DNA of 48,084 bases from an uncultured beta proteobacterium. Lineage in GTDB: Bacteria; Pseudomonadota; Gammaproteobacteria; Burkholderiales; Burkholderiaceae_B. Under the pieces are notes generated by a model that worked only from the letters and a program-made list of their open reading frames with translations, was not told where the DNA came from and did not search any database. Of this stretch, positions 1-48,084 are shown one piece after another; position 1 is the stretch's first letter, and each line of letters begins with the position of its first letter. Where the stretch lies: positions 1-48,084 of the forward strand of contig CAIZGG010000421.1 in NCBI GenBank assembly GCA_903932425.1. Reading direction: 5' to 3'. A program made the translations under genes and the position numbers.

Positions 1-2
1 AT

Positions 3-110
3 CAGGGTCAGCAGGCTTCGAGTCTGCACAAACAGACCGGATATAAGACTGCAACCACCTTTACTGTCGATATCAAATATTTCTTGCCAAACCGGGAGGC
101 GTTCATATAA
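3..110 (+). CDS. C-terminal end of an unidentified protein (partial)
   Basis: An open frame enters from the left edge and runs 35 codons to a TAA at 108-110. The translated tail (ending TVDIKYFLPNREAFI) has the mixed hydrophobic and charged make-up of a real protein end. It stops 25 bases before the next gene's ATG, on the same strand, as in an operon. A second frame is also open here, but it runs straight into the signal peptide of the next gene and reads less like protein. I do not recognise the family from so short a piece. Moderate-to-low confidence that this is coding. Confidence 0.45.
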   Translation, partial: QGQQASSLHKQTGYKTATTFTVDIKYFLPNREAFI

Positions 111-135
111 GACAAACTTGAATTTTTACCGAACA

Positions 136-1098
136 ATGCTGCGCATCCTGACACTGTTGGCCTTGACCGTGGTCAACCCAGCACAGGCCCAATCCCCTGA
201 CCTCTACCCGAACCGTCCTATCAAAATGGTCGTGCCCTTTGGGCCAGGGAGCGGCACCGACACAGTCGCGCGCGTTGTCGCCCAGCAGATGCAGACCTAT
301 CTGGGGCAACCCGTCACGGTCGAAAACCGCGCTGGCGCCAATGGTTTCATCGGCGCAGAGGCGGTCGCACGCTCGGCGCCGGATGGTTACACCGTCTTTG
401 TTACCTCAGCGTCAATTCACTCACTAAATCCAAGTTTATTTAAGACCTTACCCTACGACACTGAACGCGACTTTGCGCCCGTCGGAGGCATTATGGAGGC
501 TTACTACACCCTGTTAGTCGGCGAGACCTTACCGGTGAATAGTGTGCAGGAACTAAACGCTTGGCTGAAAGCGCATCCAGACAGTGCGTCGTACGGTTGG
601 GGCGCCACGGTCGGTCAGATCGCAGGTGCAACCTTCTTAAAGCAGACAAACACCAACGCAACCGGAGTCCCTTACAAAAGTAGCCCTCAGGCGGTGACCG
701 ACTTAATCGGAGGGCAGATCAAGTTCATGTTTAATGACGTTACAACCTCGAAGGCGCATTTGGGTAAACAACGCCTCAAAGCGTTGGCTGTGACCTCCCC
801 AGAGCGAATAATCGGACTCGAAGACGTGCCCACCATGGCACAAGCCGGAGTCGCAGATTTTGAAATGACGACCTGGGTGGGGATGTTGGTTCCTAAGAAC
901 ACCCCGTCACATATTGTTAGCGTCTTGAGCACAGCGCTGCTCAAAGCCGTTGCTTTGCCCGAGGTTGCAGCAAAAATGCAAGCGTGTTGCTCGGCGAGGA
1001 TGCTCAAGAAAACCCCAGAGGCTTTTGCACAATACATGCGCGACGATCAGGTGCGCTGGGCAAAAAAAATCACCGAAGCCGGTGTCAAACCTGAATAA
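136..1098 (+). CDS. Bug-family TTT substrate-binding protein (orphan)
   Basis: Periplasmic solute receptor of the tripartite tricarboxylate transporter type (TctC/Bug family), which usually binds carboxylates, amides or aromatic acids. An N-terminal signal peptide ends near AQA at about residue 18. The family signatures follow: YPNRPIKMVVPFGPGSGTD, then VENRAGANG and a PDGYT element. At about 320 residues the length is normal. A TTG lies 18 bases upstream in frame, but the ATG gives a compact signal peptide and is preferred; neither start has a clear ribosome-binding site. There are no TctA/TctB membrane genes nearby, so the receptor is an orphan, as is common in Burkholderiales. It precedes a CMD-family gene by 54 bases, suggesting co-transcription. 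The ligand cannot be read from sequence. Confidence 0.9.
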   Translation: MLRILTLLALTVVNPAQAQSPDLYPNRPIKMVVPFGPGSGTDTVARVVAQQMQTYLGQPVTVENRAGANGFIGAEAVARSAPDGYTVFVTSASIHSLNPSLFKTLPYDTERDFAPVGGIMEAYYTLLVGETLPVNSVQELNAWLKAHPDSASYGWGATVGQIAGATFLKQTNTNATGVPYKSSPQAVTDLIGGQIKFMFNDVTTSKAHLGKQRLKALAVTSPERIIGLEDVPTMAQAGVADFEMTTWVGMLVPKNTPSHIVSVLSTALLKAVALPEVAAKMQACCSARMLKKTPEAFAQYMRDDQVRWAKKITEAGVKPE

Positions 1099-1152
1099 GA
1101 CAATGCACCGCCCACGCGACGCATCGCCCATAAAAAACAACGGAGAACCTAA

Positions 1153-1902
1153 ATGAACGATCGACTTGAATTACGCGCACTTGGACAACAAAAACAACTC
1201 GAACTGTTTGGCACGACGCCGCCCGTCAGTGGTCATGCAGCCTTTGATCAATTTGAGCAGGAGTTTGTCTTTGGCCGTGTCTGGTCGAGACCCGGGCTCG
1301 ATCTAGCGTCGCGAATGATTGCGACACTTTCGGCGCTGTGCGTTGGCCGCCGCCTCTCTGCGTTAGAGCACTATATCGACGCAGCCTTGGATGCCGGCTT
1401 GAGCGCCGAAACGATTAATGAAATTTTTATGCAATGCGGCATATACGCAGGATTTTCAACCACGACGAAAGAGTGCCTGACGCTCTCGCAGCGGGTCTTT
1501 GACGCACGCGGCGTGTCGCTGGCGGTCGCCGACAGTCGCGACGATGCCTTGGCGCTCGTCGCCGAGCGCGGCCAAGAGGTCATGACGACCCTCCACGCCG
1601 AGCGGCGGCACGTTGGTTACGCCAATCCTGAAAATTCAATTGCCTCTACGTTTTACCCGGACGTCGTACAGTTTTGTTATGGCGAACTCTGGAAGCGCCC
1701 AGGAATGGAAATGCGTGAACGCGCCATTTGCGCAATCGCCTCATTTACCTCGTTAACGTTTTCAGGTTTAGTCACAAAGTTTTCAAAAGCGGGCCTGAAC
1801 TGCGGCCTCACCCAAGCCGAAGTGGTTGAAGTGGTGATTCAAACAGGCCCTTACACAGGTCTGGCACCCGTCCTGATGGGTTTAAGCGCGCTCAGCGCCT
1901 AG
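1153..1902 (+). CDS. Carboxymuconolactone decarboxylase (CMD/AhpD-like) family protein, two domains
   Basis: 249-residue cytoplasmic protein with two CMD-like halves (about residues 20-115 and 145-245). The first carries the typical helix pattern around SALEHYIDAALDAGLSAETINEIF. The family includes 4-carboxymuconolactone decarboxylase and AhpD-type peroxidase partners. I see no CxxC redox pair, so a decarboxylase or isomerase-like role fits better than an AhpD role. A GGAG lies seven bases before the ATG. It sits between an uptake receptor and an exported hydrolase-domain protein, in line with a small catabolic operon. Family assignment is firm; the reaction is not known. Confidence 0.85.
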   Translation: MNDRLELRALGQQKQLELFGTTPPVSGHAAFDQFEQEFVFGRVWSRPGLDLASRMIATLSALCVGRRLSALEHYIDAALDAGLSAETINEIFMQCGIYAGFSTTTKECLTLSQRVFDARGVSLAVADSRDDALALVAERGQEVMTTLHAERRHVGYANPENSIASTFYPDVVQFCYGELWKRPGMEMRERAICAIASFTSLTFSGLVTKFSKAGLNCGLTQAEVVEVVIQTGPYTGLAPVLMGLSALSA

Positions 1903-1996
1903 CAGAACTGCGAGCGCGCACTGCAGCTAAAAATTTAAGCCCACCTATCAACCGCCATTCAGTTTGTCCTTAAACACTCTTCTCGCTGGGATCGCC

Positions 1997-3574
1997 ATGC
2001 AAATGCCCGTCAAACGCCTCGCCGCTTCGATTGCCCTGAGTTCACTCTTCGCCTTTCATGCAGCAGCCGAGGTCACTCGTCTAGAAATTACCTCCACCCA
2101 GCCCTACGGTACTTTTCGTGCCGGCAACTACACCATTATTCAAGCAACACTACATGGCCAACTGTCACCCAATGAAAAGATTCCAGGCTTAGACAAGGCG
2201 CCTTTGAATGCGGCGGGGCAGGTTGAGTATTCGACCAAGCTTGTACTCACCATGCCCTCAGACAGGTCGAAGGGTAATGGAGCACTGCTGGTTGACGTAC
2301 CAAATCGCGGCAAGGCTTACGCCAATGCACTTTACAACTCGCCTCGTGATGAGCCGTTTCAATCGGGCACTTTCGAACAAGGTACCGGCTTCTTACAAGA
2401 CAATGGCTTTTCAATTGCCGAGGTCTATTGGGAGCTCGGTCAAGGTGCGAACCTACCGTCCTTTATAGACGCAGAGGGCAAACGAAAATACGTTGAAGGT
2501 GCGGGCTTTGCCATCATGCGCGACGCCGGAATTTTTCTGACGCACGCGGCTAAGGATTCAACAGGCAATGCAAATCCTCTTGCTGGAATGATCAGCCGCA
2601 CGCTCGCGAGCGGGAAATCGCAAACCGGAAGATTTCTGAAGACCTTCTTGCTAAGCGGCTTCAACATGGCCGGACCGCAGCGCGTCTTTGATGGCATGCA
2701 CGTCTTTGTATCGGGATCGGGACTTTTGCCCATCATGCAGACAGGAAGCGGCCCCGAGTCGAGTGCGAATGGAACTCCTAGCTTTGCCAATCCCGAGATG
2801 CCGGGGGTGCACGACGGCCTACTGACAATTGGTGAGATTACTGCTCAGGTTGTAGCGCGAGGTGAGGTTGCGCCAAAGATGCTACTCATCACGACCTCAA
2901 CCGACTACTACTCATTACGCGCATCGCTAGGGCGTACCGGAGCCCAAGGCGAGGTCGATCAGGCGCTTCCGGACAATGTGCGTATGTATGACATCGCCGG
3001 TTCGTCACATGTACTGATCCCACACAAGCCCCCCTATTGCACGCTCTCGCAAGGCGTACTTGACTGGACACCCATTTCACGCGCAACTTTTTTACGCCTG
3101 GATCAATGGGTGGGCTCGAACTTCGCGCCCCCAACCAGTGATCTGATGATTTTAGAGCGTGCCTCGGAAAAACCACCGACGCTAAAGGCGCCGAACAGCC
3201 TGCCCAATGCAGTGATACAGGTTCCTAAATTAGACGCTGATGGCAACGCACTAGGCGGCGTACGGCTCCCCGACTTAGTCGCCCCCCTGGGTACGCACGG
3301 CGGGCAAAATTCGCCAGAGACGCGCTGCAGCCTGATGGGCTCGTACATTCCCTTTGCAAAAGATACGACACAGCGCGAGGCAAACAGCGATGCACGCCCC
3401 TCGGTGACTGAGCGTTATAAAAATCGCGATGATTACGTCAATCGTATCCGCGGCGCCGCACTGGATTTGCAAAAGGCGGGATTCTTGCTGCCAGCCGATG
3501 CGGCCGTTATTATCCAAGCCGCTGCCAGCACCATTGCGTTTGGTGAGCCCAAGCCCAACCCAAATGCGCGCTAA
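1997..3574 (+). CDS. Exported alpha/beta-hydrolase-domain protein (Abhydrolase_10 type)
   Basis: About 525 residues, with a signal peptide (MQMPVKRLAASIALSS, ending at HAAA) and a long beta-rich N-terminal part before the hydrolase core. The GKSQTGRF element near residue 210 matches the family's nucleophile segment, which I remember as usually SQSGRF; downstream are RVFDG and a GSSHV segment that could bring the Asp and His. Such proteins are predicted periplasmic esterases or lactonases of unproven substrate. A TTG 33 bases upstream is possible, but the ATG at 1997 follows a GGGAT and gives a clean signal peptide. Next to a Baeyer-Villiger enzyme further on, an ester or lactone substrate is plausible but inferred. 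Confidence 0.75.
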   Translation: MQMPVKRLAASIALSSLFAFHAAAEVTRLEITSTQPYGTFRAGNYTIIQATLHGQLSPNEKIPGLDKAPLNAAGQVEYSTKLVLTMPSDRSKGNGALLVDVPNRGKAYANALYNSPRDEPFQSGTFEQGTGFLQDNGFSIAEVYWELGQGANLPSFIDAEGKRKYVEGAGFAIMRDAGIFLTHAAKDSTGNANPLAGMISRTLASGKSQTGRFLKTFLLSGFNMAGPQRVFDGMHVFVSGSGLLPIMQTGSGPESSANGTPSFANPEMPGVHDGLLTIGEITAQVVARGEVAPKMLLITTSTDYYSLRASLGRTGAQGEVDQALPDNVRMYDIAGSSHVLIPHKPPYCTLSQGVLDWTPISRATFLRLDQWVGSNFAPPTSDLMILERASEKPPTLKAPNSLPNAVIQVPKLDADGNALGGVRLPDLVAPLGTHGGQNSPETRCSLMGSYIPFAKDTTQREANSDARPSVTERYKNRDDYVNRIRGAALDLQKAGFLLPADAAVIIQAAASTIAFGEPKPNPNAR

Positions 3575-3643
3575 GTGCGTTCTAACCAAACCGTTAATTG
3601 AATCAATAATTACACGAATCTGACAAAAATAAAGTGCCCTAAA

Positions 3644-3682
3644 GTTTTGAATCTTAGGGAATAACCCTAGGTCATTCAAAAC
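3644..3682. promoter_or_regulatory. Composite dyad upstream of the TRAP operon
   Basis: Outer arms GTTTTGAAT (3644-3652) and ATTCAAAAC (3674-3682) pair perfectly. Inner arms CTTAGGG (3653-3659) and CCCTAGG (3665-3671) pair with one G-T wobble around AATAA. A TATACT box at 3693-3698 follows without a good -35. The dyad is centred about 42 bases before the expected start of transcription, a position used by class II activators. It has no T-run after it, so a terminator is unlikely. Confidence 0.5.
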
Positions 3683-3750
3683 CGCTGGGACTTATACTTC
3701 TTGCAGTAATTTCAAAATGTCATCAGACCATTTCATCCAGTAAGGAGATC

Positions 3751-4887
3751 ATGAGTGAAAGCAAACCAGCAGTCGGTGCGGTAAAAGCGCGCCGCAAATT
3801 TCTAACCGGCGCCACTGCTGCCGGTGCGGGCGTGGCCACTCTGGGCTTCCCCATGGTGTCAACTGCCCAGACCGTGAACTTTCGCTTTCAGTCGACCTGG
3901 CCCGCAAAGGATATTTTTCACGAATACGCAATCGACTATGCGAATAAGGTGAATTCGATGTCTGGCAGTCGCCTGAAAATCGACGTTCTGCCTAGCGGCT
4001 CAGTGGTAGGGGCCTTCAATTTGCTCGACGCGGTGTCAAGCGGCACGCTCGATGGTGGCCACGGCGTTTTGGCCTACTGGTATGGTAAGAGCCCTGCCTT
4101 GGCACTCTGGGGCTCAGGCCCAGCGTTTGGTATGGATCCAAACATGCTGTTGTCGTGGCATCAATACGGCGGTGGCAAACAGATGCTTGAAAAGATTTAC
4201 GCTAGCCTGAAAATGGACGTCGTCTCATTTATTTACGGCCCAATGCCCACGCAACCTTTAGGCTGGTTCAAAAAGCCAGTCACTAAAGTCGAAGACTTTA
4301 AGGGTCTTAAGTACCGCACCGTTGGCCTGTCGATCGAGATCTTCAATGCAATGGGTGCTTCGGTACAAGCCTTGCCCGGCGCAGACATTGTTCCGGCGAT
4401 GGATCGCGGCGTGTTGGATGCCGCTGAGTTTAATAACGCATCTTCTGACCGTACGCTGGGTTTTGCAGACGTATCAAAAGTCTGCATGTTGCAAAGTTTC
4501 CATCAGTGCTCAGAGCAATTCGAAATCTTGTTTAACAAGAAGAAATTCGACGCCTTACCTGCAGAACTGAAATCGATCATTTCTATCGCCACTGAGGCTG
4601 CCTCAGCCGAAATGTCTTGGAAAGCCGTTGACCGCTACTCGGCAGACTTTGTCAAACTTCAAACTGAAGACAAAGTACGTTTTTACCAGACACCCAAGTC
4701 GATTCTCGAAGCTCAATTGAAGGCCTGGGATGAGATTGCTGCTAAAAAATCAGCTGAAAACGCCGACTTTAAGGCAGTGCTCGATTCACAGCGCGAGTTT
4801 GCCCGTCGTGCAGGTCGCTGGCAGAACTTTACCAATGTTGACTACAAGATGGCCTACGACCATTACTTCGCACCTAAGAAGTCATAA
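3751..4887 (+). CDS. TRAP transporter solute-binding protein (DctP/FcbT1-TakP type), Tat-exported
   Basis: 378-residue periplasmic receptor of a TRAP transporter, which feeds a Na+- or H+-driven QM permease. The N-terminus has a twin-arginine signal (ARRKFLTGATAAG, cleavage near STAQ). The body begins with the subfamily's RFQSTWPAKDIFHEYA and contains the ligand-site stretch KYRTVGLSIEIFNAMG and LDAAEF. In keto-acid binding TakP the latter stretch reads EW; here Trp is Phe, closer to the mannitol/chloroaromatic (FcbT1) branch, so a hydrophobic or aromatic carboxylate is a reasonable guess. AAGGAG sits just before the ATG. It is followed by a hairpin terminator and then the Q and M permease genes, which usually means more P than QM is made. 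Confidence 0.93.
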   Translation: MSESKPAVGAVKARRKFLTGATAAGAGVATLGFPMVSTAQTVNFRFQSTWPAKDIFHEYAIDYANKVNSMSGSRLKIDVLPSGSVVGAFNLLDAVSSGTLDGGHGVLAYWYGKSPALALWGSGPAFGMDPNMLLSWHQYGGGKQMLEKIYASLKMDVVSFIYGPMPTQPLGWFKKPVTKVEDFKGLKYRTVGLSIEIFNAMGASVQALPGADIVPAMDRGVLDAAEFNNASSDRTLGFADVSKVCMLQSFHQCSEQFEILFNKKKFDALPAELKSIISIATEAASAEMSWKAVDRYSADFVKLQTEDKVRFYQTPKSILEAQLKAWDEIAAKKSAENADFKAVLDSQREFARRAGRWQNFTNVDYKMAYDHYFAPKKS

Positions 4888-4909
4888 GCGGCTAAAGCGT
4901 TGAACCATC

Positions 4910-4941
4910 ATCCGGATAGCTATCTATCCGGATTATTTTTT
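4910..4941 (+). terminator. Intra-operon Rho-independent terminator/attenuator between TRAP P and Q genes
   Basis: Perfect 10-bp stem ATCCGGATAG (4910-4919) / CTATCCGGAT (4924-4933) with a CTAT loop, followed by TATTTTTT. It lies 22 bases after the receptor stop and about 30 before the Q gene. Partial read-through would keep the receptor in excess over the permease. Confidence 0.8.
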
Positions 4942-4970
4942 GCCGGTAAATCGCAGAACTAAAGCAGATC

Positions 4971-5654
4971 ATGGATTCAAAAAAAGACTTTAAAAAGCTG
5001 ATGCTCGTCGTTGATGGGCTCAGTACATTTGTTGGAAAGGGATCGGGATGGTTGATCATCCTGTTGATGGTGATGGTATGTATCGACGTCTTGAGACGCT
5101 ACGTGCTCAATGCACCCTCAGCCTGGATCGGCGAACTCTCAGTGATGTCGTACGGCGCAGTCATTATGTTGTCGGGCGCCTATACGCTAGCCCAAAATGG
5201 CCATGTTCGCGGCGACTTTTTATACGGCTCGATGAAGCCACGCACACAAGCCACGTTTGACTTGATCTTGTACATTACTTTTTTTCTACCGGGCGTGACG
5301 GCACTTTGCTACGCAGGGTATACCTTTGCAGCCGACTCTTGGCGTATTGGCGAACACACCACGCAAATCGCGAACGGCCCGCCGGTTTATCACTTTAAGT
5401 CTTTAATTCCAATCGCCGGCGGCTTTTTGCTTTTGCAAGGCTTTATTGAAATGATTCGCTGCGTCATTTGCCTCAATACCGGAGAGTGGCCAGAGCGTCT
5501 AAAAGATGCCGAAGAAATTGACGTCGTCGAGCAGCAATTAGAAGCCTCAACGTACGTTGACGAAGAATCAAAGAACATGGCTATTGCGCGCGCTAAAACA
5601 ATTGATGAAGAGGCCCACCAGCGCATTGGTGGCATGAAAGGAGAAAAATCATGA
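4971..5654 (+). CDS. TRAP transporter small permease subunit (DctQ type)
   Basis: 227-residue inner-membrane protein with four hydrophobic segments (about residues 22-42, 58-78, 98-120, 140-162), the Q-subunit topology, including WLIILLMVMVCIDVLRRYVLNAP and the GELSVM element after it. The last 50 residues form a charged, probably cytoplasmic tail rich in Glu and Lys (EEIDVVEQQLEAS), longer than in many DctQ proteins. The stop overlaps the start of the M gene as ATGA, so the two permease subunits are translationally coupled. It lies downstream of the terminator-like hairpin at 4910-4941. Confidence 0.9.
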   Translation: MDSKKDFKKLMLVVDGLSTFVGKGSGWLIILLMVMVCIDVLRRYVLNAPSAWIGELSVMSYGAVIMLSGAYTLAQNGHVRGDFLYGSMKPRTQATFDLILYITFFLPGVTALCYAGYTFAADSWRIGEHTTQIANGPPVYHFKSLIPIAGGFLLLQGFIEMIRCVICLNTGEWPERLKDAEEIDVVEQQLEASTYVDEESKNMAIARAKTIDEEAHQRIGGMKGEKS

Positions 5655-7531
5655 GTGATCCGTATCTTGGCCTCTTGATGCTATGCCTGATCGTCGTGGT
5701 CATTATGTTGGGTTTCCCAACCGCCTTTACCTTGATGGGCTTAGGCATGGCCTTTGGTTTTTTTGCGTTCTACGACCCCAGCGATGTCTGGACCAATAAC
5801 AAGATTTTTACGCTGATGGTGCAGCGCACCTACGGAGGGATGACGAACGACACGTTATTGTCAATCCCGCTCTTTGTACTGATGGGCTACGTCATGGAAC
5901 GTGGCGCCTTGGTCGACAAAATGTTTCATAGCGTGCAACTGGCGTTTCGTGGCATGCCGGCCTCACTCGCGGTGGCAACGCTGGTCATCTGTACGTTCTG
6001 GGGCATTGCAAGCGGTCTGGTAGGCGCTGTTGTGGTGCTAATGGGTGTGATTGCACTTAAGCCCATGCTCAACGCTGGCTACGATATTCGCCTGGCCAGT
6101 GGTGTCATTACGGCCGGAGGTACACTTGGAATCTTGATCCCACCTTCGGTGATGATTATCGTTTACGCCGCAGTCGCTGGCCAATCGGTCGTCAAGCTTT
6201 ACGCCGCTGCGATGTTGCCCGGATTTTTTCTTGCCTTACTTTACCTGGTGTACGTGATCGGCTGGGCGCTCATTGATCCAAAAATTGCACCCAAGCTACC
6301 ACCTGAGCAACTGAAGGTACCCATCCCTGCTCCCGTTGCCTTTCTAAGGGATCACTACTCGTCGAACTTTCTTATTGCAACCATCAAAGCCGCCTTCGCA
6401 CCAGGGCCTTTACTGAGCGCACCAGAAGGTGCTCGCATTACCTATGGCCGCATCATCAAGAATTTAATTTCGGCAGTGTTCCCACTGGTCATGACTCTTG
6501 CTCTGATCGCGGGCACTTGGTGGTATGCCGTTATTCATCCAAAAGCTGAGTTTGATGCAGCGCAGGCGTCGATGGTGATTGCCAAGCCTTTACCCAACCC
6601 CTCGACGCAAGCCCCTGAGAAGGCTCAAGAAGAAGTGTTGGTCGAAATCGGCGCGGAAAGCTCTTCGAGCTCACGTGGATCAAGCAACAACAACGGTGGC
6701 TTAATTGCTTTGGATGCAGATCCTGAAAACGCCGATAGTCAAAAAGCAGACGTTTACACCCCGCCCTCGGATAACTTCTATCTGTACTTCGGGATTACAA
6801 GCTTTTTAACCCTGCTTCTGTTGATTAACTATTACCGCAAGTTAAAGGATGAGCAGTTTGAAATCCTGAAGTTGTTGGTTGAGTCAGTCATGCCTTTGGG
6901 CATTTTGACAGTCGTGGTGCTAGCCGTAATTTTGCTGGGCATCACAACCGCAACTGAGTCTGCGGCAATTGGGGCGGCAGGTGCGTTCTTGCTTGCGTGG
7001 TCATCAGGGTCGTTCACCTTTGAGCGGATGAAGCAGGCCGTGTTTTTAACAACCAAAACCACCTCAATGGTTTGTTGGTTGTTCGTCGGCTCAGCTTTGT
7101 TCTCTGCCGTATTTGCGATCTTGGGCGGTCAACAGATCATTGAGAGCTGGGTGCTGGGCATGAACCTCACCCCACTGCAATTTATGCTGCTTTCACAAGC
7201 ATTGATCTTTGTCCTTGGCTGGCCGCTTGAGTGGACTGAAATCATTGTGATTTTTGTGCCAATCTTTTTGCCCATGCTGTCACACTTCAACATCGACCCA
7301 ATTCTGTGGGGCACGTTGGTATTTGTGAACTTGCAAGCAGCCTTCTTGTCACCACCCGTTGCAATGTCAGCGTTTTACTTGAAGGGGGTTGCACCACCAC
7401 ATGTGACCCTTAATCAGATTTTTGCTGGCATGATGCCCTACATGTTCATCGTCATCGTCTGCATGGCAATCATGTATGTATGGCCGGGCATGACGCTTTG
7501 GCTGCCTAAATATCTTTACGGTGGCGGTTAA
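5651..7531 (+). CDS. TRAP transporter large permease subunit (DctM type) with long central insert
   Basis: 626-residue membrane transporter, well above the roughly 425 residues usual for DctM. N-terminal half (about 1-295) and C-terminal half (about 400-626) are normal, with GFPTAFTLMGLGMAFGF, SIPLFVLMGYVMERG, the TLGILIPPSVMIIVYA segment and a C-terminal FLSPPVAMSAFYLKG. Between them, about residues 296-376 form a hydrophilic loop with a Ser/Asn run (ESSSSSRGSSNNNGG), followed by an added hydrophobic segment (FYLYFGITSFLTLLLLINYY, about 376-395). Long M subunits occur in the FcbT3 branch (COG4664), which fits the receptor type. Starts in the ATGA overlap with the Q gene. Confidence 0.92.
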   Translation: MSDPYLGLLMLCLIVVVIMLGFPTAFTLMGLGMAFGFFAFYDPSDVWTNNKIFTLMVQRTYGGMTNDTLLSIPLFVLMGYVMERGALVDKMFHSVQLAFRGMPASLAVATLVICTFWGIASGLVGAVVVLMGVIALKPMLNAGYDIRLASGVITAGGTLGILIPPSVMIIVYAAVAGQSVVKLYAAAMLPGFFLALLYLVYVIGWALIDPKIAPKLPPEQLKVPIPAPVAFLRDHYSSNFLIATIKAAFAPGPLLSAPEGARITYGRIIKNLISAVFPLVMTLALIAGTWWYAVIHPKAEFDAAQASMVIAKPLPNPSTQAPEKAQEEVLVEIGAESSSSSRGSSNNNGGLIALDADPENADSQKADVYTPPSDNFYLYFGITSFLTLLLLINYYRKLKDEQFEILKLLVESVMPLGILTVVVLAVILLGITTATESAAIGAAGAFLLAWSSGSFTFERMKQAVFLTTKTTSMVCWLFVGSALFSAVFAILGGQQIIESWVLGMNLTPLQFMLLSQALIFVLGWPLEWTEIIVIFVPIFLPMLSHFNIDPILWGTLVFVNLQAAFLSPPVAMSAFYLKGVAPPHVTLNQIFAGMMPYMFIVIVCMAIMYVWPGMTLWLPKYLYGGG

Positions 7532-7538
7532 GCTAACT

Positions 7539-8006
7539 ATGTCAGCTGAAGCAAAACTAAAAGAACTTGGGCTGCAATTACCGGTACCTCCTGCGCCCAT
7601 TGCAAATTTTCTGCCGTGGCGCAGAGCCGGTCAACTGCTTTATCTTTCGGGCCAAGGCCCACGTGACGAGGCTGGCAAGATCAGCGTCGGGCGCTTAGGT
7701 CGGGACTGCTCAGTCGAGCGCGGCTATGCCGACGCGCGACGCGTCGGTTTGCAGCTTCTATCCACGATACGTGCCGCAATTGGCTCACTCGATCATGTTG
7801 AAGCAGTGATCAAACTGTTGGGGATGGTGAACGCCGAGCCTGACTTTGGCGATCAGCCCAAGGTCATTAACGGTTGCTCTGATGTGTTGATCGAAGTGCT
7901 TGGTGAGCGTGGTAAACATGCACGCTCAGCTGTTGGCATGGGATCTCTGCCCAATGGCATGACCGTTGAGGTCGAAGCGATTATTCTGATTAAAGACGGG
8001 TTTTAG
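7539..8006 (+). CDS. RidA/YjgF-family protein
   Basis: About 155 residues. RidA proteins form trimers and commonly deaminate reactive enamine/imine intermediates. Visible signatures: LLYLSGQGPRD, the HARSAVGMGSLPNGM segment with the conserved Arg that binds the substrate carboxylate, and VEVEAI at the end. The longer N-terminus (AKLKELGLQLP) and the DFGDQPKVINGCSD stretch place it in the subfamily often found beside transporters and catabolic enzymes rather than with classical RidA. Start chosen at ATG 7539, seven bases after the TRAP M stop; a GTG at 7521 would overlap that gene. Likely part of the TRAP operon. The substrate is not known. Confidence 0.85.
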   Translation: MSAEAKLKELGLQLPVPPAPIANFLPWRRAGQLLYLSGQGPRDEAGKISVGRLGRDCSVERGYADARRVGLQLLSTIRAAIGSLDHVEAVIKLLGMVNAEPDFGDQPKVINGCSDVLIEVLGERGKHARSAVGMGSLPNGMTVEVEAIILIKDGF

Positions 8007-8067
8007 GTAAGTTTGCGTCCCGGTAACCGCTTGCCTCAAGCCGGTTGGGGTCTAACCTCGAGTACAT

Positions 8068-8081
8068 GGCAAACGTTTGCC
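8068..8081. promoter_or_regulatory. Perfect 14-bp palindrome, LacI/PurR-type operator candidate
   Basis: GGCAAACGTTTGCC is fully self-complementary with the central CG and flanking AAA/TTT typical of LacI/PurR-family operators. It lies about 110 bases upstream of the Baeyer-Villiger monooxygenase gene. No LacI-family gene is present in this window. A weak bulged stem at 8024-8046, after the RidA gene, lacks a T-run and is not called as a terminator. Confidence 0.5.
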
Positions 8082-8193
8082 TGAGGCTTCTGCCATTTGA
8101 AACCCAGGCTTTGGGGATAAAAAATTTCTGGATAGCCCAAGGGTGTTCGATTATGGTAATTTAAGGCTCTCACAAAACTAATACAGACAAGCC

Positions 8194-9807
8194 ATGAACA
8201 CATCAGCAACCATCCAAAACGTTGACGCCATTATTATTGGCTCCGGCTTTGCGGGGATGTATCAATTACATAGCCTGCGCGACAAACTAGGTTTAAATGC
8301 CAAAGTGATCGAACGTGGTGCGGGCGTGGGCGGCACTTGGTACTGGAACCGTTACCCAGGTGCGCGCTGCGACTCTGAAAGTCACACATATATGTATTAT
8401 TTTTCGCAAGAACTCGTGCAAGAGTGGGAATGGTCAGAGCGCTATCCTCAACAACCCGAGATCCTTCGTTACCTGAATTTTGTGGCCGACAGGCTCAACC
8501 TGCGCTCAGATATCAAACTCAACACGGCGATGACACAGGCTCACTTTAATGAAGCCACCAATCGCTGGTTAGTCACAACGGATACCGGTGAACAATACGA
8601 CGCGCAGTTCTTAATCACCGCGGTTGGATGCCTGTCTAACGCTAACGTGCCTAAAATTCCGGGTATCAGCGATTTCAAAGGCGACTGGTACCACACGGGC
8701 CATTGGCCTCACGAAGGCGTTGACTTTACGGGTAAGCGCGTGGGCATTATTGGCACCGGATCAACCGGCATTCAGGCCATCCCGGTGATCGCAGCACAAG
8801 CCAAGCATCTTACGGTCTTTCAACGCACCGCAAATTACAGCCTGCCGGCACGGCACCATCCTTTGACTGAAGAGTTTAAAGAGTACGCCAAAAAGCATGC
8901 TGCCGACATCTATAAGGTCATGACCTCAAACACCAATGGTCATGCGTTTTATATCGATGATCGGTCTGCCGTTGAAACCCCTGCAGATATTCGGCAAAAG
9001 ACCTACGAAGAAAAGTGGGAGATGGGTGGCTTTCAGTTCAGGGCCTCATATCGCGATCTGTTAACCGACGAAGCGGCCAACAAAACTGCGGCCGACTTTA
9101 TTCGCGAAAAAATTCGTGGCATTGTGAAAGATCCAAAAGTGGGCGAGATTCTTTCTGACATCGACCACCCGTTTGCAGGTAAACGGCCTCCGATTGATGA
9201 CCATTACTTCGAGACCTACAACCGCGACAACGTCAAGCTTGTCGATCTACGCTCGGCGCCCATCGAAAAAATTACCGCGAAAGGGATTAAAACCACCGAG
9301 CAAGAATATGAAGTAGACATCATCGTCTTTGCGACTGGCTTTGATGCCATGACGGGCTCGCTTGTCAGGTTGGATATTGTGGGTCGTAATAAACGAACCT
9401 TGAAAGACTACTGGAGCGCCGGCCCCAAAACGAATCTGGGGCTGCAGGTACCTGGTTTTCCAAATATGTTCACAATCACCGGTCCAGGCAGCCCATCAGT
9501 GCTAAGCAATATGCCGCCCACCATCGAACAACACGTTGAGTGGATCAGCGATTGCATCAGCAAAATGAAGGCTAAAGGCTTGAATTGCGTCGAGACTAGC
9601 GAAGCTGCAAGCGAAGCCTGGCAAAAAGAAGTTGACCGTGCGGCCAACGCCACGCTGCTGCCCAAAGTCAAACACTCATGGTATTTGGGTGCAAACGTGC
9701 CGGGTAAGCCACAAGTGTTTATGCCGTACGCTGGCGGTTTTGCACACTATCGTACGATTTGCGACAAAGTGGCCAGCGAAGGCTATAAGGGCTTTGAAAT
9801 GAGCTAA
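8194..9807 (+). CDS. Type I Baeyer-Villiger monooxygenase (FAD/NADPH)
   Basis: 537-residue flavoprotein that inserts oxygen next to a ketone to give an ester or lactone. Seen directly: FAD-binding GSGFAG (16-21), GAGVGGTWYWNRYPGARCD (43-60), the diagnostic BVMO fingerprint FKGDWYHTGHWP (161-172, pattern FxGxxxHxxxWP), and the NADPH-binding GTGSTG (187-192). Length and order match cyclohexanone/phenylacetone monooxygenases. No signal peptide, so cytoplasmic. Its substrate cannot be read off, but nearby TRAP uptake, CMD-like and exported hydrolase-domain genes fit use of a cyclic or aromatic ketone. A LacI-type palindrome lies upstream. A strong family call. Confidence 0.94.
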   Translation: MNTSATIQNVDAIIIGSGFAGMYQLHSLRDKLGLNAKVIERGAGVGGTWYWNRYPGARCDSESHTYMYYFSQELVQEWEWSERYPQQPEILRYLNFVADRLNLRSDIKLNTAMTQAHFNEATNRWLVTTDTGEQYDAQFLITAVGCLSNANVPKIPGISDFKGDWYHTGHWPHEGVDFTGKRVGIIGTGSTGIQAIPVIAAQAKHLTVFQRTANYSLPARHHPLTEEFKEYAKKHAADIYKVMTSNTNGHAFYIDDRSAVETPADIRQKTYEEKWEMGGFQFRASYRDLLTDEAANKTAADFIREKIRGIVKDPKVGEILSDIDHPFAGKRPPIDDHYFETYNRDNVKLVDLRSAPIEKITAKGIKTTEQEYEVDIIVFATGFDAMTGSLVRLDIVGRNKRTLKDYWSAGPKTNLGLQVPGFPNMFTITGPGSPSVLSNMPPTIEQHVEWISDCISKMKAKGLNCVETSEAASEAWQKEVDRAANATLLPKVKHSWYLGANVPGKPQVFMPYAGGFAHYRTICDKVASEGYKGFEMS

Positions 9808-9900
9808 GCGCCTCGCGCGCGCTCAGTGACCGCCCCCAGCAACCGCTCATGCTAAATATAGCTTTATTTTGGGGCTAATTTAAGCGAACTTCCAGGCGGG

Positions 9901-9944
9901 TTGGTACTCATCCCTAGTAATGCGATAATCGCACGACTAGGGAT
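9901..9944 (+). promoter_or_regulatory. Sigma-70 promoter with overlapping nested operator dyad
   Basis: -35 TTGGTA (9901-9906), 17-base spacer, -10 GATAAT (9924-9929). Overlapping it are perfect arms ATCCCTAGT (9910-9918) and ACTAGGGAT (9936-9944), and inside them the odd 13-bp palindrome TGCGAT-A-ATCGCA (9921-9933) that contains the -10. This is a classic repressor layout and should control the gene at 9996. Confidence 0.6.
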
Positions 9945-9995
9945 TTCTACTTACCTTTCATCATTTTTCTCATCCACGACTAAGGTTCTGCGTTC

Positions 9996-11372
9996 ATGGC
10001 ACAAAATCTCGATCTGCTGAAAATCGCTCAAGAAGAGCAAAACGGCGACCTCTTCAAAATGCTTGATGGCATTTACAAGCGCTCGGCCATTAAACCGACC
10101 GATTGCCCTGATGCAATCATCTGGGAAGGCGGCAGCACCGCTGGCGGCATCAAACCCGTTGCCCATGCCTTTACAGACATGTTTGCCTTGAACGGCACAC
10201 TGATGGCGCTTGACGTCTTGGGTCTGCCATTTTTAGGCGTCCCGATGATGGCGCAGTTTCGCCACGACAGTAAGCTGGCTTCACTCGAATGGTTTGGCAA
10301 ACTCGACTACACCGCACTGAAATGGTCGACCGCCGGTGACTTCATGGTGAACGAAGGCGGCAAGAAAGTTGTGGTTAATGGCAAGTCAGCCAACGCACCT
10401 TTGCGCACCGCTGCAGGCGTCTATTGCAACGTGCGCCCTTACGGTGGCATCACCAGCATTCGCTTTATGCCCGGTCTGCCTTACTCGCAAGATAAAAAGA
10501 AATTCAAGGTTGATCCAGCCACTGGCGTGATCCATTCTGAAATGAATACCCCCGGCGTGCGTATGGCCTACGCAGCACGTCTGTTCTTGAAGATGGTGCA
10601 CGAAACCGGCCAAATCGGTCGCGTTGCCACCAAGCCTACACAGGCGCAAGAAGACGCGATCAACGCCGGCATCATGCGCTGGTTGTTACAAGGTACAAAG
10701 TTCAAACTTAAGCGTCAGTACACCGTAGATGCTTACGAAGAACACCGCGCCAACGTCGACGCCATTGTTGCCTGCCTGCCAAAGGACTTTAAAGACGGCA
10801 TGGAAAACTGGGGTGGCGATATTTACGAACACATCTCAGACACAAACTTTGGTTTGTTGCTGCACGACATGATTCGTCAACGTCCTTGCATCGTTTACGC
10901 AACCGACCTTGACGGCGACCGCCTGACAGACTTGATGGCGGATGCACCCGACGTTTTACGCGATTGGGGTCAAATCGTGATCGATCGTGTTGGCGCTAAA
11001 GTTGATATGAAAAAACTGTGGGTCGACATGGGCTTCACCATGACCAACGGTAAAGACATGACTAGCGTGATGTATCGCGTGCATGGCGCTCCGATCTATG
11101 AACAGACTTTGGGTTCAGCCGACGCGATGTTGTTGCGCCTGCTTGATGGCGACGAGACCGTTGGTGGCGAAAAGCAACCCTACGATCCACGCATTCACTT
11201 CGTGCTGATTAACGAAGCGTACAAAGCAGCCAACCCAGGCAACAAACAGTTGTCTGACTGGCTTGATGCACAGCTTGCTACCTTCGACAAAATCTTCGGT
11301 GAAAAGCGTCCACGTTACTTAGATGGTTACGCACAACTGAAGGCCGCAATCAAGCCTTGGGGCACTGCTTAA
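9996..11372 (+). CDS. Unrecognised 458-residue cytoplasmic protein
   Basis: I do not recognise this family. It has no signal peptide or membrane segment. Features seen: a Gly-rich EGGSTAGGIKP near residue 44; a hydrophobic stretch around MALDVLGLPFLGVPMM (about 69-84); many conserved-looking Trp, Asp and His residues in the second half (ENWGGDIYEHISDTNFG, YATDLDGDRLTDLM); and a C-terminal PYDPRIHF. The composition is that of a soluble, well-expressed enzyme. It has its own promoter with a double operator and a strong terminator, so it is a single-gene unit, not an appendix to the monooxygenase before it. Its place among catabolic genes suggests a metabolic enzyme, but no function is assigned. 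Confidence 0.8.
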   Translation: MAQNLDLLKIAQEEQNGDLFKMLDGIYKRSAIKPTDCPDAIIWEGGSTAGGIKPVAHAFTDMFALNGTLMALDVLGLPFLGVPMMAQFRHDSKLASLEWFGKLDYTALKWSTAGDFMVNEGGKKVVVNGKSANAPLRTAAGVYCNVRPYGGITSIRFMPGLPYSQDKKKFKVDPATGVIHSEMNTPGVRMAYAARLFLKMVHETGQIGRVATKPTQAQEDAINAGIMRWLLQGTKFKLKRQYTVDAYEEHRANVDAIVACLPKDFKDGMENWGGDIYEHISDTNFGLLLHDMIRQRPCIVYATDLDGDRLTDLMADAPDVLRDWGQIVIDRVGAKVDMKKLWVDMGFTMTNGKDMTSVMYRVHGAPIYEQTLGSADAMLLRLLDGDETVGGEKQPYDPRIHFVLINEAYKAANPGNKQLSDWLDAQLATFDKIFGEKRPRYLDGYAQLKAAIKPWGTA

Positions 11373-11396
11373 GTCGCAGTCGCTTTTTGAATAAAG

Positions 11397-11428
11397 GCGA
11401 GCCCATGAAAATGGGCTCGCTTTTTTTT
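11397..11428 (+). terminator. Rho-independent terminator after the 458-residue gene
   Basis: Perfect 10-bp stem GCGAGCCCAT (11397-11406) / ATGGGCTCGC (11411-11420) closed by a GAAA tetraloop and followed by eight T. The strongest terminator in the window; it lies 24 bases after the stop codon. Confidence 0.93.
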
Positions 11429-11518
11429 ATTCGCAAGCGTCTCGCCACGCACTGAGTACCCTGTCAAGCCAAGGTATCCCTTAGTAAATCTAAAAAATAT
11501 TCAGCATTTGTTGAATTT

Positions 11519-11548
11519 TCGACTCTTTCAATAAGCAGTGGGTATACT
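11519..11548 (+). promoter_or_regulatory. Possible promoter of the M23 peptidase gene
   Basis: TCGACT (11519-11524), 18-base spacer, TATACT (11543-11548). The -10 is good and the -35 modest. If real, transcription starts near 11555, downstream of the GTG at 11538, which favours a later translation start for the peptidase. Confidence 0.4.
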
Positions 11549-11579
11549 TTCCCTCCGCTTAATTGAAATGTTATTTTCT

Positions 11580-12728
11580 GTGCAACTCATTTGGATTTCT
11601 GGCTCGACCTCGGCCGTCAAAAAAATTAACATCTCGCGCAAAAAACTTGTGCGCTGGTCAGCCTTCGCGTGCGCGTGTCTGATCATGTTTGGAGTCTGTA
11701 TTCATTTTTTTGGATTTCGGATTGCGCTTCAAATCAAACCAGAGCTAGCACGTTCAATGGGTGACGTCGTCACCGCCGAAGAACAAAACCTCATCGACAC
11801 ACAGCACCAGCAACAACTTGCTAATCTTGCGAAACAACATCAAGAACAAGTTTCTCGCTTGGCGCAACAGCATCAAGCAATCATTGATAAACGCGAGAAA
11901 AAACAAAAAGAGCTGATTGCCTCTTACGAGCATCAACTTGAGTTAATGCAAGTCGACTTCAAAGAAACGAGCATGCAGTTCAGTCGCGAGAAAAAAGAGA
12001 TCGATGGGCTGTATCGTAAAAAGCTCGAGGCACTCAACACGCAAATGACAGCGATGACTAGCAAGATAAGCGAACTGAATGCCTTAAATGAGCGTCTCGC
12101 GACCCTTGCAGCACCAGCGCCGATTAAAAATAAAATGACAGATTCGTCGGGACGTGGTGGCCCGCTACGCCCAATAAGTTTTAAATCATCCTCGACCGCC
12201 TACCTAGAAGATGAACTCGAGAATACCGCACTCAAAGTTGCCTCGCTGAACACTACTGTGACAGGCTTGGAACAGCTCTGGACAGCCCGTTATCAATTAC
12301 TGACGCAGCTGCCCCTTGGGGCACCGCTACCAATGGCACTCGGTCTGAATAGCAATTTCGGCACGCGCGTTGATCCAATCACTGGGGCGATCGCCCAGCA
12401 CTCGGGCATCGACTTCGTTGCGAAGGTTGGCACACCTATCTTGGCTGCCGGCAACGGCACCGTGGTGCGAGCCGGTTGGGATGGCGCCTACGGCCTAACC
12501 GTCGAAATCAAACACGCCGAAGGTTATGTTTCAAAATATGCCCACGCAAGCAAAATAGACGTCACTGTCGGACAGACAGTGACACGTGGACAAAAAATTG
12601 CGGAGGTCGGCTTAACCGGGCGCACAACCGGCGCCCATCTGCATTTTGAAGTCTTGCGACTCGGACAGTTTGTTAATCCGATGCAGGTGCTGGTAGTGCC
12701 TGGTTCGAAGCAGGCTTCACTAGAGTAG
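11580..12728 (+). CDS. Membrane-anchored M23 peptidoglycan endopeptidase with coiled coil
   Basis: About 382 residues. Order: short cytoplasmic start (MQLIWISG), one membrane segment (about residues 25-45, FACACLIMFGVCIHFFGF), a long Gln/Lys/Glu coiled coil (about 65-180), and a C-terminal LytM/M23 domain (about 250-370). Zinc ligands and catalytic residues are intact: HSGIDF and HLHFE. It should cut peptide cross-links in the periplasm. The GTG at 11580 is chosen because related proteins, as I recall them, begin at QLIW; ATG 11568 and GTG 11538 are alternatives. Its last 56 bases overlap the convergent bactofilin gene, a likely functional partner in cell-shape control (compare Helicobacter Csd1 and CcmA). 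Confidence 0.88.
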   Translation: MQLIWISGSTSAVKKINISRKKLVRWSAFACACLIMFGVCIHFFGFRIALQIKPELARSMGDVVTAEEQNLIDTQHQQQLANLAKQHQEQVSRLAQQHQAIIDKREKKQKELIASYEHQLELMQVDFKETSMQFSREKKEIDGLYRKKLEALNTQMTAMTSKISELNALNERLATLAAPAPIKNKMTDSSGRGGPLRPISFKSSSTAYLEDELENTALKVASLNTTVTGLEQLWTARYQLLTQLPLGAPLPMALGLNSNFGTRVDPITGAIAQHSGIDFVAKVGTPILAAGNGTVVRAGWDGAYGLTVEIKHAEGYVSKYAHASKIDVTVGQTVTRGQKIAEVGLTGRTTGAHLHFEVLRLGQFVNPMQVLVVPGSKQASLE

Positions 12729-13137
12729 GCTGCCCTTCGGTCGTCAATTCACCTTGTTGAGCATTGGTTTGAGTCACCATGCGACCATTAATTTTTGCAC
12801 CAGGCTCAATACTAATTTGGCCGTAAGTGATATCGCCGTGAATGTCTGCGCTGTCATGCAACTCAACCGACTCTGTCACAAAAACATTACCATTGATACG
12901 CCCACCAACAATCAGGCGCTGCGCGTGAATATCCCCTTGCACGACACCTGTTAAACCAATTGCCAAACTAACATTTCCAGTCTGCGACACACGAATATCG
13001 CCGGTCACGCTGCCATCAATCCGAAGACTTTGCGTGGCGATGATCTGGCCATGGATTTCAGTCGACTGCCCGATGATGGTCTCAAACGATTCATCAATTG
13101 AGCGAACAATTTTTGGAGACTGTTTTTTACCGAACAT
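12673..13137 (-). CDS. Bactofilin (polymer-forming cytoskeletal protein)
   Basis: About 154 residues. The central part (about 25-115) is the bactofilin beta-helix with repeated hydrophobic/Gly steps such as LRIDGSVTGDIRVS, VVQGDIHAQRLIVGGRINGNV and DSADIHGDITYG. N-terminus (MFGKKQSPKIVR) and a Pro/Ala/Gln-rich C-terminus are the usual disordered tails. Bactofilins self-assemble without nucleotide into filaments that position cell-wall enzymes. ATG 13137 is chosen, 10 bases after a GGAG and matching family length; longer in-frame starts would add unrelated residues. It converges on and overlaps the M23 endopeptidase gene by 56 bases. Confidence 0.9.
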   Translation of the reverse strand: MFGKKQSPKIVRSIDESFETIIGQSTEIHGQIIATQSLRIDGSVTGDIRVSQTGNVSLAIGLTGVVQGDIHAQRLIVGGRINGNVFVTESVELHDSADIHGDITYGQISIEPGAKINGRMVTQTNAQQGELTTEGQPTLVKPASNQALPAPASD

Positions 13138-13392
13138 GACGAGGTGGCTCCAGGCAGCACAACGCTTCAGGCGAGTTGTACTTATAAAGATGAGTATAAA
13201 CAACCAAATGGTCAGAAGTTCGGCTGGTTGAACTCTTACCGTCGGCGACTAAAAAGACTGCGCATCTCGCACCTTTCTTGCAGATAATGGGATGACTCAA
13301 ATTCACTGGGTTAGCACTCTTGCCCGCTCGCCTGGCGTTTTGTCCACGGATGACTCTTCGCAATATTCGGCTGCGACCGAGCGATTTAACTA
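13138..13392. other. Divergent intergenic region between bactofilin and IclR genes
   Basis: No gene seen. Stop-free stretches here are short and lack coding character. Near 13175-13204 there is a split dyad, GTTGT...ACAAC flanking TTATA...TATAA, with TATA-like boxes that on the minus strand could serve the bactofilin promoter. The stretch 13205-13392 shows nothing I can support. Confidence 0.4.
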
Positions 13393-13430
13393 TCCGATTA
13401 TCGGACAGTTCGACAAATAATCGGAAAGTT
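13393..13430. promoter_or_regulatory. Candidate IclR operator: palindrome plus direct repeat
   Basis: TCCGAT-T-ATCGGA (13393-13405) is a perfect 13-bp palindrome. Its right half recurs 20 bases on: TTATCGGACAGTT (13398-13410) and TAATCGGAAAGTT (13418-13430), two helical turns apart on the same face. It sits immediately upstream of a promoter-like pair, fitting autoregulation by the IclR protein. Confidence 0.6.
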
Positions 13431-13431
13431 G

Positions 13432-13460
13432 TTGAGCCAAACCAAAAACACCCATAGAAT
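13432..13460 (+). promoter_or_regulatory. Promoter of the IclR gene
   Basis: TTGAGC (13432-13437), 17-base spacer, TAGAAT (13455-13460), 30 bases before the ATG. Directly abuts the operator-like repeats at 13393-13430. Confidence 0.55.
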
Positions 13461-13490
13461 CAAAACAGAAAAATCTATACAACGGGCATC

Positions 13491-14345
13491 ATGACCCCTT
13501 ACGTTGAAACAAAACCTAATCGAGAGCAAAGTCTGTCTCTGAAGAAAGCGATTGCGGTTTTGCGTTGCTTTACCAATGACATGCCTTCGCGTTCACTCCC
13601 GGAAATCGTCACCGCAACCGGAATACCTCGGACAATCTGTTACCGCCTGCTCTCAACTCTTGAAGATGAAGGCATGGCAAATCGAGACCCCGCCACTGGT
13701 CGATATAGTCTATCGATGGCCTTGTTCGCGATCGGTAGCACTGCGCTAGAAACGAACAAACTTGCAGCCACTGCCTCACACTACCTCTCCGCCCTCTCAG
13801 CACAGACCCAAGATACCGTGCTGCTCATCGTTGAGCACGAAGGGGCCGGAATGTGTATTAGTCGAGTGGATGGAGACTTTCCAATTCAACAAAACGCTCT
13901 CTCCGTCGGAAAAGCTTGGCCAATTCATGTCGGAGGAGCACCCTTCTGCATACTGTCATTTTTGCCGGACAGTCAACGCGAAAAAATTTTGAGTCAGCCA
14001 CTTGACGCATTAACCAAACACACCGTAACCGATCTAAATAAGATTCGCGCTCGCATCGCACAGGTCCGCATGCAAGGTTACGCCGTCGGTCATGAGGATG
14101 CTCTTGACTACCTCGTTGCGATCGGTGCACCCATTTTCGATCATCTAGAAAAATTGATCGGAGCGATCAGCGTCGGGGGCCTCACGCAGCGCTACCCACC
14201 TGAACGTATCGCAGCCGTTGCAGTCCTTGCATGCGAAGCAGCAGCAGCCATTTCCGCAAAGTTAGGCTACCGCCTTTCCCAGCCAGACCTTGTGACTAAA
14301 AACACAGCCTTTGCAAATCCCTTGACCACTCACACTATGACTTAA
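13491..14345 (+). CDS. IclR-family transcriptional regulator
   Basis: 284 residues. N-terminal winged helix-turn-helix (about 15-75: SLKKAIAVLRCF, SLPEIVTATGIPRTICYRLLSTLEDEGM, then the wing DPATGRYSLS) and a C-terminal effector-binding domain (about 95-265) with the family's ISVGGLTQRYPPERI end. IclR proteins sense small organic acids and control catabolic operons. The gene lies directly upstream of, and on the same strand as, a binding protein, a CoA ligase, an oxidoreductase and a BKACE enzyme, so those are its probable targets. It is the only dedicated regulator in the window. ATG 13491 gives normal length; its ribosome-binding site is weak. Confidence 0.93.
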   Translation: MTPYVETKPNREQSLSLKKAIAVLRCFTNDMPSRSLPEIVTATGIPRTICYRLLSTLEDEGMANRDPATGRYSLSMALFAIGSTALETNKLAATASHYLSALSAQTQDTVLLIVEHEGAGMCISRVDGDFPIQQNALSVGKAWPIHVGGAPFCILSFLPDSQREKILSQPLDALTKHTVTDLNKIRARIAQVRMQGYAVGHEDALDYLVAIGAPIFDHLEKLIGAISVGGLTQRYPPERIAAVAVLACEAAAAISAKLGYRLSQPDLVTKNTAFANPLTTHTMT

Positions 14346-14387
14346 CGTATCACTAACACAATAAAAATACTTAAAACGGAGAGATAA

Positions 14388-15596
14388 ATGAACGGAACAA
14401 TAAGAATACTCACTCGGGCTGCGATATTATCAGCGGCGCTCGCCACGACCTCGTATGCCTCGGATGGAATTGTCAAAATTGGTGTCCTCGGAGATATGAG
14501 CGGCGTATATTCAGATGTGTCAGGCCGCGGTGCCGTTGAGGCAGCGAAGATGGCCGTCGAGGCCTTTGGCGGGAAAGTGGCTGGCATGCCGATTGAAGTG
14601 GTTTACGCCGACCATTTAAACAAGGCCGACGTTGCTGCAAACACTGCACGCAAATGGTTTGACGTCGAGAAAGTAGACATGATTACCGACCTCGTGAACT
14701 CGGCAGCCGCGCTTGCAGTGAGCCAGATTGGCAAAGAAAAAAACAAAGTCGTGTTGGTGAGCGGTGCGGGTGTATCAGACCTGACCGGTAAGGCATGCAA
14801 CGCCAATACGATTCACTGGACGTACGACACAAGCTCAATCTCGAAAGCGACCACGGCGGCGTTGGTGGGTGCTGGCGCCAAGACTTGGTATTTTTTAACC
14901 GCTGACTACGCGTTTGGCACCGCGATGCAGCGCGACGCAACGCGCTTTATCGAGGGCGCTGGTGGACAAGTTCTAGGTGCGGTTCGCCACCCCTTAAATC
15001 CTTCAGATTTTTCGTCCTACCTGCTAACCGCACAAGCCTCGAAAGCGCAAGTCATTGCGTTGGCGAATGCTGGAGGCGATACCGCCAACTCAGTCAAACA
15101 GGCTAGCGAGTTTGGCATTGGCAAGGGTGAGCAAAAGTTGACTGGCCTGCTGGTGACCGTTACGGACGTTTATGCGATTGGAACAGAAAAAGGCCAAGGG
15201 CTTATTATCACCACGCCTTTTTATTGGGATCGAGATGACAACACCCGTAAATTCGCAGCCGAGTTTGTCAAACGCGCGGGCGGGAAATACCCGACCATGA
15301 TGCAAGCTGGGGTGTACTCGTCTGTACTCCACTACCTAAAGTCTGTTGAAGCAGCCAAGACTACCGAAGGTGCAACCGTTGTGGCAAAAATGAAAGAATT
15401 ACCAACTGACGATCCGTTGTTTGGTAAAGGAAGTGTTCGCAAAGATGGACGCAAGCTGCACCCTATGTACGTCTATCAAGTCAAAACGCCCGAAGAATCA
15501 AAAAGCCCGTGGGATCTTTACAAACTGCTCCACTCGGTTCCTCCTGAGCAGGCGTTTTTAACCATCGCTGAGGGTGGATGCCCTTTAGTCAATTAA
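14388..15596 (+). CDS. Liv-type ABC transporter substrate-binding protein
   Basis: 402-residue periplasmic receptor of the branched-chain amino acid/amide type (type I fold). A signal peptide ends near SYAS (about residue 25). The body opens with VKIGVLGDMSGVYSDVSGRG and continues with the usual two-lobe pattern. Members of this branch often carry aromatic or other organic acids. Preceded by GGAGAG and the IclR gene, followed by a CoA ligase gene. No permease or ATPase genes are in this cluster; the closest Liv permease set is at 33-37 kb, which it might share. Ligand unknown. Confidence 0.9.
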   Translation: MNGTIRILTRAAILSAALATTSYASDGIVKIGVLGDMSGVYSDVSGRGAVEAAKMAVEAFGGKVAGMPIEVVYADHLNKADVAANTARKWFDVEKVDMITDLVNSAAALAVSQIGKEKNKVVLVSGAGVSDLTGKACNANTIHWTYDTSSISKATTAALVGAGAKTWYFLTADYAFGTAMQRDATRFIEGAGGQVLGAVRHPLNPSDFSSYLLTAQASKAQVIALANAGGDTANSVKQASEFGIGKGEQKLTGLLVTVTDVYAIGTEKGQGLIITTPFYWDRDDNTRKFAAEFVKRAGGKYPTMMQAGVYSSVLHYLKSVEAAKTTEGATVVAKMKELPTDDPLFGKGSVRKDGRKLHPMYVYQVKTPEESKSPWDLYKLLHSVPPEQAFLTIAEGGCPLVN

Positions 15597-15617
15597 CACA
15601 TTGACGTTCACGTTTTC

Positions 15618-15647
15618 TAAGGTGCGAGATGCGATCAACGCACCTTA
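15618..15647 (+). promoter_or_regulatory. Intercistronic hairpin before the CoA ligase
   Basis: Perfect 9-bp arms TAAGGTGCG (15618-15626) and CGCACCTTA (15639-15647) with a 12-base loop. The loop holds the ATG at 15629. No T-run follows, so mRNA processing, protection or partial attenuation is more likely than termination. Confidence 0.5.
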
Positions 15648-15706
15648 GACAGCTTGATCACTCCATCTCGGCGCGAGCCGATTTATTTATTGCAAACAGG
15701 AAAGAA

Positions 15707-17218
15707 ATGCCATTCCCCTTTACAAATGTTCGACCTGAGGTGCAACAGCAGCTCTCGTTTGATCGCTTAACAGATTATCTTAAGAAGATCATTAATCCCT
15801 ACTCCCCCTACTATCGGCGGCTATTTAAGTCGCTCAAGATTGATCCAGCAGCGATTAAAACGTATGAGGACTTTCAACGCATCCCTATCACCTACAAAGA
15901 GGATATGGTTGCCGATCCGAATCAATTTGTACTATCGCCGAATATGCCAGGTGAACCAGCGCGTTACGACACAGAAACCCTTGCTGCAGAACACTGGCAA
16001 CAATACGCTGAATATGCAAAAGTACCCAGCATCCGCGATGTGTTTTTTGCACGCACTGAACAACAACGCATGCGTGAAGCGTTCTTAAATGAATGGTTAC
16101 CCATACATTTCCAAATGTCAGGCGGGTCGACCGGCAAGTCACTCATGACCGCGCATACCAAACGCGATGTCGAAACGCTGTTTGCTCGCACAGGTGCGTG
16201 GTGGTACGCGATGCGCCCCGATGTCGACCAGACCGATAAGTGGCTGAATCTAATGCCCGCCGCACCGCACTTAGGCATCTACGCTGGGCTGTTAATCCCG
16301 CTCATGAATGGTCAGCCGAATTTCAACACCTTTGGTGGCAAGGTTATGCCAACCGAGCGACAAGTTGAGATTGTCGCTGAAGACAACTTCGCTTTAATTT
16401 TAACCATCCCCTCTTACCTCACGCACTGGTTGCGTACTGCTAAACGATTGATTGAAAGCGGCAAGATCCAACCGATCACTTCTTTTCGGATCGCCTATTG
16501 TGTCGCTGAGCCCATTACCGACTCTTACAAACGGGTCTTGCATGAACTGTTTGAGGCGATCGGCTCGAAAAATGTCGAGATTCTTGAGGGAATGGGCTCG
16601 ACCGAATTACGTAGCGCCGGTTTCTATGAGTGCTACGAAAGTTCGAAACTACATCTTGACCCCGAGTATTTTTTTACTGAAATTCTAGATCCGGAAACCA
16701 AGCAACCTGTTGCGCCAGGTGAGCCAGGCGTGTTTGTCTGGAGCCATATCGACTGGCGCGGCACGGCAATCTTACGTTACTGGACTGGTGATTATGTCAG
16801 CGGTGGCGTTAGGTGGGGGGAGTGTCCACACTGCAAACTGACCATGCCTCGCCTGATCACACCAATTTGGCGTGCCGCCTACGACTCAACCAAATTTCGT
16901 GGAGCACGTATCGAATACGTGGCTCTGCAAGACTGCGTGCGCAGTGCGCTTGGTGTGCTGACGTTTCAGGTACTGTTACACAAAGAAGACGAGTATGACC
17001 CAACTTCGCGCGACATCCTCGACATTTTTATCGCAGTCGCTGAAGGTGCTAACTCAGAGGCTATCAAAACCGACATCCTCCGTACACTCAGAGCCAAACT
17101 AGAAATCACGCCTGACACAATTCAACTTCAAACCGTTGACGAGATAGAGTCGCGACTGTTTGCGCGTAAGCTCAAAGCAGAGTGGGTAGTCGATACACGA
17201 CCAAAACTGACGGATTAA
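15707..17218 (+). CDS. PaaK-like acyl/aryl-CoA ligase (AMP-forming)
   Basis: About 503 residues, phenylacetate-CoA ligase family. These enzymes activate a carboxylic acid with ATP and then CoA. Seen: PYSPYYRRLF near the start, the phosphate-binding loop SGGSTGKSLMT (about residues 138-148), EGMGSTELRS, and the ATP-binding YWTGD followed by a CPHC motif, where PaaK proteins carry a Cys-containing segment. ATG 15707 follows AGGAAAGAA; an earlier ATG at 15629 lies inside a hairpin loop and would add 26 residues that look non-conserved. Nine bases separate it from the next gene. The acid substrate is not known; the neighbours suggest its CoA ester is later handled by the BKACE and oxidoreductase. 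Confidence 0.87.
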   Translation: MPFPFTNVRPEVQQQLSFDRLTDYLKKIINPYSPYYRRLFKSLKIDPAAIKTYEDFQRIPITYKEDMVADPNQFVLSPNMPGEPARYDTETLAAEHWQQYAEYAKVPSIRDVFFARTEQQRMREAFLNEWLPIHFQMSGGSTGKSLMTAHTKRDVETLFARTGAWWYAMRPDVDQTDKWLNLMPAAPHLGIYAGLLIPLMNGQPNFNTFGGKVMPTERQVEIVAEDNFALILTIPSYLTHWLRTAKRLIESGKIQPITSFRIAYCVAEPITDSYKRVLHELFEAIGSKNVEILEGMGSTELRSAGFYECYESSKLHLDPEYFFTEILDPETKQPVAPGEPGVFVWSHIDWRGTAILRYWTGDYVSGGVRWGECPHCKLTMPRLITPIWRAAYDSTKFRGARIEYVALQDCVRSALGVLTFQVLLHKEDEYDPTSRDILDIFIAVAEGANSEAIKTDILRTLRAKLEITPDTIQLQTVDEIESRLFARKLKAEWVVDTRPKLTD

Positions 17219-17227
17219 ATCTAAATT

Positions 17228-18208
17228 ATGAAAGCTCTCGTATGTAAACAGTTTGGCGAACTCGATCAATTACAGATTGAAGAGACTGCAGCGCCCGTCA
17301 TGTCACCGAGTCAGGTTCGTCTTTCAATGCGAGCGGCGGGCGTGGGGTTTATGGACACATTGATGGCTAAGGGTCTTTATCAACTCAAACCAGAATTACC
17401 CTATGTGCCCGGCGCTGTTGGTGCTGGCATCGTCACAGAGGTGGGGGCCGAGGTACAGCACGTCAAAGTTGGCGATCGCGCCTCATTTTTGAATTACTAC
17501 GGAGCCTTCGCCCAAGAAGTCGTGACCGAGGCTCACACCATTGTGCAAATTCCGAACTCGATGGATTTCGCACAAGGGGCAACGTTTAGGCTCTCTTACA
17601 CACCCGCCTATTTAGCTCTCAAGCTTAGAGCGCAACTGCAGCCCGGTGAGGTACTGCTAGTCACTGGGGCCTCGGGGGGCGTCGGACATGCTGCGGTACA
17701 ACTCGGCAAACTGATGGGCGCGCGCGTCATCGGTAGCGTGGGGCGCGCTGAAAAAATGGATATCGTACGCAGCTTTGGTGCCGATGAGGTTATCAATCAC
17801 TCTACTGAGAAGCTACGTGATCGCGTCAAAGAGCTAACCGATGGTCGTGGCGCCGATGTCATCCTTGACCTAATCGGTGGTGATGTTTTTGATGAGTGCC
17901 TACGCTGCATCAACATGCTTGGCCGGATCATTGTCATGGGTTTCACAAGCGGTCGCATTCCGCAAATTCCGGCCAACTTGGTACTGCTGAAAAACTGCTC
18001 AATTTTGGGCGTTTTTTTAGGTGGCTGGATGACGCGCGATCAAGCGGGCTCAATGAAACTCAATCAAGACCTAGCCGAACTTGCAATGCAAGGGGCTCTG
18101 CGTACACATATTTCGCATCGCTTCGCGTTTCAAGATGCAGTCAAAGCGATGCAAACACTTTTACAGCGTGACACGATTGGCAAGGTCGTGCTCGATATCA
18201 ATCCTTAA
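17228..18208 (+). CDS. Zinc-independent MDR oxidoreductase (NADPH:quinone reductase-like)
   Basis: 326 residues. The N-terminal GroES-like domain lacks the zinc-binding Cys/His of alcohol dehydrogenases. The Rossmann domain carries LLVTGASGGVGHAAVQLGKLMGA (about 138-160) for NADP(H). Closest to quinone oxidoreductases and acyl-CoA/enone reductases (QOR, AcuI-like). It follows the CoA ligase by nine bases and precedes the BKACE gene by 20, so it is part of the same unit and may reduce an unsaturated or carbonyl intermediate of that pathway. Confidence 0.9.
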   Translation: MKALVCKQFGELDQLQIEETAAPVMSPSQVRLSMRAAGVGFMDTLMAKGLYQLKPELPYVPGAVGAGIVTEVGAEVQHVKVGDRASFLNYYGAFAQEVVTEAHTIVQIPNSMDFAQGATFRLSYTPAYLALKLRAQLQPGEVLLVTGASGGVGHAAVQLGKLMGARVIGSVGRAEKMDIVRSFGADEVINHSTEKLRDRVKELTDGRGADVILDLIGGDVFDECLRCINMLGRIIVMGFTSGRIPQIPANLVLLKNCSILGVFLGGWMTRDQAGSMKLNQDLAELAMQGALRTHISHRFAFQDAVKAMQTLLQRDTIGKVVLDINP

Positions 18209-18228
18209 TTTTTTGAAAATCAATCATC

Positions 18229-19260
18229 ATGTCAAATGAAAAAAAACGCAGTGATAAAGTTAAGTGGGAACACGTTAACAATTGGGTCTCGCGCCGTGGT
18301 TTAAAAACTGACTGGAAGGTCTTTGGCATGCCCGAGATCTTGGATCCCTTTACCAGCAGCTTTGTCGATGTCGACCCTATGCCCAAGTGGGATATCCCGC
18401 AAAAGATCATGATATCGACCACGATTACTGGCGCATTTTTCAGTAAACGCTCCAATCCGCATCACCCAATTACTGTCGATGAAATTCGTGACTCTGCTGA
18501 AAAATGCATCTTGGCAGGCGCACCAAATATTCATATACACGTGCGCGACGATCGCGGCTATAACGTGCTCGATCCTCAGCGCTTTCACGATGTCATTGCG
18601 CCCTTGCGTGAAAAATACCCAGAGGTGACCTTTGATGGTTGCCTCGTTGCCGTCAACGATCATGAAAGTTCACTCATGGAGTCGACCATGAAAATGGGTC
18701 TCTTTGATGCGTTACCCGTCAACACAACCGCTCTATGCTGCGGTGACAATATGTTCTTTAAAGCACCTCACGTCGTTATCGAAAAAGCTCGCCTGGCGCA
18801 AGAAGCGGGCTGCAAGCCGATTATCGCTGTCTACACGGATGGAGACATTGATAATGCACGTCGCTATTTAGTTGAAAGTGGCGTCGTTCAAGGTCCCTGT
18901 TACTGGATCCTGTTGCCAGCACTGCCAGGCTGCAGTCCAATGCATAATCCACAGCAAATGGTTGACGGTTTACAACGAATGGTTCGCGCAATTCGCGACT
19001 TTGATCCGAATGGTTTTTTAATGGTCAGTGCTGCGGGACGCGCCAGCACCTATCTGGCAACTTTTGCGATGTTGCTGGGCTTGCACGTGCGTGTCGGTAT
19101 GGAAGACACTGTCTGGCCATACCCACATCGCGATGAGATACTAAAACACAACGTCGACCATTTCACTCAAGTGCGCGACATCGCAAAACTTTTGGGACGA
19201 GAGTTGATGACCCCTAGCGAATATCGACTAGCCATAAACATGCCTAGCGTACGAGCTTAA
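18229..19260 (+). CDS. BKACE family beta-keto acid cleavage enzyme (DUF849)
   Basis: 343-residue TIM-barrel enzyme. BKACE proteins condense a beta-keto acid with acetyl-CoA and cleave it to acetoacetate and a new CoA thioester, using zinc. Seen: the metal-binding NIHIHVRDDRG (about 103-113, HxH), TTITGAF near the start and the C-terminal RVGMEDTVW with the conserved Glu. The N-terminal 45 residues before the barrel are longer and more charged than in Kce, which may mark a subgroup. It is the last gene of the IclR-linked unit; a convergent gene ends 22 bases on. Which beta-keto acid it takes is unknown. Confidence 0.9.
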   Translation: MSNEKKRSDKVKWEHVNNWVSRRGLKTDWKVFGMPEILDPFTSSFVDVDPMPKWDIPQKIMISTTITGAFFSKRSNPHHPITVDEIRDSAEKCILAGAPNIHIHVRDDRGYNVLDPQRFHDVIAPLREKYPEVTFDGCLVAVNDHESSLMESTMKMGLFDALPVNTTALCCGDNMFFKAPHVVIEKARLAQEAGCKPIIAVYTDGDIDNARRYLVESGVVQGPCYWILLPALPGCSPMHNPQQMVDGLQRMVRAIRDFDPNGFLMVSAAGRASTYLATFAMLLGLHVRVGMEDTVWPYPHRDEILKHNVDHFTQVRDIAKLLGRELMTPSEYRLAINMPSVRA

Positions 19261-19282
19261 CGCCGCAGTTCGTACAGAGGCA

Positions 19283-20017
19283 TTAATTAGGCCGTACAAA
19301 GCGCAAAGCAAACCGATCAGTTGGGGTCTCCATCTTTGAGGAATGTTGCTCATGTGTATCGGCCGAATTTTTCCAGGCCTCAGACTGACCATCGAGTTTG
19401 AAGCCGACAGCCGTCAACTCTGCGATCACCACTTGCTGGTCAATACGGTGAAGAGTCGACGTCTGACTGACGCCGGTTCCAGCCGCCGCAGCGTGGTCCA
19501 TCACGATTAAAAACCCACCCGGCTTAAGCGCGTTAAAGATCGCTTTATTCATCTTGCTACGCTCGGTCGGCGTATTCACAATATCGTGATAAGAAAAGAT
19601 TAATGTCGCCCGATCAACGCGTGGCAACTCTGCCGAAAACAAATCCTCAAGGGGACGCGCGAGCACTTGCAGGTTGGCCTGAGGATGTTCGGCAAGCCGT
19701 GCGTCGAGCGCAGGAGATGGCCTCGCAATTTGAGCCCATACGTTACCATTTGCACCAACGGCTAACGCGAAAATTTGCGCCGTATAGCCACCGCCTGACG
19801 CAATATCTAACACTGTCATGCCAGGAGCGACTTGAGCTAGTTTAAGCAAATCGAGTGGCTTACGCCTTGCGTCTGCCTGTCGGTCACGGTCAGTTCGGAT
19901 CGGACTGTCGAGCAGCGCAGCATCGCTTAGCGCAACTTGTGCACAAGTCTCAAAACTGAGCGAATAAAAAACAAGCAAATAGGCAACTAGCGAGCGACGT
20001 CGTGACTGTGTAAACAT
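19283..20017 (-). CDS. Exported class I SAM methyltransferase-like protein (COG4798 type)
   Basis: 244 residues. A signal-like N-terminus (RRRSLVAYLLVFYSLSFETCAQ) is followed by a Rossmann methyltransferase domain: motif I VLDIASGGGYTA (about 75-86), then TLIFSYHDI and a LKPGGFLIVMDH strand. Predicted periplasmic methyltransferases of this group are common in proteobacteria, but their substrate, and their access to S-adenosylmethionine outside the cytoplasm, are unexplained. Ends 22 bases from the convergent BKACE gene and is divergent from the binding protein at 20111. Confidence 0.8.
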   Translation of the reverse strand: MFTQSRRRSLVAYLLVFYSLSFETCAQVALSDAALLDSPIRTDRDRQADARRKPLDLLKLAQVAPGMTVLDIASGGGYTAQIFALAVGANGNVWAQIARPSPALDARLAEHPQANLQVLARPLEDLFSAELPRVDRATLIFSYHDIVNTPTERSKMNKAIFNALKPGGFLIVMDHAAAAGTGVSQTSTLHRIDQQVVIAELTAVGFKLDGQSEAWKNSADTHEQHSSKMETPTDRFALRFVRPN

Positions 20018-20110
20018 AATAAGCCCTAAGTTTTAGAATTTAAAATAGTCAGATCGATTAAACCATGCCGTGCTATCTTTAGTACCAGCCTTTTTTGTAG
20101 GTAATCATTT

Positions 20111-20821
20111 ATGCCCCAAATCCTTGCCCCGACCGGAAAATTGCGCGTTGGGGTCTACACCGGTAGCCCACAGTCGTTAATGCTGGGTCAAACGTCTCAA
20201 GACAATTACGGAATAGGCTACGAGTTGGGCCGTGAGTTTGCACGCTATCTTGGGCTGCCGTTTGAGCCAGTCGTTTTTCAAAAGAATGGCGATGTCCTGG
20301 CTGCGGCCAAACAAGGAGCGATTGACTTAGCATTGGTCAATGCAACACCAGTTCGCGCCGAGTACTTAGACTTCGCTCAGCCGATTCTTTTTTCAGCGCA
20401 AAGTTACTTAGTCGGTGCACACTGCGCAGTGCGTGACATGGCCGCCCTTGATCGAGAAGGGATCATCGTTGGGGTCTCGGGAGGTAGCACTTCTGAAACC
20501 GTCTTGCCAGCCCTCTTACCAAAAGCAAAAGTGGTCGCGATCAACAGCCTTGACGAAGTGACACAGCAGCTCAATCACGCAAAGATAGATGCCTTTGGCA
20601 CTAACAAAGGCATTCTCTTTGAATTGGCAAAGCATAGTCCAGGCTCAATCGTCTTAGACGGCGCTTGGGGCTTTGAGCGGATCGCACTAGGTATCCCCAA
20701 GGGCCGCGGCGCGGCCATGCCCTTACTGCAAGAATTTTGCCAAGACATTAAAGCGAATGGATTTTTAGCCGCTGCGGCGCTACGTGCCGGGATGCAGGGT
20801 GTGAGTTTTAGCGAAAGCTAG
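20111..20821 (+). CDS. Type II periplasmic-binding-like protein without signal peptide
   Basis: 236 residues with the SBP_bac_3 fold: opening TGKLRVGVYTGSP, then GYELGREFARYLGLPFEPV, the IDLALVNATPVRAEYLDF stretch and VGVSGGSTSE. All are lobe elements of polar amino-acid receptors. There is no signal peptide: the reading frame is closed by a stop nine bases before the ATG, so none is hidden upstream. It is therefore predicted cytoplasmic and unlikely to be a classical transporter receptor; it may be a stand-alone sensor or have become an enzyme. No ABC genes adjoin it. A TTT receptor gene follows 56 bases later. Confidence 0.78.
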   Translation: MPQILAPTGKLRVGVYTGSPQSLMLGQTSQDNYGIGYELGREFARYLGLPFEPVVFQKNGDVLAAAKQGAIDLALVNATPVRAEYLDFAQPILFSAQSYLVGAHCAVRDMAALDREGIIVGVSGGSTSETVLPALLPKAKVVAINSLDEVTQQLNHAKIDAFGTNKGILFELAKHSPGSIVLDGAWGFERIALGIPKGRGAAMPLLQEFCQDIKANGFLAAAALRAGMQGVSFSES

Positions 20822-20877
20822 GTTAAAAAAGGGATATAGTTTCTAGGCACAAAGACATATTAAAAAAAGAGGCAAAC

Positions 20878-21870
20878 ATGACCCACGACTTCAGCAAACA
20901 AAGTACACCCTTCGCTTTACTCGGCGCACTCCTCGTCTTCGCCACGCTGCAAACAGGTTTTCAAACTGCTGTTGCACAAACCTATCCCAGCAAACCCATC
21001 ACTGTCGTCGTCCCTTACGGTCCCGGCACGGGAAATGACATTATCGCCCGCATCATCGCACAGAAAGTCAGCGATACCTCAGGGCAGCCGATGGTGATCG
21101 ACAATCGCGCGGGTGCTAACGGCAACATCGCCGCTGACTACGTCGCGCGGGCCACAGCCGATGGTCACACCGTACTGATTGCCAGCACGAGTAGTATCGT
21201 GAACCAGTTTGTCACAAAAGACTCTCGCCTCGATATTGCAAAGGATTTTAGCCCAGTCGGTCTCGTGGGGTCTTTACGCAATGTCTTAATTGCCCGTCAA
21301 GACTTGCCTGCAAACTCAATGAAAGAACTCATTGCACTTGCAAAAGCCAAACCGGGTCAGCTAAATTTTGCTTCGGGTAGCGCTGCCACCCACTTCGTTG
21401 GGATGATTTTGAAATTTGCAGCGCAGATTGACTTTTCAATCATCGATTACAAACTCACTACGACTGGAATGACCGATGTTGCCAGTGGCAGAGTGGATTT
21501 ACTTTGGACAACCACTGCGTCAGCCTTATCTTTAGTCAACACAGGTAAGGTCAAGCTCTTAGGCGTAACAGGCCCGACACGCTCGGCCGTTGTCCCAAAC
21601 ACTGCGACCATGATCGAAGCGGGCTATCCAGAAATTGATATCAGTATCGACTTTTTTATTTTGGCGCCAGCGAGTACGCCGCCAGAGATTTTGACAAAAT
21701 TGAATCGCGAGATTGTGACTGCACTGAACGATAAGGTTGTTAAAGAGAAACTAGCCACCGCGGGTGTTGAGGCAAACGGCAGTTCACCTGAGGCACTGAC
21801 CAAATATATTCAAGATGATATGGCCCGCTGGACACGCTTAGTCAAACAGACAAATTACCTCGTGCAGTAA
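20878..21870 (+). CDS. Bug-family TTT substrate-binding protein (orphan)
   Basis: 330-residue periplasmic receptor. The signal peptide ends at AVAQ (about residue 34), followed by TYPSKPITVVVPYGPGTGND, then VIDNRAGANGNIAADYVARA and ADGHTVL. AGAGG-like spacing (AGAGG, five bases, ATG) gives a good ribosome-binding site. No TctAB genes nearby. It differs clearly from the other three TTT receptors in the window, so it probably binds another ligand. Confidence 0.9.
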   Translation: MTHDFSKQSTPFALLGALLVFATLQTGFQTAVAQTYPSKPITVVVPYGPGTGNDIIARIIAQKVSDTSGQPMVIDNRAGANGNIAADYVARATADGHTVLIASTSSIVNQFVTKDSRLDIAKDFSPVGLVGSLRNVLIARQDLPANSMKELIALAKAKPGQLNFASGSAATHFVGMILKFAAQIDFSIIDYKLTTTGMTDVASGRVDLLWTTTASALSLVNTGKVKLLGVTGPTRSAVVPNTATMIEAGYPEIDISIDFFILAPASTPPEILTKLNREIVTALNDKVVKEKLATAGVEANGSSPEALTKYIQDDMARWTRLVKQTNYLVQ

Positions 21871-21961
21871 CTGTACGTGAAGCGCAGGCGTGACTATGGA
21901 CACTGGGCGCGAAATTCTAGCTTCAGGTGTCTACCGAGCGCCCTGACGGAAATCACTCAAA

Positions 21962-22870
21962 CTATTTAACTTGTTTTCTTAACCCCAGCTTAATCACAAG
22001 CCCCACGACCAAGCAGGCTCCAACGATTTGTATAACGGCAATTTTTTGATTCAAGATAAACCAGCCTAAGACCAGCGCAAAGATGGGTTCGATGCTCATG
22101 ATGGACGAATTGCCGACAACACCTAAGCGCGGCAATACGATAAACATCACGGTAAAACCAGTGCCATAAAAAATCGTTAACAAGGCCAACCCCCACCAAC
22201 CGACTGTGGCTGTGGGCCATTGAAAGGCGCCCAGCGCCTGCGTGCCAATGATCGCCAGCAACCCAACCATCCACATCGTGGTGGCAGTGCGCACCCGTCC
22301 ATCTAGCTCAGAGGCTTCGTTTTGCGTCAGCGCCAGCGCTAAGCCGAAAGTCGCAGCAGCTGTGAGTGCAAAGGCCACACCAACTCCAATCAAGCCCCAT
22401 TGGGCTTTAGCACCCAGCCCTGACGCGGCACCAAAGACATCTAAGGCCAGCGCTAACCCAATCAACATGATTGGCATCGCAAGCAGCACCTGCCTCTCAG
22501 GACGCTGCCCATAAATGACACGGCACCAAAAGGCCGTCCAAAGCGGATAAGTATTAAAGGCCAACAAGGCCAAAGATACGGGCAGCAAGGCCACCGATGA
22601 ATAAATACTTAAGCTTTGAATCGTGACCAGTAGGCCGATCGCGGGCAATACTTTTTTATGTCTGCTGGTCAGCCGTATCGGCACACCCTGAAAATAGACA
22701 ATCAAGCTCACCACAACAGCGGTCACTAGGCTGCGCACCACCACGGCGGTAGCAACGTTTAAGCCATGATCAAAGGCGATGCGCGCCGCAATGTGATTGG
22801 CGCCCATGATCAACCCGATGAATAAGAGCGTTGCAAACGCCAAGCCAGAAATTGCGTTAGTTTTATCGCT
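21962..22870 (-). CDS. EamA/DMT-family transporter
   Basis: About 302 residues with ten hydrophobic segments arranged as two EamA repeats (about 8-140 and 155-300), the drug/metabolite transporter layout for exporters of metabolites or amino acids. Start set at GTG 22870 (MSDKTNAISGLAFATLLF); an ATG at 22945 would add 25 residues of odd composition (Cys/Ser-rich) before the first membrane segment. Divergent from the TTT receptor gene at 23091. Confidence 0.82.
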   Translation of the reverse strand, partial: SDKTNAISGLAFATLLFIGLIMGANHIAARIAFDHGLNVATAVVVRSLVTAVVVSLIVYFQGVPIRLTSRHKKVLPAIGLLVTIQSLSIYSSVALLPVSLALLAFNTYPLWTAFWCRVIYGQRPERQVLLAMPIMLIGLALALDVFGAASGLGAKAQWGLIGVGVAFALTAAATFGLALALTQNEASELDGRVRTATTMWMVGLLAIIGTQALGAFQWPTATVGWWGLALLTIFYGTGFTVMFIVLPRLGVVGNSSIMSIEPIFALVLGWFILNQKIAVIQIVGACLVVGLVIKLGLRKQVK

Positions 22871-22986
22871 CACGATCAGACTACATCCTATTAAAGTGCT
22901 TGAACCGCATGAAATGTCTTGGCTCAAACCTAGCGTCAGTAGCAAATCAAAACAATCTGCATGACGTTGTATCGCAAAAGTATGCC

Positions 22987-23014
22987 ACTATTTTGGCAAT
23001 TGCCTTAAGATAGT
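22987..23014. promoter_or_regulatory. Dyad between EamA and TTT receptor genes
   Basis: Perfect 10-bp palindrome GGCAATTGCC (22995-23004) nested in outer arms ACTAT (22987-22991) and ATAGT (23010-23014). It lies in the 145-220 base divergent region, so it could act on either gene. Regulator unknown. Confidence 0.35.
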
Positions 23015-23090
23015 AAAAAAATAGCGGCATCGGTCAGGCGTCAAGCCCGCCGCTCAAAACATAAAGCACGTCGGAGACTTTGGAAGACTC

Positions 23091-24065
23091 ATGTCAAAAA
23101 AAATTCAACAGGCGTTACTTAGCGCAATATTGATCGTTGGCGTCACTTTAGGCGTAAACGCCCAAGAGTTTCCAACACGACCAATCCGTATGATTGTGCC
23201 ACTTGCTGCCGGTGGCGCGACCGATGTCGTTGCCCGACTGATCGCTGACAAGCTCTCTGAACAGGTCAAACAGCCTGTGATAGTTGAGAACCGTCCTGGC
23301 GCACAAGGGATGATTGGCGTCGAAGCCGCGGCAAAAGCAGCACCTGATGGCTATACGCTGGTGTTTGGCTCAAGCACTACGATGGCTGCAATTTCAAGCT
23401 TGTACGCCAAGCTGCCCTTTGATCCCATTGAAGACTTTGCCGCCGTGGCCAAGGCACTTGATAATGCGTACAACGTTTTGCTCGTGCCATCTACTTTGCC
23501 CATCAATAACGTGGCAGAGCTAATCGCCTATGCGAAAGCCAATCCGACAAAACTGAATTACGGCGCAGGCACGGCTAGTTCTAGAATTTGTATTGAGATG
23601 CTGAAAGTACTGTCTGGTGCAAGCATCACGTTTGTGCCTTATAAAACATCTACGCAAGCGCTCAACGACCTCATGGGCAATCAGGTGCAGCTAGTATGCG
23701 AACCAACTGGGTCGGGCATGGCACAGGTTGCTACCGGTAGGTTGCGTGCCATTGCAGTCACCGGCCCAAATCAAATTGATGAAGCCCCCGGCGTCGCTGC
23801 CGTGGCCCAAACCCCTGGGCTGAAAGACTATGGGCACTGGTCATGGCTGGCATTTTTTACCCGCGCAGGCACCCCCGCAGAGGTCGTCAACAAGTTGAGC
23901 AACGAATTGTTGAAGGTCTTGGCCAACCCAGAAATCGCCAGCAAAATCAAAAAGTTTGGCTTTGATGTCGTGCCCTCGGGGCCTAAAGAACTCGCGGCGC
24001 TGCAAAAAGAGGCGGTTGCTAAGTACGCGAAAATTGTCAAAGAAGCCGGAATTACGCCTGAGTAA
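23091..24065 (+). CDS. Bug-family TTT substrate-binding protein (orphan)
   Basis: 324-residue periplasmic receptor with a signal peptide ending at NAQ (about residue 25), then EFPTRPIRMIVPLAAGGATD, VENRPGAQGMIGVEAAAKAAPDGYTL and VPYKTSTQALNDLMGNQVQL. A GGAAG precedes the ATG. An orphan with no TctAB partner. It ends two bases from the stop of the convergent trhO gene, leaving no room for a separate terminator. Confidence 0.9.
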   Translation: MSKKIQQALLSAILIVGVTLGVNAQEFPTRPIRMIVPLAAGGATDVVARLIADKLSEQVKQPVIVENRPGAQGMIGVEAAAKAAPDGYTLVFGSSTTMAAISSLYAKLPFDPIEDFAAVAKALDNAYNVLLVPSTLPINNVAELIAYAKANPTKLNYGAGTASSRICIEMLKVLSGASITFVPYKTSTQALNDLMGNQVQLVCEPTGSGMAQVATGRLRAIAVTGPNQIDEAPGVAAVAQTPGLKDYGHWSWLAFFTRAGTPAEVVNKLSNELLKVLANPEIASKIKKFGFDVVPSGPKELAALQKEAVAKYAKIVKEAGITPE

Positions 24066-24067
24066 AG

Positions 24068-25012
24068 TCACTCAGGCAATGGCATCTTTGCCCCAACGTG
24101 AGCCGTTTCTCGCTTTTTAGCAAGCTCACATTGGCGCTGTCGTTCGCGAGCACCGCTCTTTTGTAACTCGGTCGTTTTATTGATGCAGCGCGGGCAACTC
24201 ACGCCCTCTTCGTAAAGCGGCGATTCTGTTGCACCATCAGGTAACGGCTGACGACAGCACCGACATAGCGGACGCGACGTTTGCTGCAACCCGTGCCCAA
24301 CTGAAACACGCTCGTCAAAGACAAAACACTCACCCTCCCATAGACTTTGCTCAGGCGGGATGGTCTCGAGGTATTTAAGAATGCCACCTTCAAGGTGATA
24401 GACCTCGTCAAAGCCCTTCGTACGCATCAACGCCGTCGATTTTTCACAGCGAATACCACCGGTACAAAACATCGCGACTTTAGGTTTTTTGCCAGTGCGG
24501 GCTTCAAGCGCCTGGGCTTGATCAACCCATGAAGGCAACTCAGAGAAGGTACCGATGTTTGGATCAATCGCACCCTTGAAGGTGCCTAACTCAACCTCGT
24601 AGTCGTTACGCGTGTCAATCAACACGACATCGGGATCGCTGATTAAAGCATTCCAGTCTTGCGGCTTGACGTAGGTACCGGCCATATGAGTCGGGCTAAT
24701 ACCCGGCACACCCATGGTGACAATCTCTTTTTTTACGCGGATTTTCATGCGACGAAACGGTGGGTGATTGGCCCACGCTTCTTTGTGCTGCAAATCGGCA
24801 AAAGCCGGGTCTGAGCGCAGATAGGCCAACACAGTCCGAATATCGGCTTCAGCCCCAGCCAAGGTACTGTTAATACCTTCGCGCGCCAACAGGATCAGGC
24901 CCTTAACATTGAGCTTCTCACATAACTCAAGCAAAGGCAGCCTGCGTTGCTCAAAATCAGGTAAATCGACAAATTTATAAAAGGCTGCAGTCAGATATTG
25001 TTTGGTCAGCAT
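24068..25012 (-). CDS. trhO: tRNA uridine(34) hydroxylase, rhodanese-like
   Basis: 314 residues. TrhO (YceA) makes the prephenate-independent 5-hydroxyuridine at position 34 of certain tRNAs. Seen: an N-terminal ferredoxin-like part (FYKFVDLPDFEQRR ... GLILLAREGINSTLAG), a rhodanese domain with the active-site CTGGIRCEKS (about 180-190), and a C-terminal Cys-rich tail (CRCCRQ, CPRC) likely to bind zinc. A housekeeping gene, probably monocistronic, between catabolic genes. Confidence 0.93.
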   Translation of the reverse strand: MLTKQYLTAAFYKFVDLPDFEQRRLPLLELCEKLNVKGLILLAREGINSTLAGAEADIRTVLAYLRSDPAFADLQHKEAWANHPPFRRMKIRVKKEIVTMGVPGISPTHMAGTYVKPQDWNALISDPDVVLIDTRNDYEVELGTFKGAIDPNIGTFSELPSWVDQAQALEARTGKKPKVAMFCTGGIRCEKSTALMRTKGFDEVYHLEGGILKYLETIPPEQSLWEGECFVFDERVSVGHGLQQTSRPLCRCCRQPLPDGATESPLYEEGVSCPRCINKTTELQKSGARERQRQCELAKKRETAHVGAKMPLPE

Positions 25013-25076
25013 TCGTTCAGATGGGTCGTAAGCAAAGCAAGGTCACGCCTTATTATAAAGGCGGACCTTACAACCT

Positions 25077-26066
25077 CTAATTACCCGTTAAGCGCTTAGC
25101 AAACGACGCCGCATAGGCGGGCGAACGAAACTGCAAAATAGGGTCGTCTGTTGGGGCGATTCCATCAACCATCACCAACGGGTCAAAGTTAATTTTTTCA
25201 CAGTCAGCGCCTTTCTGTGGCGTTGCCGAAGTCAGCGTCAACACACCTGCCTGAATGGTTTTACGCTCTGCTGGCCAATAAACCGTCGGATTGTTTTGCA
25301 CATCAGAGGCTTCACCAATTGTCAAAATCATATTCCAACGAACGGGCCCTTTTTTAGTCTTGGCAATTAAATCCTCATCCAAGAAGCGCGCTGGCATCGT
25401 ACCCATCTCGGCATCAGTGAGGCGCTTGACGCCATCTTCAGGAACAAACCGCCAACGCACTAAAGTGGTTTGGTTGCTTGAGTTGATAAATTTAAAGGTA
25501 TGAACACTAAAAAAATCACTATTGGCATAACTAACCGGCGGGTTGTTCTTGGCCATAAACTCACCTAGCGGCTTAGCATCGGGGTGAGTTTCTCTAAACT
25601 GCTTTTGTTTTTCGGGATCGGGTTTGCCGGTCGCCGGATCAACCATATTAGAGAGCAAGGCATCGTAAAAAGTTTGAGGCGTTGCAGCGCCAAACACCGG
25701 CACATTTAGCATGGTGAAATGCTGAATACTATTGCTTGGTAGCTTGAACTGCAGCGCTAAACCACGTGGGTTTTTAGTCGAATCGGGAGCTTTAGGATTA
25801 CCACCCGCCAACGAAAAGCGCCCGATCACAGGGATCGCTTCACCCGAAAACAATGCCGAGCGGGTAAACGCTTGAGCATCTTTTGCGCCAACAAACGAGC
25901 CGCCGACACAGATTCCAATAATATGATTGCGCCGCTCGCCGGGGTGCACCCCGCCGATCTTTTCGAGCGCACCGACAACTTGGTCGGCTGTCGGGGCTTG
26001 TTGCGCCACGGCATTGAAGGCACAAAATGCAGTGGTCAACGCCACTGAAAAGATTTTTGAAGTCAT
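25077..26066 (-). CDS. Exported catalase-related peroxidase (SrpA type)
   Basis: 329 residues, short catalase-fold heme enzyme with a signal peptide (cleavage near VAQQ, residue 22), hence periplasmic. Typical landmarks: GGVHPGERRNHIIG with the distal His, IPVIGRFSLAGGNP, NPRGLALQF, and a C-terminal RSPAYAASFAKR whose Tyr should be the proximal heme ligand. These proteins act as peroxidases rather than true catalases. A dyad at 26084-26119 lies right before the start codon and probably controls it. Confidence 0.88.
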   Translation of the reverse strand: MTSKIFSVALTTAFCAFNAVAQQAPTADQVVGALEKIGGVHPGERRNHIIGICVGGSFVGAKDAQAFTRSALFSGEAIPVIGRFSLAGGNPKAPDSTKNPRGLALQFKLPSNSIQHFTMLNVPVFGAATPQTFYDALLSNMVDPATGKPDPEKQKQFRETHPDAKPLGEFMAKNNPPVSYANSDFFSVHTFKFINSSNQTTLVRWRFVPEDGVKRLTDAEMGTMPARFLDEDLIAKTKKGPVRWNMILTIGEASDVQNNPTVYWPAERKTIQAGVLTLTSATPQKGADCEKINFDPLVMVDGIAPTDDPILQFRSPAYAASFAKRLTGN

Positions 26067-26083
26067 CGAATGTGGTCTCAGAA

Positions 26084-26119
26084 ATAGGTTAAAGGTTGCG
26101 ATCCACTGCGTTAACCTAT
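26084..26119. promoter_or_regulatory. Perfect 9-bp inverted repeat upstream of the catalase gene
   Basis: ATAGGTTAA (26084-26092) and TTAACCTAT (26111-26119), 18 bases apart, in the divergent region between catalase-like and TauD-like genes. It starts 18 bases from the catalase start, so an operator or a 5'-leader hairpin are both possible. Confidence 0.5.
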
Positions 26120-26237
26120 GTTAGACCCCTTTGCCTTGAAAAACCATCAAGTTTGGCGTCCCAATCAAAGATTTTTACCGTTAATATTGCAGCATAAAAA
26201 TGAGAAAACACTGAATTTTTCGGCCGAGACAACGCTC

Positions 26238-27113
26238 ATGCACATTAGACCGATTGGTAACGATTTTGTCGCTGAAATAACCAACATCGACTTACGTCTT
26301 CCTCTCACAGCGGAACAAATACAAACCATTGACCACGCAATGGATCAATACGCGGTCGTGGTGTTTCCCAAACAAGAGCTTGACGATGATCAAGAAGTTG
26401 CCTTTGCCCGCAGCTTAGGCCCTCTTGAAGAAACCCGTGCCGTCGTTGACGTACACAAGCAACGGCTTGCCTATAACCAGATGAACGATATTTCAAATCT
26501 GGACGTTGATGGCTCAATTCTTGCAGCAGATGACCGTCGGAGAATGTTCAATTTAGGTAATTCACTTTGGCACTCAGACAGCAGTTTCAAAGCGACTCCA
26601 GCAAAATATTCAATGCTGCATGCGCGCGTGATTCCACCCGAAGGTGGCAACACCGAGTTTGCCGATATGCGTGCTGCCTGGGATCGCTTGCCTGCAAAGA
26701 CCAAAGCGCAGATCGAGCCGCTGGTCTGCGATCATTCTTTAATTTACTCGCGTGCCCAGCTTGGCTTCGACGCATTTAATGAACAAGAATTACTCAACTA
26801 CGCCCCTGTGCCCCAACGCTTAGTCCGAAAGCATCCGGGTTCAGGGCGCAAGTCTGTTTACCTTGCCTCGCATATCGGGCTTGTTCACGGTATGCCACGC
26901 CCAGAAGGCATGATCCTCATTCGCGATCTCATTGAAGAAGCTACGCGACGTGAATTTGTGTACAGCCATGTCTGGAGTCAGTTTGACCTGGTTATGTGGG
27001 ATAACCGCTGCACCATGCATCGTGCGCGCCCCTACGACGACAAGATCTACAAGCGCGACATGCGCCGCATGACATTAACTGACAGCGCCCCCACGCTTGA
27101 GCAACCGCTTTAA
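26238..27113 (+). CDS. TauD/TfdA-family Fe(II)/2-oxoglutarate dioxygenase
   Basis: 291 residues. These enzymes hydroxylate small acids or ethers using 2-oxoglutarate. Fe ligands are visible: LWHSDSSFK (HxD, about 114-116) and the distal His in NRCTMHRARPYD, with the 2-oxoglutarate-binding Arg in MRRMTLT. ATG 26238 (MHIRPIGNDFVAEITNIDL) matches the family's usual opening; an upstream ATG at 26118 would add 40 non-conserved residues and is rejected. A cupin gene follows after 50 bases on the same strand. Substrate unknown; TfdA-like herbicide ether cleavage is only one option. Confidence 0.9.
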   Translation: MHIRPIGNDFVAEITNIDLRLPLTAEQIQTIDHAMDQYAVVVFPKQELDDDQEVAFARSLGPLEETRAVVDVHKQRLAYNQMNDISNLDVDGSILAADDRRRMFNLGNSLWHSDSSFKATPAKYSMLHARVIPPEGGNTEFADMRAAWDRLPAKTKAQIEPLVCDHSLIYSRAQLGFDAFNEQELLNYAPVPQRLVRKHPGSGRKSVYLASHIGLVHGMPRPEGMILIRDLIEEATRREFVYSHVWSQFDLVMWDNRCTMHRARPYDDKIYKRDMRRMTLTDSAPTLEQPL

Positions 27114-27163
27114 CCGTTTTGTACCCCCATAAAAACTAAATCTAAATACTCACGGAGACTTCA

Positions 27164-27652
27164 ATGAAATTAGCCCTTAACCTCTTCTCGCTTGGCATGG
27201 TTTGCGCTCTGAGTAGTCTGTCTGCCCTCTCCCACGCCCAAACGGCCGACAAGGACTTTGTCACTATCAAGCGCGAGCAAATTGTATGGAAAGATGGCGA
27301 CCTTGGCGTGAAATCTACCGTTTTGTTCGGTGACCCAACGAAACCCGGGCTTTATATCGTGCGAAACATTTTTCCCGCCGGGATCATGAGCACCCCACAC
27401 TCGCACAACCAAGACCGTTATGTCACAGTGATTCGCGGCACCTGGAATGCAGGCACAGGCCCCAGCTGGGATCCAGCTAGCACAACAGCTTTACCAACTG
27501 GCAGTGTGATGTTTCACCCTGCGAACGCCGTTCACTTTGATGGCTCAATCAAAGAAGAAACTGAAGTTCAAATTATGGGGATGGGCCCCGTCAGTACGAA
27601 GTCTGTCTATCCCGAGTTAGGGCGCTTTGGCAATGCTCGCAAAATGAACTAA
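27164..27652 (+). CDS. Exported cupin-domain protein
   Basis: 162 residues. Signal peptide ends near SHAQ (residue 26), then a single cupin beta-barrel with the metal-site pattern HSHNQDRYVTVIRGTWNAG (about 84-102) and a second-motif His in HPANAVHFDG. Two His, Gln/Asp-rich site 1 and a late His could bind one metal. A GGAG lies six bases before the ATG. Likely co-transcribed with the dioxygenase before it. No specific reaction can be assigned. Confidence 0.85.
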   Translation: MKLALNLFSLGMVCALSSLSALSHAQTADKDFVTIKREQIVWKDGDLGVKSTVLFGDPTKPGLYIVRNIFPAGIMSTPHSHNQDRYVTVIRGTWNAGTGPSWDPASTTALPTGSVMFHPANAVHFDGSIKEETEVQIMGMGPVSTKSVYPELGRFGNARKMN

Positions 27653-27672
27653 GCCACATTGTCCAGTGCGTT

Positions 27673-28299
27673 CTATTTGAGCGGCACTGCAAATCCACGT
27701 TGTACCGCTGGACGCTCCATCATCATGTCGTACCAGCGCTTCACGTTCGGAAACTCATTCAAATCGACTTGATGGCGCTGGTGTCGCCAGGCCCAGCCCA
27801 AAATCGCAAAGTCTGCGATCGAAATATCGCCAGCAAAATAAGTATGGTTCGCTAGGCGTTGATCCATGACGCCATAGAGGCGTCGCGTTTCTTTCATGTA
27901 ACGCGCCAGGCCGTAACGCTTATCGTCTTCGTTCGACAAGCCCAGAAAATGATGGACTTGCCCTGGCATCGGCCCAAAGCCTGCCATCTGAAACATCAGC
28001 CATTCAAAAACAGCAACTCGCGCACGAGGTTCAATCGGTAAAAACTTACCTGTTTTTTCAGCAAGATAAATCAGGATAGCGCCCGACTCGAATACGCTGA
28101 TTGGTTGCGCACCAGGGCCATCAGTATCCAGAATCGCAGGGATCTTATTGTTAGGACTAAGCTTTAAAAAATCTGGCTTAAATTGTTCGTCTTTAGTAAT
28201 GTTGACCGTGTGCACTGTATACGGCAAGCCCATCTCTTCAAGGGCAACCGAGATCTTGCGGCCGTTAGGGGTATCAAAGGTGTGTAATTGAATCGACAT
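27673..28299 (-). CDS. Glutathione S-transferase (nu-class, YfcG/YghU-like)
   Basis: 208 residues. N-terminal thioredoxin-like domain (FDTPNGRKISVALEEMGLPY, then SPNNKIPAI and FESGAILIYLAEKTG) and an all-helical C-terminal domain (about 88-200). The TPNG element is that of YfcG/YghU enzymes, which act as disulfide-bond oxidoreductases on glutathione. Cytoplasmic. Convergent with the cupin gene, 20 bases apart. Confidence 0.9.
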   Translation of the reverse strand: MSIQLHTFDTPNGRKISVALEEMGLPYTVHTVNITKDEQFKPDFLKLSPNNKIPAILDTDGPGAQPISVFESGAILIYLAEKTGKFLPIEPRARVAVFEWLMFQMAGFGPMPGQVHHFLGLSNEDDKRYGLARYMKETRRLYGVMDQRLANHTYFAGDISIADFAILGWAWRHQRHQVDLNEFPNVKRWYDMMMERPAVQRGFAVPLK

Positions 28300-28415
28300 A
28301 GAAACACTCTGCTGATGAATGATTGATTAATAAGGATTGCGGGAGACGTCTTACTTATTGTCGTGCGTGTGCCTTAGGTTATCTGCTGTACACAATGGGC
28401 TTGGTATCGAGGCGA

Positions 28416-29396
28416 TTACTTTGCAGGTACTGCGGGCTGTTCGTTGCCCAACAAATATTTTTTTAAAAGTGGGTTTACCAGAGCGACTTCTTCTTGCGCC
28501 TCACGTGCAAACGATTCTGGCGAACTAAACAAGGGCGTCGCCCCCTCGTGATGCATCGTCTTTAAAACCTGAGGATCTTTCGAAGCAATTTCAATAGCCC
28601 CAACAATGGCATCCACAGAAGGCTTTGGAGTGCCTGCGCGCACCATCAGGCCGTACCAAGTCATGACAGTCATATCCAAACCCTGCTCGCGCAAAGTTGG
28701 TACAGTGCTCAAGGAGTCCAAGCGTTCGCTTGACCCAATGGCGAGCGCGCGAAAGGCCTGATTGCGCATATGCGGCATCGCAACCGACAGCGAAGGCATC
28801 CCCATCGAAACATGTCCTCCCAAAGCATCGATCATCATAGGCGCGGTGCCCTTATAAGGAATCACTACGGCTTGACCCAGCTGGGCTTTTTCGATGATCT
28901 GCCGCGCCATGATTTCGCCGTGGCGTGTGGCTGCGCCAAACGAACAAGGAGTCTGTGCTTGCTTGCAACGTTCGATAAAGCCAGAAAATGTTTGATCAGG
29001 CGAATTGGTATACACACCAAAGATCATTGGGTTTTGCTGCAGTTTCGACACAAGATAAAAATCGCGCAGCAAATCAATATCGGCTGACGGAATCGTGACA
29101 GGCCAAAACAAGGCCTGGTTCACTTGCATCAAAATAGTATGCCCGTCAGCAGGTAAGCTTTTGACATATTGACTGCCAATCATGCCGTCAGCGCCGGTGC
29201 GGTTCATGACAACAACAGGCTTTTTCCAGTGCTCGGACCAAACCTTTGCGAGGTTACGAGCCAACACATCTGTGGCACCGCTCGCACTATACGGCACGAC
29301 GATTGTGACAGGCCCCGAAGGAAAATCAGCACGCGCGCACGCGCACCACAGCGTACAAACTAGCATTGTGATGAAGGCGCGATACAACAAACTCAC
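28416..29396 (-). CDS. Bug-family TTT substrate-binding protein (orphan)
   Basis: About 326 residues. The signal peptide ends at ARA, followed by DFPSGPVTIVVPYSASGATD, VVVMNRTGADGMIGSQYV and the usual C-terminal lobe. Start uncertain: GTG 29396 follows an AGGTG and gives a standard signal peptide; a TTG at 29429 and an ATG at 29366 are alternatives. It is the fourth orphan TTT receptor here. No membrane partner genes adjoin it. Confidence 0.87.
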   Translation of the reverse strand: MSLLYRAFITMLVCTLWCACARADFPSGPVTIVVPYSASGATDVLARNLAKVWSEHWKKPVVVMNRTGADGMIGSQYVKSLPADGHTILMQVNQALFWPVTIPSADIDLLRDFYLVSKLQQNPMIFGVYTNSPDQTFSGFIERCKQAQTPCSFGAATRHGEIMARQIIEKAQLGQAVVIPYKGTAPMMIDALGGHVSMGMPSLSVAMPHMRNQAFRALAIGSSERLDSLSTVPTLREQGLDMTVMTWYGLMVRAGTPKPSVDAIVGAIEIASKDPQVLKTMHHEGATPLFSSPESFAREAQEEVALVNPLLKKYLLGNEQPAVPAK

Positions 29397-29498
29397 CAGG
29401 CACCTGTCTCGCAGCACAATATTTTTCAAATGATATTCACACAGAACAGTGCATTGCCATCACGAATCAACACACTGTTATGAAGGATGACCAGGTTG

Positions 29499-29927
29499 TT
29501 ATAGCTTGTACGCCTGACGTCCGATCAGCTTCCAGTCACCGCCTTCTAGGCGAAACACGTACATGACGTCAAGTTCGACATGGGCGGGGTTGCCACCCGT
29601 ATTGGTATCGCCTGACAAGTGATTGCGAACAATCGCATTGTTGCCCATCAGCACAATATTCTGTTTGCTGATCTCGATTTTGGTGAACACAGAGCGACGC
29701 TCGACCAAGGCCGAAACAAACTCAGCCTTATTTTCAAGCCGCCCATTAGAGTGACCGTAACTTAACTGCGCACCCGTGATTGCGTTGAGCTTTTGCGCGT
29801 CGCCAGAAATAATGGCCGCGTTCAAGCTATCCATTGCTTTAGCCACATCCGCCTCAGTAGCTTGTTGCGCAAACGCGCTCGAGCAGGTCAAGACAAAACA
29901 AGTCAAAAATTGAAAAAACCGCGTCAT
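29499..29927 (-). CDS. Exported NTF2-like (SnoaL/DUF4440) protein
   Basis: 142 residues. Signal peptide MTRFFQFLTCFVLTCSSAFAQ, then one cone-shaped NTF2-like domain (ADVAKAMDSLNAAIISGDAQKL ... MYVFRLEGGDWKLIGRQAYKL). ATG 29927 is six bases after GGAG; a TTG 15 bases further upstream would overlap that site and is rejected. NTF2-like proteins bind or transform small molecules; the function is not known. It sits alone between a TTT receptor and the small-protein repeat region. Confidence 0.85.
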   Translation of the reverse strand: MTRFFQFLTCFVLTCSSAFAQQATEADVAKAMDSLNAAIISGDAQKLNAITGAQLSYGHSNGRLENKAEFVSALVERRSVFTKIEISKQNIVLMGNNAIVRNHLSGDTNTGGNPAHVELDVMYVFRLEGGDWKLIGRQAYKL

Positions 29928-30046
29928 GAAAGTCTCCGACAAATATTGTGATTATTGGTAGGGTATTTATAGTCGATAAATCGCCAATCAGGACAGTATT
30001 TTTTATGAAATTAACTCGAACCCACCGAGTTGCACCAGGCGTTGTA

Positions 30047-30068
30047 ACTTTTTTGGTTACAAAAAAGT
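30047..30068. promoter_or_regulatory. AT-rich hairpin in the divergent region
   Basis: Arms ACTTTTTT (30047-30054) and AAAAAAGT (30061-30068) pair perfectly around GGTTAC. An overlapping alternative pairing TGTAAC/GTTACA is also possible. Between the NTF2-like gene and the small-protein pair; could end transcription on either strand or be a protein site. Confidence 0.35.
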
Positions 30069-30102
30069 GGGAGAAAAGACCCTAAATACGTAGTGTTGCG
30101 TG

Positions 30103-30131
30103 TTGCCCTATGTGGCTGAACTCTCTATTAT
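30103..30131 (+). promoter_or_regulatory. Promoter of the small coiled-coil gene, predicted leaderless
   Basis: TTGCCC (30103-30108), 17-base spacer, TATTAT (30126-30131). The expected transcription start, about seven bases on, falls at the ATG (30138), and there is no ribosome-binding site between. Confidence 0.5.
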
Positions 30132-30137
30132 TTATCC

Positions 30138-30347
30138 ATGGAAAAACGCGTCACAACCCTAGAAGTCTTGACAGAGCAAAATCAAAAATCAATCGACCGT
30201 CTTGATCGCTCGATTGCTGACCTTCGTTCAGACATGAATTGCAGATTCACTGAAGTAGATCGTAAATTTACGTGGCTGATCGGTATGCAGTTCACCACGT
30301 TCATTGCCATCATCGGCATCTTTGCAAAACTCGTCAATATTTTCTAA
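30138..30347 (+). CDS. Small coiled-coil protein with C-terminal membrane anchor, copy 1
   Basis: 69 residues. About 1-44 form a charged helix with heptad-like spacing (MEKRVTTLEVLTEQN, then SIDRLDRSIADLRSD and FTEVDRK); residues 45-69 are one hydrophobic segment (WLIGMQFTTFIAIIGIFAKLV). Small proteins with this layout occur in many beta-proteobacteria and resemble phage XhlA and DUF1640-type membrane coiled coils; none has a proven role that I know of. No ribosome-binding site is visible, in line with a leaderless message. A second, near-identical copy follows. Confidence 0.75.
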   Translation: MEKRVTTLEVLTEQNQKSIDRLDRSIADLRSDMNCRFTEVDRKFTWLIGMQFTTFIAIIGIFAKLVNIF

Positions 30348-30349
30348 GC

Positions 30350-30371
30350 AGGCCTTGGCAATCCAAGGCCT
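30350..30371. terminator. Hairpin after copy 1
   Basis: AGGCCTTGG (30350-30358) / CCAAGGCCT (30363-30371) with a CAAT loop. No T-run follows, so it is a weak terminator or a stabiliser between the two copies. Confidence 0.45.
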
Positions 30372-30400
30372 ACCGATTAATTCACTTAGACGAAAGACCC

Positions 30401-30631
30401 ATGGAAAAACGCATCACGATCTTAGAAGTCTTAGCCGAGCAAAATCAAAGATCGATCGATCGCCTTGATCGATCGATTGTCGATCTGCGCTCTGACATGA
30501 ATTGCAGGTTTACTGAAGTCGATCGAAAATTCACTGATGTCGATCGTAAATTTACGTGGCTGATCGGTATGCAGTTCACCACGTTCATTGCCATCATCGG
30601 CATCTTTGCCAAGCTGGTCAATATTTTCTAA
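30401..30631 (+). CDS. Small coiled-coil protein with C-terminal membrane anchor, copy 2
   Basis: 76 residues, the same architecture as copy 1 (MEKRITILEVLAEQN ... KLVNIF). It differs by a 7-residue internal duplication, FTEVDRK-FTDVDRK, which adds exactly one heptad to the helix before the same membrane segment. The anchor part is identical in sequence to copy 1. A longer frame opens at 30272, but it would run through copy 1 in another frame; ATG 30401 aligns with copy 1's start. Possible partner: a hetero-oligomer with copy 1 through the coiled coil (inferred). Confidence 0.75.
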   Translation: MEKRITILEVLAEQNQRSIDRLDRSIVDLRSDMNCRFTEVDRKFTDVDRKFTWLIGMQFTTFIAIIGIFAKLVNIF

Positions 30632-30634
30632 GCA

Positions 30635-30654
30635 GGCCTTGGCAAGCCAAGGCC
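30635..30654. terminator. Hairpin after copy 2
   Basis: GGCCTTGG (30635-30642) / CCAAGGCC (30647-30654), CAAG loop, in the gap between copy 2 and the convergent SMP-30 gene. No T-run on either strand; may serve both directions. Confidence 0.45.
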
Positions 30655-30669
30655 CCTTGATCGACTCAA

Positions 30670-31593
30670 CTAAACAGAGAAATTCAACTTCAAACCGGGT
30701 CGATCCCATTTCATTGAAACTAGCTTGCCGGTTGACGACACCGTAATATAAGCCGTCATCAAATCTGCCCCACCAAAACAGATGTTTGTCACATACCCAT
30801 CAGGTATCGGCACAGCACGCACGAACTTACCAGCAGGCGTCACAACCGTAATCGTGCCAGTTACCAGTGTCGCCACACAGATGTTGCCCTCGCCATCAAT
30901 CCCCATGCTATCTAAGCGATCGTAGTGCGTAAATTCGTACACTAAGCGCCCACCGTGAGGCGAAGGCGCGGGCTGTTTAGCAACCTTACCTGGGGCAACA
31001 ATATCAAAGGCCCAAATCCGCGCAGTTTCTGTTTCGGCGATGTAAATGACTTTACCGTCGGGCGACATCCCAATGCCATTGGGCGCACTAATCGGATACA
31101 CCACCTCTGCGATCGACTTGCCATCAATCGAAGCGTAGTAAATGCCCCCGTGGGCGCGCGTACGATCGTATTTTTTTCCAAAGTCGGTAAAGTAAAAGCC
31201 CCCTAGGGTGTCAAATACAAGATCGTTAGGTGCCGAGAGTTTATGTTCGCCGCAATGGGTGTAAAGCTTTTTGACCATGCCCGTCGCAAGGTCGAGTCGA
31301 TCAATCGAGCCGCCTTGGTAATCGGCAGAGGGGCCTGTTGAAGCAAAGTGATTAGGCGGATACGAGTTGCCTCCGTTATTGCAAATGTAGATCGCGCCAT
31401 CAGGCCCGCGCGCCAGACCGTTTGGGCCGCCCGGGCAGGCAATCATATCTACGCGCCCGTCAGGGTAAATCCGTTGAATACGCGAATTGCGGATTTCAGT
31501 CACCAAGACAGAACCATCTGGCAAGGCCAACGGGCCCTCCGGAAAGCCCATATTCGTAGCAAGAACTTTAAACTCAGGTAGTTCAGTATTCAT
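30670..31593 (-). CDS. SMP-30/gluconolactonase/LRE-family protein
   Basis: About 307 residues, six-bladed beta-propeller lactonase. Metal ligands can be placed: Glu in FPEGPLALPDG, Asn in SAPNDLVFD, Asp in RLDSMGIDGEG, with NPNG-like SAPNGIGMSPDGK. No signal peptide, so cytoplasmic. GGAG stands six bases before ATG 31593; an in-frame GTG at 31605 overlaps it. It follows the GMC oxidoreductase by 16 bases in the Liv operon; an alcohol dehydrogenase making an aldehyde or lactone and a lactonase opening it is a natural pair, but the substrate is inferred. Confidence 0.88.
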   Translation of the reverse strand: MNTELPEFKVLATNMGFPEGPLALPDGSVLVTEIRNSRIQRIYPDGRVDMIACPGGPNGLARGPDGAIYICNNGGNSYPPNHFASTGPSADYQGGSIDRLDLATGMVKKLYTHCGEHKLSAPNDLVFDTLGGFYFTDFGKKYDRTRAHGGIYYASIDGKSIAEVVYPISAPNGIGMSPDGKVIYIAETETARIWAFDIVAPGKVAKQPAPSPHGGRLVYEFTHYDRLDSMGIDGEGNICVATLVTGTITVVTPAGKFVRAVPIPDGYVTNICFGGADLMTAYITVSSTGKLVSMKWDRPGLKLNFSV

Positions 31594-31609
31594 CATTGTC
31601 TCCACAGAT

Positions 31610-33244
31610 TTATTTTTGTTTGAGAATCATCTCAGCTGCTTTCTCAGCAATCATCATCGTCGAGGCGCACGTATTGGCCGACACGATATTAGGCATAATT
31701 GAAGCGTCTACAACCCGCAGCCCTTCGAGGCCGTGCACACGCAACTGCGCATCGACCACGGTGCCTTTGTCTGCACTAGGCCCCATGCGAGCCGTACCGT
31801 TCAAATGATAAGACGACACGCCATAGCGTCGAATGTAATCAAGCATTTCATCGTCGCGCTCGACCTGTACACCCGGCATTGACTCACCCACCGAGTATTG
31901 CGTTAACGCCTGCGTTTTTAATAACTGACGGGCGAGCCGCATCCCATCAAGCAAAACCCGTCGATCATTTTCATGGTCAAGATAATTGGGCTGTATCACG
32001 GGTGCCTCGAACGGGTCAGTCGACTTAGCATGCACGTAGCCCATACTTTCAGGACGATGTTGCCAGACCCCACAGGTCATCCCTGGATACTTGTCTAACA
32101 AACCCACATAGCCTTCGCGATAGCTCGCGGGCGAAAATACCCCTTGCAGATCTGGACGCGATAACCCCTGCCGCGATTGCCAAAAAAAGTGGACCAATGA
32201 CGGACTTAAAGCAAGGACACTGGGCTTTTTAAACAACCATCTTGCAAGCTGCCCCCACAAGCGTGGCGCCCGTGCGAGCTCGTTGATCGTGGCAATCCCT
32301 TGTACTTTAGCCACCACACGAATCGAAAAGTGATCTTTTAAATGGTCACCGACCCCAGGCAGATCGCGCAGTACAGGCACACCTAAGCTTGAGAGCAGAC
32401 TGACGGGCCCCACCCCAGACAGTTGCAATAGCTTAGGTGTGTTCAACGCTCCAGCACAGAGCAAGACTTCACGCCGTGCAAGAACCGAATGACGCGCACC
32501 ACCTTTGCCACCGCGCACATACTCAACACCAGTCGCGCGTGTACCATCAAAGATAATTTTTGCAGCATGCGCCTGAGTCAAGACAGTCAGGTTCGGGCGC
32601 TTACGTGCCGGCCGTAAAAATATACGAGCCGTACTCATGCGATAGCCACGATGAATAGTGCGCTGAAAGTATCCAACGCCCGCCTGTTTCGCGCCGTTGT
32701 AGTCTGGATTGCGGGGGATGCCTAACTCTTGGGCTCCGGAAATAAACGCTTCGCTGATGGGGTGAATCCAGTCAATATTAGTAATCGGCATCAAGCCTGA
32801 ACGGCCACGATACGTATCATCGCCCTCACCAATACGTGACTCGGTTTTTTTAAAAAAGGGTAAAACATCGGCGTAGCTCCACCCTGGATTACCCTCTGCG
32901 GCCCAGCCGTCAAAATCTTCAGCTTGCCCGCGGTTATAGACCAAACCGTTAATCGCCGTTGAACCACCCAGGGTTCTGCCCTGCGGCACCGGCACGCGTC
33001 GACCCCCGGTGTGCTCGGTCGGTTCTGTCGAGAACGGAAACGTCACCTTTGGATCAAAGACTTTTTTAATGTAACCGGCGGGCATATGCAACATTGGATC
33101 CCAATCCGAAGGCCCAGCTTCAAGCACGCAAACCGTTACCGATGGGTCTTCGGATAAGCGATTGGCCAAGATCGACCCAGCTGCCCCGCTGCCGATGATA
33201 ATGTAATCAAAGTTACCCTGTGAAAGGGCTGGTGGCGTTGTCAT
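31610..33244 (-). CDS. GMC-family FAD alcohol dehydrogenase (choline dehydrogenase-like)
   Basis: 544 residues. FAD-binding DYIIIGSGAAGSILANRL at the N-terminus, GRTLGGSTAINGLVYNRG, and the catalytic His in SSYHLNGTARMG followed exactly 44 residues later by Asn in SANTCAS, the His-Asn pair of GMC enzymes. Oxidises a primary alcohol to aldehyde or acid with FAD. ATG 33244 shares one base with the LivF stop (TGATG), so the two are translationally coupled. It is a paralogue of the gene at 38103-39749, on the other side of the Liv genes. Confidence 0.92.
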   Translation of the reverse strand: MTTPPALSQGNFDYIIIGSGAAGSILANRLSEDPSVTVCVLEAGPSDWDPMLHMPAGYIKKVFDPKVTFPFSTEPTEHTGGRRVPVPQGRTLGGSTAINGLVYNRGQAEDFDGWAAEGNPGWSYADVLPFFKKTESRIGEGDDTYRGRSGLMPITNIDWIHPISEAFISGAQELGIPRNPDYNGAKQAGVGYFQRTIHRGYRMSTARIFLRPARKRPNLTVLTQAHAAKIIFDGTRATGVEYVRGGKGGARHSVLARREVLLCAGALNTPKLLQLSGVGPVSLLSSLGVPVLRDLPGVGDHLKDHFSIRVVAKVQGIATINELARAPRLWGQLARWLFKKPSVLALSPSLVHFFWQSRQGLSRPDLQGVFSPASYREGYVGLLDKYPGMTCGVWQHRPESMGYVHAKSTDPFEAPVIQPNYLDHENDRRVLLDGMRLARQLLKTQALTQYSVGESMPGVQVERDDEMLDYIRRYGVSSYHLNGTARMGPSADKGTVVDAQLRVHGLEGLRVVDASIMPNIVSANTCASTMMIAEKAAEMILKQK

Positions 33245-33969
33245 CAATGCGCCCCAAGATAAGCAGCGCGTACTTTAGGGTCGCGCCGCAGTTCTGACCC
33301 TTTACCCTCTAAGGTGATGCGACCCGTTTCAAGTACGTAGGCGCGATCGGCAACGGCTAACGCTTGATTGGCCATTTGCTCAACCAACAAAATCGTCACC
33401 CCGCGCTCTTTCAACGCGCGAATGATGGCGAAAATTTCTTTGACGATCAACGGGGCTAAACCCAACGAAGGCTCGTCCATCAGCAACAGAGTTGGGCGCG
33501 ACATCAAAGCGCGTGCGATTGCAAGCATCTGCTGCTCGCCGCCCGACATAGTGCCTGCCATTTGCTCTTGGCGCTCTTTTAGCCGCGGAAAAATCCTGAA
33601 CTGCTCTTGCACCTCGGCGTCAATCACAGACTGGGCATCTTTGCGATGAAAGGCACCAAGCAACATATTATCGAGTACGGTTTGATCCGGAAACACCTGA
33701 CGCCCTTCTGGCGACTGAGCGATCCCCAAGGGCACCCGAAGATGTCCCGGCATCTGCGTCACGTCTTGCCCCGCAAAAAGCACTCGGCCAGCGGCCGCGG
33801 GTTCAAGCCCCGAGATGGTTTTCATCAAGGTGCTTTTGCCGGCGCCATTGCCGCCAATAATGGTCACAATCTCGCCAGCAGCGACGTGCAATGAAATCCC
33901 TTTGATGGCTTCAATCGCGCCGTAACGCACTTCTAGCTGATCCACCTCAAGAACAGGTTTATTGGACAT
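33244..33969 (-). CDS. livF: Branched-chain-type ABC transporter ATP-binding protein LivF
   Basis: About 241 residues: Walker A GGNGAGKST, Q-loop in SPEGRQ, signature MSGGEQQMLAIARALMSRP, Walker B LLLMDEPSLGLAP, and the C-terminal LivF-type tail. Powers the Liv permease from the cytoplasm. ATG 33969 overlaps the end of the upstream fusion gene by 11 bases; ATG 33975 is an alternative. Confidence 0.93.
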   Translation of the reverse strand: MSNKPVLEVDQLEVRYGAIEAIKGISLHVAAGEIVTIIGGNGAGKSTLMKTISGLEPAAAGRVLFAGQDVTQMPGHLRVPLGIAQSPEGRQVFPDQTVLDNMLLGAFHRKDAQSVIDAEVQEQFRIFPRLKERQEQMAGTMSGGEQQMLAIARALMSRPTLLLMDEPSLGLAPLIVKEIFAIIRALKERGVTILLVEQMANQALAVADRAYVLETGRITLEGKGSELRRDPKVRAAYLGAH

Positions 33970-35752
33970 CGTCATCCACCCCAAGATAGGCTGCGATCAC
34001 GCGCGGATTATTTTGCACCTCTGCCGGGCTGCCCTCAGCAATCTTCTCGCCGTAGTCGAGCACGATGACATGATCTGAAATCGCCATCACCAAATCCATA
34101 TGGTGTTCAATCAACAGTATCGTGATGCCAAGATTACGGATCTGAGAAATGACTTGAATCAGATCTTGCGTTTCTTGAGGATTTAAACCTGCAGCAGGTT
34201 CATCGAGTAGCAACAAACGTGGGTGCGTCGCTAAGGCGCGCGCAATTTCAAGGCGCCGTTGCATGCCATAGGGCAGGCTACCCGCCAATTCATGTGCTTT
34301 GTCTTTTAGGCCTAACAACTCGAGAATCTGTAACGACTCGCGATAGGTCGAGGCCTCTTCGTGTCGTGCGCGCGGCAGACCCAACAGATAGCTGAGCATT
34401 CCGGCTTTCAAACGCGAGTGCAAGCCTACCTGAACGTTTTCTAAGACGGTCATGTTGCTAAACAGCTTAAGGTTTTGAAACGTACGCGCTAGGCCTAAGC
34501 TGCAAATTTTGTTCGCCGCCAATCCTGCAATTGACCGCCCGTTAAATTCAACGCTGCCGCTGTCGGGTTCAATCACGCCTGACAAGATGTTTAGCAAGGT
34601 TGTTTTACCCGCACCATTGGGGCCGATCAACGAATGAATATGCCCGGTTTGAACACTGATACTGACACGATTCGTCGGAATCACACCGCCATAGGCTTTG
34701 TATAAATTATCGGTTTTTAACAAGGGCTGATCCGCCGCAACAACTTTATCGGCCCTCAACCGCCAGGGCCCTGCTTCTTGCTTCACCGACGCTGGCGTAA
34801 ACCAAGAGGCGAAGAGTTTTTTCGCTGCACTGCGCACCATGCCTGACAAACCATCGGGCATGACATACAACGCAAACAACAGCAACGCCCCATAGGTGAA
34901 GTGTTGCAAATGCGGCCAGCGCGCAAGAAAAGCATCCAGCAGCGTCAATACAATCGCGCCAAGTACCGGGCCATAGATCGAACTGCCACCAAACAAGACA
35001 ATCAATAAAAAGAAAATTGACAGTCCAAAGGTAATGAAGTCTGAACTGATGTATTGGTTTTGCTGAGCAATCAACGCACCGGCCAAACCGCAAGTCACGG
35101 CACTAATGACAAACGCCAAAACCTTAAAACGATAGACACTGACACCCACACTCTCAGCCGCCACCTCAGCGGTATTGACGGCTCTGAACGCACGTCCATA
35201 CTTGCCATTGACCAAAGCTCGAATCGACAGGTGCGCCAGAATCGCCAAAAATCCAACAAACCAAACCCACTCTTTAGGGCCAAGGCGCACACCACCAAAT
35301 AAACTTGGCGGCACCACACCATAAATGCCGGCCTGCCCACCAAATACGTCTTGCCACTCTGACACAATTTTTTCGATCACGATGCCAAAGGCGATTGTGA
35401 CCATCGCCAGGGCTGGGCCTTTGACGCGTAACGCTGGCAAGGCAATGATGGCGCCAAAAACACCCGAGATCACGCCACTGGCGGCGAAGGCAACCCAGGG
35501 GTTCCAACCTGCACGCGTGGTCAGCAAGGCCACAGCATAGGCGCCAACCGCAAACAAGCCAGCGTGACCGAGTGATTTTTGGCCGGTGACGCCCACTAAA
35601 ACGTTTAGCCCAGAGCCCGCCAAATAGTTGACGCCGACTAAAAACATCACCTTCAGATAAAACCCGTTATCCGTCGAAAACGGCAACAGAGCGATCATCG
35701 CAACGACTAGCGCCAAGCCAAACAGATGGGCTCGATTATGTTGCTCAAGCAT
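33959..35752 (-). CDS. LivM-LivG fusion: Liv permease and ATPase in one chain
   Basis: 597 residues. N-terminal part (about 1-320) is a LivM permease with eight to ten hydrophobic segments, the GVNYLAGSGLNVLVGVTGQKSLGHAGLFAVGAY stretch broken here as GVNYLAGSGLNVL and QKSLGHAGLFAVGAY, and RAVNTAEVAAESVGV. A charged linker (about 320-350) leads to a complete LivG ATPase (about 350-597): Walker A GPNGAGKTTLL, signature GSLPYGMQRRLEIARALA, Walker B LLLLDEPAAGLNP. No frameshift or stop separates the halves. LivH's TGA overlaps its ATG (TGATG). Such fusions occur in scattered Burkholderiales. Confidence 0.92.
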   Translation of the reverse strand: MLEQHNRAHLFGLALVVAMIALLPFSTDNGFYLKVMFLVGVNYLAGSGLNVLVGVTGQKSLGHAGLFAVGAYAVALLTTRAGWNPWVAFAASGVISGVFGAIIALPALRVKGPALAMVTIAFGIVIEKIVSEWQDVFGGQAGIYGVVPPSLFGGVRLGPKEWVWFVGFLAILAHLSIRALVNGKYGRAFRAVNTAEVAAESVGVSVYRFKVLAFVISAVTCGLAGALIAQQNQYISSDFITFGLSIFFLLIVLFGGSSIYGPVLGAIVLTLLDAFLARWPHLQHFTYGALLLFALYVMPDGLSGMVRSAAKKLFASWFTPASVKQEAGPWRLRADKVVAADQPLLKTDNLYKAYGGVIPTNRVSISVQTGHIHSLIGPNGAGKTTLLNILSGVIEPDSGSVEFNGRSIAGLAANKICSLGLARTFQNLKLFSNMTVLENVQVGLHSRLKAGMLSYLLGLPRARHEEASTYRESLQILELLGLKDKAHELAGSLPYGMQRRLEIARALATHPRLLLLDEPAAGLNPQETQDLIQVISQIRNLGITILLIEHHMDLVMAISDHVIVLDYGEKIAEGSPAEVQNNPRVIAAYLGVDDDVQ

Positions 35753-36669
35753 CACACTTTCTCCACTTGACGCTGCCCCAGCAAGCCTTCAGGCTTAACG
35801 GCCAGCACAACAATAATTAAGAGAAAAATGCTGATTTCGCGCATCTCGGCTTGCCACAAACCCACGAGCGCTTCGAGCAAGCCCAAGAGAAATCCACCCA
35901 ACATGCAGCCGCGTGGGTTATTGAGCCCACCCACAATGGCCGCAGAAAATGCCTTCAGTGCAATCGTCAATCCCATAAAGACCGAAGCGGTCGTGATGGG
36001 TGCAATCAACATTCCTGCCAACCCAGCCAAACTTGAACTGACCACAAAGGCGAGTACGACAATCGCTGAGACATTAATGCCCATCAGTGTTGCCGCATTG
36101 CGACTATGTGCCACCGCGCGTACCGCTTTACCAAAACGGGTTTTTCGCAGCACAAAATCCATACAAAACATCATAAGAATGCTGACAATCAACACAAGGA
36201 CTTCTTGGGGCACAATCCCAGCGCCGCCAATTCGAATCACATCGTTACCCAAAGGCGACGGCAACACAATTGCTGTCGGCCCCCAAATGGCTAAGGCCGT
36301 ATTTTGAATAATGATGCCAAAGCCAATGGTGCTCATGACCCAGGCCAGGCCAACAAAACCCACGAAGGGACGCACCGCCGTGTAGTAAAGCAACACCCCA
36401 AGCAAGCCGAGCACGACCACACTTGCAAGCAAACCAATCGCATAGCGGAACGGCGTGACATCGGTCACTTGTAAGGCCTCGGTAATATCTTTACCAGCGA
36501 GCAACAGCACGGCCGAGACGCCGACCAGCGTGCCCACAGCGAGAAACTCGCCCTGACCAAAATTAAACGTTTTTGTTGTGGTGTGCGTGATGCTAAAACC
36601 GAGCGCGACCAACGCGTAGATGCCACCGAGCGCTAAGCCGCTGAAGACGGCCTGCAGAATTGCTACCAT
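35752..36669 (-). CDS. livH: Branched-chain-type ABC transporter permease LivH
   Basis: 305-residue inner-membrane permease with about eight hydrophobic segments. Typical motifs: AVFSGLALGGIYALVALGFS at the N-terminus, TKTFNFGQGEFLAVG, and AFSAAIVGGLNNPRGCMLGG near residue 245. Pairs with the LivM half of the next gene. Preceded by a hairpin that separates it from the receptor gene. Confidence 0.93.
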   Translation of the reverse strand: MVAILQAVFSGLALGGIYALVALGFSITHTTTKTFNFGQGEFLAVGTLVGVSAVLLLAGKDITEALQVTDVTPFRYAIGLLASVVVLGLLGVLLYYTAVRPFVGFVGLAWVMSTIGFGIIIQNTALAIWGPTAIVLPSPLGNDVIRIGGAGIVPQEVLVLIVSILMMFCMDFVLRKTRFGKAVRAVAHSRNAATLMGINVSAIVVLAFVVSSSLAGLAGMLIAPITTASVFMGLTIALKAFSAAIVGGLNNPRGCMLGGFLLGLLEALVGLWQAEMREISIFLLIIVVLAVKPEGLLGQRQVEKV

Positions 36670-36698
36670 GTCTGCCTTCCTTGCATCTGCTTTGCAAA

Positions 36699-36726
36699 CA
36701 GCCTTTCGCGTTGCTGCGAAAGGCTG
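36699..36726 (-). terminator. Attenuator hairpin between Liv receptor and LivH
   Basis: 11-bp perfect stem CAGCCTTTCGC (36699-36709) / GCGAAAGGCTG (36716-36726), six-base loop. Only three T follow on the minus strand, so it probably trims or partly stops transcription and favours the receptor over the permease genes. Confidence 0.55.
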
Positions 36727-36751
36727 CCAAAAAGCGCTTGTTGCTTGTTGA

Positions 36752-37945
36752 TTATCGCTTCAGATCGGCGGGCGTAATCGATTTCAAAATATCATCTTGA
36801 AAGCGAACGATCGCACCGCTTTCTGTCCACTTCGCAAGATAAAAGTCATCCACGCTCAAACCATCGTGCTTGGTTTTTGTGAAAGGCTTGTCGTACATTT
36901 TGATCACACCTTGCACGCCAGACAAATCCTCAAGCGCAGCGGCAACCTTAGGGCCGTCGGTCGAGCCAGCTTTAGTAATGGCAGCGGCCAACAACGTGAC
37001 CGCGTCATAACCCTGCGCCGCACACACAAACGTCGTCATGGTTGGGAAGTTCTTGCGCACACGCTCACCCAGCGCTTTGGTACGCTCGTTGCTGTCTTCA
37101 GTGGTTGACGCCGCGATAATCAAATGCGGTGCCAACTTAGGACCAGTCATGCGATAGTAAAGTGAACTCAAATTACCCCAGGTGCCAAGGGTTACCGGAA
37201 AGTAATTGATTTTCTCCATACTCTTGACTACGTTGGCTGCGCCATCAGCAATCGCATAAATGATGACTGCGTCAGCACCCGCATTTTTAATCTTTGTCAT
37301 CTGCGAGGTGATGTCGGTATCCTTAGGGCCAAACTTTTCGATCAGCACTGGCTTGACACCGTGCATTTCAAGCACCTCTGCAGCATCTTTAATACCTGCC
37401 TGACCGTAGCCAGTCGAATCCGCAATGATGGCGATTTTTTTGTTTTTAGACGCTTTTACGGCATAGGCTGCAAGCAGAGCAACCTGCTCACGATCGACCA
37501 TCGATACGCGGAACATATAGTTTTGCGACTCTTTCGCGTAGCGATTGGTAATTTCTGTAGCCGTTGCGGTGGCGCCAATCACGGGGATTTTAGCGGCTTG
37601 CGGTATGTGCAACCAGGCCAAAGCATTGCCCGAGTTTGCAGGGCCAATCACGCCAACGACTTTCTCGTTGTCGATCAGTTCAGTCATGTTCTGAATGGAT
37701 TTTGGTGGAGTCCCCAAATCATCACGGATGACACCGACCACTTTACGGCCGAGTAGACCGCCATTTTTGTTGATGTCTTCGATTGCGGCCTCAAACCCCC
37801 AGCGCGCTGCGATTCCCAGTTCGGCCACAGCCGTACCTGACATATCTGCGTTGTAGGCAATTTTGATGTCTTGCGCCTGCGTGGCACCAATGGTGAGCGC
37901 CGAGCCGAGCGCGAGCGCCACGGCAATACGTTTAAATAGCTTCAT
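36752..37945 (-). CDS. Liv-type ABC transporter substrate-binding protein
   Basis: 397-residue periplasmic receptor. The signal peptide ends at TQAQ (about residue 25), then DIKIAYNADMSGTAVAELG and a two-lobe type I fold (GVIGPANSGNALAW, PVIGATATATEIT, YFPVTLGTWGN). A GGAG lies eight bases before the ATG. First gene of the Liv operon on this strand. Adjacent GMC and SMP-30 genes suggest an alcohol, sugar-like or ether compound rather than leucine; inference only. Ligand unknown. Confidence 0.9.
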   Translation of the reverse strand: MKLFKRIAVALALGSALTIGATQAQDIKIAYNADMSGTAVAELGIAARWGFEAAIEDINKNGGLLGRKVVGVIRDDLGTPPKSIQNMTELIDNEKVVGVIGPANSGNALAWLHIPQAAKIPVIGATATATEITNRYAKESQNYMFRVSMVDREQVALLAAYAVKASKNKKIAIIADSTGYGQAGIKDAAEVLEMHGVKPVLIEKFGPKDTDITSQMTKIKNAGADAVIIYAIADGAANVVKSMEKINYFPVTLGTWGNLSSLYYRMTGPKLAPHLIIAASTTEDSNERTKALGERVRKNFPTMTTFVCAAQGYDAVTLLAAAITKAGSTDGPKVAAALEDLSGVQGVIKMYDKPFTKTKHDGLSVDDFYLAKWTESGAIVRFQDDILKSITPADLKR

Positions 37946-38102
37946 CCTGAGTCTCCGGTTTAAATTTTCTTGATAGCGGCAAAAGTTTCACCGTTAAGAC
38001 TGTATGTGCTGGCGTTCATACTGAGCTTACGCTGTCTCTTGTCGAGTGATTTTGGCTTTTATCGGTAGTTTGTGTTGACTACTTATTGGGCATCATACCG
38101 GT

Positions 38103-39749
38103 TCAAGTTATCGTTTGACGCGACTCTGCAGGCAGCTGCGGGTTTCCCCTGATAAAGTCAGCTGCTTTTTCGGCAATCATCATGGTGGGCGCGCCGGTAT
38201 TACCTGAGGTCATTGCGGGCATCACTGACGCATCGACGACACGCAAGCCTTCTAGACCCAACACGCGCAGCTCTGAATCGACCACCGCAGCTGGGTCGCT
38301 CGCGTGTCCCATTTTGCAGGTACCCATAAAGTGCCAAGCCGTACCGCCACGTTCGCGTGCGCAGGCCAGCAGCTCAGCATCGGTTTGCGCAGCGGCAGGA
38401 GGGAAATCATCGGCTTGACCATACTTTGCAAGAGGCGGGCTGTGCAAAATTGCCCGAGCCAGGCGCAAGCCATCGATCGCCGTTTGCTGATCGCGCGGGT
38501 CAGTCAGATAGTTTGGCTGAATGCGTGGCAGCTCAAAGGGATTGGTCGACCGCGCACGTACAAAGCCCACGCTGTGCGGTCGCTGTTGATAGAAACCAAG
38601 TGTCATCCCGGCAAACTGATCAAGCTGGCCCGCAATGCCAGCCGCATAGCTACCGGGTGAAAAATGCAACTGTAGATCAGGCTCGGTCAGTTCAGGGCGC
38701 GAGGCGGCAAAGCCAAAGGCGACCGAGGGGCTAATCGACAAGACGCTGGGTCTACCCAGTGCCCATTTCAAAATTTCACCTAATAATCTGACGCCCCGAG
38801 CGGTGCTGTTAATGGTTTGCACGCCTTGCACACGCACGACCGAGCGCACCATAAAGTGGTCGTGAAAGTTTTCACCAACACCCTCAAGCGCATGAAATAC
38901 TGGGATCCCGAGCTCGCTCAGTACAGCGGCAGGACCAATGCCTGACAACTGCAACAACTTTGGTGTGTTGGCGGCCCCGGCACTCAAAATGACCTCGCGC
39001 TTTGCCCGCACAGTTTGCACGGGCGCGCCCGGCGCCACTTGATACTGCACCCCCACCGCACGCTTACCTTCAAATAAAATGCGTGTCACCTGCGCACGTG
39101 TGCGCACCTCAAGGCGAGCTTGCCCGCGTGCGCGGGCTGGCTTTAAAAAGGCTTTTGCAGCGCTAACGCGGCGCCCGTTCTGAATCCAGCGCTGGTAATA
39201 ACCTGCGCCTTTCTGACTGGCCGCGTTGTAATCAATGTGCGAGGGCAAACCAAACCCGGCCGCGGCCTCAATGTATGCATCACACAACGGATGACGCCAG
39301 TCACAATTGGTAATCGGCAAGAGCCCCTCAGAACCCCTGAAGTGTGCATCATGTGGTGCCAAACGTTTTTCAGTACGCTTGAAGTAGGGCAACACTTCGG
39401 CATACGACCAACCACGATTACCAAGTGCTGCCCAGTTGTCGTAATCACTGGCGGCACCTCGCGTGTAATTAAACCCATTAATTGAACTCGAACCACCTAA
39501 AGTGCGCCCCATGCGCGTGATCACCTGGCGCCCATCAATCCCCGGACCCGGTTCGGTCAAAAAATTCCAGGTGTAGGCCGGATCATGCCCGACCTTAATA
39601 AAACCTGCTGGGATATGAATGTAAGGATTACGATCGGGTGCCCCGGCTTCGAGCAGGCAGACTGAAACACTTGGATCTTCAGTTAAACGATTGGCCAGCA
39701 AGCACCCCGCAGCACCCGCGCCCACAATGACGTAGTCATAGCTTTGCAT
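38103..39749 (-). CDS. GMC-family FAD alcohol dehydrogenase (choline dehydrogenase-like), second copy
   Basis: 548 residues, same architecture as the gene at 31610-33244. DYVIVGAGAAGCLLANRL, GRTLGGSSSINGFNYTRG, catalytic His in AWHFMGTCKMG and Asn 44 residues on in SGNTGAP. The two share long stretches (for example DYDNWAALGNRGWSYAEVLPYFKRTE against [26 protein letters not shown] shortened here), so they arose by duplication but have drifted. ATG 39749 is preferred over a TTG at 39752. It lies 75 bases after the MFS gene and 157 before the Liv receptor. Confidence 0.92.
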   Translation of the reverse strand: MQSYDYVIVGAGAAGCLLANRLTEDPSVSVCLLEAGAPDRNPYIHIPAGFIKVGHDPAYTWNFLTEPGPGIDGRQVITRMGRTLGGSSSINGFNYTRGAASDYDNWAALGNRGWSYAEVLPYFKRTEKRLAPHDAHFRGSEGLLPITNCDWRHPLCDAYIEAAAGFGLPSHIDYNAASQKGAGYYQRWIQNGRRVSAAKAFLKPARARGQARLEVRTRAQVTRILFEGKRAVGVQYQVAPGAPVQTVRAKREVILSAGAANTPKLLQLSGIGPAAVLSELGIPVFHALEGVGENFHDHFMVRSVVRVQGVQTINSTARGVRLLGEILKWALGRPSVLSISPSVAFGFAASRPELTEPDLQLHFSPGSYAAGIAGQLDQFAGMTLGFYQQRPHSVGFVRARSTNPFELPRIQPNYLTDPRDQQTAIDGLRLARAILHSPPLAKYGQADDFPPAAAQTDAELLACARERGGTAWHFMGTCKMGHASDPAAVVDSELRVLGLEGLRVVDASVMPAMTSGNTGAPTMMIAEKAADFIRGNPQLPAESRQTIT

Positions 39750-39824
39750 CAACCCTCACTTTCGTAATCAAGCACGAAGCACCAATAAATTGCAGCGGTA
39801 CAAATGTTTGGTTTGTCGCGCCAC

Positions 39825-41075
39825 TCACTTTAATTTTGTCGGCAACGTGAGCGAGAGCAACGCCGCCAGTATCAACAAAACACCCGCCGAGCCAAAGGCG
39901 ACCCAATGCGTGCCATAGACCTCGTAGGCCCAACCGCCCAGCCATGAACTGATCATGGCGCCAACTTGATGCGAGAGATATGTCCAACCATACAAAATGC
40001 CCACCAGCCTGACCCCATACAAGTCGGCCAGGATCGCCGAGGACATTGCGATACTGCCCGCCCAAACAATCCCACCGATCGCTGCGGCGACATACAACTC
40101 AAAGTGCGTACCAACGATTAAGAGCGCAAAGAAACCCAGACCACGAATCAAATAAATCGTTGAAAGAATGTAACGGCGCGGGATTTTATCGGCTAGGCGC
40201 CCCAGCACCAAAGTGCTAAAGATCGCAACCAAACCAATCAAACCGATCCCGAACGAGCTGGTGGTTGAGTCAAAACCGTGATCCATCAACATCGGCATGC
40301 CGTGGGTTCCTAGCAAATTCATGCTGAAGCCGCACGTGAATAGGCCCAAGCAGATTTTCCAGAACGGTACTGTCTGAACGGCTTGACTGAAAGTCATTGC
40401 GGCGGTGGGTGACACAGCCACTTTTGCAGACTGCGTGGGTGCGACAGTGGTTTTGCCCTCACCCGTTGTCAGCGTGTCCGTCCCTGCAGGCGCAACATCG
40501 CGCATCACGTAGACCGCGATCGGCACCGTGACGACCGCAAACGCAAGCGCATACCCAAGCAAGGTTGCTTGCCAGCCGTAATGATGAATGGCCATGGTGA
40601 GTACCGGTGTCATCACCGCAATCCCAGCCATCGACCCTGTTGATAAGAAAAATAAAGCCATGCCGCGCTGCCGCGTAAACCAACGGCTGATCACAGGCGT
40701 CACCGCGACGGGGCTGGTAAAGGCCAGGCCCACAGACAACAGGACACCAAAGGCTAGAAAAAACGACCAAGGCGTGCGCGCGTAGATCGACCAGATCGAG
40801 GAAAGCAGAACAATCGTCACCCCTAACAACAACACAAACTTTGTGCCTCGTCTGGCAACCAGATACCCGCCAAGTGGCATCGCAAGGCCGTAGCACAGCA
40901 TCCCAATGGCTACGATACCTGCTAACAAACTACGGCTAAAGCCTAGATCTTGGGCGATAGGCAAAAAAAACGGGCCAATCCCCATCCGCATGCCAACGGT
41001 CAACAGCGTAAGCAGCGAAGCGCCTGCAACGATATTCCAGCCAAAATACCAACTACCAACTTTTGACTGCGCCAA
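39825..41075 (-). CDS. MFS transporter, monocarboxylate/oxalate-formate type
   Basis: About 416 residues with 12 hydrophobic segments and the MFS layout; RWFTRQRGMALFFLSTGSMAGIAV and LGRLADKIPRR are typical of the monocarboxylate porter-like and OFA branches, which carry organic acids. TTG 41075, preceded by GGAG at seven bases, gives SWYFGWNIVAGASLLT as the opening helix; the longer frame to 41243 adds about 56 residues of non-membrane, unrelated sequence. It is divergent from the di-heme cytochrome at 41260. Confidence 0.87.
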   Translation of the reverse strand: MAQSKVGSWYFGWNIVAGASLLTLLTVGMRMGIGPFFLPIAQDLGFSRSLLAGIVAIGMLCYGLAMPLGGYLVARRGTKFVLLLGVTIVLLSSIWSIYARTPWSFFLAFGVLLSVGLAFTSPVAVTPVISRWFTRQRGMALFFLSTGSMAGIAVMTPVLTMAIHHYGWQATLLGYALAFAVVTVPIAVYVMRDVAPAGTDTLTTGEGKTTVAPTQSAKVAVSPTAAMTFSQAVQTVPFWKICLGLFTCGFSMNLLGTHGMPMLMDHGFDSTTSSFGIGLIGLVAIFSTLVLGRLADKIPRRYILSTIYLIRGLGFFALLIVGTHFELYVAAAIGGIVWAGSIAMSSAILADLYGVRLVGILYGWTYLSHQVGAMISSWLGGWAYEVYGTHWVAFGSAGVLLILAALLSLTLPTKLK

Positions 41076-41259
41076 GGTATGTCTCCAGTTTTTATTTTTT
41101 TGCAATTGCCACGAATTTTGTGCAATGTGGCCTATCTTTTTGTGCCTCATGACCGCTCTGAGCACACAGCTTAATGGTAAGGTGTTTGTCGTCAGCGTGA
41201 ATATCCTGCACTCACCACGCAATTGCCCGCTCATTCCGCACACTTCTTTTCAGACAATC

Positions 41260-43068
41260 ATGCTCACATCTCTTCGCCAAACAGCCAAGCACTTAATCTT
41301 ATCACTCGCGACCTTGACGTTGACCTCAGCTTCGATGGCGCAGGCGCCTACTGTGAACTATCTGGATCAGGCCTGGACCGCACAGGACCGTGCTGATTAT
41401 TACTGGACCTCGCAAGGGTCTGCGCTGTTGTCCTATGGCATCTATCTTGCGCTTGAAGCTGCAGGCACAACAGACTTGTTTAACTCGCCAGCGCACAATG
41501 ATCGTATGGGTCTGCTCACCGAGCCACTAAACCTCGCGCAAAATCCAGACAATTTACCGGTTGGCGTCGCAAAGGCCTCAGTCACCGTCGGGCAATATAA
41601 AGGCACCTATGCGGGCCTGACCTGTGCCGCCTGTCATACCGGCCAAATTCAGTATCAGGGCAAACAAATACGTATCGAGGGTGGCGCCACAAGCCGCCTC
41701 GCACTTTGGGATTGGCTGCGTTCGTTGTCTGCCTCGCTCGATAGTGTCTCAACCGATCCTGCAAAATACAAAGCGCTGACTGAGCGTATTCGCACCAGGG
41801 GTTCGGTTGACGAAGCGGATCTTCGTAAACGTTTGATGGCCGACACTGCATTGCTCAGAGAGCGCGTCGACACGATTTTGCTGATGCCGTTTGATTCGGG
41901 CCCGGGCCGTATGGATGCACTCGGGCTGATTCACAATGCGTTTATGGGTGGCGCCACGGGTACGCTTCAAAACATGCGTCTGGCGGCGGCGCCTGTTAAA
42001 CCGCCTTTTCTCTGGAACGCTCCGCAATCGGCTTGGATTCAGTGGAGCGGCATCAGTGACAACCCATTGACTAGAAACTTTAGCGAAACCCTGGGCGTTT
42101 TCGCGCGTTACGACTTGAAGTCTGCCGATCCCGAGTCAGGCTTATTTGAAACGACCACCGACGTCAAAGGGATGGTCAAACTTGAACATCTGCTTAGACG
42201 TCTTGCCCCTCCTAAGTGGCCTGAAGAGCTGCTTGGCAAGCTTGATGAAGGGCGGGTTAAAGACGGTGAAAAACTCTTTGCCAAACATTGCATCGAGTGC
42301 CATACCTCCTATCCTTATCGGTGGAGTGAACCACGCAAAGGCGGGATGCGAGGTATCGAAAATGCGCTGGTGCCACAAAGGATTGTTGGAACCGATGCCA
42401 CCCAACTGAATGGGGTCTCGTTTGACCCCAATCCACTGATTGCAACCAAGAATCTGGCTTCGTATTTTGATGGCAAGCAGGCGGTCTCTAATGGCGATTA
42501 CACGGCGAAGATCGTTGGGCAAATGCTTACGCGCGCGCTCAAGCAAGCGGGCCCTTTCACCCAGAGTGACCTAGACGACATGAATGGCTATACGCCCTCG
42601 GCCACGAGCGCCCCCGTGCAGAGCTACAAAGCGGGCCCCAGAGATGGCGTGTGGGCAACCGGGCCGTTCTTGCACAACGGTTCTGTACCGAACATCTACG
42701 AACTCTTGTCGCCAGCGTCTGAGCGCTCAAAAACGTTTTACGTTGGTCGTGACTTTGATCCGGTCAAGCTTGGGCTTGATATCGCTGGTAACAAAGAGGG
42801 GTACTTCTTTGACACGACGCGCATTGGCAATTCAAATGCCGGGCATTCGTTTGAACACACCATGGGTCCAGGTGTGGTTGGCCCGGCCTTCAGCGAAAGC
42901 GAACGTTTCGCCTTGATTGAATACCTCAAGTCGATTCCGAATCAAGCCGGGCGTATCACACCCTATGGCGGCCCGAAAGATCCGTTGATCGCCAAAGAAG
43001 ACCCGCTTTGGTTTAACAAAAAACACCCGTACTCTTCTTCTGCACCAAGCCCTGTGAGCGCTAAATAA
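41260..43068 (+). CDS. Exported di-heme cytochrome c, RoxA/MauG-like
   Basis: 602 residues, periplasmic. The signal peptide ends at AQA (residue 29). Two c-type heme sites: CAACH (122-126) and CIECH (344-348). Between them GPGRMD and LWNAPQSAWIQWSG; near the C-terminus YKAGPRDGVWATGPFLHNGSVPNIYELL and FDPVKLG. That ending is typical of RoxA-like di-heme proteins of the cytochrome c peroxidase/MauG superfamily, such as rubber oxygenase RoxA. A peroxidase- or oxygenase-like oxidation is likely; the substrate is unknown. The gene could be read further upstream (to 40906), but only the ATG at 41260 gives a signal peptide. TAATG links it to the next gene. Confidence 0.88.
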   Translation: MLTSLRQTAKHLILSLATLTLTSASMAQAPTVNYLDQAWTAQDRADYYWTSQGSALLSYGIYLALEAAGTTDLFNSPAHNDRMGLLTEPLNLAQNPDNLPVGVAKASVTVGQYKGTYAGLTCAACHTGQIQYQGKQIRIEGGATSRLALWDWLRSLSASLDSVSTDPAKYKALTERIRTRGSVDEADLRKRLMADTALLRERVDTILLMPFDSGPGRMDALGLIHNAFMGGATGTLQNMRLAAAPVKPPFLWNAPQSAWIQWSGISDNPLTRNFSETLGVFARYDLKSADPESGLFETTTDVKGMVKLEHLLRRLAPPKWPEELLGKLDEGRVKDGEKLFAKHCIECHTSYPYRWSEPRKGGMRGIENALVPQRIVGTDATQLNGVSFDPNPLIATKNLASYFDGKQAVSNGDYTAKIVGQMLTRALKQAGPFTQSDLDDMNGYTPSATSAPVQSYKAGPRDGVWATGPFLHNGSVPNIYELLSPASERSKTFYVGRDFDPVKLGLDIAGNKEGYFFDTTRIGNSNAGHSFEHTMGPGVVGPAFSESERFALIEYLKSIPNQAGRITPYGGPKDPLIAKEDPLWFNKKHPYSSSAPSPVSAK

Positions 43069-44564
43069 TGTCAGATCATATTGACGGCCCCCGCCAAACA
43101 GCTGACCCCGTCAGTGATCTTACCGATCTGTTTGCTTTTACCAGCCCCGCCAATTCAAAGCGCACAGTCCTCATCGCGTGCGTGCTGCCTTTTGCGGGTG
43201 AGTCGGCGTTGTTTTCAAACACGATTAACTATGCGTTTGTAGTGCGCCGACTTAAGCAGACGGGTTTGGGTTTGCAAGCCGGTTTCGAGGCCCTGGCAGA
43301 CGAGTGGCGCTTTACTTTTCAGTTTGAAGTGCTAGGGCCTGAAACCGTGACAGGACGGGCCAGGCAAGCTGGACATTGTGTGCTGCCCAGTGGCGCCACT
43401 CTTGCCTTGACCGTCAATGACGAGCAAGGCTTCGCAACGGCCGATGGGCGTACCCGCGTGTTTGCCGGTTTGCGGTCAGATCCGTTTTTTCCGGGTTGGT
43501 TGCCGGGGTCAATGAAATCTGTCCCAAACTACCTTGAAAACGACAATGTTCTGAGCGTTGTTGTTGAGTTTGATACAGACTCAACTCTTGCACCGCAACA
43601 TGGCAGCCTCTATGGAGTCATTGCCGAAACAACCGCACGTCACCCAAATCCAAACGCCAATGTCATCCCGCGCTTTGACTGGGTCGGGCGCCCCGAACAA
43701 ACAAACTTCATCATGGATCACGTGCCTGGGGCAGTCGATATTCGCGATCTTTGGAATCAAGAAACGCCCTTTGCACTTAATGCAGCGCGCCTGCCGCTCT
43801 ATCGCCAACGGCTCACTGAAAGCTTTCAGCTGTGGGATCAAAAAGATCAGAACATTGAATGGGATCCCGCTTCACTTCAAGCGCATGTGAATGTGCGGCT
43901 CAATGACTTTCTGACGTTTGACGTTGCCAAGCCAATGAGCGACAAGAGCCATCTTGAAATTGAAAAGAGTACGCTTGAAGGACGCCCTTACACGACGGGT
44001 GGCGGGCGCACCGTGAATGCGAACGTCATCGACATTTTGGTTACCTGGCTCATTAACCGAGATCGAGGCGCGTTTTTGCAAGGCGGTGCGTTGCAGGCGA
44101 CGCAACCTGGCAGCACAACATTTCCGTATGTGCGACCCGGCAACAAAAACCTGTTGAGCGTCACACGTAGCGTCGAACTTAAGGCCTCGGCCCAAGAAGT
44201 CTGGCAAGCCATTGGCGGCTTTGGTAGCCTGTGGCATCCGCTGGTCGCACAACTTACACTTACTGGCGAAGGCACGGGGCAATTGCGTCGTATTGAAACC
44301 CTTGACGGAAAAATCATGATCGAGCGTCTGAGCGAGCGTGATGAGGCTTCAAAAACCTACCGCTATGCCATGGTCAGCGGGATTCCAGCAAACCCCTACA
44401 ACGGTACGCTTTCAGTTCAAGCTACTGCAGCGGGATCGAGTGTGACGTGGTCAGTGTCGTATCGACCCGAAGGCCAGGGCGATTTAATCGTGCGCTTGAT
44501 TATCTCGAGCCTTCTGAACGCGGGTATGGCAGAACTCAAGAAGCGTTTTGGCGCGACGACGTGA
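43068..44564 (+). CDS. DUF4331-SRPBCC fusion protein
   Basis: 498 residues. N-terminal DUF4331 part (about 1-360) begins with the family hallmark SDHIDGPRQTADPVSDLTDLFAF and includes FDWVGRPEQTNF. From about 364 to 498 follows a polyketide-cyclase/START-like SRPBCC domain (VTRSVELKASAQEVWQAIGG). This pair in one chain is unusual. DUF4331 proteins are often exported, but here there is no signal peptide, so a cytoplasmic place is predicted. Overlaps the cytochrome stop by one base and the next gene's start by four (GTGA), a tight translational chain. No known function; binding of a hydrophobic ligand or a peptide by the SRPBCC part is one idea. Confidence 0.85.
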   Translation: MSDHIDGPRQTADPVSDLTDLFAFTSPANSKRTVLIACVLPFAGESALFSNTINYAFVVRRLKQTGLGLQAGFEALADEWRFTFQFEVLGPETVTGRARQAGHCVLPSGATLALTVNDEQGFATADGRTRVFAGLRSDPFFPGWLPGSMKSVPNYLENDNVLSVVVEFDTDSTLAPQHGSLYGVIAETTARHPNPNANVIPRFDWVGRPEQTNFIMDHVPGAVDIRDLWNQETPFALNAARLPLYRQRLTESFQLWDQKDQNIEWDPASLQAHVNVRLNDFLTFDVAKPMSDKSHLEIEKSTLEGRPYTTGGGRTVNANVIDILVTWLINRDRGAFLQGGALQATQPGSTTFPYVRPGNKNLLSVTRSVELKASAQEVWQAIGGFGSLWHPLVAQLTLTGEGTGQLRRIETLDGKIMIERLSERDEASKTYRYAMVSGIPANPYNGTLSVQATAAGSSVTWSVSYRPEGQGDLIVRLIISSLLNAGMAELKKRFGATT

Positions 44565-45757
44565 ACAGGCCAAGCTCGGTGATCGCCCTACCCGCCGCCA
44601 CCGATGGCGCGCTCGCGCTGTTAAATCACGAAAGTATTTTGGATCGGTGCTGGCAAACCATCGAGCGATATCCCGAACGCATGGGGATTGCTGCGCAACT
44701 GATTGACGAAGAGTATCGTCGCTCGCATTTCTTAGGAGACGCCGGCGCCCTTGAGCGCCTTCTTGTGCTCTCTGACACCTTGCTGCAGCAGTCTGCGAGG
44801 TCGGGCGAGACGTACTTACTGGCAGCGCAAATTGCGTCGCTGGTTCATAAGTTCGCTGATGCGAAGCTTTATTTGGTTCAGGCAAACGATCTTGCCGCTG
44901 ATGCTCAAAGCGTTTTGCGTCAACAACTATCAATCGATCACGCGACCGGTCACAATTGGCAGGGCGTGCTCGAGACAAGGCTGCGCTTAAGCGAACAAAG
45001 CCCGAGCTTGCAAAACCTTGTGGCGCTAGGTGCCCTGTACGCTGAAATGGGCCTGTACCAAGAGGCTGAAAATTCGTATCTCAACGCGATTGTGCAAGAC
45101 CGCGAACATTCGCCGTTCAGTCTGGCTTGGGCGTGTTTTCAGTTGGGCGTGTTGTTTGGCGAAACGCTTACGCCAGCTGACCCAAAGGCAGCGCAGTATT
45201 GGTACGAGAAAGCCATGGCCTACCTGCCTGCCTACACGCATGCGCGCGTGCATTTAGCCGAGTTGCATCTTGACGCAAGGCAATTCGACTCGGCGCTCAA
45301 GCTATTGCAACCGATCCAAGACAGTGCAGATCCAGAAGTGTCTTGGAGACTGGCGCAGCTTTATGAAAAAACAGGTCAGACACGCGAGGCGCGTCACCAT
45401 CTTGCACGTACGCAGCATATTTTTGAGCAGTTATTAACTCACCACGAACTCGCCTTTGCCGACCACGCTGTCGATTTTTATCTTGAAGAAGGTGATGATC
45501 CAGACAAAGCGCTACAACTCGCGTTGCTGAACCTAGACAATCGAGCCACGCTAAGAGCCTTCGAACTTAGCGTCGAAGCGGCGCAGGCTGCTAGCCAGAA
45601 CCTCATGGCTCAAGCCTTGGCCGGCCGTGCCGCCGTACAGTGGGGGCATCTGCCAGCCTTTGAGCACTCAACCTTGAAAGCGAGCCGGCACTCGGCTCTA
45701 AACGCAGCCGTTGCACCCATTCCACACACCTCTGCATTTAATTTTTCAAATACCTGA
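44561..45757 (+). CDS. TPR-repeat protein
   Basis: 398 residues, all helical, with tetratricopeptide-like repeats from about 90 to 310 (for example NLVALGALYAEMGLYQEAENSYLNAI and VSWRLAQLYEKTGQTREARHHL split here). A C-terminal 80 residues rich in Ala, Ser and His are not repeat-like. No signal peptide or membrane segment. GTG 44561 overlaps the previous stop (GTGA); the longer frame to 44447 would lie wholly inside the preceding gene. TPR proteins usually hold other proteins together. It is likely a scaffold or chaperone for this operon. Thirteen bases separate it from the Tat peptide gene. Confidence 0.85.
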   Translation: MNRPSSVIALPAATDGALALLNHESILDRCWQTIERYPERMGIAAQLIDEEYRRSHFLGDAGALERLLVLSDTLLQQSARSGETYLLAAQIASLVHKFADAKLYLVQANDLAADAQSVLRQQLSIDHATGHNWQGVLETRLRLSEQSPSLQNLVALGALYAEMGLYQEAENSYLNAIVQDREHSPFSLAWACFQLGVLFGETLTPADPKAAQYWYEKAMAYLPAYTHARVHLAELHLDARQFDSALKLLQPIQDSADPEVSWRLAQLYEKTGQTREARHHLARTQHIFEQLLTHHELAFADHAVDFYLEEGDDPDKALQLALLNLDNRATLRAFELSVEAAQAASQNLMAQALAGRAAVQWGHLPAFEHSTLKASRHSALNAAVAPIPHTSAFNFSNT

Positions 45758-45770
45758 GCCAAGGCTGAAA

Positions 45771-46034
45771 ATGAACCGACGAAATTTTTTAGTCAGCAGC
45801 ACCGTCAGTGCAGTGTCGTGTGCGCTGCCGGTTAGCTTAAGTTTGACGACAGCACCGGCGTTTAGCGCCGCAGTGACGCAAAGTGTTGGTGAGCCTTTGC
45901 TGACTCAACCAACGACTCAAGACTCCCTATTCAGGCTGCACAACTGGGAATCCGCCCCTGAGCATAGTGAGTCAAACGAAGCAACCGCCCCGCTCATTAG
46001 CTTGTCGAGCAACTGGAAAGCCAACTGGCTTTGA
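45771..46034 (+). CDS. 87-residue Tat-exported small protein with three Asn-Trp sites
   Basis: The N-terminus has a twin-arginine signal (MNRRNFLVSSTVSAVSC), with cleavage around residues 33-34. The mature part of about 54 residues has Trp at 59, 82 and 86, each preceded by Asn (HNWE, SNWK, ANWL), and ends in NWL. AAGG lies six bases before the ATG. No family recognised; too small and too far from other genes to be explained otherwise, and its place at the end of a coupled operon supports reality. The Trp-rich tail makes it a candidate substrate of the di-heme enzyme; this is inferred. The Cys in the signal is not in a good lipobox. Confidence 0.7.
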   Translation: MNRRNFLVSSTVSAVSCALPVSLSLTTAPAFSAAVTQSVGEPLLTQPTTQDSLFRLHNWESAPEHSESNEATAPLISLSSNWKANWL

Positions 46035-46092
46035 CCGCAGCCGAGACATTTTTTTGTAAAGCCCTCGTAAACGATCAAGGCTTGCGAATACG

Positions 46093-46905
46093 CTAAGCAC
46101 TCAAAGCGCGACGTTCAAGAAACTCTAGCATCACCTGCGCGCATTCTTTAGCATGCGAAAACGGTAATCCGTGGCGCGCATGGTTAAACACCTGAAACTC
46201 AGAATTAGGCAGCTTGCTATGCATCTCGGCCATTTGGTCGACTGCAATAAACGGGCTACCGTCTGCATGCAGCAACAACACGGGCAGTTCAAGCTCATGC
46301 AGTCGCGGTCCAAGGTCGGCGCCGACTAAAATATCCCGCGCCACGATAATCGACTCAATGGGATGATTGCCTTGTTGCTTTTCATACCAAGCGCGTTTGG
46401 CTGGCGACATCTTGGCGTCGTCATGAAATCGCCGAGGCATCAAACGCTTTGACCAGGCTGCCCCGCCCTGCTCTTTAAGCAAAGTATCCCACTCCACGAC
46501 ATTTTGAATGACACCACCGCGAAAGGCGGTATTGGTGAGCGTTAACGAATGCAGGCGTTCGGGATGCTGTAGGGCGTACGCCAGGGCGGCTGTGCCACCG
46601 ATTGACTCGCCTACTAAGTGAAAGCGCTTCACATCAAGCGTATCAGCGATCAACGAGATATCTTTTTTCAAGATATCAAAACTAAGATCGCCCGCTGGCT
46701 TGGCCGTTGATTGGCCAAAGCCTCGCATATCAAACCGCGCAATGCGATAGTTCAACCCTAACACCGGTAACCACTCCGCCCAGATCTCGGTGTTAGCGCC
46801 GACACCGTGATGAAAAATAATGGTTTCGGGATGTTCGACCCACGCAGGGGTCATATCCAGGACGTTGTAATACAACGAATCAACAAAGCCTTCTTTGAAT
46901 TGCAT
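46093..46905 (-). CDS. Alpha/beta hydrolase
   Basis: 270 residues, soluble. Oxyanion/HG motif FHHGVGANTEIW, nucleophile in GESIGG (about 98-103, Ser at 100), acid near LLLHADGSPF and His in NHARHGLPF. Close in outline to 3-oxoadipate enol-lactonase-like hydrolases. Upstream of it on this strand lie a minisatellite, the aldolase and a lactonase gene, so ester or lactone opening fits. Substrate unknown. Confidence 0.88.
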   Translation of the reverse strand: MQFKEGFVDSLYYNVLDMTPAWVEHPETIIFHHGVGANTEIWAEWLPVLGLNYRIARFDMRGFGQSTAKPAGDLSFDILKKDISLIADTLDVKRFHLVGESIGGTAALAYALQHPERLHSLTLTNTAFRGGVIQNVVEWDTLLKEQGGAAWSKRLMPRRFHDDAKMSPAKRAWYEKQQGNHPIESIIVARDILVGADLGPRLHELELPVLLLHADGSPFIAVDQMAEMHSKLPNSEFQVFNHARHGLPFSHAKECAQVMLEFLERRALSA

Positions 46906-46957
46906 ACAAATATTCTCTATTAAAATGGTGCCCGACCCGTGCTCTGTTGGTCGTCAC

Positions 46958-47027
46958 GCTCAGTTAGCTCAGTTAGTTAGCTTCGTTCGCTTGGTTCGCT
47001 TGGTTCGCTTGGTTCGCTTGGTTCGCT
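46958..47027. repeat. 9-bp minisatellites between aldolase and hydrolase genes
   Basis: GCTCAGTTA occurs twice in tandem (46958-46975), then TTCGCTTGG four full times and six more bases (46986-47027). All units are exact. The stretch is non-coding on present evidence and lies in the leader of the hydrolase gene (46905, minus strand). Copy number is likely to vary between strains. Confidence 0.9.
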
Positions 47028-47036
47028 AAATTAGCG
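47024..47036. promoter_or_regulatory. Odd 13-bp palindrome at the end of the minisatellite
   Basis: CGCTAA-A-TTAGCG is perfect. It ends nine bases from the aldolase stop and abuts the 9-bp repeats. Could bind a regulator of the hydrolase or be a 3'-end mRNA hairpin with a very short loop; no T-run follows. Confidence 0.35.
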
Positions 47037-47044
47037 TAGATTGT

Positions 47045-47824
47045 TTAATTGCTCAACACACGCTGTTGAAAATCCCCAACAGCGGCACGCAGTGCCTTAC
47101 CTAAAATTTTGTAATCGATTGCGTGTACAAAAAAATCGATCTGCCGGTCTTTCCACTGATCGATTTCGCTTAACTCATTGATATAGACGCCCACCTTTGT
47201 CTGCCTTGCCTGTGCCGCCTCAATAATGCGTGCGACCGCATCCTGTACAGTTGGATGGGTTAACTGCCCGTGCAACCCGTAGGATGAGGCTAAGTCAGCC
47301 GGGCCCGGCATAATCCAATCGACCTTGCTGTCTTCAAGCACTTGCTCAATTCGTTCGACGCAGGTTCGATCTTCAATCAGCCCAACTGCCACAACCTCTT
47401 GATTAGACTGCGCGGCCGCTTGTGCAAAATTGCGCTGCCCATAGCCTGCGATCTTTACACCTGTGCAGGTTGCCCGAACGCCCTCAGGCCAATATTTCAT
47501 CGCCTGAACAATGCCATCGGCGCGCTCATCATGCCCCAGATGCGGGATCATCAACCCTTCGACGCCCGCATCCAATAAGCGAGACGCATCGGCATAATTT
47601 GCCGCCCCCAGTCGAACCAGGGCGTGTATGCCCGTCGCCGCACAGGCGCGAACATGCGTCTGCACAATTCGTAAATCATTGAGCGCGTGCTCAGTATCGA
47701 TAATGACAAAATCGTAGCCAGCTTCAGCGTACAACTCAGAAATGTTCGAATCGCTCGAAAAAATGAAGCCTCCCAACAAAGGGCGCTTGATTGTCATTTT
47801 GTCTTTCAGTGTTGACGCCATCAT
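47045..47824 (-). CDS. HpcH/HpaI-family aldolase
   Basis: 259-residue TIM-barrel class II pyruvate aldolase. Seen: GFDFVIIDTEHALND-like GYDFVIIDTEHALND near residue 35, VRLGAAN with the active-site Arg, VAVGLIED and MPGPADLASSYG holding the Glu and Asp metal ligands. Cleaves 2-keto-3-deoxy or 4-hydroxy-2-keto acids to pyruvate and an aldehyde. It follows a lactonase (SMP-30) gene by 16 bases, a typical pairing in sugar-acid pathways. ATG 47824 or 47821 can serve as start. Confidence 0.9.
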   Translation of the reverse strand: MMASTLKDKMTIKRPLLGGFIFSSDSNISELYAEAGYDFVIIDTEHALNDLRIVQTHVRACAATGIHALVRLGAANYADASRLLDAGVEGLMIPHLGHDERADGIVQAMKYWPEGVRATCTGVKIAGYGQRNFAQAAAQSNQEVVAVGLIEDRTCVERIEQVLEDSKVDWIMPGPADLASSYGLHGQLTHPTVQDAVARIIEAAQARQTKVGVYINELSEIDQWKDRQIDFFVHAIDYKILGKALRAAVGDFQQRVLSN

Positions 47825-47840
47825 GTTGCTTCGCCCGGGA

Positions 47841-48084
47841 CTACGTATGCGAGAACATCGTCCGACCTTGCACGGGCATATCCGCCACTAAGATCGTGCC
47901 CGTCTTTGATTCAGTAATAAATAACTGTTTGTTATCCTTGCCGCCGTACGCACAGTTGGTCACTAGCTTGCCCGTCGGAGAATTAATGCGCAACATCGGT
48001 TCGCCCAGCGCACTGAACAGCCACACGACGCCTAACCCGACATGACACACCGCCAGATTATTCTCGGCATCAATCGCCATGCCA
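47841..48084 (-). CDS. C-terminal part of an SMP-30/gluconolactonase-family protein (partial)
   Basis: The open frame runs off the right edge. The visible part (about 80 residues to a TAG) has propeller-blade features: AIDAENNLAVCHVGLGVVWLFS with the family's inner-blade pattern, then TNCAYGGKDNKQLFITES, which closely matches SMP-30 C-termini. It lies 16 bases upstream of the aldolase in the direction of transcription, so the two are likely co-transcribed. Confidence 0.8.
   Translation of the reverse strand, partial: GMAIDAENNLAVCHVGLGVVWLFSALGEPMLRINSPTGKLVTNCAYGGKDNKQLFITESKTGTILVADMPVQGRTMFSHT

Follow-up and report, generated by a model that had tools for sequence, protein, structure and literature searches.

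The window analysed here (the whole stretch of 48,084 nucleotides of contig CAIZGG010000421.1, from a freshwater bacterium) carries a tight chain of four genes on the forward strand, encoding a di-heme c-type cytochrome of the NF040606 family (CYT, 41260..43068, 602 aa), a DUF4331-SRPBCC protein (43068..44564, 498 aa), a TPR protein (44561..45757, 398 aa, GTG start) and an 87-aa protein with a twin-arginine leader (PEP, 45771..46034, RR codons 45777-45782). A preliminary description of this DNA had joined the four by TAATG, GTGA and a 13-base gap, and these were confirmed at 43066-43070 (between CYT and DUF4331-SRPBCC), 44561-44564 (between DUF4331-SRPBCC and TPR) and 45758-45770 (between TPR and PEP). 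Its gene names also held, all the models scoring above their cut-offs: NCBIfam NF040606, di-heme-cytochrome C peroxidase, gave 449.3 bits for CYT (cut-off 150), making it a member, Pfam DUF4331 (PF14224) gave 83.6 bits (cut-off 27), Polyketide_cyc2, the SRPBCC domain at residues 364-494 (44157..44549), gave 64.1 bits (cut-off 27.4) and TPR_19 gave 38 (cut-off 25). The four genes are a conserved unit: P0002 led to seven genome_contigs loci, all seven with the same gene order (in one of these, L016, CYT is cut by the contig end), and L048 shows the same four genes at 59, 57, 49 and 26% identity. Mean pN/pS was 0.14 for CYT, 0.09 for DUF4331, 0.25 for TPR and 0.41 for PEP. None of 199 other genomes drawn from the order had P0004, the TPR profile was found in 1 other genome of 397 drawn from the phylum (at most four candidates scored per genome), and in G144 a contig end carries just a fragment of CYT and no DUF4331. 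A viral source was also considered and rejected, as the CYT patterns matched no viral contig. It may be added that TTTTKTGCAAT-like boxes are repeated in the gap between the MFS gene and CYT (41100..41155, no strand assigned) in six of the seven aligned loci, L018 being the exception, and that promoter-like sites (1 against 2.4 in shuffles) and terminator-like sites (6 against 6.6) show no excess.

CYT has a Sec-like leader and two heme motifs, CAACH (residues 122-126, 41623..41637) and CIECH (residues 344-348, 42289..42303). By profile its sole strong solved relative is the rubber oxygenase RoxA (4b2n, 83.5 bits; the next chain gave 26.9). The stretch PFLHNGSV (42664..42687) is the 'MauG motif' that passages of PMC6311187 describe in both RoxA and RoxB, and the same passages give His641 of RoxA as an axial ligand of the C-terminal heme; in the profile alignment to 4b2n this residue aligns with CYT His529, which ends the stretch GNSNAGH (42826..42846) and is invariant in 13/13 rows. 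PMC6311187 also reports that RoxA and MauG could not be matured in E. coli. Trp252 (codon 42013..42015), also invariant in 13/13, is a possible counterpart of RoxA W302 in a stretch that lies outside the 4b2n profile alignment. The RoxA-like fold group is marked by two CXXCH motifs and a C-terminal second axial His, all of which CYT has by alignment. With the NCBIfam equivalogs of RoxA, RoxB and RoxC, CYT reached 48.7, 57.3 and 67.9 bits against cut-offs of 900-1000, so that it belongs to none of these three types of rubber oxygenase. We conclude that CYT is RoxA-like, its second heme being bis-His by alignment. PMC4496055 places RoxA in one group with PA2077 and PA2078, periplasmic enzymes that oxygenate fatty acids; NF040606 membership of PA2077 was looked for in 14 control genomes, none of which gave a match. 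Structure models of CYT and DUF4331-SRPBCC, built on 7 and 8 near-identical sequences, had mean pLDDT of 31.1 and 35.8, respectively.

Neither DUF4331 nor TPR has a leader at any of the 11 CYT loci where this was measured. Canonical secreted DUF4331 systems are marked by a signal peptide of their own, which the window protein lacks: all 9 canonical frames examined have a hydrophobic N-terminus, followed in 8 of the 9 by ASSHREAP, where the window protein starts with MSDH (12 canonical loci were found in addition to the window and 10 fetched, of which the DUF4331 profile recovered 9, not L109). The window shares with these loci the DUF4331 domain and, in L105 and L023, an adjoining TPR relative, these being the two that the TPR profile recognised on 11 loci (10 canonical and L023); unlike them, its leaderless protein has an SRPBCC domain and neighbours a cytochrome and PEP. 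The word DUF4331 was absent from the literature searched, a body outside which most subscription journals lie. DUF4331 and TPR keep together as partners, and elsewhere they adjoin an unrelated DyP peroxidase. The best plasmid records by E-value were the same six for DUF4331 as for TPR, and in all six the pair stands without PEP. The four DyP loci that we opened, of rhizobia and Streptomyces, resemble the window in that DUF4331 and TPR, both leaderless, adjoin a heme peroxidase, but there the peroxidase is a DyP, itself leaderless, PEP is absent and 2 of the 4 DUF4331 proteins have no SRPBCC. The TPR proteins of 10/10 PEP-bearing loci have a [WF]GxxxAF motif in their tail (WGHLPAF in the window, 45641..45661), as against 0/5 of the PEP-less loci examined. 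In the TPR tree the proteins from PEP-bearing loci cluster as a single group (94/97), and hence the tail motif and PEP may be a single shared gain; in the DUF4331 tree the PEP-bearing rows do not group as one.

PEP was found at 10 of the 11 loci where its presence could be judged, all in one genus (L050, where the contig breaks off within TPR, is not counted), and CYT is present at all 10, which agrees with the earlier view that a small exported Trp-bearing protein belongs to the unit. The remaining locus, L049, has CYT, DUF4331 and TPR, is complete on the 3′ side and has no PEP; the same genome holds a second copy, cut off within TPR by the end of its contig, so that PEP may be supplied in trans. 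The RR pair and two Trp of PEP are invariant in 10/10 and a third Trp is kept in 9/10, having been lost in one of two diverged loci. The first Trp lies in FRLHNWE (45930..45950) and the others in the C-terminus LSSNWKANWL (46002..46031), where [LV]SxxW[KR] is found in 10/10 and the final WL in 9/10. Three Asn-Trp sites had been pointed out in PEP; their Trp are conserved, but Asn precedes the first in 8/8, the second in 7/8 and the third in just 1/8 of the close loci, that one being the window. PEP lies 13-14 bases from TPR or overlaps it by 4 bases in seven of these eight loci and is 42 bases away in L018, while in L051 it overlaps the TPR stop and CYT is on the opposite strand. The Tat leader was called via motif and hydropathy, not with a dedicated predictor; Pfam TAT_signal matches in 8/10 PEPs (best E 6e-4), two bit scores, 15.5 and 19.4, falling below the cut-off of 22.7, and the mature part is estimated at about 50 aa. 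PEP is not a chance ORF, since 10 loci share its start, reading frame and ends. We also rejected a lipoprotein, the leader Cys being present in just 6/10, and a known family, TAT_signal being all that Pfam gives for the 10 PEPs. PEP had no match in the PDB at E up to 10, and a plasmid search at E up to 1 with either the window or the L048 sequence gave none. On searching 200 family genomes (at most 26 first-look candidates scored per genome), three matched at E up to 0.001, of which two are known genus loci and the remaining one, in G089 (E 9e-4, positions 10-79), is interrupted by a stop; occurrence outside the genus was therefore rejected. PEP was found in 0/17 other CYT-family loci (frames of at least 50 aa, E up to 0.05, within the fetched flanks); two of these 17 besides L146 gave weak TPR matches. 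No covariation was seen between the pairwise distances of mature PEP and those of CYT, DUF4331 or TPR (rho -0.06 to 0.26).

Our tentative reading, which could well prove wrong, is that PEP escorts the leaderless DUF4331-SRPBCC and TPR proteins through Tat in the service of a CYT envelope oxidation system; PEP may thus be an escort rather than the target of the enzyme. The four genes would together form one such system, in which Sec would export CYT and the hemes would be received in the periplasm. Judging from its family, CYT may act on a hydrophobic substrate as a di-heme oxygenase or peroxidase of the RoxA or fatty-acid type, and SRPBCC probably holds this substrate or its product. The DUF4331-SRPBCC and TPR pair would serve whichever heme peroxidase is there, and in this genus, where it has no export signal, PEP would bind it in the cytoplasm via the conserved Trp-bearing C-terminus, most likely through TPR and its WGxxPAF tail, and take it out by the Tat pore, in the manner of MelC1 with MelC2 and of PaoA with PaoB and PaoC. 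Precedents for such Tat hitchhiking are given in passages of PMC4273604 and PMC2758597. Complex formation, co-export and the substrate class are what we infer in this scheme. For it we count the single Tat leader of the unit, on PEP, with none on DUF4331 or TPR, in a genome that encodes TatC; the hydrophobic N-termini of canonical DUF4331 proteins, missing in the window protein; the all-leaderless DyP loci without PEP; the joining of PEP to TPR in L051 and the TPR tail that tracks PEP; the six plasmid records shared by DUF4331 and TPR; and the RoxA likeness of CYT. Against it we count L049 without PEP, the possible single gain of tail and PEP, the lack of distance covariation, the low-pLDDT models and the fact that SRPBCC and TPR proteins are frequently cytoplasmic. 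In a wider version, which we consider unlikely, the DUF4331-TPR pair would be a general partner of heme peroxidases of unrelated fold (DyP inside, di-heme cytochrome c outside), for which this genus evolved a Tat micro-protein of about 50 residues, its Trp C-terminus read by the TPR tail, that moves the module to the periplasm; the Trp could also be oxidised by the cytochrome.

The leaderless DUF4331 and TPR and the overlap or close spacing of TPR and PEP would also suit a scheme, to our mind rather unlikely, in which TPR, by itself or with DUF4331, acts as a chaperone in the cytoplasm, binding PEP and proofreading its export by Tat, PEP alone is exported as a small CYT accessory, and DUF4331-SRPBCC works on the product inside the cell. 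Some Tat proteins are known to have chaperones of their own (PMC4273604), but canonical DUF4331 is secreted, and since the pair occurs without PEP in six plasmid records, TPR is not solely a PEP chaperone. The preliminary description, whose interpretation is on the whole partly supported, had a MauG/MbnH-like CYT act in the periplasm on the conserved Trp of PEP, oxidising them to give a modified peptide or cofactor. It also proposed DUF4331-SRPBCC and TPR as putative cytoplasmic carriers or chaperones; canonical DUF4331 proteins have leaders. It had named two findings that would tell against the oxidation of PEP: unconserved Trp, which does not occur, and a cytochrome without the peptide, which does occur, in L049 and 17/17 other CYT-family loci. 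Export leaders on both CYT and PEP and the presence of CYT wherever PEP is found are in its favour, yet the alignment of His529 with His641 points to a RoxA-like bis-His second heme rather than to a MauG/MbnH-type protein oxidase acting on PEP, and in L051 PEP keeps to TPR, not to CYT. Oxidation of the PEP Trp is possible but not favoured, and we rate this account as improbable. DUF4331 itself might instead be matured by the heme peroxidase (DyP inside or di-heme CYT outside), the product being an oxidised residue or a cofactor within DUF4331, while PEP and TPR just handle and export this protein. The constancy of DUF4331-TPR while two unrelated heme peroxidases are exchanged is consistent with this, as are the invariant W265 and Y354 of DUF4331-SRPBCC in a 7-row alignment and the need for the DyP DtpA in GlxA maturation (PMC4736821); near seven canonical DUF4331 loci, judged by eye and from N-termini, no such peroxidase was recognised, and we think this very improbable.

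If the escort reading is true, DUF4331 would gain a first functional setting, beside heme peroxidases, and one partner pair would work with two unrelated peroxidases on either side of the membrane. CYT is like the RoxA-type oxygenases and FadCcp (PA2077/PA2078) in its two CXXCH motifs, HNGS motif and Sec-like leader, and like RoxA in its C-terminal His (His641 against His529); RoxA W302 and PA2077 W251 stand between the hemes, and CYT has W252 in a stretch unaligned to RoxA. It differs from both in being coupled to DUF4331, TPR and PEP, its likeness to PA2077/PA2078 being drawn without direct alignment. With MauG and MbnH the unit shares a di-heme protein, the 'MauG motif' and an operon that includes a small Trp-bearing protein for export, but the second heme of MauG has His-Tyr ligands, unlike the RoxA-like His-His predicted for CYT by sequence alignment, and the CYT relatives opened mostly have no small protein; a di-heme protein beside a Trp-bearing peptide would not always be MauG-like. 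The Tat hitchhikers MelC1-MelC2, PaoABC and HybOC combine a partner that bears a Tat leader with leaderless ones, and so does this unit, although PEP is far smaller, matches no family (with MelC1, the tyrosinase helper, it has no kinship beyond TAT_signal) and its co-export is predicted. Were it confirmed, a very small escort would join the few known Tat hitchhiker systems.

The four coupled genes at 41260-46034 on the forward strand, encoding a di-heme cytochrome (CYT), a DUF4331-SRPBCC protein, a TPR protein and an 87-aa Tat protein (PEP), form a unit that is real and unusual. On re-reading the sequence, their boundaries and junctions were as in the preliminary description, and the gene names are consistent with Pfam and NCBIfam matches. 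Judged by sequence motif and hydropathy, CYT begins with a Sec-like leader and PEP with a twin-arginine leader, and the two proteins between them have none; CYT also carries two heme motifs. The genome bin (508 contigs, 84% complete, 6% contaminated) encodes TatC. A contig scan with the DUF4331-SRPBCC protein as query recovered the same gene order in 7 of 7 loci of close relatives (L013-L019), the CYT of L016 being cut by the contig end. Where the contigs reach, the neighbours are also largely kept, with MFS, GMC oxidoreductase and binding protein genes on one side and hydrolase and aldolase genes on the other. The bins of these relatives, all uncultured, go under the titles Alcaligenaceae, beta- or gammaproteobacterium and, in two cases, Bordetella parapertussis; mis-assembly of bins is possible, yet seven separate named contigs agree. 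It may be noted that TTTTKTGCAAT-like repeated boxes lie in the gap that separates CYT from the divergent MFS gene (41100-41155) and in the same gap of L013-L017 and L019 (6 of 7 aligned loci), and are possibly a candidate operator.

In a survey of 32 genomes of the genus, DUF4331 was found at 11 loci in 10 genomes. Nine genomes encode a full PEP (E <= 1.8e-24), in every case at a DUF4331 locus; weaker PEP matches (E 0.002-0.1) mostly cover the leader part, chiefly within much longer frames. For reading the unit the diverged loci matter most. L048 has all four genes (identities of 59, 57, 49 and 26% for CYT, DUF4331, TPR and PEP). In L051 the order DUF4331-TPR-PEP is intact, with a four-base overlap between PEP and the TPR stop, but CYT lies convergent on the other strand. 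At L049, CYT-DUF4331-TPR is followed 22 bases on by an antiporter-like gene on the same strand (judged by eye) and PEP was not found. The L050 contig ends inside TPR and was not counted; of the 11 loci that allow a judgement, 10 have PEP (the window, L013-L019, L048 and L051). A PEP profile run against 200 genomes of the taxonomic family matched the window and G732, a genome of the same genus, plus one doubtful match, and plasmid records gave none. Directly upstream of the three genes in L051 lies an acetolactate-decarboxylase family gene (2913-3704, Pfam 48.6 bits) with a leader-like N-terminus. The TPR and PEP alleles of L019 (5173-6572) look recombinant: against L014 the TPR is 98% identical in its N-half and 80% in its C-half, and the mature PEP is 46% identical to L014 and 85% to the window.

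The preliminary description took CYT for a MauG/MbnH-like enzyme oxidising Trp in PEP. The Trp residues are indeed conserved, W59 and W82 in 10 of 10 PEPs and W86 in 9 of 10; R3, R4, F6, P20 and S79 are also common to all ten, the last Leu is kept in 9, and mean pN/pS is 0.41 for the whole protein and 0.37 for its C-terminal part. In 13 CYT family members both CXXCH motifs, His472 (HNGS) and His529 are invariant, and their profile scored RoxA (4b2n) at 83.5 bits among solved chains, the next chain reaching 26.9. His529 aligns in the profile with RoxA His641, described as one of two His ligands of the C-terminal heme (PMC6311187). The MauG motif in CYT is no argument for MauG, because it is reported as common to RoxA and RoxB (PMC6311187). 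Grouped with RoxA are PA2077 and PA2078, described as periplasmic fatty-acid oxygenating enzymes apart from characterised cytochrome c peroxidases and MauG (PMC4496055); CYT is likened to them via this grouping. The coupled unit stands and the preliminary interpretation is supported in part, but of two readings, a Trp-modifying maturase and an envelope oxidase of RoxA/fatty-acid type partnered by a DUF4331-TPR pair with a Tat escort, sequence comparison makes the second the more likely.

CYT kin turned up in 13 other genomes when 274 genomes of the class were searched; the loci of 10 were taken and, with three more in the genus and four on plasmids, gave 17 other CYT-family loci. Neither DUF4331 nor PEP was seen at these 17, and one (L146) has a strong TPR relative. 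A patatin-like gene adjoins CYT kin in plasmid pNGR234a (annotated) and L146 (judged by eye). The pNGR234a cluster (L056, 5908-12828) holds a CYT relative, a second RoxA-like cytochrome piece, a patatin-like phospholipase and a protein annotated as catalase (Pfam Catalase 21.1 bits, below the cut-off), which together suggest lipid peroxide chemistry. In G732, tandem CYT-family genes of 574 and 571 aa (L052, 8028-11437), followed by a carotenoid-biosynthesis-type gene, recall the PA2078-PA2077 tandem.

Among 299 genomes of the phylum a DUF4331 protein occurs in 12 besides the window; ten loci were fetched and nine frames recovered. All nine have a hydrophobic N-terminus and eight show ASSHREAP in the part printed, whereas the window protein begins MSDH at the matching place. 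These canonical secreted genes lie in mutually similar clusters at L103, L104, L105, L110 and L112, with sigma-factor and anti-sigma-like genes, a lipoprotein, an exported protein and a HupE-like membrane protein (judged from N-termini). No mention of DUF4331 was found in the literature searched, which covers print in part.

A search of 72,556 plasmid records gave 50 matches to the DUF4331-SRPBCC protein. The six strongest (E <= 4e-47, 72-100% covered) hit the DUF4331 part and the remainder of the best 20 the SRPBCC part only; TPR matched six records, identical to those six. In the four opened (Bradyrhizobium, Sinorhizobium, Streptomyces and Rhizobium) a DyP-type peroxidase is encoded immediately upstream (two were scanned and matched NCBIfam, and the other two align with these at 39-49%), therefore two unrelated heme peroxidases stand beside one partner pair. 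DyP, DUF4331 and TPR are all leaderless at these four loci, and PEP was not found there. Upstream of DyP or DUF4331 genes we also saw a family of ~170-250 aa proteins related by BLAST (L010, 4944-5561 and 7435-7950; L009, 5272-5895 and 5941-6555; L011, 3804-4517; L012, 3675-4436), without Pfam match in four scanned, one doubtful match aside.

Attachment of c-type hemes occurs in the periplasm, so CYT should work there, while its DUF4331-SRPBCC and TPR partners have no signal of their own. PEP, which supplies a Tat leader and little else, may then act as their escort, a reading also suggested by its absence where the peroxidase is leaderless. A C-terminal [WF]GxxxAF is found in TPR at 10 of 10 PEP loci and is absent from the TPRs of L049 and the four DyP loci, which fits a possible PEP-TPR contact; however, PEP-bearing TPRs form one group in the TPR tree (94/97), so that tail and PEP may be a single event. 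In the DUF4331 tree the PEP-bearing rows are not one group, and no covariation of pairwise distances was found within the unit. For such an escort of leaderless partners by PEP, PaoABC and MelC1-MelC2, described as exported by one leader-bearing partner (PMC4273604, PMC2758597), may serve as a model.
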